Shown: positions 1 through 26,355 of the stretch, piece by piece
How positions within the stretch are numbered: the first letter of the stretch is position 1
How the letters are laid out: each line of letters starts with the position of its first letter
Notes under the pieces: model-generated
The model's input: only the letters and a program-made list of their open reading frames with translations
Database searches by the model: none
Told to the model about the DNA's origin: nothing
Virus record (IMG/VR): IMGVR_UViG_3300022937_000126
Coordinates: 1-26,355 of that record
DNA: 26,355 bases
Reading direction: 5' to 3' (one strand)
Origin: a virus
Program-made: the position numbers and the translations under genes

Positions 1-803
1 TTAATCTGTGAATCAATTACAACTGCTTTGTAATTCCAAAGACCTTTAGAATGTCCAAGTTCAACTAAATCGCAGACCGCCTGTTCTATTGCGGATCTTA
101 CTGCATAATTAACTGGTTCATTAACTGCCGTACCTGCTTCTACTTCAATTAGTTTAGTGCCTAGGTCTAAAAATTTAAACACATCAGCACCAGTAGAATA
201 ACTGGCAATATCTTTTTGTGTGGCAACAGAAAGAAGTACTTCTCCTGTGCTTACTGAAACAATACGCATAGACACTGTTACTGTGTCAACACGATATTGA
301 GTTTTGGCACCAATACCTAGGTATCGTGCACCAGAGCCGCCTGTGACCACATTTGAATCATAGCCTACCACGGCACCTTCTACAATTAAACCAGCAAAGA
401 GTAAAGGTTTTAATTTTTTATCTTTTTCGTCTTCATACTGTTCTCTGGTTGAACGAATCAATTGTCGTTCTTTGACTAGATTGTCTAGTCCTCCTCTTTC
501 AACAACTGTGAACCATGTGTTGTTGCCCACTTCTGACAGTGCTTGAATTACCCAAACTTCAGCACCTTGAGTTACAGCACTTGAAAGTTGTGAAAAATTT
601 TGACTTGGTTTACGTTGTCCTGTTTTGTCATTAAAACTGTAAACTGCTATTGTGATTTTTGGACCATCAAGTTCTGGTATTGCTTTGAACTGTTGTTGTA
701 AGGGTGCCACCGCAGTTTCTGGTGCTTTGAATCCATTTACACCGGCATGGCCGGCACATCCTGCCAATGCTATCAATAATAACAAAGCAAATATCTGTCT
801 CAT
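1..803 (-). CDS. csgG: CsgG-like outer-membrane curli secretion lipoprotein (3' end cut by window)
   Basis: CsgG forms the nonameric outer-membrane pore that exports curli subunits in bacteria. The ATG is at 803 and the frame stays open to base 1, giving about 267 residues. E. coli CsgG is 277 residues, so only a few residues should be missing. Residues 1-17 are a lipoprotein signal ending in the lipobox LAGC. Family hallmarks follow: the ITIAVYSFNDKTGQ strand and VVERGGLDNLVKERQLIR, close to the conserved VVER..L..LL.ERQ segment of CsgG. It starts 1 nt after the csgF stop (TAATATG), so the two are translationally coupled. No curli subunit gene (csgA/csgB) is in the window. The family call is firm. 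The role in a phage (secretion, envelope permeabilisation or host-surface change) is unknown. Confidence 0.93.
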   Translation of the reverse strand, partial: MRQIFALLLLIALAGCAGHAGVNGFKAPETAVAPLQQQFKAIPELDGPKITIAVYSFNDKTGQRKPSQNFSQLSSAVTQGAEVWVIQALSEVGNNTWFTVVERGGLDNLVKERQLIRSTREQYEDEKDKKLKPLLFAGLIVEGAVVGYDSNVVTGGSGARYLGIGAKTQYRVDTVTVSMRIVSVSTGEVLLSVATQKDIASYSTGADVFKFLDLGTKLIEVEAGTAVNEPVNYAVRSAIEQAVCDLVELGHSKGLWNYKAVVIDSQI

Positions 804-804
804 A

Positions 805-1263
805 TTAAAATCCAAAATCTCCTACCGGCACAGTAAGTGTTGTTATAGTACCATCTGCTTCTGTGATTCTAATTGATATTTCACCTAGATCTACATCTTT
901 TTCCCAATAAATGGTGGCACCTTCAATTTCAGCAGTGCCTGTGGTCTGTCCTCCAGATGAAAACATGTTGTCTACCAACTGTTTAGATAGGTTGGCATAG
1001 ATTCTTGATTCCACATTGGCAATGAATTTGTTTATTACTTCATTATTTTCATCACGTTCTGCGTCTCTGAGTTTCTTTTCTATGTCTTTACGTAATTCTT
1101 CTTTACGTTGAAATTGCAGTTGCTCTGTGGCTAACACATGATTTGAATAGCCATTTCCACTAAAACTAGGATTTGAAAATTCTTGCGTTAATTCGCTCGC
1201 CTGAATAGAGCTCATAGAAGCAACAAATGTCACAAAAATGCTGTAATATATATATTTTTTCAT
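805..1263 (-). CDS. csgF: CsgF-like curli assembly factor
   Basis: CsgF binds the extracellular side of the CsgG pore and couples secretion to nucleation of curli fibres. This 152-residue protein has a cleavable-looking signal peptide (residues 1-22, ending SIQAS). Next comes LTQEFSNPSFSGNGYSNH, which matches the N-terminal CsgF signature (FRNPNFGGNP in E. coli) that plugs into CsgG. A charged, probably coiled-coil middle (residues 50-85) replaces part of the E. coli sequence. The C-terminus is beta-rich and ends in a Phe, as in CsgF. It lies directly upstream of csgG, the reverse of the E. coli csgDEFG order only in lacking csgD and csgE. A TTAAATA box lies about 30 nt upstream of the start. 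Confidence 0.85.
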   Translation of the reverse strand: MKKYIYYSIFVTFVASMSSIQASELTQEFSNPSFSGNGYSNHVLATEQLQFQRKEELRKDIEKKLRDAERDENNEVINKFIANVESRIYANLSKQLVDNMFSSGGQTTGTAEIEGATIYWEKDVDLGEISIRITEADGTITTLTVPVGDFGF

Positions 1264-1293
1264 AATTTTAATCTAAATAAGTGTAGTTATAAC

Positions 1294-1300
1294 TATTTAA
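1294..1300 (-). promoter_or_regulatory. Late-type promoter box TTAAATA upstream of csgF
   Basis: TTAAATA on the minus strand resembles the T4 late consensus TATAAATA. It lies 30 nt before the csgF ATG, in a gene-free stretch (1264-1366) that otherwise shows only AT-rich sequence. No clear Shine-Dalgarno is visible in the predicted leader. Confidence 0.4.
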
Positions 1301-1366
1301 GTTATGAAGATTAAAGTTATGTTTATACTTTACTTGATAAGGTGTTTATTTTAGTTTTTTTTGATG

Positions 1367-1442
1367 TGGTGGAGGATAGCGGGATCGAACCGCTGACCTC
1401 CTGAATGCAAATCAGGCGCTCTCCCGGCTGAGCTAATCCCCC
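1367..1442 (-). tRNA. tRNA-Ala (anticodon TGC)
   Basis: The minus strand folds into a full cloverleaf. The acceptor stem GGGGGAT pairs with ATCCTCC (one G-U). The D arm is GCTC/GAGC, the anticodon stem CCTGA/TCAGG holds loop TTTGCAT (anticodon TGC, reads GCA codons), and the T arm is AGCGG-TTCGATC-CCGCT. The discriminator is A and CCA is encoded. It begins 4 nt after the stop of the upstream oxygenase-like gene, so it is probably cotranscribed with it. Confidence 0.95.
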
Positions 1443-1446
1443 ACAT

Positions 1447-1998
1447 TTACCCAGAAATAATTGTTTTAACATCATTAAAACTATATTCTGCTGGAATGCT
1501 CCAACTAATAGAGCTTCTTGGTAATTTACTATTGCTATTTATTAATACTTCATGTGGATATTCAGTATTAAACAGTACCGGGTCAGTTAAGCAAAATCTA
1601 TATACTTCTTTGATATCTTCTTTTTTGACAGGAAATGACCAGAAACCAGATCCTAGATCATCTATGATATCTTTGCGTTCTTTGTCAGTTAATTTTTTTA
1701 TGAACTCATAAACCACTGTTTCACTGTCATTGCAGTTCCATAACGGAATGTTTATTGTGCATTTTCTAGGATTGTCAACGTGTAACGGTAATGATTCAAC
1801 CATGTCATAAAAATTATACAGTTCTCCTAAAAATGGATATTTTTCCATTAGAAAAACCATGTATGGTTCTTTGTTTGCTGATCGTTGAAAATGCCCAAGT
1901 CCCTCTTCAATATCATCTTTGCGTCTGTGATATATCATTCGCATTTCATTGATATCACAAAAACTCTCATCTAATGTAAAAACATATTGGTTGTTCAT
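1447..1998 (-). CDS. Putative 2OG-Fe(II) oxygenase-like protein
   Basis: A protein of 183 residues without strong identity to a named family. It does show a plausible double-stranded beta-helix metal site: HVD at 73-75 (an HxD pair), His149 in NTEYPHEV, and Arg161 in PRSSISWS, which would hold 2-oxoglutarate. These sit in beta-rich segments (CTINIPLWNC at 80-89). Such proteins hydroxylate amino acids, bases or small metabolites; no substrate can be read here. A GTAAATA late-type box overlaps the stop codon of the upstream DUF2061-like gene, giving a leader of about 20 nt. Alternatively it could be a cupin-like protein without catalysis. Confidence 0.5.
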   Translation of the reverse strand: MNNQYVFTLDESFCDINEMRMIYHRRKDDIEEGLGHFQRSANKEPYMVFLMEKYPFLGELYNFYDMVESLPLHVDNPRKCTINIPLWNCNDSETVVYEFIKKLTDKERKDIIDDLGSGFWSFPVKKEDIKEVYRFCLTDPVLFNTEYPHEVLINSNSKLPRSSISWSIPAEYSFNDVKTIISG

Positions 1999-2017
1999 TT
2001 TAATATAACTCTAATAA

Positions 2018-2251
2018 TTATTTACTAAATTTACGCCAAGTAGTGTGTAAAATATAAAACCACACACCATTAATACAGGGTTCTACAAGAGCATTTAAAG
2101 CCGCAAGATTTAAAGTGGTACCAGTTATAAAATAAGTTGTGGTCATTGCTATAACAATATGACCAAATGTATAAATTAATGCCAATGTTAAAGACGACTT
2201 AGTCATTAACTTCTTAAAAGTATTGAAAATACCATTATTAAATTCACTCAT
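2018..2251 (-). CDS. Small membrane protein, DUF2061-like
   Basis: A 77-residue protein with two hydrophobic helices (about residues 21-42 and 47-68) and charged ends. The pattern KSSLTLALIYTFGHIVIA, then TTYFITGTTLNLAALN and YILHTTWRK, matches the DUF2061 pattern (Lys/Arg, helix, T..ITG, ALxxxxxEP, YxLHxxxW). DUF2061 proteins are inner-membrane proteins of unknown function, in some bacteria linked to sulfur assimilation loci. Here the gene follows a sulfotransferase-like gene. It has its own strong sigma70-like promoter, TTGACA-N17-TATAAC, whose -10 box ends 6 nt before the ATG. This suggests early expression, possibly from a leaderless mRNA. Confidence 0.7.
   Translation of the reverse strand: MSEFNNGIFNTFKKLMTKSSLTLALIYTFGHIVIAMTTTYFITGTTLNLAALNALVEPCINGVWFYILHTTWRKFSK
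2019..2025 (-). promoter_or_regulatory. Late-type promoter box GTAAATA
   Basis: GTAAATA overlaps the TAA stop of the DUF2061-like gene and would serve the oxygenase-like gene that starts at 1998. The predicted leader is roughly 15 nt. Confidence 0.4.
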
Positions 2252-2257
2252 TCTAAT

Positions 2258-2286
2258 GTTATAACAAACTTTTATCTAGTTGTCAA
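2258..2286 (-). promoter_or_regulatory. Sigma70-type (early) promoter of the DUF2061-like gene
   Basis: A consensus TTGACA (-35, 2281-2286), a 17-bp spacer and TATAAC (-10, 2258-2263). Exactly 6 nt (ATTAGA) separate the -10 from the ATG at 2251. Transcription should therefore start at or next to the start codon, with no room for a Shine-Dalgarno. Confidence 0.75.
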
Positions 2287-3035
2287 GACAAAACACTTGT
2301 GGGCTTGGTTGTGGAATAACCTAATCTTTCCAACAAACTTTTATCTAAATGCTTGTCTACTACATTAATCTGTTCTTGGGTCAAAGTTTTTATAGTATCT
2401 GAATTATAGTAATCTTGAGTTTTCTTTTTTCTTAATGATTCTGTCCAGTTTTCACTCAATGTGACATGAGCAGGAATAATCAAATGCGAATGCTTAATCA
2501 CATTCCATTTGTATATTTGACTTAAATCTTCTATGAACTGTAAACAGTTTTCTAAATCTAACAGTGTTTCATATTTTACTAGATTCCAATTTTTAATTTT
2601 TGGTTGAAGATCAATCCAATTGTTATAAAATTCATTGTACAATTTTACCAATTCAACAAGATTAATTTTTTCAAGTTTCCAAGAATTATTCATGTTTTTC
2701 TTTGTCAAAGTACTGAATTCTAATATGTGATCATGTGGAAGAGCATCTAAATCATACAGCACTTGAGGTCTACGTATTTTGATGTCTACAGGATTTCTTA
2801 AAATACTTTCAACCCATTTGTATGGATTTTTTGAAACCAAAATATGTGCGTGATTTTCTTTTTTTTGTTTTTTGTATAACTTGTAAACAAACTCAGTGTC
2901 AGGTTCATGTTTCCATGCATACTTGATCAAACTTTGATCTAGATTTAAACTTTGAAAATTGTTGATAACTAACTGGTGAGTAAAGTTAGTTCCAGTTCTT
3001 TGTAATCCAAACACAGTGAATGATTTGACCAACAT
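2283..3035 (-). CDS. Sulfotransferase-like protein
   Basis: The 250-residue protein starts MLVKSFTVFGLQRTGTNFTH. FGLQRTGTNF matches the 5'-phosphosulfate-binding P-loop of PAPS-dependent sulfotransferases. SKNPYKWVESILR (near residue 90) resembles their 3'-phosphate-binding RNPY..xxS segment. The region around VKYETLLD is also typical of the fold. The enzyme would move sulfate from PAPS to a glycan, lipid or small molecule; the acceptor is unknown. A longer reading from TTG at 3053 is possible, but ATG at 3035 fits the domain start. A TTAAATA box overlaps the ferredoxin stop codon 8 nt before the start. Confidence 0.7.
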   Translation of the reverse strand: MLVKSFTVFGLQRTGTNFTHQLVINNFQSLNLDQSLIKYAWKHEPDTEFVYKLYKKQKKENHAHILVSKNPYKWVESILRNPVDIKIRRPQVLYDLDALPHDHILEFSTLTKKNMNNSWKLEKINLVELVKLYNEFYNNWIDLQPKIKNWNLVKYETLLDLENCLQFIEDLSQIYKWNVIKHSHLIIPAHVTLSENWTESLRKKKTQDYYNSDTIKTLTQEQINVVDKHLDKSLLERLGYSTTKPTSVLS

Positions 3036-3042
3036 AACATAA

Positions 3043-3348
3043 CTATTTAACAATCCTTAAAGTCATGCCATCTAAAGCATCTGTTAATTGTATTTGGCAA
3101 CTCAACCTACTGTTTTTGTTTCTGTCTTCACTGTCTAACAATGCATCTTCATCTTCATCCATTTTAGGTAACAGATTCAAATACTGATCATCAATTTTGA
3201 CATGACAAGTGGCACAGGCACAACAGCCTCCACACATCATAAAATTGTCTGGTGAAATTTCTTTTTTGATCACTGAAGCCAACGTTTCATATGATTGTGC
3301 TTCAATTACATGTTCTTTGTCGTCTCTGTCAATTACTGTTAGTTTCAT
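3043..3348 (-). CDS. 2Fe-2S ferredoxin, ISC/adrenodoxin type
   Basis: This 101-residue ferredoxin has Cys39-x5-Cys45-x2-Cys48 in MCGGCCACATCHV, and Cys84 in RLSCQIQL. That spacing and the H-V after the third cysteine are typical of bacterial ISC/adrenodoxin-type ferredoxins, not of the plant-type PetF usually carried by cyanophages. Cys42 and Cys43 are extra cysteines beside the cluster loop. It would donate electrons to an oxygenase, reductase or Fe-S assembly step; two oxygenase-like genes and a CDGSH-like gene are in the window. It has a near-consensus sigma70 promoter 6 nt upstream of the ATG, so early expression is likely. Confidence 0.9.
   Translation of the reverse strand: MKLTVIDRDDKEHVIEAQSYETLASVIKKEISPDNFMMCGGCCACATCHVKIDDQYLNLLPKMDEDEDALLDSEDRNKNSRLSCQIQLTDALDGMTLRIVK
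3044..3050 (-). promoter_or_regulatory. Late-type promoter box TTAAATA
   Basis: TTAAATA overlaps the TAG stop of the ferredoxin gene and lies 8 nt before the sulfotransferase-like ATG at 3035. Confidence 0.4.
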
Positions 3349-3354
3349 AATGTT

Positions 3355-3383
3355 AATGTAAACTATAAATGTGATCTTGTCAA
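3355..3383 (-). promoter_or_regulatory. Sigma70-type (early) promoter of the ferredoxin gene
   Basis: A perfect TTGACA (3378-3383), a 17-bp spacer and TACATT (3355-3360), followed by exactly 6 nt (AACATT) and the ATG at 3348. The layout matches the DUF2061-like and dexA promoters, again predicting a leaderless or near-leaderless mRNA. Confidence 0.7.
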
Positions 3384-3391
3384 CTGTTTTC

Positions 3392-3467
3392 TGGCTCCTC
3401 GGGCAGGACTCGAACCTGCGACCAATTGATTAACAGTCAACTGCTCTACCAACTGAGCTACCGAGGA
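3392..3467 (-). tRNA. tRNA-Asn (anticodon GTT)
   Basis: The acceptor stem TCCTCGG pairs fully with CCGAGGA. The D arm is GCTC/GAGC, the anticodon loop CTGTTAA gives anticodon GTT, and the T arm is GCAGG-TTCGAGT-CCTGC. The discriminator is G with an encoded CCA. It lies 13 nt downstream of tRNA-Thr and is probably processed from the same transcript. Confidence 0.96.
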
Positions 3468-3480
3468 ATATGCTCTAGAA

Positions 3481-3556
3481 TGGTGCCGGCAGAGAGATTC
3501 GAACTCCCGACCTGACGATTACAAATCGCCTGCTCTACCAACTGAGCTACGCCGGC
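3481..3556 (-). tRNA. tRNA-Thr (anticodon TGT)
   Basis: The acceptor GCCGGCG pairs with TGCCGGC (terminal G-U). The anticodon stem GGCGA/TCGTC carries loop TTTGTAA with anticodon TGT, reading ACA codons, which are frequent in this AT-rich genome. The T arm is GGGAG-TTCGAAT-CTCTC (C-G pairs plus one wobble). Discriminator A and CCA are encoded. Confidence 0.95.
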
Positions 3557-3565
3557 ATTAAAGTT

Positions 3566-3594
3566 ATACTACTATAACTATTCAGTTTTGTCAA
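3566..3594 (-). promoter_or_regulatory. Probable sigma70-type promoter of the tRNA pair
   Basis: A perfect TTGACA (3589-3594) lies inside the last codons of the upstream gene. A 17-bp spacer leads to TAGTAT (3566-3571), with an overlapping TATAAC three bases further on. The first tRNA begins about 9 nt downstream of the -10. The -35 is clear; the exact -10 is uncertain. Confidence 0.5.
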
Positions 3595-3868
3595 CTGAAT
3601 CCTGTTCAGATTCTTTGTTGACTGTCATTGATGATTCCATGTAATCTGCAACCACTGATATATTTTCTTTTGCTTTGGTAATTTTTGATGCTACCCAACC
3701 TTCAAGGTTGTCGCCTTTTTTAATCATTTCAATTAATTTGATAGCATCTTTGGCAATGTGATATAACTGACCTCTAGCCATTGATGCCTCGTGATCATGC
3801 TGACCATAGTCACGATCTAATTCATAATGATTTTGTGTTGCTTGTTTCCATTTTCTAATATCGTCCAT
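3578..3868 (-). CDS. Conserved T4-like phage protein, probably virion-associated
   Basis: A 96-residue helical protein. The core EASMARGQLYHIAKDAIKLI and GDNLEGWVASKITKAKENIS matches a short module I recall from many marine T4-like phage proteins (EASMARAELY..AKYA..L..M...LEGWVQ.KI.KA...I). Its function is not established. Unlike most neighbours, its N-terminus (MDDIRKWKQ) lacks the capsid-targeting-like motif. The ATG overlaps the stop of the upstream gene (TAATG), and it closes the putative internal-protein block just before the tRNA pair. The C-terminal 20 residues are acidic and Ser-rich. Confidence 0.65.
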   Translation of the reverse strand: MDDIRKWKQATQNHYELDRDYGQHDHEASMARGQLYHIAKDAIKLIEMIKKGDNLEGWVASKITKAKENISVVADYMESSMTVNKESEQDSVDKTE

Positions 3869-4050
3869 TATGCTTTCTCCTTGGCTTGTTTTGTTATAGT
3901 TGCAAAATATGCCTGCTCACCTCTCTCTGCTCCATATTGATCAATGAAATTCTGTTTCATGTCTGTCTTATCATATTTTTTCTTAAGAGATTCACGTTTG
4001 TTGTATTCTGCTTTGGTAAGTTTTCGTTCAGTGATATCTTGAATTAACAT
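3868..4050 (-). CDS. Small hypothetical protein with capsid-targeting-like N-terminus
   Basis: A 60-residue basic protein. It starts MLIQDITERK, fitting the shared N-terminal pattern of this block, with a possible T4-type prohead-protease site I-T-E at 6-8. The rest (YDKTDMKQNFIDQYGAERGE, then YFATITKQAKEK) resembles a small conserved domain found in cyanophage-like proteins, where KYDKSGMK..QYG...G..VYFATI.. recurs. It has a perfect TATAAATA late promoter box ending 5 nt before the ATG. That box overlaps the TAG stop of the upstream gene. Confidence 0.7.
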   Translation of the reverse strand: MLIQDITERKLTKAEYNKRESLKKKYDKTDMKQNFIDQYGAERGEQAYFATITKQAKEKA

Positions 4051-4054
4051 AGTA

Positions 4055-4315
4055 CTATTTATAGATGTCTTTTACTTTTTTAGTATATGCTAGAGTGTCA
4101 CCACTGTGTCCCATTTTGTAAGGTTTCATTTTGAGTTTTTTACCGTGAAATATATGACCCATTGGATCTATAGCACGTCTGGCTGTGGCATGATGTGCCG
4201 CACCTTTTTGCCCTGTGAAAAGTGGCATGGCAATTGAAGCCATCACACCTGATGTTGTTGCACCAGCAGTTGCGTCTTCATTAATTTCTATATTAAATAT
4301 TTCAGCTATTAACAT
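4055..4315 (-). CDS. Hypothetical protein with capsid-targeting-like N-terminus
   Basis: An 86-residue protein starting MLIAEIFNIEINEDATAG. Residues 1-13 are amphipathic and end in I-N-E, a possible prohead-protease site. After it come a small-residue stretch (ATAGATTSGVMASIAMP, residues 15-31) and a basic, His-rich second half (GQKGAAHHATARRAI, HGKKLKMKPYK). This suits nucleic acid or membrane contact. I do not recognise the family. It has a GATAAATA late box with a leader that contains AAGGA 7 nt before the ATG, one of the few late genes here with a normal leader. Confidence 0.6.
   Translation of the reverse strand: MLIAEIFNIEINEDATAGATTSGVMASIAMPLFTGQKGAAHHATARRAIDPMGHIFHGKKLKMKPYKMGHSGDTLAYTKKVKDIYK
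4056..4063 (-). promoter_or_regulatory. Consensus T4-type late promoter TATAAATA
   Basis: A perfect TATAAATA, followed by GTACT and then the ATG at 4050. The box contains the TAG stop codon of the gene upstream. The 5-nt gap puts the expected +1 at the A of ATG. Confidence 0.8.
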
Positions 4316-4334
4316 AATGTATTCCTTACTAAAG

Positions 4335-4342
4335 TATTTATC
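4335..4342 (-). promoter_or_regulatory. Late-type promoter GATAAATA
   Basis: GATAAATACTTT lies 19 nt before the ATG at 4315. Unlike most late boxes here, it leaves room for a leader with the Shine-Dalgarno AAGGA. It falls in the 52-bp gap between genes. Confidence 0.65.
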
Positions 4343-4367
4343 TTATGTTTTTAATTTGAGTGTTTAA

Positions 4368-4685
4368 TTAAACTGAAATTTCTTTGTCTTTGTTGGTTTG
4401 AATTTGTTTTTCTAGTTCTTTTTTCTTTTTTTCGTTTTCAATGTCTTGCATCATTTTAAGTAATTTTTCACCAACAGATTTAAATTCTTGATACTTTGGG
4501 TCATTTAACACTTTGTCACTTAAAAACTTGTCCATAAAATCAAAATTCTGTGGTATTTCATTTGGCCATGCTTTGGTAGGAAAAGCACCTAAAGCCAATG
4601 CACCTGCACCTGCCACAGCAGATTTGCCCATGGCTTTCATAAAATTTCTTCTGTTATTCTCTGTTGTGATTTCACTTATTCTCAT
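4368..4685 (-). CDS. Small protein with capsid-targeting-like N-terminus followed by a Tat-like signal
   Basis: A 105-residue protein. Residues 1-9 (MRISEITTE) fit the N-terminal motif of the block. Directly after come NNRRNFMKAMGKS (residues 10-22), matching the twin-arginine motif (S/T)RRxFLK, and a hydrophobic Ala/Gly/Leu stretch (23-35). A possible signal-peptidase site (TKA, residue 39) follows. The remainder is a charged helix, Lys/Glu-rich towards the end. If the first nine residues are removed in the prohead, a Tat-like signal would lie at the new N-terminus. The hydrophobic stretch could instead be a membrane anchor. It overlaps the SOD-like gene upstream (ATGA). Confidence 0.65.
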   Translation of the reverse strand: MRISEITTENNRRNFMKAMGKSAVAGAGALALGAFPTKAWPNEIPQNFDFMDKFLSDKVLNDPKYQEFKSVGEKLLKMMQDIENEKKKKELEKQIQTNKDKEISV

Positions 4686-5326
4686 GCTTCTAATCTTCTG
4701 TTTAGTTTGTTCCAGTCTATCAATTTTAGCACTGCTGTAACATATTTAGCCTTGGCATCTTTGGCTGGTGTGTAGTCTGTGAAACTGTGTTCCCACATGT
4801 CTATTGGCATGAACACATCTGATCTGAAACTTTGATTTGGTGTGGTTTTGATTGTGCCTGTTTTGGTCAAGTATACCCAACCTGAGCCTTGTATGGTCAT
4901 GGCCGCTTCTACCAACTTGTCTGCTAACCCTTTTAGATCTCCGTAATTGGCAAACACTGTTTGTTTGATTGGACCATCTATTGTGCTTGATTCTTTGGCT
5001 GGTTTAAATTGTTGCCACCAAAGATTGTGCAACTTGGCACCACCATAATTAAAATCTGCATCACCTTCTTTGTTGTTGTATCTGGTCACATAACCTCTGC
5101 TTAATACATCATAGTGATAATCTACATTTTGTTTTGACAACACTGGTTGTAGTGCATCTAGGTTGTAAGGTAATTTTTCTAATTCCAATTGTTCTTCTTT
5201 GGCTTCTTTCATCATAGACATCATTGCTTCACGTCTGTTCTTTGCCAACTCTTGTTCCAAAGACATCACTGACTGTGCGGATGTTTCGCCTATGCCTGCT
5301 AATTTTTTTAGATAGTCAAGATCCAT
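4682..5326 (-). CDS. Fe/Mn superoxide dismutase-like protein with N-terminal extension
   Basis: Residues 52-214 align well with Fe/Mn SODs, which convert superoxide to oxygen and peroxide. LPYNLDALQP matches the family start. YHYDVLSRGYV holds the first metal His (71), GGAKLHNLWWQQF the second (His100), and PIDMWEHSF the DxWEH motif (Asp176, His180). GSGWVYL and LIDWNKLNRRLE also match. All four metal ligands are thus present. The segment between the first two ligands is shorter than in E. coli SodB, and the usual HH after the first ligand is replaced. Residues 1-51 are an added, coiled-coil-like extension starting MDLDYLKKLAGIGE, with a possible prohead-protease site I-G-E at 12-14. Catalysis is not proven. 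Confidence 0.8.
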   Translation of the reverse strand: MDLDYLKKLAGIGETSAQSVMSLEQELAKNRREAMMSMMKEAKEEQLELEKLPYNLDALQPVLSKQNVDYHYDVLSRGYVTRYNNKEGDADFNYGGAKLHNLWWQQFKPAKESSTIDGPIKQTVFANYGDLKGLADKLVEAAMTIQGSGWVYLTKTGTIKTTPNQSFRSDVFMPIDMWEHSFTDYTPAKDAKAKYVTAVLKLIDWNKLNRRLEA

Positions 5327-6979
5327 TTAACGGACCTTGTTGAATGCTGTTTTCACTGCTCCAGCAGTTTGTGGATTTGATATTGCTTTTGAAAGTTTTG
5401 AAACATATGGTTCAACTGCTTTGATTTGTGTTGGTGTTAAACGATCACCTTTTGCTATTGCATCAAATCCTTTTGCTGTCAATTGTGGTGACATAGTGGT
5501 ATCAACTGAAGGTTTAACTGAATTTAAACCTCTTGCAAGATCCTGTGTGGCTTCTGTTGGGTCTTCGTCTCTTGCCAATTTGTAAGCCTGCTGTGCTCTG
5601 TCCATTGCATCATCTTCCATGCTTTTTCTAATGGCTTCAATTCTTTTGCCTGCTTCACCTGTTCTTGCTTGAATTTCTTCATCTGATTTACCGTCACCAA
5701 TCAGTTTGCTGATTAAATCATGTGTCATTTTAGCATAGTCTTCTTGCATCTGCATTGGTACTATGCCAGCCAGTTTTTGCATTCTGGCAATGTCATTGTC
5801 TTTGTTTCTGTTGGCAACATTTAACATGTTGTCATAATCAGTTTTTTTAATTGACTCATTTTCTACTTCAACACTAGTAACTGCTTTTTTTGAATCAGCT
5901 CTTCTTTGCTTGTTGGCATCATGTTTGATCTGTTGTAGAACTTTGTTTTTAGCTCTTGGTGTTAACACATCATGTTTGGCATCTCTACCTTTTTGTGTTG
6001 GTACGTCTGCATTTTCAGATTTTACTACACCATACTTTTTGTTAGCAATTTTTCTGTAATCTTCTTTGTCACCGTATGGCATTCTGTCCCATGTCTTGCC
6101 ATCTTTCTCAGCAAGTTCTTTGGCATACTGTTCAGCATACCAGGCATTTAAATCTGCTTCGTTAACATCTTCTTGAACTTGTTCTGCTAAACCTAGATCT
6201 GCTAATTTGTCTGCAATCCACACATATGGATCACCATCTCTGGCTTTGGCTGTGCTATAGGGCATTTCGCCTCTGTCAAAATGAAAATACACAAACAGTT
6301 TTTCATAGATGTTTGGAGCATCCATTAAGTCCCCTGTGTCTAAAAATTTTTTCCACTCTTGTGGGTATTTTTGTATTACCATTTTCACATAGGTTGTGTC
6401 ATCTTCTTGAACTTGTTCTACTAAACCTAACTCTTGAACTCTGTTCCAGATCCATTCATCTGGCATACCGTCTCTGGCTTTCATAACACCATATGGCATT
6501 TCACCTGAATCCATATAGTAGCCAAATAATTCTTCATATGCTGGTGTGCCAAGTTCTATGTCATCTGCTTTTGTTATACCATGCTTGTCTAGTATTGCTT
6601 TGACTTCTTTGTGTTCTGAATCCATTGTTTCGTTGATGCCTAATTCTTTTGCCACTGCTGATCTGTCCAAATCAAAAGTGTGTACTTTGACACCATCTGC
6701 TGTTTTTTCTGGATATGCTCTTAAATTTTTTGCTTTGATTGTATCAACAATCTTTTTGATATCTGCATTTTTAAAAATGTGATATGTTGGTTCTGATTGA
6801 CCTTGATAACCACTGGCTTCATCTACTTTGCCTTTGTGTTTTTGATAACCTTTTTTGACTTCTTTTTTCTTGTCAATTTCAGTTTTTGCTTTAAACTGTG
6901 GATTTGCTCGTAACTCTTGTGCTATAGGATTACGATTTTTAATCTCTTTTTTGTTTTCAAATAAATCTGTCAAGTTCAT
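5327..6979 (-). CDS. Large charged protein with internal duplication; probable internal head protein
   Basis: A 550-residue, highly charged protein that I cannot place in a named family. It starts MNLTDLFENKKE, with a possible protease site L-F-E at 6-8. Residues 148-193 and 225-271 are clear repeats (YEELF..., GEMPYGVMKARDGMPDEWIW..., LGLVEQVQED versus YEKLF..., GEMPYSTAKARDGDPYVWIA..., LGLAEQVQED). A weaker MPYG copy follows at 300. RMQKLAGI at 399-406 echoes KKLAGI in the SOD-like neighbour. The C-terminal third is helical (ARGLNSVKP...). A GGTAAATA box lies 5 nt before the ATG, and its stop abuts the SOD-like start (TAAATG). A structural or core/injection role is inferred. Confidence 0.65.
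   Translation of the reverse strand: MNLTDLFENKKEIKNRNPIAQELRANPQFKAKTEIDKKKEVKKGYQKHKGKVDEASGYQGQSEPTYHIFKNADIKKIVDTIKAKNLRAYPEKTADGVKVHTFDLDRSAVAKELGINETMDSEHKEVKAILDKHGITKADDIELGTPAYEELFGYYMDSGEMPYGVMKARDGMPDEWIWNRVQELGLVEQVQEDDTTYVKMVIQKYPQEWKKFLDTGDLMDAPNIYEKLFVYFHFDRGEMPYSTAKARDGDPYVWIADKLADLGLAEQVQEDVNEADLNAWYAEQYAKELAEKDGKTWDRMPYGDKEDYRKIANKKYGVVKSENADVPTQKGRDAKHDVLTPRAKNKVLQQIKHDANKQRRADSKKAVTSVEVENESIKKTDYDNMLNVANRNKDNDIARMQKLAGIVPMQMQEDYAKMTHDLISKLIGDGKSDEEIQARTGEAGKRIEAIRKSMEDDAMDRAQQAYKLARDEDPTEATQDLARGLNSVKPSVDTTMSPQLTAKGFDAIAKGDRLTPTQIKAVEPYVSKLSKAISNPQTAGAVKTAFNKVR
6167..6538 (-). repeat. Internal protein-coding duplication (two copies)
   Basis: Two copies, at 6401-6538 and 6167-6307, encode related segments of about 46 residues, 77 codons apart. 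Their ends are also close at the DNA level around the codons for EQVQED. Confidence 0.8.
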
Positions 6980-6984
6980 AATAT

Positions 6985-6992
6985 TATTTACC
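6985..6992 (-). promoter_or_regulatory. Late-type promoter GGTAAATA
   Basis: GGTAAATA, then ATATT, then the ATG at 6979: a 5-nt gap. It lies just after, and shares a base with, the TAG stop of the upstream gene. Confidence 0.6.
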
Positions 6993-7480
6993 TAGTTTGC
7001 CCAAACGTGTGTAGCACCATTTTGTTTGCCTGTTCTAGCAATTTGATTCATCTGTTTAATAACTCTGTTGAAATAACCTTCTGGTCTACCGCCACTAATA
7101 AATGTAGCACCACCTGGATTTTTCTCAATCTGAGATGGTTCTTCTGGGGACTGTTTTCCAATATGCTTTTGCAACCATTGTGTAGTTCTTGCAATAAATT
7201 CATCTATTGGAAAAGGTGGAGCATCTTCTAAATCTGTTGGATATCCTAATGTACTCATTACTTGTCTCATGCTGGCATTTGCTAGTGTTAAATCTAGTTC
7301 TGGTTTGTAGTTAGGATTTTTAGGTGGTTCTTCATCACCATACATGTACTTGTCGCTGTTTTTGTAAAAATCTTCACCGTATTGATCACCCGAATCTGTG
7401 TCAGAAGTCCAATACCCCTTCTGTTTATGTTTGTGACCTGCGGTAAACGACATTGACTCTAATAATTCTGAATATCTCAT
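6992..7480 (-). CDS. Hypothetical protein with capsid-targeting-like N-terminus
   Basis: A 162-residue protein starting MRYSELLESMSFTAGHKHKQ. A possible prohead-protease site is L-L-E at 6-8. The middle is acidic and Tyr/Asp-rich (SDTDSGDQYGEDFYKNSDKY). The segment LDLTLANASMRQVMSTLGY looks like a conserved helix I associate with cyanophage proteins of unknown function. The C-terminus contains ISGGRPEGYFNRVIKQMNQI, a helix with positive charge. It has an AATAAATA late box 5 nt before the ATG. Function unknown; a virion-internal role is inferred from N-terminus and context. Confidence 0.65.
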   Translation of the reverse strand: MRYSELLESMSFTAGHKHKQKGYWTSDTDSGDQYGEDFYKNSDKYMYGDEEPPKNPNYKPELDLTLANASMRQVMSTLGYPTDLEDAPPFPIDEFIARTTQWLQKHIGKQSPEEPSQIEKNPGGATFISGGRPEGYFNRVIKQMNQIARTGKQNGATHVWAN

Positions 7481-7485
7481 AAAAG

Positions 7486-7493
7486 TATTTATT
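7486..7493 (-). promoter_or_regulatory. Late-type promoter AATAAATA
   Basis: AATAAATA, then CTTTT, then the ATG at 7480. The gap is 5 nt and the sequence is identical to that before the gene at 9307. Confidence 0.75.
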
Positions 7494-7502
7494 AATTAAA
7501 AG

Positions 7503-7808
7503 TTATTTTTTAGGACTTGTAGATACTCTTATAGGCTTATTGCCTTGTCCTTTTTGCGTTTTTCCACCTCGTCCTGCTTTATTTTGAGCCGCACGTTTTC
7601 TTCTTGTTGCAGATTGTTTTTCTTTTTTGCTCATGCTAGATGCTTTGTTGGCTGGTACACATTTAGCATATCCTTTTTTATCACCGCTTGTACCACATTC
7701 AGGATGACTGCCATCTTTGTTTTTTTTGCCAATGTTTACCCATTTCTGTTTAAACCATTTACGCAGTCCGCCTTTGTATTCTTCGTTTAAAATTTCGTTT
7801 ATCAACAT
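7503..7808 (-). CDS. Lys-rich small protein, DUF5872-like, with capsid-targeting-like N-terminus
   Basis: A very basic protein of 101 residues. It starts MLINEILNEEYKGG, with I-N-E and L-N-E as possible protease sites at 3-5 and 7-9. The core LRKWFKQKWVNIGKKNKDGS, then ECGT...GYAKCVPANKA (Cys38 and Cys50) and SATRRKRAAQNK, matches a family I know from phages and other viruses as DUF5872. The C-terminal half is nearly all Lys, Arg, Gly and Gln, and should bind nucleic acid. No clear Shine-Dalgarno precedes the ATG, which lies 8 nt after the upstream stop. A packaged DNA-binding protein is a reasonable inference. Confidence 0.75.
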   Translation of the reverse strand: MLINEILNEEYKGGLRKWFKQKWVNIGKKNKDGSHPECGTSGDKKGYAKCVPANKASSMSKKEKQSATRRKRAAQNKAGRGGKTQKGQGNKPIRVSTSPKK

Positions 7809-7816
7809 AACTTGTT

Positions 7817-8020
7817 TTATTGCATTGTTGGTTTGCCAAAAAGTAGTTTGACAGTAATTGTGGCATCATCATTAATTTCATATGTCATCATGCCATCTGT
7901 TTGATTAGGGTTAATAAAACCTTCATCATGCAAATAATTTGCCAGTGCTTGTATCACTTGATCTACATTAAGATTAATAACTTTATCGTCAGTACTTGAT
8001 GTAGTTTCTTTGTTATCCAT
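7817..8020 (-). CDS. Small acidic hypothetical protein
   Basis: A 67-residue acidic protein (Asp/Thr-rich start MDNKETTSSTDDKV, helix VDQVIQALANYLHDEGF, beta-rich end ATITVKLLFGKP). I do not recognise the family. It lacks the N-terminal motif of its neighbours. A good Shine-Dalgarno (AAGGAA) lies within the end of the cupin-like gene upstream, and the two genes are separated by only 2 nt, so coexpression is likely. Confidence 0.6.
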   Translation of the reverse strand: MDNKETTSSTDDKVINLNVDQVIQALANYLHDEGFINPNQTDGMMTYEINDDATITVKLLFGKPTMQ

Positions 8021-8022
8021 TT

Positions 8023-8307
8023 TTATTTTTCCTTACTATTTGGTTCAGTAATTTCTAATACCAAATCTGTTTCACCTTTAATAATTCTATGATATTGCTC
8101 TGCTTCAATTGTAAAAGTATCATTTTTAAAAATTTCTTTTGGTAAAGAATCTTCTAACTGAACTTTCCACCCAGTGCCTTCAAGCACTTTAATTGTTCGT
8201 GTGTTGTGATCTTGATGCCAAACTAATTCGTCAGCATCTACAGAACTTTCAAAAACACGTCTAATTATTCCCTTTGCCAGTGAAGTCTGTGAGTAAGGCT
8301 TTACCAC
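8023..8307 (-). CDS. Small cupin-like protein
   Basis: About 94 residues forming a single cupin-like beta barrel. ELVWHQDHNTRTIKVLEGTG is the first cupin motif region, with WHQDH supplying His residues. EAEQYHRIIKG is the second, with His in YHRI. LVLEITE closes the barrel. Proteins with the pattern ELVWHxDxxxRxVxVxEGxGW recur in T4-like phages with no known substrate. The start is GTG. GTG at 8307 lies 6 nt from the strong AGGAGG inside the codons of the upstream gene; GTG at 8310 lies only 3 nt from it and is less likely. It overlaps the upstream gene end. Confidence 0.7.
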   Translation of the reverse strand: MVKPYSQTSLAKGIIRRVFESSVDADELVWHQDHNTRTIKVLEGTGWKVQLEDSLPKEIFKNDTFTIEAEQYHRIIKGETDLVLEITEPNSKEK

Positions 8308-8948
8308 CACTGGCCTCCTTTAACTCCTAAACTTTTATATCTTGGAGTACGACAAGCCCAATATCCTGCTTTGGTCTTATCTTTTTTATTTTTGCAATCG
8401 TGTCTTGCTACAAAACTTTTCACTGCACCTGGATTGTTTGCTTTGGTTTTTAAACCTGTAGTGTCACCCCAACTGACTTTTTTAATCTTTCCTGTTTTAG
8501 GATTACGAGTGTACACATAATATTTTTTTGAACCACCTCTTTTAGGTTTGTTTAATTCAACTTTTTTACCTTGATATTCTGCTTCGCCAACTAAACGTCC
8601 TCTATAAGGATGAGGTGTACTGTTTAGTGTTGTTGGTTTAGACTTGCTTGGCATTGGTTCTTTGCCTTTAACTTGATCTGCTTCTTCAATTTCTTCAAAT
8701 GGTAAATCAAGTGCAATATCACCTTGTGTTGTTTTTAATACTTTACCTATTTCTGTTTCAAATAATTCTTGATCTTCCCAGTCAACTGTTAATAACCCTG
8801 CTTCATACATTTTACGAGCTTCACAAAATAATTTAAAAAAATTATCTGTGCCTGGTCTAAAAATATTTTCTCTAAAAGGTATATTGTTTTTGATATGATA
8901 CTGTATTGCTTCTACAATTTTATTTGTTTCTAATTCTGCTAATCTCAT
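8301..8948 (-). CDS. Conserved phage protein with basic Cys-pair C-terminus and capsid-targeting-like N-terminus
   Basis: A 215-residue protein. It starts MRLAELETNKIVEA, with L-A-E at 3-5 or I-V-E at 11-13 as possible protease sites. Residues 20-90 are an acidic helical domain. Residues 120-205 form a basic domain: KKYYVYTRNPKTGKIKKVSW, NNPGAVKSFVARHDCKNK and KAGYWACRTPRY (Cys185 and Cys199). The SF.ARH.C......K..YW.C pattern is common in proteins of T4-like and other marine phages and suggests a small metal or disulfide-stabilised module. The gene ends QWW. Translation start overlaps the upstream stop (TAATG). Function unknown. Confidence 0.7.
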   Translation of the reverse strand: MRLAELETNKIVEAIQYHIKNNIPFRENIFRPGTDNFFKLFCEARKMYEAGLLTVDWEDQELFETEIGKVLKTTQGDIALDLPFEEIEEADQVKGKEPMPSKSKPTTLNSTPHPYRGRLVGEAEYQGKKVELNKPKRGGSKKYYVYTRNPKTGKIKKVSWGDTTGLKTKANNPGAVKSFVARHDCKNKKDKTKAGYWACRTPRYKSLGVKGGQWW

Positions 8949-9307
8949 TATCTCCAGCCTCCACCTGCTTTTTTATACATTTTGGCCGCCCAAGCATTTG
9001 CATAAGCCGATGGATAAACATCAAACTTTTGCTTTGCTTGTGATTTATAATATGCCCATTTGCTAGGATTTGTTGGTTTTGGTTTTTTTGCTTCAGATAC
9101 TGACTTACCTTTTTGAACTCTGTCCCAGTAGTAAGAACTCATCTTGCCGTATCCATGTCTCCATGCCATTTGACGTAATCTTGTTTCATCAAAATCTTTG
9201 AAACGATCCGCAAGTTCTTGGTCAGTCATGTTGGCTAATTTTTGCTTGTGCTTTATGATAGAAGCAGGCATTCTCTCACCAAGTGTAATCAATTCTTGAA
9301 GTTTCAT
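8948..9307 (-). CDS. Conserved phage protein with capsid-targeting-like N-terminus
   Basis: A 119-residue basic protein. It starts MKLQELITLGERMPAS, with L-G-E at 9-11 as possible protease site. A helical region follows (ELADRFKDFDETRLRQMAWR, residues 30-50). The C-terminus, PSKWAYYKSQAKQKFDV then YPSAYANAWAAKMYKKAGGGW, is a module recurring at the end of many T4-like marine phage proteins. Its function has not been established. It has an AATAAATA late promoter 5 nt before the ATG, and the promoter contains the stop codon of the upstream phosphoesterase gene. Confidence 0.72.
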   Translation of the reverse strand: MKLQELITLGERMPASIIKHKQKLANMTDQELADRFKDFDETRLRQMAWRHGYGKMSSYYWDRVQKGKSVSEAKKPKPTNPSKWAYYKSQAKQKFDVYPSAYANAWAAKMYKKAGGGWR

Positions 9308-9312
9308 AAAAG

Positions 9313-9320
9313 TATTTATT
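9313..9320 (-). promoter_or_regulatory. Late-type promoter AATAAATA
   Basis: AATAAATA, then CTTTT, then the ATG at 9307. The TAA stop of the metallophosphoesterase gene (9316-9318) is part of the box. Confidence 0.75.
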
Positions 9321-10089
9321 TCAGAAAGATTGTTTTTGGTGTGTAAGTTTCTCTGTTAAAATCTTCAGGTCTTCCTCTTGGATTACTATGATATGTCACT
9401 GTGTTTTGCACAAATTCCTGTTGATCATGATTGTGTCCAAAACACCATAGTTTTATTTTTTTGTAATACAGTGGTAATTCTTCCATTAATGCATTTCCAT
9501 AACAACCCACTGCTTTTTGTATTGGTGGATAAACTGCCCAACTTATTGCTCTTTTTACTGGTAGTGTGTGAGTTATGCAAACAATTGATTCTATGTTGTC
9601 ATTCCATTGATACTCTGCTAACCAATTGGCCATCTGTGCATAATCGCTGGCTGACTGTTTTAAAATTTTAATTGCTGTGTCTTGTCCAAACTGTTTGGTT
9701 GTGTGTTCAAAACTGTATGATCTTGGCACATATGGTTCGCCAATTTTAAAATCCCACCATCCATTGATTCCTAAAAATACACAGTTGTCTTTGACATATG
9801 GTTGTTTGGAAAGATAATGTAAGTTTTCAATGTCTTTGGTTTTGTTGTAAACTTCGTCACACAAAGAATTCATTGGAAATCCTACACCTTGATGTTCATG
9901 ATTTCCATCAATAAACAAAATCTGTTTGTATTCATCTTTTACACGGTTTAACCATTCCACAGTTAATTTGGGATCATCGCTTACATCTCCAGCAACAACT
10001 AATAAATCAGAATTTTTGTGTTGTAAAAAATCATAATTGTTATTCCAGTGTTCTACATGAACGTCACTTACTAAATCAAAATTCAACAT
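9316..10089 (-). CDS. Calcineurin-like metallophosphoesterase
   Basis: A 257-residue protein with the full motif set of the calcineurin-like phosphoesterases: SDVH (Asp9, His11), GDVSDD (Asp35), GNHEH (Asn63, His64), ITHTLP and FGHNHD. These bind two metals and cleave phosphomono- or diesters. The substrate cannot be read; relatives act on cyclic nucleotides, nucleotides, DNA or phosphoproteins. It lacks the capsid-targeting motif of its neighbours and has both a sigma70-like promoter (TAGACA-N17-TATACT) and a TTAAATA box. It may thus be made early as well as late. The leader has a purine-rich AAGAAG element. Confidence 0.9.
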   Translation of the reverse strand: MLNFDLVSDVHVEHWNNNYDFLQHKNSDLLVVAGDVSDDPKLTVEWLNRVKDEYKQILFIDGNHEHQGVGFPMNSLCDEVYNKTKDIENLHYLSKQPYVKDNCVFLGINGWWDFKIGEPYVPRSYSFEHTTKQFGQDTAIKILKQSASDYAQMANWLAEYQWNDNIESIVCITHTLPVKRAISWAVYPPIQKAVGCYGNALMEELPLYYKKIKLWCFGHNHDQQEFVQNTVTYHSNPRGRPEDFNRETYTPKTIFLK

Positions 10090-10105
10090 TTTTTTCTTCT
10101 TTGTT

Positions 10106-10112
10106 TATTTAA
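10106..10112 (-). promoter_or_regulatory. Late-type promoter box TTAAATA
   Basis: TTAAATA lies 16 nt before the phosphoesterase ATG and only 6 nt below the early-type -10 TATACT. Confidence 0.35.
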
Positions 10113-10118
10113 CTATGC

Positions 10119-10147
10119 AGTATAGTTTGAATTAACTGTTTTGTCTA
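10119..10147 (-). promoter_or_regulatory. Sigma70-type promoter of the phosphoesterase gene
   Basis: TAGACA (10142-10147), 17-bp spacer, TATACT (10119-10124). The -35 lies inside the last codons of the upstream gene. The predicted leader is about 20-25 nt and includes AAGAAG. Confidence 0.6.
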
Positions 10148-10695
10148 CCACTTTTCATGTTGGCACACCAATGATACATTTTAGCCTTTTCACCACTGGA
10201 TTTTTTTGCTTTTGCTCTTAAACTTGTAACTGATCCTTTGCAACTGGCACCTGCACGTTTTACTCTGCCTGGTCTTGATTTGCCTTTTACTTTGCCATCA
10301 GCAAAATTTTCAACAGCAAATTCTGGATTAGGTGTTGCAAAATTAGGCTTACGCATGATTGTTTTTGCAACAAGATCTAATTCTTGTCCATCCCATTGCA
10401 ATGCAAAAGGAATATTAACATCTGTTCGCATGTCTTTCATCACTGCTTCTGCATCTGGTCCTAACTGTGCAATTGGTTTACCGTGTTGTTTGTAAACTTG
10501 TTTGAATAGTCTTGTGAGTTCTGCCATTGTTATTGGCTTTTGATTTCTTGGATCGTTTACTCTGTCTTTGAAATGTTTTGAAAATTCAATGTCTATGCCC
10601 AATGAAGCAAACAATCTGTCAGCATAAACTTCAAGTTGTTGTAAATCTTGATCAGTAATTTCTTTGTTTTCTTTTAGTAATTCAAAAAACCTCAT
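10132..10695 (-). CDS. Conserved phage protein with capsid-targeting-like N-terminus and basic Cys-pair C-terminus
   Basis: A 187-residue protein starting MRFFELLKENKEITDQ, with L-K-E at 7-9 as possible protease site. The central domain (residues 20-120: YADRLFASLGIDIEF, HFKDRVNDPRN, MAELTRLFKQVYKQHGK, ELDLVAKTIMRK) is a conserved cyanophage-type domain with no assigned function that I know of. The C-terminus is basic (KGKSRPGRVKRAGASCKGS) and carries Cys152 and Cys177 within AKMYHWCANMKSGR. Mixed helix and strand with a basic tail suggests nucleic acid contact. Its start overlaps the upstream stop (ATGA). Confidence 0.7.
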   Translation of the reverse strand: MRFFELLKENKEITDQDLQQLEVYADRLFASLGIDIEFSKHFKDRVNDPRNQKPITMAELTRLFKQVYKQHGKPIAQLGPDAEAVMKDMRTDVNIPFALQWDGQELDLVAKTIMRKPNFATPNPEFAVENFADGKVKGKSRPGRVKRAGASCKGSVTSLRAKAKKSSGEKAKMYHWCANMKSGRQNS

Positions 10696-11309
10696 TTAAC
10701 AAATGCTCCAATTCTACCATGCATATCAGGATGTTTTATATATTTGTACCCTTCAGGTGCTTTGGTGCTTTGTCCTTCCCATACAGGTAGATATTCTTGT
10801 CTATCACCTTCAAAGTCTACATTGTGTCTAAAATGCATTTCAATGACCTTACCACCAATGTATTCAACATTTAATCTTGGTCTATTTCCAAAATGCTTTT
10901 TGATAAGCGGATGTAACGGCACTTGCTCATCTACACGAATCCATTTATCCCAACGTTGTAATGTGTTTTCTTTTTTGAATCCTTCTACACATCTTACTTG
11001 TTTACCTTTATCATAATCAACTGTAAAATGTCTACCTTTAAACCATTCACACCAAAATGTTCCTATAGGTAAATGATTTGTGTTTTTTTTGAGGTGCATT
11101 TTCTTTGCACCCATTCCTAAACCAAAAACATTAAGCACAGGTCTTATAATATAATCACCTTCTTTTGGAACTTCAATACCTGCTGGACCACAAGTGTATC
11201 CTAATTTTTTTGAAAGAATCAGTTTATCTAATGCCCATAAATCATCTATTTTTGGATTCTTCCAATACAAATCTTCTTCATCAGGACCAATGACTTCGTT
11301 TAATCTCAT
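10692..11309 (-). CDS. Hypothetical protein with capsid-targeting-like N-terminus, possibly ATP-grasp-like
   Basis: A 205-residue protein starting MRLNEVIGPDEEDLYW; L-N-E at 3-5 is a possible protease site. GDYIIRPVLNVFGLGMGAKK has the look of an ATP-grasp nucleotide-binding strand and glycine loop. RPRLNVEYIGGKVIEMHFRH resembles the later ATP-grasp strand carrying metal-binding acidic residues. The protein is short for an ATP-grasp enzyme and I cannot see the complete set of catalytic residues, so this is weak. It sits between two other motif-bearing genes with 4-nt overlaps on both sides. Confidence 0.6.
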   Translation of the reverse strand: MRLNEVIGPDEEDLYWKNPKIDDLWALDKLILSKKLGYTCGPAGIEVPKEGDYIIRPVLNVFGLGMGAKKMHLKKNTNHLPIGTFWCEWFKGRHFTVDYDKGKQVRCVEGFKKENTLQRWDKWIRVDEQVPLHPLIKKHFGNRPRLNVEYIGGKVIEMHFRHNVDFEGDRQEYLPVWEGQSTKAPEGYKYIKHPDMHGRIGAFVK

Positions 11310-13690
11310 TTCTTTTTACGCCCTGCACAGTGAGCCTTTTGACTAAAACCTTTGGGATTTGTGCAATCAATACTTTTTTTATATTTTGCACTCCATTTTT
11401 CTTGTAATTGTTTTAGCTCTTGTTCTAAAATTTCAATTCTTTCTTTGACTGGTAGCATGTAATGATTTTTTCTACCTTTGGTCAGCAAAGGTAATGTTCT
11501 ATATGCTTTGAACCATTTGTCAGTTCCAGGTTCAGAAGTCTTTTTCATTTTTTGATATTTAGATGTGCCTGGCAATGTTAATAAACTTTTATCACCTTTG
11601 TCATTTTGAAATTTTAATTCATCTTCTACTATAGCACTAAAAATACTTTTCTTTTCTCGTATGTTTGGTGGTCTTCCATCTCTGTCTACTTTGAATCCTA
11701 ATTTAGCAGATTGTTTTGTTATGGCATCAACACCAACATCTACTGTGGTATTAACTCCTTTGACAACTCTGCCTCCCCATTCATTGACCTGTTTAGTGTC
11801 AGGATCATGATAAAGATAAGTGTGCTTGGTGTCTCTTGAATTTAAACCAGTGTGCTTTTTGATACGTTTCTTGTATTCATTTTTTACTTTTTCGCTTTGA
11901 AAAGTAACAAGTGTATCTGGTTTACCATTTGGTCCATATTTTTTTCTATCTGCCTGATCCAAGTTAGATATATCTTTTGTGAGTTCATAATAATCACTTT
12001 TGCTGTCTATGTCAACAACTAATGTGTTATCAGGAAAAGGTATTAAATCTCCTTCATTGACTTGAGCAAAACTACCTGAATTAATTGCTTTGTTGATAGG
12101 TGCAACTTTTGAAAGGTCTTGTTTTTCAACATACTTCAATGCTTGTGAAACTCTGTTTAAATTGTCTTTGTTGGCTTGATATCTAATTCCAATACCGCCT
12201 TTGGCTTGCCATCTTTCAATGTTGCTTGGTTTGTCATCAATCAATATGTTTGGCAACCCTGTGGTTTTGTCTACAGCATAACTTTCTTTTCTGCCTGTTA
12301 TGATAACACCATTTGGTGTGAACCCGTTTGATCTTAACCAATCCAACTTATGCTTTTTTGAATTCTCATGATCTCCACGCAAAGGAGAACTGCAAATATA
12401 CCATTCGCCACCTGTGAAACTTTTTACAATGTTAATTAATTCTTTTGATGTTGCAAACAAAGGCAATGTTGAAAAGAAGTCTGTACCTGCTATTGCTTTG
12501 ATACTGTCTTCAACACTGATTTCACCTTTGTCTTTCCAATGATTTACTTTTCTAAATTTTGCCAATGCTGAAAAAAAGTCAGCAATAACACCATCCATGT
12601 CAACGTACACTTTTGGTTTTTGTGAAACTTCTTCTTGTATTCCTTCTGCAGGATCAAGTTTATTAGGATCTAATACTTTTACTTTGATTGATTTATTTAA
12701 AGCCAATGCCGCATATAATCTTGTTCTTCCTCCAACAACAACCATTCCAGAATTAGTTTTTAATACTACCGGCGATTCATATTTGCCTGTGTTGATATCA
12801 TTAATTAATCTACCAACATCATATCCTCTGTTTCTTCCTTCTGCTTGATCACGTTGTTGCATGATTTTAGCAAACTGTTGAGGTGCTTCAGGTGTGCCTT
12901 TGATCTTTAAAATACTTCTAAGTGCTTGTATGTCTGCAGGACCTTTGTTGGCAAGATTTTGGAGAGTTGCAATTTGATTTGGATTTATTATACTTGTTTG
13001 TGCATTTCGAATCATAGGTACAAGTTTCTCAACTGATTGTTGATTGTTTTGTAAACCTAAAGTTTTAACAAACTTTTGTATATTAGGTTCTTGTTGTCCT
13101 AAGAGTTCCCATGCTTCTTCTTCAGTACTTTCTGTTGTTTCAGTAGGTATATTCATTCCTGTTCTTACAGCGTCATACATTTCTTTTGCAATACCTGGAT
13201 TAGCAACACCTTGTTTAAAACTTTCAAAATCACCATCCACTGCCGCTTGACGCATTTTACTTGCACTCATGCCTTCAACATTGTCATCGGACTCTTCGTC
13301 CCTAACACCAGCAGTTACAACTTTGATAGAATCAAATTTATAATCTTTACCATTGTACTTTGGTAAAAGTTCAGAAAAATAAGGAACTCTATCAGATCCT
13401 ACAACAAGCACAACATTTGCATAACCTTTTTTCTGTAAAGTCTGCATGGCTTGTATTATGGTCTTGACAGTTGGATCACCTATGGTGATATCTGAAAAAC
13501 TCTGTTTAGCAAATTTTAACTTTTGCTCAAAAGACAAAGGATCTTTTTTGGCATTTTGAGTGTGGGTTAAAAATAAAAAAGGTTTTCCAGGTAAACTTTT
13601 GATTGTGTCAATAACTTTTTTGTGACCAATAGTAGGAGGATTCATTCTACCAAATGTGAAAACTGCTGTGTTAAGTTCGTTTGCTCTCAT
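11306..13690 (-). CDS. Multidomain nucleotidyltransferase / ParB-like / HAD phosphatase protein
   Basis: A protein of 794 residues combining several domains. Residues 8-175 form a cytidylyltransferase-like domain: GRMNPPTIGHKK (HxGH-type motif) and GMSASKMRQAA (ISSTxxR-type motif). Such domains join a nucleotide to a phosphorylated metabolite. Residues 285-345 contain VVVGGRTRLYAALALN, like the ParB/Srx-type fold. Residues 358-522 are a HAD phosphatase of 5'-nucleotidase type (VYVDMDGVIADF, CSSPLRG, LIDDKPSN). The C-terminal 270 residues are unrecognised and basic, ending with Cys776 and Cys788 (SIDCTNPKGFSQKAHCAG). The start MRANEL resembles the N-terminal motif of the neighbours but has no (L/I)xE site. 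The combination suggests nucleotide or cofactor (NAD-type) metabolism. Confidence 0.75.
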   Translation of the reverse strand: MRANELNTAVFTFGRMNPPTIGHKKVIDTIKSLPGKPFLFLTHTQNAKKDPLSFEQKLKFAKQSFSDITIGDPTVKTIIQAMQTLQKKGYANVVLVVGSDRVPYFSELLPKYNGKDYKFDSIKVVTAGVRDEESDDNVEGMSASKMRQAAVDGDFESFKQGVANPGIAKEMYDAVRTGMNIPTETTESTEEEAWELLGQQEPNIQKFVKTLGLQNNQQSVEKLVPMIRNAQTSIINPNQIATLQNLANKGPADIQALRSILKIKGTPEAPQQFAKIMQQRDQAEGRNRGYDVGRLINDINTGKYESPVVLKTNSGMVVVGGRTRLYAALALNKSIKVKVLDPNKLDPAEGIQEEVSQKPKVYVDMDGVIADFFSALAKFRKVNHWKDKGEISVEDSIKAIAGTDFFSTLPLFATSKELINIVKSFTGGEWYICSSPLRGDHENSKKHKLDWLRSNGFTPNGVIITGRKESYAVDKTTGLPNILIDDKPSNIERWQAKGGIGIRYQANKDNLNRVSQALKYVEKQDLSKVAPINKAINSGSFAQVNEGDLIPFPDNTLVVDIDSKSDYYELTKDISNLDQADRKKYGPNGKPDTLVTFQSEKVKNEYKKRIKKHTGLNSRDTKHTYLYHDPDTKQVNEWGGRVVKGVNTTVDVGVDAITKQSAKLGFKVDRDGRPPNIREKKSIFSAIVEDELKFQNDKGDKSLLTLPGTSKYQKMKKTSEPGTDKWFKAYRTLPLLTKGRKNHYMLPVKERIEILEQELKQLQEKWSAKYKKSIDCTNPKGFSQKAHCAGRKKK

Positions 13691-13695
13691 TACTT

Positions 13696-13836
13696 TTATT
13701 TTCCTTGACCATTATAAGGTTTGTATGATCTTTTTTTACCCTTATTCATGCTCGACTTTTTTACTCTGCCGCCACCAATTGATGTTCTTTTTGGTTTGGA
13801 TTCATGAGCAACAAACGTCTTGCTCGTTTTTGGCAT
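13696..13836 (-). CDS. Small basic phage protein (46 residues)
   Basis: A short ORF of 46 residues: MPKTSKTFVAHESKPKRTS, then IGGGRVKKSSMNKGKKRS and YKPYNGQGK. It is rich in Lys, Arg, Ser and Gly and ends with YNGQGK, a pattern I associate with small basic proteins of T4-like cyanophages. A strong Shine-Dalgarno (AAGGAG, 6 nt before ATG) supports expression. A CTAAATA box overlaps the uvsE stop upstream. Nucleic acid binding or internal head packing is likely from charge alone. Confidence 0.75.
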   Translation of the reverse strand: MPKTSKTFVAHESKPKRTSIGGGRVKKSSMNKGKKRSYKPYNGQGK

Positions 13837-13854
13837 AAAATCTCCTTGTTTAAC

Positions 13855-14886
13855 TTATTTAGTTAAAACAAAAAGATCATACAACTGCTGTGATGCTAGA
13901 TTTTTACCTTTGGCTTCTGCTTGTATATCAAAATATTCACCAAAGCTCAATGCCCATTCATTTACTGTTTGATTAGGGAAAAAGTCGCTGTGTGCTCTGA
14001 GCTTTTGCTTTTTACACCCTAGTTCAAGCAGTTTTTTAATGTCATGCATACCTACATGTGTTTGCTCACCTAATTCTGCTGGTGCCAGTGCTTCATCACG
14101 TGAATATGAGTAATGTAGTGTTGGCCTACTGCCTCTCCAACTGTCTACTACTCGTTTGACTCTGTCATCGTTGGATTGTATGTATTCTTCGTCTCTGATC
14201 CAGTGATGATGTATATCTAAAACCAATGCACAGTGTTTTTCCAACTGTAGACTTGCATCAAGTCCCCAACCCATTTCATCATTCTCAATAGTAAGCAAAT
14301 TACGTGCTTCAGGTGACAGTTTTGGTATCATATCTATAATACCTTCAGGTCCACGTCTGCCTGATATATGCACATTCAATTTACAACCATCTTGAAAACT
14401 TTTACCAAAACCCATCCATCTGGCCATGTCTGCATGATATTCAAATTCCAGTCTGCTTCGTTCAGCAACATCTTCTCTGTCACTTGCTAACACACAAAAC
14501 TGTCCTGGATGAAAACTGATTTTGACTCCTAAACGTCTAGATGCTTCACCAACAGGTGCAAATATTTTTGCTAGATGATTTTGTATATGTGACTGTTGCC
14601 ACCATTCGATCCAGTTGGGTTCAGTATAGCCTTGTAGCATTTCTGATCCAAGTCTGACCATTCTTCGTTCTTCTGGCAGTGATCCAACACGTTCAACCAT
14701 TTTCAATGCCGCTTGAGCATTGTGATTCATTATGTCCCATTGTCGTTGTTCTGCATCTTCAGGATGCTCTCTTAACCAACGCATGGTCGTGCTTCTGCCA
14801 TTGAGATCTCTGTCTTTGGCATTGACTTTCATGCCTTTGCATTCACTAGGATCGTTAAGCCATTTACAGCAAAAGCCTATTTTCAT
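13855..14886 (-). CDS. uvsE: UV DNA damage endonuclease (UvdE/UvsE)
   Basis: A 343-residue TIM-barrel endonuclease that nicks DNA 5' of UV photoproducts and some abasic sites. Family segments are all present: MKIGFCCKW at the start, VKISFHPGQFCVLAS, LNVHISGRRGP, LLTIENDEMGWG, ALVLDIHHHW, PTLHYSYSRD and LRAHSDFFPN. The His, Asp and Glu residues that bind the three metals lie in these motifs. Length fits the family. It overlaps the DexA-like gene (TAATG) and is probably cotranscribed from the sigma70-type promoter upstream of it, suggesting early-middle genome repair, fitting a sunlit marine phage. Confidence 0.95.
   Translation of the reverse strand: MKIGFCCKWLNDPSECKGMKVNAKDRDLNGRSTTMRWLREHPEDAEQRQWDIMNHNAQAALKMVERVGSLPEERRMVRLGSEMLQGYTEPNWIEWWQQSHIQNHLAKIFAPVGEASRRLGVKISFHPGQFCVLASDREDVAERSRLEFEYHADMARWMGFGKSFQDGCKLNVHISGRRGPEGIIDMIPKLSPEARNLLTIENDEMGWGLDASLQLEKHCALVLDIHHHWIRDEEYIQSNDDRVKRVVDSWRGSRPTLHYSYSRDEALAPAELGEQTHVGMHDIKKLLELGCKKQKLRAHSDFFPNQTVNEWALSFGEYFDIQAEAKGKNLASQQLYDLFVLTK
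13856..13862 (-). promoter_or_regulatory. Late-type promoter box CTAAATA
   Basis: CTAAATA overlaps the TAA stop of uvsE and lies 19 nt before the 46-residue gene, leaving room for its AAGGAG ribosome binding site. It could start the late transcription of the internal-protein block below. Confidence 0.45.
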
Positions 14887-15443
14887 TAAAACTTCCGTGG
14901 TATGTTAAGTTTACGATAAACGTTTTGTACTCCAATAATCTGTCTCCAACAATCAAACAGTGCATGATGATGTAATGATTTTGGCATTTCAGCATCTGCA
15001 AGATCAAATATTGTTCTAGTGTCTCTGAGATTGTAAAACATCCATGGTGCTCCTCTGTTTAATTTTTTAAAAATATTTTCACAAATGACTGTGTCAAATG
15101 CAACACCTTGTGCCCAAACATATTTGCATGGTAAAGCAAATTTGTAAAAATCTTTCATCACTTGATCAATTGGATATCTTTCTTCTTCTGAAAATGCTTC
15201 TTCTTTTACTTCGTCTGATTGTTGACTCCACCATGATAGTGTGTCTTCATCTATCGTTAATCCAAGTTGAGAGCCTGATTCAGGTTCAACTCTGCGATAA
15301 AATGTTTGTGTTTCAGGAAACTCTAACCATTGCCATTTGCTGTAATCCTCATGTGGATCAAATTTTATAGCACCTATGGTCAACACATTGGCATCATTGG
15401 TTGTGGCCAAAGTTTCTAGATCTATCATTAAATGTTGAGTCAT
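14886..15443 (-). CDS. dexA: DexA-like DEDDh 3'-5' exonuclease
   Basis: A protein of 185 residues from ATG at 15443 (191 if read from 15461; the promoter position favours 15443). DEDDh residues are visible: D-x-E in HLMIDLETLA, Asp in WAQGVAFDTVICENIF, and His with Asp in SLHHHALFDCW. DTLSWWSQQSDEVKEEAF and NLRDTRTIFDL align with T4 DexA, a 3'-5' exonuclease. In T4 this enzyme is an accessory DNA nuclease; related Rv2179c-like enzymes act on RNA, so RNA is an alternative substrate. It has an almost perfect sigma70 promoter 6 nt upstream of the ATG and leads into uvsE. Confidence 0.88.
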   Translation of the reverse strand: MTQHLMIDLETLATTNDANVLTIGAIKFDPHEDYSKWQWLEFPETQTFYRRVEPESGSQLGLTIDEDTLSWWSQQSDEVKEEAFSEEERYPIDQVMKDFYKFALPCKYVWAQGVAFDTVICENIFKKLNRGAPWMFYNLRDTRTIFDLADAEMPKSLHHHALFDCWRQIIGVQNVYRKLNIPRKF

Positions 15444-15449
15444 ACAACT

Positions 15450-15477
15450 AGTATAACACATTTAGGATAAAAGTCAA
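15450..15477 (-). promoter_or_regulatory. Sigma70-type (early) promoter of dexA-uvsE
   Basis: TTGACT (15472-15477), 16-bp spacer, TATACT (15450-15455), then 6 nt (AGTTGT) and ATG at 15443. No Shine-Dalgarno is visible, and the first transcribed base should be at or within a base or two of the start codon. Confidence 0.75.
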
Positions 15478-15482
15478 GTGGA

Positions 15483-15839
15483 TTATTCTAAATCGCCTTC
15501 TTGGATTGAGCCTTCAAAATTGTTGAAATTGTACCTGTTTTGTAGCTCATTGGCATTGGCTGAAATTTCCATTGTGTAGTCCTGTTCAATTGCATTGTCC
15601 AATATGCTGTGCAATGCTTTGCCTTCTTGAACAGATAATGGTCTAGCCAATGGTATTTCATAACAGTGTTCATCGTGAGTCACATGATAAGTCAAATTGT
15701 AGTTGGACTCTATACCATCAGCCACTGATGTGTTTTCAACATAAGAATCTTCAGGTATAATAGTGGCCACTGTGTCAAACAAGGATTCCAATGAATCCTC
15801 TGACAATGGATTTTGAAATTTTAGTGTTATAGTGTTCAT
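15483..15839 (-). CDS. Hypothetical acidic protein
   Basis: A 118-residue acidic protein. It starts MNTITLKFQNPLSEDSLESL; beta-strand-like segments (YNLTYHVTHDEHCYEIPL) and helix (VQEGKALHSILDNAIEQ) alternate. I do not recognise the family. The start overlaps the stop of the SGNH-like gene (ATGA), and a GATAAATA late box 6 nt before the ATG is embedded in the last codons of that gene. It can therefore be transcribed on its own late in infection. Confidence 0.6.
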   Translation of the reverse strand: MNTITLKFQNPLSEDSLESLFDTVATIIPEDSYVENTSVADGIESNYNLTYHVTHDEHCYEIPLARPLSVQEGKALHSILDNAIEQDYTMEISANANELQNRYNFNNFEGSIQEGDLE

Positions 15840-16516
15840 TGTAAGTATTTATCGTTTATGTAATTGGCTTGCCAATCACAGCCTTCTTGGTTGAAGTGAT
15901 CTCCATCATCTAGCAGATAGTTTTGATACTGTTGTGCAGGCAAGATTTTTTCAATGCACCATGTGTTATATGTGTCATCTCTAAGTAGCCAGTTTGGATC
16001 ATGTTGATGAAAAAATCTAAGATCAGCCTGTTTAGTAATATGTTCTATAAACATGTTGTATTCAAACCACAGATATTGGCTATCTATGTATTTGTAATAC
16101 TGTTTACTGAAATTTATTGCTTTACGAGATTCAGTAAATAAGATGTTTGTTGTAAATGGAGAATAGTCAATTCGAGCAGGATTTACATTTAATATGTCTT
16201 TATTTACTAAATGTCCCAACTGTGTCAAATTGTCTTCATATTTGATCATGTGTTTTTTAAAATCAAATTGGTCTGGCCATACTGTGAGTCTGTAAGGACT
16301 AGTGATTTGAAATATGGTATAATCATATTCTTTGGCATAATTGTCAAAAAGAAATGCACTGAATTGTATGCTGGTTCCTCCATACGAAAAATTTGTAATG
16401 GAGATGTCTGGTCTCAATTTGGCTAATGATCTGACCCAGTTGGGTGGAGATTTTTCAATATTAACCTTTTGGTGGGTGCCATAACTCCAACTACAGCCAA
16501 ATACTGCTAATTTCAT
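15836..16516 (-). CDS. SGNH/GDSL hydrolase-like protein, copy A
   Basis: A 226-residue protein with SGNH-type landmarks: FGCSWSYG (residues 6-13, the nucleophile Ser block), NFSYGGTS (the Gly block), a DYTIFQIT strand, and DDGDHFNQEG near the C-terminus (the DxxH catalytic block). SGNH enzymes remove acyl groups from lipids, glycans or peptides. It is a paralogue of the gene just upstream (4-nt overlap), sharing a 55-bp identical DNA stretch. Location between tail/lysis genes suggests a role at the cell surface or on a glycan, but no signal peptide is seen. The canonical Asn block is not clear. Confidence 0.65.
   Translation of the reverse strand: MKLAVFGCSWSYGTHQKVNIEKSPPNWVRSLAKLRPDISITNFSYGGTSIQFSAFLFDNYAKEYDYTIFQITSPYRLTVWPDQFDFKKHMIKYEDNLTQLGHLVNKDILNVNPARIDYSPFTTNILFTESRKAINFSKQYYKYIDSQYLWFEYNMFIEHITKQADLRFFHQHDPNWLLRDDTYNTWCIEKILPAQQYQNYLLDDGDHFNQEGCDWQANYINDKYLQ
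15846..15853 (-). promoter_or_regulatory. Late-type promoter GATAAATA
   Basis: GATAAATA, then CTTACA, then ATG at 15839: a 6-nt gap. The promoter is entirely inside the 3' end of the SGNH-like coding sequence. Confidence 0.65.
16225..16279 (-). repeat. 55-bp exact repeat, copy A
   Basis: Identical to 16881-16935. It encodes the WPDQFDFKKHMIKYEDNL region of the SGNH-like paralogues. Identity at all codon positions is higher than in flanking parts. Confidence 0.9.
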
Positions 16517-17172
16517 TTAAGATACCTTTCGTTTATGTAATTGGCTTGCCATTCACAGCCTGCTTGATTAAAGTGAAATCCTGTAGAAGTTGAATAATTA
16601 GAAAATTGTGTATCTCCTAGTATCTGATTTATTGAAAAAATATCATCTCTGTATTGTTTGACACCAAAATGCCAAAACGTTAAATTGGCTTTGCTATAAA
16701 TGTTATTGATAATACTTTGATATTCTAATTCTATTATTTCCATAGGCATATATCTATAATATTTTTTTGCAAAATCAAGTTCATGCTCTGTGTTTTTAAA
16801 AATATATTTGTTATTGTCAGGATCATCAATTGCTGAAGCAGTGACTTGAAAAATGTAAGGATCCAAATCACCAAACTGTATCAAATTGTCTTCATATTTG
16901 ATCATGTGTTTTTTAAAATCAAATTGGTCTGGCCAAAAACACAATCTACCAGATCCTGTGATTTGAAATATTGTGTAATCAAAATCTTGTGCAAATTTAT
17001 CAAACAAAGATGCACTGAATTGTACGCTGGTTCCTGCATACGAAAAATTTGTAATGGAGACGTCTGGTCTCAGTTTGGCTAACGATCTAACCCAGTTAGG
17101 TTCACTTTTATCAATGTCAATGTGCTGTGTTGTACCGTAACTACAACTACAGCCAAACACTGCCAGTTTCAT
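16513..17172 (-). CDS. SGNH/GDSL hydrolase-like protein, copy B (catalytic Asp apparently lost)
   Basis: A 219-residue paralogue of the following gene. FGCSCSYG and NFSYAGTSVQFSA match, as does FHFNQAGCEWQANYIN at the end. Where copy A has DGDH, copy B has TGFH, so the Asp of the DxxH block is replaced while the His stays. The Gly block reads SYAGTS. The longer frame from 17292 runs through the neighbour and is not the real start: ATG at 17172 gives the same MKLAVFGCS start as copy A, preceded by AAAGG. It may have diverged in activity or be inactive. Confidence 0.65.
   Translation of the reverse strand: MKLAVFGCSCSYGTTQHIDIDKSEPNWVRSLAKLRPDVSITNFSYAGTSVQFSASLFDKFAQDFDYTIFQITGSGRLCFWPDQFDFKKHMIKYEDNLIQFGDLDPYIFQVTASAIDDPDNNKYIFKNTEHELDFAKKYYRYMPMEIIELEYQSIINNIYSKANLTFWHFGVKQYRDDIFSINQILGDTQFSNYSTSTGFHFNQAGCEWQANYINERYLK
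16881..16935 (-). repeat. 55-bp exact repeat, copy B
   Basis: Identical to 16225-16279, separated by 601 bp. A candidate site for homologous recombination or past gene conversion between the tandem paralogues. Confidence 0.9.
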
Positions 17173-17174
17173 TG

Positions 17175-17507
17175 TTATTTGCCTTTGGCTCTTGATCCTG
17201 TGTACAAACCAAACCAGGCCGCACCTGCACCTACCACAATTGATACTAGGCCCGACTGTTCCATGGTAGGATTTGGCATTTCCATATACCAAATTACTAC
17301 TTTATATAATAGGTAGATATAAGTTGTGATAAACACTCTAGGGAAAATTCTCCAGGCGTCAACAGCTCTAGCCAAATGAATTAACCATTGAAAAGGATTT
17401 TTTGATGTATCTGTTGTTGCAGTATCAACTTCCAAATCAATCTGGATTGTTTTTTTCACATCTGCTGTTTTTTGTGCTTCTGCTGTATTTTCTACGTTCT
17501 CTGTCAT
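17175..17507 (-). CDS. Small two-TM membrane protein, possible holin
   Basis: A 110-residue protein: a charged N-terminus (residues 1-38), an amphipathic segment (WLIHLARAVDAWR), and two hydrophobic helices at about 55-75 (FPRVFITTYIYLLYKVVIWY) and 86-103 (GLVSIVVGAGAAWFGLY). It ends with a basic GSRAKGK tail. Size and topology fit a class II-type holin, and many T4-like marine phages carry a similar GAGAAWFGLY protein. No endolysin is seen next to it, so the lysis role is an inference. It has an AATAAATA late promoter 5 nt before the ATG. Confidence 0.55.
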   Translation of the reverse strand: MTENVENTAEAQKTADVKKTIQIDLEVDTATTDTSKNPFQWLIHLARAVDAWRIFPRVFITTYIYLLYKVVIWYMEMPNPTMEQSGLVSIVVGAGAAWFGLYTGSRAKGK

Positions 17508-17512
17508 ACTAT

Positions 17513-17520
17513 TATTTATT
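17513..17520 (-). promoter_or_regulatory. Late-type promoter AATAAATA
   Basis: AATAAATA, then ATAGT, then ATG at 17507: a 5-nt gap. The box overlaps the TAA stop of the thioredoxin-like gene. Confidence 0.75.
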
Positions 17521-17845
17521 AAATTTGTGTCAACATTGTTTGCACTTGTTCTTGTGCATTTTTCATAACTGAATCAATAGGAACATTTTCATAAAACACA
17601 GTAAACGGTTTTGAATTTGGAATGTACACATAACCTACTGGATAGTTAACTGGTTTAAAAGGCATATCGTTGCCATCTTTCACTATAAAAACTTGATATT
17701 GATCATTTTCTAGTTGTGGTAAATTGTCTACAAAACCGTTACAATCAACACAACAATCATCAATGAAAACAATCAAAGTGACCTTGTCAAAATCATTATA
17801 ACTTGTAGCAATATCAAATGCCTGTTTCCAAGAAATAGTTTTCAT
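17519..17845 (-). CDS. Thioredoxin-like protein
   Basis: A 108-residue protein with a thioredoxin-fold layout: helix 1-15, strand VTLIVFID, then DCCVDCNGFV with a CxxC pair (Cys32, Cys35) at the start of a helix, strand YQVFIVKDG, and YPVGYVYIPN where the cis-Pro loop is expected. A third cysteine (Cys31) directly precedes the motif. The usual Trp before CxxC is missing, so reductase activity may be altered. T4 encodes a thioredoxin for ribonucleotide reductase. Here the gene sits among tail genes, so a role in folding or disulfide state of the Cys-containing adhesin is possible but unproven. Confidence 0.6.
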   Translation of the reverse strand: MKTISWKQAFDIATSYNDFDKVTLIVFIDDCCVDCNGFVDNLPQLENDQYQVFIVKDGNDMPFKPVNYPVGYVYIPNSKPFTVFYENVPIDSVMKNAQEQVQTMLTQI

Positions 17846-18210
17846 TATTCTGGTTTAGTTGGCCATTCAACATCATCTATTGATGTGTAAGTGTTTGTGA
17901 TATCTCTCAGTGCTTGCCTATATGTGGTCATTTCTGCTGACATTGTCACATCAGACAGTGCATAAAAATCTGTTTCTGCTAACAGTTTGTTTCTTACTTT
18001 TCTCAGTGCGTTTAAGTTGTCTGCTGATACCAGTTGTGCCCAAGTAACTCCAAAATCTGCTGTGTCTCTTGATGTAGATGTTGGTACGCCTGTTTCGTCT
18101 AAAATATTGATTACAAAAGCAGAATTGAATTCTTCTTCGGTTTTAGGTTCAAAGTCTAAAGAATAATTGTTTATGTTTAAACTTCTCAATGCTTCATATA
18201 TGTTTCTCAT
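17845..18210 (-). CDS. Tail fibre assembly chaperone-like protein
   Basis: A protein of 121 residues. The start is ATG at 18210, with AGGA 6 nt upstream; the frame is open to 18228 but the extra start would be TTG. The C-terminal half (ALRKVRNKLLAETDFYAL, then MTTYRQALRDITNTY and WPTKPE) closely matches the phage tail assembly chaperone pattern (RN.LLA.TDW..L, W..YRQALRDI, WP..P). Such proteins help tail fibres fold or trimerise. Location directly after the adhesin supports this. The N-terminal half has no clear match. Confidence 0.75.
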   Translation of the reverse strand: MRNIYEALRSLNINNYSLDFEPKTEEEFNSAFVINILDETGVPTSTSRDTADFGVTWAQLVSADNLNALRKVRNKLLAETDFYALSDVTMSAEMTTYRQALRDITNTYTSIDDVEWPTKPE

Positions 18211-18218
18211 ATCAATCC

Positions 18219-20354
18219 TTAATACCAAATTACCACAGCACCATTGTTACCATTGACTTCTGCACCGCTGGCTCCATAACCAATACTGCTACCTGGATAA
18301 TGTGTGTGTCCTGTTCCTGCTGGTGCTTGATTGTTGCCATTTGATGAAGTTGATGCATTACTTACCGGAGCATTTGAGTGACCTCCTATGTAGCCAGAAC
18401 CTCCTCCGCCTTGACCACCGTTAGGGCTTCCGCCGCCTCCGCCGCCGCCGTAGTAGCCACCGCCACCTCCGCCAGCATTACAGCCGTTACCGCCTGCTCC
18501 TGCAGACCATATGCCACCCCAATATGTACTAGGCCATGAACTTCCACTATCTCTTTCACTACCTCCACACCCATTAGCACCTCTTAATTTTTGAGCAGTA
18601 CAATTTGAAGTACAACTTCCGCCTGATGAAGCAGTTGAACCACCTGCACTTTGAGTTCCAGCGCCGCCACCTTGGCCTCCTGAGCCAGCAACTCCTGATG
18701 ATCCTCCACCTGTACCAGGGTAACCTCCATTGTTACCTCCGCCACCGCCGCCTCCAGCGATCAGTACAGATCTGCCATGTGTTGCTGATCTATCTGAATC
18801 AAATGATGTAAATATACCACTCAATCCTCCACCATTGCCGTTACCATTACCATCATTGAAGTGACTATTTTCACCGTGTCCAAGTTGTCCTACAATCACA
18901 TGAAGGTATGACACACTGCTAACATCAATGGTTCCATATGTGTATCCACCACCGGCTCCTCCTTGTCCACTTGGATTACCACCGCCGCCACCTGCACCCC
19001 ACATGACTGCGTTGATGCTTGTGATTCCTGCAGGCTTGGTCCAAGTCTGTACTGTTCTTGTGTAGTTGTATGTTGTTACCACTGGCGCTTTCACTGTGAT
19101 CGAAAACTGTCTAGCACCGGACGACCCACCATCTGAATCTGTTGCTGTGATACTAAATGTTGATGTTGTGTCTGATCCAACTGCTGTTGGTGTACCTGTG
19201 ATGGCACCTGTGCTACTATTTAAACTCAATCCTGAAGGTAAACTGCCAGCAGTTACTGAATATGTTAAACTGTTGCTGTCTGCGTCTGTGGCTGTTACTG
19301 TGACACCACTGAAACTGCTTCTTAATGAATCAAAAATAGTTGCCAAAGATCCTTCAGCAGTTGACCATTCTGGAATTTTGTTTCCAACTGTTAACCATCC
19401 ATTGTTGTAGACTTGTAATTTTGAATCTGTGGTGTTGTATAACATATAACCGTTCACTGGAGAACTAATAGCATCTTTCTCTGTTGCTGTTTTTCTTGGC
19501 ACTTGTATAACACCATCTGCCAGCACAGTGTCACCTGTGGAATCTGTGTCATTAACCCAAGCACTGCCATTGTATTTTAAAACTTGTCCGGAACTTGGTG
19601 ATGTGATTGTTGTGTCTGTTAGACCTGATAGTTGATTTGTATCTGTGTCTGTGTCATTAACCCAAGCACTGCCATTGTATTTTAAAACTTGTCCTGAGCT
19701 TGGTGTTGAAATTGTTGTATCAGTTAAACCTGATAATTGATTTGTATCAGTATCAGTATCTGTGTCATTAACCCAAGCACTGCCGTTGTACTTTAGTACT
19801 TGGCCTGAACTTGGTGATGTGATTGTGGTATCTGATAGACCTGATAGTTGCACTGAACCTCCAGCTACTTGACTGTCCACATAGGCTTTTGTGGCCGCAT
19901 CTTGATCTGCTGTTGGATCATCAACTGCCGCTAATTTTCTGTTGCCAAAGTGTATGGTTGATGAACCATCAAAAATCACTGCACTGCTTGAAAATCTCAC
20001 TGCACTGTTTTTGAATCTTACTGCATCATCAAACACCTGTCCAAAAGCATCATCATCTGAATCGTAATTGTCTGGATCACTGGCTGTGACCACTTTGGTT
20101 GCCAATACAGACATATTTCTTTCAAGTTCTTCAATTCTTCTTAGATCTGATTTTGAACCGCCAAATACAATATCGTCAGCACCCGGATCACCTGAGAAAA
20201 ATTCAACGTCACCGTTTTTCTTGTAACGCCATCTCAATTCATCAATGTCTTTGGTTCCACCTTCGTGTGCGGCAATTTCTGATGACTTCAGTGAACGAAG
20301 GTCAGCAAAGTCTCTCATTACGCCACCAATTTTGATTTTTCTACCTCTGCCCAT
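18219..20354 (-). CDS. Tail fibre/adhesin with Gly-rich receptor-binding tip
   Basis: A 711-residue tail protein. Residues 1-165 form an attachment and helical region (LRRIEELERNMSVLATKV). Residues 167-275 hold three tandem repeats with consensus QLSGLTDTTITSPSSGQVLK then YNGSAWVNDTD, separated by Thr-Asp linkers. Residues 286-325 (VPRKTATEKDAISSPVNGY, LYNTTDSKLQVYNNGW) are a short fibre module. Residues 330-422 look like a putative Ig (He_PIG) domain (LPSGLSLNSSTGAITGTP). From 450 to 660 there are long Gly-rich stretches with a few Cys, resembling the polyglycine tips of T2/T6-type gp38 adhesins and similar Gly-rich domains. This end probably touches the host receptor. The ATG overlaps the upstream fibre stop (TAATG). 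Confidence 0.85.
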   Translation of the reverse strand: MGRGRKIKIGGVMRDFADLRSLKSSEIAAHEGGTKDIDELRWRYKKNGDVEFFSGDPGADDIVFGGSKSDLRRIEELERNMSVLATKVVTASDPDNYDSDDDAFGQVFDDAVRFKNSAVRFSSSAVIFDGSSTIHFGNRKLAAVDDPTADQDAATKAYVDSQVAGGSVQLSGLSDTTITSPSSGQVLKYNGSAWVNDTDTDTDTNQLSGLTDTTISTPSSGQVLKYNGSAWVNDTDTDTNQLSGLTDTTITSPSSGQVLKYNGSAWVNDTDSTGDTVLADGVIQVPRKTATEKDAISSPVNGYMLYNTTDSKLQVYNNGWLTVGNKIPEWSTAEGSLATIFDSLRSSFSGVTVTATDADSNSLTYSVTAGSLPSGLSLNSSTGAITGTPTAVGSDTTSTFSITATDSDGGSSGARQFSITVKAPVVTTYNYTRTVQTWTKPAGITSINAVMWGAGGGGGNPSGQGGAGGGYTYGTIDVSSVSYLHVIVGQLGHGENSHFNDGNGNGNGGGLSGIFTSFDSDRSATHGRSVLIAGGGGGGGNNGGYPGTGGGSSGVAGSGGQGGGAGTQSAGGSTASSGGSCTSNCTAQKLRGANGCGGSERDSGSSWPSTYWGGIWSAGAGGNGCNAGGGGGGYYGGGGGGGSPNGGQGGGGSGYIGGHSNAPVSNASTSSNGNNQAPAGTGHTHYPGSSIGYGASGAEVNGNNGAVVIWY
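18375..19007 (-). other. Gly-rich coding segment (adhesin tip)
   Basis: Codes for residues 450-660 of the adhesin. GGN/CCN-rich DNA makes this the most GC-rich stretch of an otherwise AT-rich window, and it contains many short near-repeats of glycine codons. Confidence 0.8.
19530..19850 (-). repeat. Three tandem coding repeats of 105-111 bp
   Basis: Three copies in the adhesin gene, with repeat starts 105 and 111 bp apart. A core of about 40 bp around the NGSAWVNDTD codons is almost identical between copies. The linkers differ by whole Thr-Asp dipeptides: NDTD-STGD, NDTDTDTN and NDTDTDTDTN. Confidence 0.95.
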
Positions 20355-22447
20355 TATACACTAATCCCTGTTACTTCAATTTGGTCATCTGTTGCCAGTA
20401 CACCACTATTGACTGTTAATGTTGTTCCGCTCACACTGTATTCACTGGCTCTCATTAGAGTTCTGTTCAAGAACGCCACGTAATGAATAGCACCTGACAG
20501 ATCACTGAATGTGTAGTCCACTGTGCCAGAAGCATTGGTTGTGGCTTCTGCACTGGTCACTGTCTGTGCTGAACTGTGGAAATGTGTGAAACTGTTTGTG
20601 AGTGCCACTGTGCCTGTTGCATTAGGCAATGTGATTGTTCTGTCTGCTGTTGGATCAACCACTGTCAATGTGGTTTCAAAATCATCTGCTGTAGCACCTT
20701 CAAAAATTATATCTACACCTGTTTTTAATTCTAAATTACCATCATATGACACACCAACCCTTTCAGCACCAGCAGTATACATTCTAACTCCACGTCCTGC
20801 CGCACTGTTCCATAATAGAATTCCACCGTTTTCTGTGATATACGATTGATTATCTCTGAATTGTAATTGTCCACTACTAATCATTTTCAATGATGTATTA
20901 ACATCTGGTGTTGTAAATGTTTTGTTTGTGAGTGTTTGTGATCCTGTTTCTGTAACCAGTGTACCGGTTACACCATCTAATAGATTAAGTTCAGTTGCAG
21001 TACTTGTAAGTGCGACTGCTTCGTTTATGTTTGGACTGGTAAGTGTCTTGTTTGTGAGTGTTTGTGCTGATGTTGTTGTGACTGTGTCACCGAACAAACC
21101 AAAATCTTTTGCTAATCCCACAAATGTGTCACCAGATGCAATAGATCCTAGATCTGGACCTAGTCCCAAATAATCAGTTGTTGATCCTGTGACTGCACCC
21201 AAATCAGTTGGAAAACCAAGTGTGCCTGACAGATAACTCTGTGTGGAGTGATCACCCCAACCATAAGCAGTGTCCCACTGACCAACTTTGGTGTCAGTGA
21301 TTGTGTTGGTGCCCATATCAATGTCATTGCCATTTGCATCCAACGTTCCACCAAGTTGTGGTGAAGTGTCTCCTATTATGTCTATGGTGTCTGAGCTTCC
21401 TTCATCTGAGTCATCTGCATTTTTTCTTGTCTTTTTGAGTTTACCTGTTGTGGCATCTCTCTCCAGTTTCATTTTTTTACCTGAGCTGTCTACCAATTCA
21501 ATGGCACTGGCTCTGATAATTTTTCTGTTTCCTGAACTGTCTTTGATGTCTAAGTTGTCACTGCCATCGTTGGTCAGTTTGGCACCACCCAAATCAATGG
21601 TTGATCCTGACAGGTAGATATCTCTAAATCTCAGTGATGATGTACCCAAATCATATGTGACGTTGGCACTTGGTGTCAAGTGTCCTGAAATTGTTGTGGC
21701 ACCTAGTGTCTTGTTTGTGAGTGTTTGAGTAGCATCTGCTAATACCACTGTGCCAGTTGCATCAGGTAGTGTGATTGTTCTGTCTGCTGTGGGATCAGTA
21801 ACTGTTAATGTGGTTTCAAAATCGTCTGCTGTAGCGCCTTCAAACACAAATGCATTTTGTACATTGATTGCTGTGGAATCAACTGTTGTGGTCGTACCTT
21901 GTACTGTTAAATTTCCTGCTACTACTAGGTTGCCTGAAAACGCACCATCGCCTGTGACATCTAGTTCTTCTGACGGTGATGTGTTATTTCCAATACCAAC
22001 TTTACCAGTGTTGTCAATGTACAGTCTAGCACTTGTATTAGTAGAATTGTAAACAGTGAAACTGCCATCAGCTCCACCTACTCGCACATAACCATCTGAG
22101 TTACCTAAGTGTATCTGTCCTGATCCAGAATTATTGCCTCTGATAAATGATGCCACATCTGCTGATGTTCCTTCTACACTTAATTTAACAGATGGTGCAG
22201 TTGTGCCAATACCCACTCTGTTGTTGTCAGCATCCACAAATAATGTGTTGGTATCAAATGCTATATTTCCTGAAAATGATTTGTTTGACAGTGTGTCTGT
22301 TGAATCTTGTAAAACTAATGTACCCGTTGCGTTTGGTATTGTAAGTGTTGTTTCGCTGGTGTTATCTGCTGGTGAAAGAACTACACCTTTTTTACCAATT
22401 TTAAATGAGGGATTAGTTGTCCCTTTAATATTATATGTTACTGCCAT
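20354..22447 (-). CDS. Repeat-rich tail fibre protein
   Basis: A 697-residue fibre. N-terminal residues 1-50 (MAVTYNIKGTTNPSFKIGKK) resemble phage fibre starts. Repeats include LTNKT (TQTLTNKTLGA, AQTLTNKTLTS, SQTLTNKTFTT), VGIGTTAPS and VGIGNNTSPSEELDV elements typical of marine phage fibres, and two copies of the 35-residue FEGATADDFETTLTV unit (202-236, 582-616). The C-terminal part (THFHSSAQTVTSAEA, VDYTFSDLSGAIHYVAFLN) could be a trimerisation or tip domain. There is no chaperone-type intramolecular protease motif. GGAG 6 nt before ATG supports the start. A late promoter precedes it with an unusually long leader. Confidence 0.85.
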   Translation of the reverse strand: MAVTYNIKGTTNPSFKIGKKGVVLSPADNTSETTLTIPNATGTLVLQDSTDTLSNKSFSGNIAFDTNTLFVDADNNRVGIGTTAPSVKLSVEGTSADVASFIRGNNSGSGQIHLGNSDGYVRVGGADGSFTVYNSTNTSARLYIDNTGKVGIGNNTSPSEELDVTGDGAFSGNLVVAGNLTVQGTTTTVDSTAINVQNAFVFEGATADDFETTLTVTDPTADRTITLPDATGTVVLADATQTLTNKTLGATTISGHLTPSANVTYDLGTSSLRFRDIYLSGSTIDLGGAKLTNDGSDNLDIKDSSGNRKIIRASAIELVDSSGKKMKLERDATTGKLKKTRKNADDSDEGSSDTIDIIGDTSPQLGGTLDANGNDIDMGTNTITDTKVGQWDTAYGWGDHSTQSYLSGTLGFPTDLGAVTGSTTDYLGLGPDLGSIASGDTFVGLAKDFGLFGDTVTTTSAQTLTNKTLTSPNINEAVALTSTATELNLLDGVTGTLVTETGSQTLTNKTFTTPDVNTSLKMISSGQLQFRDNQSYITENGGILLWNSAAGRGVRMYTAGAERVGVSYDGNLELKTGVDIIFEGATADDFETTLTVVDPTADRTITLPNATGTVALTNSFTHFHSSAQTVTSAEATTNASGTVDYTFSDLSGAIHYVAFLNRTLMRASEYSVSGTTLTVNSGVLATDDQIEVTGISV
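20600..20704 (-). repeat. Fibre repeat unit, copy 2
   Basis: Encodes residues 582-616 of the fibre. It is closely similar in DNA and protein to 21740-21844. Confidence 0.9.
21740..21844 (-). repeat. Fibre repeat unit, copy 1
   Basis: Encodes residues 202-236 of the fibre. Mostly silent differences from copy 2, 1140 bp away, suggest purifying selection or conversion. Confidence 0.9.
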
Positions 22448-22460
22448 TTCTGCTCCATGT

Positions 22461-22499
22461 CTGTTTTATTCAAACAGTCTGTGTATATTAAACACACAG
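22461..22499 (-). other. Two small hairpins in the leader of the fibre gene
   Basis: Two 6-bp stems are visible: CTGTGT/ACACAG (22479-22484 with 22494-22499, 9-nt loop) and CTGTTT/AAACAG (22461-22466 with 22472-22477, 5-nt loop). They lie between the late promoter and the Shine-Dalgarno. No U-tract follows, so they do not look like terminators. Confidence 0.4.
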
Positions 22500-22517
22500 T
22501 CAAAGTACTATTAAAAC

Positions 22518-22525
22518 TATTTATT
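22518..22525 (-). promoter_or_regulatory. Late-type promoter AATAAATA of the tail fibre module
   Basis: AATAAATA followed by GTTTTAATAG. The predicted leader is about 65 nt, much longer than other late leaders here. A perfect TTGACA (22532-22537) lies just upstream, but no convincing sigma70 -10 box is seen at the right spacing. Confidence 0.7.
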
Positions 22526-22540
22526 TCTTTATGTCAATTT

Positions 22541-22783
22541 TTAGCATTTTGACAATGCACGAGTAACATCAAAGGTATGATCTAATTGCAGTTGTTTGCC
22601 TGATTTTCGGTCCCATATGATACCAATATACGTGGGATTGCCGTTTTTAAACTTCACAATGCATTCTTCACAGAAAAATTCATCTATTTCTAGATCTTCC
22701 AACTGTTTTTTGATTAATTTTTTGACTTTTCTCTGATTAATCAGATATGTTATGTCAATTATTGTACCAGCTTTGTTACTCAT
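22541..22783 (-). CDS. Hypothetical small protein
   Basis: An 80-residue protein: helical, Lys-rich first half (YLINQRKVKKLIKKQLEDLE), then FFCEECIVKFKNGNPTYIGI with a CxxC pair and IWDRKSGKQLQLDHTFDVTR. The single CxxC and a later His/Cys might bind a metal, but too few ligands are spaced clearly enough to say so. GGTAAATA ends 5 nt before the ATG. The gene ends before the leader of the tail fibre gene. Confidence 0.6.
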   Translation of the reverse strand: MSNKAGTIIDITYLINQRKVKKLIKKQLEDLEIDEFFCEECIVKFKNGNPTYIGIIWDRKSGKQLQLDHTFDVTRALSKC

Positions 22784-22788
22784 ACAAT

Positions 22789-22796
22789 TATTTACC
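22789..22796 (-). promoter_or_regulatory. Late-type promoter GGTAAATA
   Basis: GGTAAATA, then ATTGT, then ATG at 22783: a 5-nt gap in a 42-bp intergenic space. Confidence 0.6.
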
Positions 22797-22825
22797 TTTG
22801 TATGAGCAGTTAATGTTTTTACAAA

Positions 22826-23380
22826 TTAACTAGATGCGTGTACGTTAAATGCTACTGTTATTCGTGTGTTTTCAATGTTTTGCTTGTCTACTCTGTGTTC
22901 CAGCCAAGGTGGAAAGATTATGCAATCACCTTCTTGTACAGTAGGTGTGATCATTGTGTATTCTTCTTTGTAATCACAAGAATTAAACAAATGACGCATG
23001 GGACTTAAAAAAGTAGTACCTGAAGCACCTTTGGGCATCTGAACATACACTATGCCTGATGCCAATGCTCCCACTGTGTGATGCGAATGTGCTTCTTGCA
23101 TGAAGTCACTGTTATAAACATTGTACCACATGTGACATTTGACTTTGACATTCATGCCAATTGACTCTTTTAAGAATTCCACAATCAAAGGATTTATTTG
23201 TTCAAACACTTCTTGATCTTGCCAGGCATCTTCTGCCCCGGCCGCCAGCGAACTGATCACCTGAGATTGTTTTGGCCAAGGATTTGGCAACTTCAAAGTA
23301 GTCACATGTTCTCTAATAGAATTAGCTATTCTGTTCTTGTCAATTTGAATATTCTTTTTTACAAAAGGAACAGAAAACAT
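22826..23380 (-). CDS. 2OG-Fe(II) oxygenase
   Basis: A protein of 184 residues. MQEAHSHHTVGALASGIVYV (HSH at 98-100), GTTFLSPMRHLF, and the C-terminal EGDCIIFPPWLEHRVDK with His162 and Arg173 in TRITVAFNVH match the phage 2OG-Fe(II) oxygenase family (H-x-H-P..LSG.YY..., GD...FPSWL.H.V, R....FN). In this family the iron ligands come from the H-x-H/D segment and the distal His. The reaction needs 2-oxoglutarate and oxygen; the substrate is not visible. Many T4-like marine phages carry several of these. Start codon overlaps the upstream stop. Confidence 0.82.
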   Translation of the reverse strand: MFSVPFVKKNIQIDKNRIANSIREHVTTLKLPNPWPKQSQVISSLAAGAEDAWQDQEVFEQINPLIVEFLKESIGMNVKVKCHMWYNVYNSDFMQEAHSHHTVGALASGIVYVQMPKGASGTTFLSPMRHLFNSCDYKEEYTMITPTVQEGDCIIFPPWLEHRVDKQNIENTRITVAFNVHASS

Positions 23381-23658
23381 TAATTCAATGACTTCTTAAC
23401 TCTGTTGGCAAATTTTTTAGCAAACTGATCTAAAAATTCATGATGCTCATGGTCTAATCCATGGTATTCATAAATCATAGATTCTATAACTTTCAATGCA
23501 GGTACAATTTTCATTTGCTGTAATTCTTCATCAATTTCTATTCCGTTACGAACTAGTTCTTCAACAATGGCATATATCATATTTTGATATTGTGTTTTTG
23601 CTAAATCTTCTTTGCTTTTTTTCTTATAATCTGTTAGATTAACTATTTTGTTTTTCAT
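23380..23658 (-). CDS. Hypothetical helical protein
   Basis: About 92 residues from ATG at 23658 (MKNKIVNLTDYKKKSKEDL). TTG at 23682 or ATG at 23673 are possible longer starts. The rest is helical: MIYAIVEELVRNGIEID, VPALKVIESMIYEYHGLDHE, HHEFLDQFAKKFANRVKKS. I know similar short proteins from T4-like marine phages but no function. It overlaps the end of the upstream gene and runs into the oxygenase gene, so it belongs to the same operon. Confidence 0.6.
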   Translation of the reverse strand: MKNKIVNLTDYKKKSKEDLAKTQYQNMIYAIVEELVRNGIEIDEELQQMKIVPALKVIESMIYEYHGLDHEHHEFLDQFAKKFANRVKKSLN

Positions 23659-23818
23659 GTTCTTTAAATCCATAAATGTCAATTGCTGTTACACTTGCTT
23701 CAAGATTGTCAATGTCATCCTGATGCATTTTGTTTCTGTTTTGCTCTAAATACTTCAAAGCATAGTCACTCACACAACGAATTGCGTGTAGAAACAGCTC
23801 ATGTTCTTTTTCACTCAT
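23639..23818 (-). CDS. Small hypothetical protein (59 residues)
   Basis: A 59-residue ORF too short for routine gene calling: MSEKEHELFLHAIRCV, SDYALKYLEQNRNKM, then HQDDIDNLEASVTAIDIYGF. It is acidic and helical. Its ATG overlaps the stop of the upstream miniprotein (ATGAGTGA) and its end overlaps the next gene by 20 nt. The dense overlap chain on both sides supports it as real. Function unknown. Confidence 0.6.
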   Translation of the reverse strand: MSEKEHELFLHAIRCVSDYALKYLEQNRNKMHQDDIDNLEASVTAIDIYGFKEHEKQNS

Positions 23819-23942
23819 GGTCCTTGTCCTTTCTGTTTATGTTTTTATCTTCACTTTCCATTGCTTTGACCCATACTACAAAAAAAGCAAATGTGATCAC
23901 AATACCTAATACTAGTAGGCCTATTCCTTGTGTGAATGTCAT
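23811..23942 (-). CDS. Single-TM miniprotein (43 residues)
   Basis: A short ORF with ATGA overlap to the CDGSH-like gene upstream. Residues 5-26 are a hydrophobic helix (QGIGLLVLGIVITFAFFVVW), followed by a charged tail (VKAMESEDKNINRKDKDHE). The N-terminus is very short, so the tail is likely cytosolic. Possible roles are a small holin or antiholin, or a modulator of a host membrane complex. No direct evidence chooses between them. Confidence 0.65.
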   Translation of the reverse strand: MTFTQGIGLLVLGIVITFAFFVVWVKAMESEDKNINRKDKDHE

Positions 23943-24319
23943 TTAGATTTCTCCTTTTGTTGATGATCTATTATTGATTTGAGATGATTTGTGAGTCCCA
24001 ATAAACTTGATCCTGCTCCACGCAAACCTGACCAAAATGGTCGATAATCATTTGGATTTTTATCTCTTGGAAAATTGTCTGCTTCCATCAACAAGTTTTG
24101 AAAATTTTTAATAATTTCATTCACACGTTCTTCAGTGTAAATGTGTGGCATATCAGATTTTTTTTCATCTTGTTGAGTTTGTTGTTTTACTTCTTGTAAA
24201 GTTTCTTCGCTGAAAGGCTTTTTTTCTTTTAAAAATGCTTGATATTCTTCTTCGCTAAATCTGTGTAAACCAATACATATTCCTGATTCTGACCTCCCAC
24301 ACCAACATGTTCCTGCCAT
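23939..24319 (-). CDS. CDGSH-like Cys/His protein
   Basis: A 126-residue protein. The N-terminus CWCGRSESGICIGLHRFSEE (Cys5, Cys7, Ser10, Cys15, His19) resembles the CDGSH iron-sulfur motif C-x-C-x2-S-x3-P-x-C-D-G-S-H. The gap before the third Cys is one residue shorter and Asp and Ser are replaced (C-I-G-L-H). The 3Cys-1His set that holds a 2Fe-2S cluster is kept. It may also bind zinc. The remainder is charged and helical (ETLQEVKQQTQQDEKKS, ERVNEIIKNFQNLLMEA). It is flanked by two single-TM miniproteins with tight overlaps or spacing. Confidence 0.6.
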   Translation of the reverse strand: MAGTCWCGRSESGICIGLHRFSEEEYQAFLKEKKPFSEETLQEVKQQTQQDEKKSDMPHIYTEERVNEIIKNFQNLLMEADNFPRDKNPNDYRPFWSGLRGAGSSLLGLTNHLKSIIDHQQKEKSK

Positions 24320-24323
24320 TACA

Positions 24324-24449
24324 TTATCCTTTCAACGATATATCCATAATTAATAAACTGATAAAAACAATCAATACTGCATAGATCCAAGGTTCTGTTA
24401 GATAATCTTTGATTGTTTCAACTAATTGTTTATAAAATATTTTAAACAT
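24324..24449 (-). CDS. Single-TM miniprotein (41 residues)
   Basis: A short ORF starting inside the last codons of the acidic gene upstream (GATGTTTAA carries both the ATG and the stop). It reads MFKIFYKQLVETIKDY, LTEPWIYAVLIVFISLL, IMDISLKG: an amphipathic start followed by one membrane helix (about 19-36). The stop is 5 nt before the CDGSH-like ATG, and the stop region includes AAAGGAT, a ribosome binding site for it. Translational coupling and a membrane location are likely; role unknown. Confidence 0.65.
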   Translation of the reverse strand: MFKIFYKQLVETIKDYLTEPWIYAVLIVFISLLIMDISLKG

Positions 24450-25131
24450 CGTCACCTTCTGCTACATAAAAAGAACTGCTCTTGCCTGTGGAATCTTCTT
24501 CAAGGTGATAACTGTCACCGTTGTATAAAAATTCGTTAAACACTTTGAATCCATCACAGTCTTCATATGCAATTTCTAATTTTTTAAAATCAAATCCATC
24601 TGGACCTGTTTTCACAATGTCTGGTGAGTGCCAGCCACCCTTGTTGAAATACTGCCCAAACATATAGTAATTGTCTTTGCAACTTTGTGTGCCAGAATTG
24701 TGTTCTGCTTCACAGGTAATTTTTGCTCCACGATCTTCAAACTCTTCCATGTTCACAGTTTCATCTTCTATGTAGTTGCCATTTTCATCTGTTAACGCAT
24801 TACCTTCTTTGTCTACTTCTGATATTGTCATGTATTGACTATCTGCGAATTCTGGTCCTGACAAATGACAGATATCTTCATATTCGTAAAATTCTCGATC
24901 GAATTGTGCTTGTTTGGGTACATCCTTGTTTGCTTCTTCTATGTCCCAACCTATATTTGTCATGTATTCCTCAAAGTCAGATTGATCTTTGTCCGCCCAA
25001 TATTCATATTGTTCTTTGGTAATTGATCCCATAGCAACTTCTCCACCATATCTTCCAAAATCAATTTTGAAAAAACGTTCTGGTGTTTTGAGCTTTTTAA
25101 TCAACGCCTGTTTCTTTTTCAATGATACCAT
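24442..25131 (-). CDS. Acidic hypothetical protein
   Basis: A 229-residue, strongly acidic protein (many Asp, Glu and Tyr). Recognisable features are the basic start VSLKKKQALIKKLKTPERFF, the aromatic segment FGRYGGEVAMGSITKEQYEYW, and three spaced cysteines in the second half (ITCEAEH, QSCKDNY, YEDCDGF). I do not recognise the family. The start overlaps the upstream stop (TAATG) with GGAGG further upstream. The charge would suit a DNA mimic or a partner of a basic protein, but that is only a guess. Confidence 0.6.
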   Translation of the reverse strand: MVSLKKKQALIKKLKTPERFFKIDFGRYGGEVAMGSITKEQYEYWADKDQSDFEEYMTNIGWDIEEANKDVPKQAQFDREFYEYEDICHLSGPEFADSQYMTISEVDKEGNALTDENGNYIEDETVNMEEFEDRGAKITCEAEHNSGTQSCKDNYYMFGQYFNKGGWHSPDIVKTGPDGFDFKKLEIAYEDCDGFKVFNEFLYNGDSYHLEEDSTGKSSSFYVAEGDDV

Positions 25132-25505
25132 TATTCGTGTTCTCCTCCTGGATCACGTGGATCCAATTTAACTTTGTAAGGATTACCATGCTTGTCTCTG
25201 TAAAAAACATAGTCCCTTGCTCTACCATAAGAATGATATGATCCAAAGTTGTACTTGTTGTTTTTTATGTTATGAAATTGTTTGAATGTGTAATACATGG
25301 CCATAATAATTGCTATATGCCCTACTACTAGTCCTGTCCAAATACTTGCATACAGTTGTCCCCAGATATACAATGTAAATGCTGTTGACCATACAAATGA
25401 CAATACTGTCAATAACTGCAACCTTACTGTTTTTGGTAATGCACGGAGATCATTCTTTGTGTCATCAAACAATATTGTTGCTGTGTTAATCATCCAATTC
25501 TTCAC
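25131..25505 (-). CDS. Membrane protein with two TM helices
   Basis: A 124-residue protein. It starts with GTG at 25505, overlapping the previous stop (GTGA) with AGGAG upstream. Hydrophobic helices lie at about 28-50 (RLQLLTVLSFVWSTAFTLYI) and 56-75 (WTGLVVGHIAIIMAMYY). The tail is hydrophilic and Tyr/Asp-rich (GSYHSYGRARDYVFYRDKHG). Marine T4-like phages have similar small membrane proteins without assigned function. It could sit in the inner membrane and act on host physiology or lysis timing. Confidence 0.65.
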   Translation of the reverse strand: MKNWMINTATILFDDTKNDLRALPKTVRLQLLTVLSFVWSTAFTLYIWGQLYASIWTGLVVGHIAIIMAMYYTFKQFHNIKNNKYNFGSYHSYGRARDYVFYRDKHGNPYKVKLDPRDPGGEHE

Positions 25506-25708
25506 TTAACACTCCTTTTGTTTGATTCAATATTGTTTACAAATACCCTAACAAGTCTTGAAACATCAACTTCTTCCCTTTGTAGGGTTTTTGGATTGGT
25601 AAAGATAACTTTACTTTTGTTTGCTTCAAGTTGTATACCTATATTAGAAGCAACCACAATAGCATCATCTGTGTTTTTACGCCAATCATGTGAACTATAC
25701 TCTGTCAT
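25502..25708 (-). CDS. Hypothetical small protein
   Basis: A 68-residue protein (MTEYSSHDWRKNTDDAIVVA, IGIQLEANKSKVIFTNPK, then VDVSRLVRVFVNN), mixed helix and strand. A strong Shine-Dalgarno, AAAGGAGT, lies 5-6 nt before the ATG, in contrast to the promoter-abutted genes elsewhere. It follows the ligase by 14 nt and runs into the membrane protein gene by a 4-nt overlap. Not recognised. Confidence 0.6.
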   Translation of the reverse strand: MTEYSSHDWRKNTDDAIVVASNIGIQLEANKSKVIFTNPKTLQREEVDVSRLVRVFVNNIESNKRSVK

Positions 25709-25722
25709 ATATTACTCCTTTG

Positions 25723-26355
25723 TTATAATTTTTCTCCCACTTCAAAACCTCTAAATCTTAAAAATCTAGGAAATCGTAAACTGTATTCATCTGTTGCATC
25801 TTGATTTTGTGTGATTGCATCTGCTCTGACTTCCACAATCTGCCCAATCAGTTTGTCTTTGTGTTTCCAAAATTCATCTCTGTTGTCATCAGTTAATCCT
25901 GAACCCACATTGGTTTTAATAAACTTGCCTTCATCTGTGCCTTCAACAATTAATGCACCTAATTTACCAACATTACGTCCTGTGCCTTCTTCAACTGCTT
26001 TGACTTCTAAACTGACTTCTATAAAAGGTTTTACTTTCAACCATAAACTTGATCGTTTACATTCGTAAACACCACTAGTTGGTTTTATCATAATACCTTC
26101 ATATCCTTTGTCTATACAAATCTTATTGTAATCAGCAAACTGTTTTTGTCCATCATCATCACTCAAATCCATTTTTACATATTCTACCAATTGTACATTT
26201 GGACCATATTTAAAATTTTCAAGCATTTTTTTTCTATTTGTAATAGGCTGATGACACTTTCCTTTTTTAAAATCTTCTAGAGGCATACAATCAAAAAGAT
26301 TTAATATTGCATCATCAGTCTTTGCACCACTTTTTCTGTGTATTTCTCGCATAAG
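25723..26355 (-). CDS. ATP-dependent DNA ligase, T4-like (5' part outside window)
   Basis: The reading frame is open to the window edge, so the first visible ATG (26352) is probably internal. T4 ligase is 487 residues; about 210 are visible here. KGYEGIMIKP is ligase motif IV and LWLKVKPF motif V of the nucleotidyltransferase domain. VEEGTGRNVGKLGALIVEGT and FIKTNVGSGLTDDNR follow as the OB-fold region, matching T4 gp30 (IKVNAGSGL). The adenylated-lysine motif KxDG lies beyond the edge. The enzyme seals nicks in replication, repair and recombination. The call to T4-type is from the C-terminal similarity. Confidence 0.9.
   Translation of the reverse strand, partial: LMREIHRKSGAKTDDAILNLFDCMPLEDFKKGKCHQPITNRKKMLENFKYGPNVQLVEYVKMDLSDDDGQKQFADYNKICIDKGYEGIMIKPTSGVYECKRSSLWLKVKPFIEVSLEVKAVEEGTGRNVGKLGALIVEGTDEGKFIKTNVGSGLTDDNRDEFWKHKDKLIGQIVEVRADAITQNQDATDEYSLRFPRFLRFRGFEVGEKL

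Follow-up and report, generated by a model that had tools for sequence, protein, structure and literature searches.

Organization of the locus

What is a 126-amino-acid (aa) protein with the Cys/His ligands of CDGSH proteins doing in a phage, and do the membrane miniproteins encoded on both sides of it take part? The question is raised by a linear virus record from IMG/VR, 26,355 bases long, the whole of which was analyzed and is called the window here. A run of genes on its minus strand lies behind a DNA ligase gene, whose 3′ part (25723 to 26352) is cut by the window end and which served as the anchor for finding related phages. After the ligase follow a 68-aa gene, a 124-aa membrane-like gene (25131 to 25505; conserved in L122, L126, L149, and L151), a 229-aa gene (24442 to 25131), a 41-aa single-transmembrane (TM) miniprotein gene (24324 to 24449), the 126-aa gene (23939 to 24319), a 43-aa single-TM miniprotein gene (23811 to 23942), and small genes, among them a 59-aa gene from the open reading frame (ORF) list (23639 to 23818) whose start overlaps the 43-aa stop. 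A 2OG-Fe(II) oxygenase gene (22826 to 23380; PF13759, E 2.7e-16) ends the run. The 229-aa gene is kept in the ligase block of relatives, where it matches counterparts in L124, L131, L137, L149, L151, and others at 55 to 61%.

The sequence-only reading had described the three small genes as joined by overlap or near-overlap. The named junctions are present: in GATGTTTAA, the stop of the 229-aa gene and the start of the 41-aa gene overlap by 8 nucleotides (nt), and ATGA is shared by the end of the 126-aa gene and the beginning of the 43-aa gene. The correction needed here is a 4-nt gap (24320 to 24323) that separates the 41-aa stop from the start of the 126-aa gene. Purine-rich sites (AGAAGG, AAAGGA, and AGGAG, assigned by eye) were found 5 to 8 nt before the ATG of all three genes, and the AAAGGA site of the 126-aa gene sits within the 3′ end of the 41-aa gene. 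With these ribosome-binding-site-like sequences and the junctions, the three small genes are real. The 41-aa ORF starts with ATG; it would be two residues longer if it began at the in-frame GTG at 24455. Kyte-Doolittle analysis gave a single hydrophobic segment each for the 43-aa (peak of 2.83) and 41-aa (peak of 2.38) proteins and none for the 126-aa protein.

Further minus-strand genes of the window encode a CsgF-like curli secretion component (805 to 1263; PF10614, E 3.4e-14), a component found here in a phage record; a 105-aa protein (4368 to 4685) without a Pfam family, whose N terminus, RRNFMKAMGKSAVAGAGALALGA, resembles a twin-arginine signal by eye; a 794-aa protein with cytidylyltransferase-like and NT5C domains (11306 to 13690); and a homologue of the UV endonuclease UvdE (13855 to 14886; PF03851, E 1.8e-29).

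The Cys/His loop is one residue shorter than the CDGSH loop

The 126-aa protein carries its ligand set (C5, C7, C15, and H19) in a loop at residues 5 to 19, encoded at 24263 to 24307 on the minus strand (CWCGRSESGICIGLH; C-x-C-x7-C-x3-H). The window contains a single instance of this Cys/His pattern; 100 dinucleotide shuffles gave none. The excerpts of PMC5859297 and PMC3174974 that we consulted give the CDGSH consensus as C-x-C-x2-(S/T)-x3-P-x-C-D-G-(S/A/T)-H, i.e., C-x-C-x8-C-x3-H. The window loop reads C-x-C-x2-S-x4-C-I-G-L-H. It thus retains the serine and glycine of CDGSH (CISD) proteins along with all four ligands, whereas it has seven instead of eight residues between the second and third cysteines (x7 rather than x8) and lacks the proline, the aspartate, and the S/T/A residue. 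The initial description of a 3Cys-1His set with CIGLH in place of CDGSH stands, with the correction that the loop is shorter than that of CDGSH and lacks its proline; the ligand set is that of CISD proteins, and the strict CISD motif is absent. The SEC-C zinc motif, which ends in two neighboring ligands, was ruled out by eye, as the last ligands here are C-x3-H.

A widespread family of miniature CDGSH-like proteins

Searches with the 126-aa protein itself gave no useful match in Pfam, PHROGs, NCBIfam, or, by sequence, the PDB, and a peptide-pattern search for relatives in viral contigs returned none. Matches to granzymes, to the NCBIfam PrimPol model (18 bits against a cutoff of 200), and to six mycobacteriophages (tblastn against 50,697 phage records; E 0.5 to 0.9) were taken as chance. 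The DNA pattern C.CG.[ST]..G.C.G.H, in contrast to these searches, retrieved at least 120 viral stretches (L002 to L121), in each of which the motif lies in an open frame; a search for CIGLH ends gave 28 stretches. The viral members are mostly short, a typical one being CGCGRSPTGKCIGWHGLTEEQY. In L034, a minus-strand frame of 531 residues carries CACGLSATGMCDGSH at its C terminus.

The patterns fix C, C, G, S/T, (G), C, G, and H, and these positions were not scored as conservation; the same holds for the ligands, which are invariant in profiles A1 and A3 but whose positions were fixed by the search pattern. At positions left free by the first pattern, the 129 distinct viral cores share R5 (128 cores), P7 (111), T8 (105), W14 (87), L17 (101), and an aromatic residue at position 22 (123). 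In the window copy, the P-T that usually follows the serine is missing, and no relatives were found for its residues beyond about 45 (the C-terminal 80). A further scan yielded 27 stretches, two of which were already known (L053 and L088). A matching ORF was recognized in 19 of the 25 new ones and in none of L179, L182, L188, L191, L196, and L199. Five of the 19 (L180, L183, L184, L189, and L194) were dropped, as they share one unrelated ORF, a 51-aa cysteine-rich frame (CWCGPTKSKCCSGYH) that is probably antisense to a conserved gene.

A stricter pattern applied to genome contigs gave at least 119 stretches, 118 of them with a matching frame (L447 is the exception). Their labels comprise Rhodobacteraceae, SAR86, SAR116, Methylophilaceae, Pelagibacteraceae, and Poseidoniales archaea, and the carriers include the complete LSUCC0401 chromosome as well as HTCC2083 and HTCC2255 scaffolds of megabase size; some of the genome-contig stretches may be prophage or phage contamination, and L457 has a phage-type tail. 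The distribution in cells is patchy: within the family of G001, 2 of 100 genomes carry the gene, G001 itself being one of the two. Judged by its sequence, the 126-aa protein belongs to a widespread, unnamed family of miniature CDGSH-like (mini-CDGSH) proteins with viral and cellular members.

Representative members matched no PHROGs or NCBIfam family, and in Pfam only those with CDGSH ends matched zf-CDGSH, below the cutoff. Two family queries found nothing in the 50,697 phage records; a true-CDGSH query gave three weak matches there. The core letters CGCGRSPTG were found in none of the papers searched; judged by title and opening of the abstract, none of those on CDGSH and phage concerned phage CDGSH proteins, and none combined CDGSH with pelagiphage.

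Intermediates connect the family to true CDGSH proteins

The Pfam CDGSH model (PF09360) did not match the window protein, and the connection was sought through other members. Canonical x8 CDGSH loops occur in at least 120 viral stretches (L203 to L322). When the motif was removed from 36 true-CDGSH viral proteins, six of them (L208, L245, L282, L283, L319, and L322) had tails that matched those of x7 members at E <1e-14 with 64 to 76% identity. Only these six were used, because shuffled tails also match at weaker E values (90 of 720 at E <0.05 and 3 of 720 below 1e-3). One of the six, L208, reached E 2.1e-6 and 28.3 bits against zf-CDGSH, just under the cutoff of 29.5.

Some x7 members end in true CDGSH. 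Profile A4, built from 10 such members, found CDGSH proteins in 17 of its 18 PDB matches (best, 3tbn at E 2.4e-4). Profile A3, made of CIGxH-type members including the window protein, matched A4 with a probability of 98.7 and an E value of 2.8e-16; its pure CIGxH rows retrieved no CDGSH protein from the PDB. Profile A1 found CDGSH proteins in 15 of 16 PDB matches, but it contains true-CDGSH rows and is circular in this respect. Since A3 alone finds none, we base the link on A4, on the A3/A4 match, and on the tails only. Homology to CDGSH proteins is thereby supported through intermediates and not directly, and the CDGSH-like identity proposed for the 126-aa protein is supported by the tail and profile evidence.

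Structures were modeled for two proteins, the one from the window (pLDDT 80.9, pTM 0.41) and the 41-aa family member L409 (pLDDT 85.3, pTM 0.54). Both models show the loop and helices and no strand of three or more residues; they are single chains, and a dimer sheet would still be possible. Fold searches gave no usable match. CISD folds have an N-strand and a P motif according to the published CDGSH work cited above, and a beta-sandwich with these elements was not seen in the single-chain models. As the viral true-CDGSH genes share tails with the x7 family, we read the window protein as a derived CDGSH relative that would have no beta-cap.

The predicted lack of a beta-cap also fits another interpretation, in which the four ligands hold a structural zinc: the protein would be a small protein- or nucleic-acid-binding module, a zinc knuckle that kept the ligands of a CDGSH ancestor and lost the cluster. 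3Cys-1His sets are known to bind zinc as well, the loop and key residues differ from those of CDGSH proteins, and viral members frequently have nucleotide-metabolism neighbors (see below). We nevertheless consider a zinc knuckle unlikely, for the x7 loop has been exchanged with a true CDGSH loop ahead of the same tail, and mini-CDGSH genes occur with SUF, ferredoxin, glutaredoxin, AhpC, and radical SAM genes.

The TM miniproteins are probably separate genes

The tight junctions in the window had suggested that the CDGSH-like protein is held at the membrane by its two TM neighbors, the three forming one unit that acts in redox or lysis timing. We therefore surveyed the neighbors of 163 viral family genes. 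A TM mini-ORF was found directly upstream in 13 cases, directly downstream in 7, and on both sides in 3; among 2,070 background ORFs, the corresponding values were 3.7%, 3.3%, and 0.1%. The three bracketed genes exceed this background, but they are the window gene and a near-identical pair (L037/L083) and so amount to two cases; the order TM, CDGSH-like, TM is otherwise not kept, and in relatives mini-CDGSH genes adjoin the ligase without flanking TM mini-genes. Remote relatives of the 43-aa protein occur in L131, L132, L134, and L136 (E 0.0045 to 1.7), and no mini-CDGSH gene adjoins them in L132 and L134, the two that were inspected. The 41-aa protein has a possible, weak relative in L122 (7585 to 7701; E 0.5). 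Membrane placement does exist in the family, by fusion: three members (L031, L059, and L075) have an N-terminal TM helix of their own. They remain from 5 TM-bearing frames among 285, after L369 (start probably too early) and L386 (which runs into cytochrome b561, possibly by a sequencing error) were set aside. In spite of these fusions, a three-gene membrane module with conserved synteny finds little room in the survey, and we regard it as highly improbable. For lysis timing by the CDGSH-like protein, we found no evidence.

The miniproteins could instead be of a lysis (holin-like) type, with the CDGSH-like gene unrelated to them. In L134, a cell-wall hydrolase gene (PF07486), a 43-aa-like TM gene, a second TM mini-gene, and the ligase gene follow each other by overlaps, and different TM mini-genes occupy the matching block in L122 and L125. 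The L134 phage (84-kb record) also has two copies of the Cys/His motif, about 60 to 65 kb away from the 43-aa-like gene, the mini-CDGSH gene lying at about 65 kb. Still, the best 43-aa match is weak (E 0.0045), no cell-wall hydrolase was seen beside the miniproteins in the window, and the small genes there have no Pfam family. A holin-like role is therefore possible though doubtful. The two flanking genes probably belong to the run as small phage genes in their own right, and their TM miniproteins are not likely to be obligate partners.

Some family members lie among iron-sulfur and redox genes

In the window itself, the neighbors of the mini-CDGSH gene are not Fe-S assembly genes; the 2OG oxygenase gene lies 0.6 kb away, accompanied by genes without a family. 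Related phages were found through the ligase, and 2 of the 16 records searched carry the mini-CDGSH family. L470 is from the phage of L134, whose ligase is 76% identical to that of the window. It contains a run (59 to 3077) of SufB (PF01458, E 1.4e-81), mini-CDGSH, SufE (PF02657, E 3.9e-26), FeS_assembly_P (PF01883), and ThyX, which is a partial viral SUF operon. The second motif copy of this phage is in a 358-aa protein encoded just after a glutaredoxin gene (PF00462). In another phage (L084), mini-CDGSH overlaps FeS_assembly_P by 4 nt, and a 4Fe-4S ferredoxin follows. The slot after the ligase is taken in relatives by mini-CDGSH (L149, L150, and L153), SufE (L151), or FeS_assembly_P (L144), and L126 has SufB with DUF1289 before the ligase. 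At least one of SUFBD_core, FeS_assembly_P, and Fe-S_biosyn is present in 7 of 15 related records (G009, G010, G012, G015, G016, G018, and G019).

Two observations stand beside these. SUFBD_core genes are also present in G010, G012, and G015. The DUF1289 gene of L126 (4577 to 4801, plus strand; PF06945, E 3.2e-16) directly follows sufB, in the slot that mini-CDGSH has in L470; DUF1289 is likewise a small cysteine-containing protein, with no sequence relation to mini-CDGSH seen.

Of the 471 loci searched, 36 have AhpC no more than 3 kb from the motif, with both loop types represented (10 distinct proteins at 70%), and 8 have glutaredoxin; neither was found at any of 56 ligase loci. The motif stands at the end of radical SAM proteins in L012 and L080 (assigned by Pfam for L080). 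The 118 cellular loci have LysR (15), HxlR (14), glutathione S-transferase (GST; 10), pirin (6), DoxX (6), and cytochrome b561 (5) as neighbors, each class being assigned by Pfam on one representative; this set resembles the quinone/electrophile stress genes of E. coli. Viral neighbors in nucleotide metabolism are a GTP cyclohydrolase-like protein (39 loci), PRTase (30), IMPDH (24), and HIT (21). None of these counts are independent, as each cellular class comprises 2 to 5 and each viral class 5 to 22 distinct proteins at 70%. Near a cellular mini-CDGSH gene, a glutamate synthase-like protein with two N-terminal CDGSH motifs was also encountered (L429, 2575 to 4119, minus strand; PF01645 and PF09360); its sequence cluster spans 11 loci.

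Placement with Fe-S assembly or redox genes was thus found in L470, L084, and L471 and at the AhpC and glutaredoxin loci. A redox or Fe-S role, as the sequence-only reading had envisaged, gains support from the SUF, ferredoxin, AhpC, glutaredoxin, and radical SAM contexts.

A candidate iron-sulfur cluster carrier

What is observed is a sequence family, the tie of this family to true CDGSH loops, and the contexts of its genes, and we think it probable that the 126-aa protein is a miniature [2Fe-2S] protein that serves as a cluster or electron carrier in the Fe-S and redox toolkit of the phage. Mini-CDGSH proteins would consist of a helix preceded by a loop that carries three cysteines and one histidine and would do without the beta-sandwich of known CDGSH proteins. 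The four residues would most likely hold a solvent-exposed [2Fe-2S] cluster, and this cluster, or its electrons, may be passed to Fe-S proteins of the virus or the host, mini-CDGSH then being part of what such phages carry for Fe-S assembly and redox. We infer the metal, the transfer role, and the benefit to infection. A carrier would be useful in infection because such phages bring their own Fe-S and iron enzymes, in the window a 2Fe-2S ferredoxin-like protein (Fer2; 3043 to 3348, minus strand; PF00111, E 2.4e-7) and the 2OG oxygenase. Since relatives have mini-CDGSH among genes that build Fe-S clusters, these viruses probably use it to handle such fragile cofactors in infection. Against a carrier we count the short loop without the proline, the aspartate, and the S/T/A residue; the lack of a PDB CDGSH match for A3; the models without a beta-cap and the fold searches without a match; the window gene's own surroundings, in which no Fe-S assembly genes occur; the nucleotide-metabolism neighbors of many viral members; the interdependence of the neighbor counts; and, for the window copy, the missing P-T and the C-terminal 80 residues with no relatives found.

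A bolder version can be put forward only tentatively: mini-CDGSH might be the smallest NEET-like [2Fe-2S] carrier, with about 40 residues, a reshaped seven-residue loop, and no beta-cap, which phages carry together with SUF pieces of their own to seize or repair host Fe-S clusters and which is sometimes anchored in the membrane, as mitoNEET is.

The analysis would provide a name and a testable function for a family that planktonic bacteria and archaea share with at least 120 viral contigs and that has no Pfam, PHROGs, or NCBIfam family in the searches made. If the carrier function is true, a likely cluster carrier joins the few known phage Fe-S genes, and mini-CDGSH proteins would be among the smallest natural frames for asking what NEET-type cluster formation, stability, and transfer need. 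The function would also be relevant to the way in which phages deal with scarce iron and oxidative stress.

Comparison with known systems

Marine phages carry genes for an A-type carrier, IscU, Grx, and PaaD according to the parts of PMC5332604 consulted and sufE and nifU according to those of PMC8940887; the word CDGSH does not appear in the main text of either. Mini-CDGSH resembles these phage-borne genes in its presumed tie to Fe-S cluster supply, as it stands among SufB, SufE, and FeS_assembly_P, and differs from all of them in being another protein family. With the CISD/NEET proteins (PF09360; PDB 3tbn and 3tbm, mitoNEET, and Miner1), it shares the three cysteines and one histidine, the serine after CxCxx, and the C-x-G-x-H end, and the two groups are linked by members that combine an x7 loop with a true CDGSH end and by others that have the same tails behind an x8 loop. 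Unlike CISD/NEET proteins, the mini-CDGSH proteins are modeled without a beta-cap or P motif. The window protein is thus not a CISD protein in the strict sense; we propose that it works like one.
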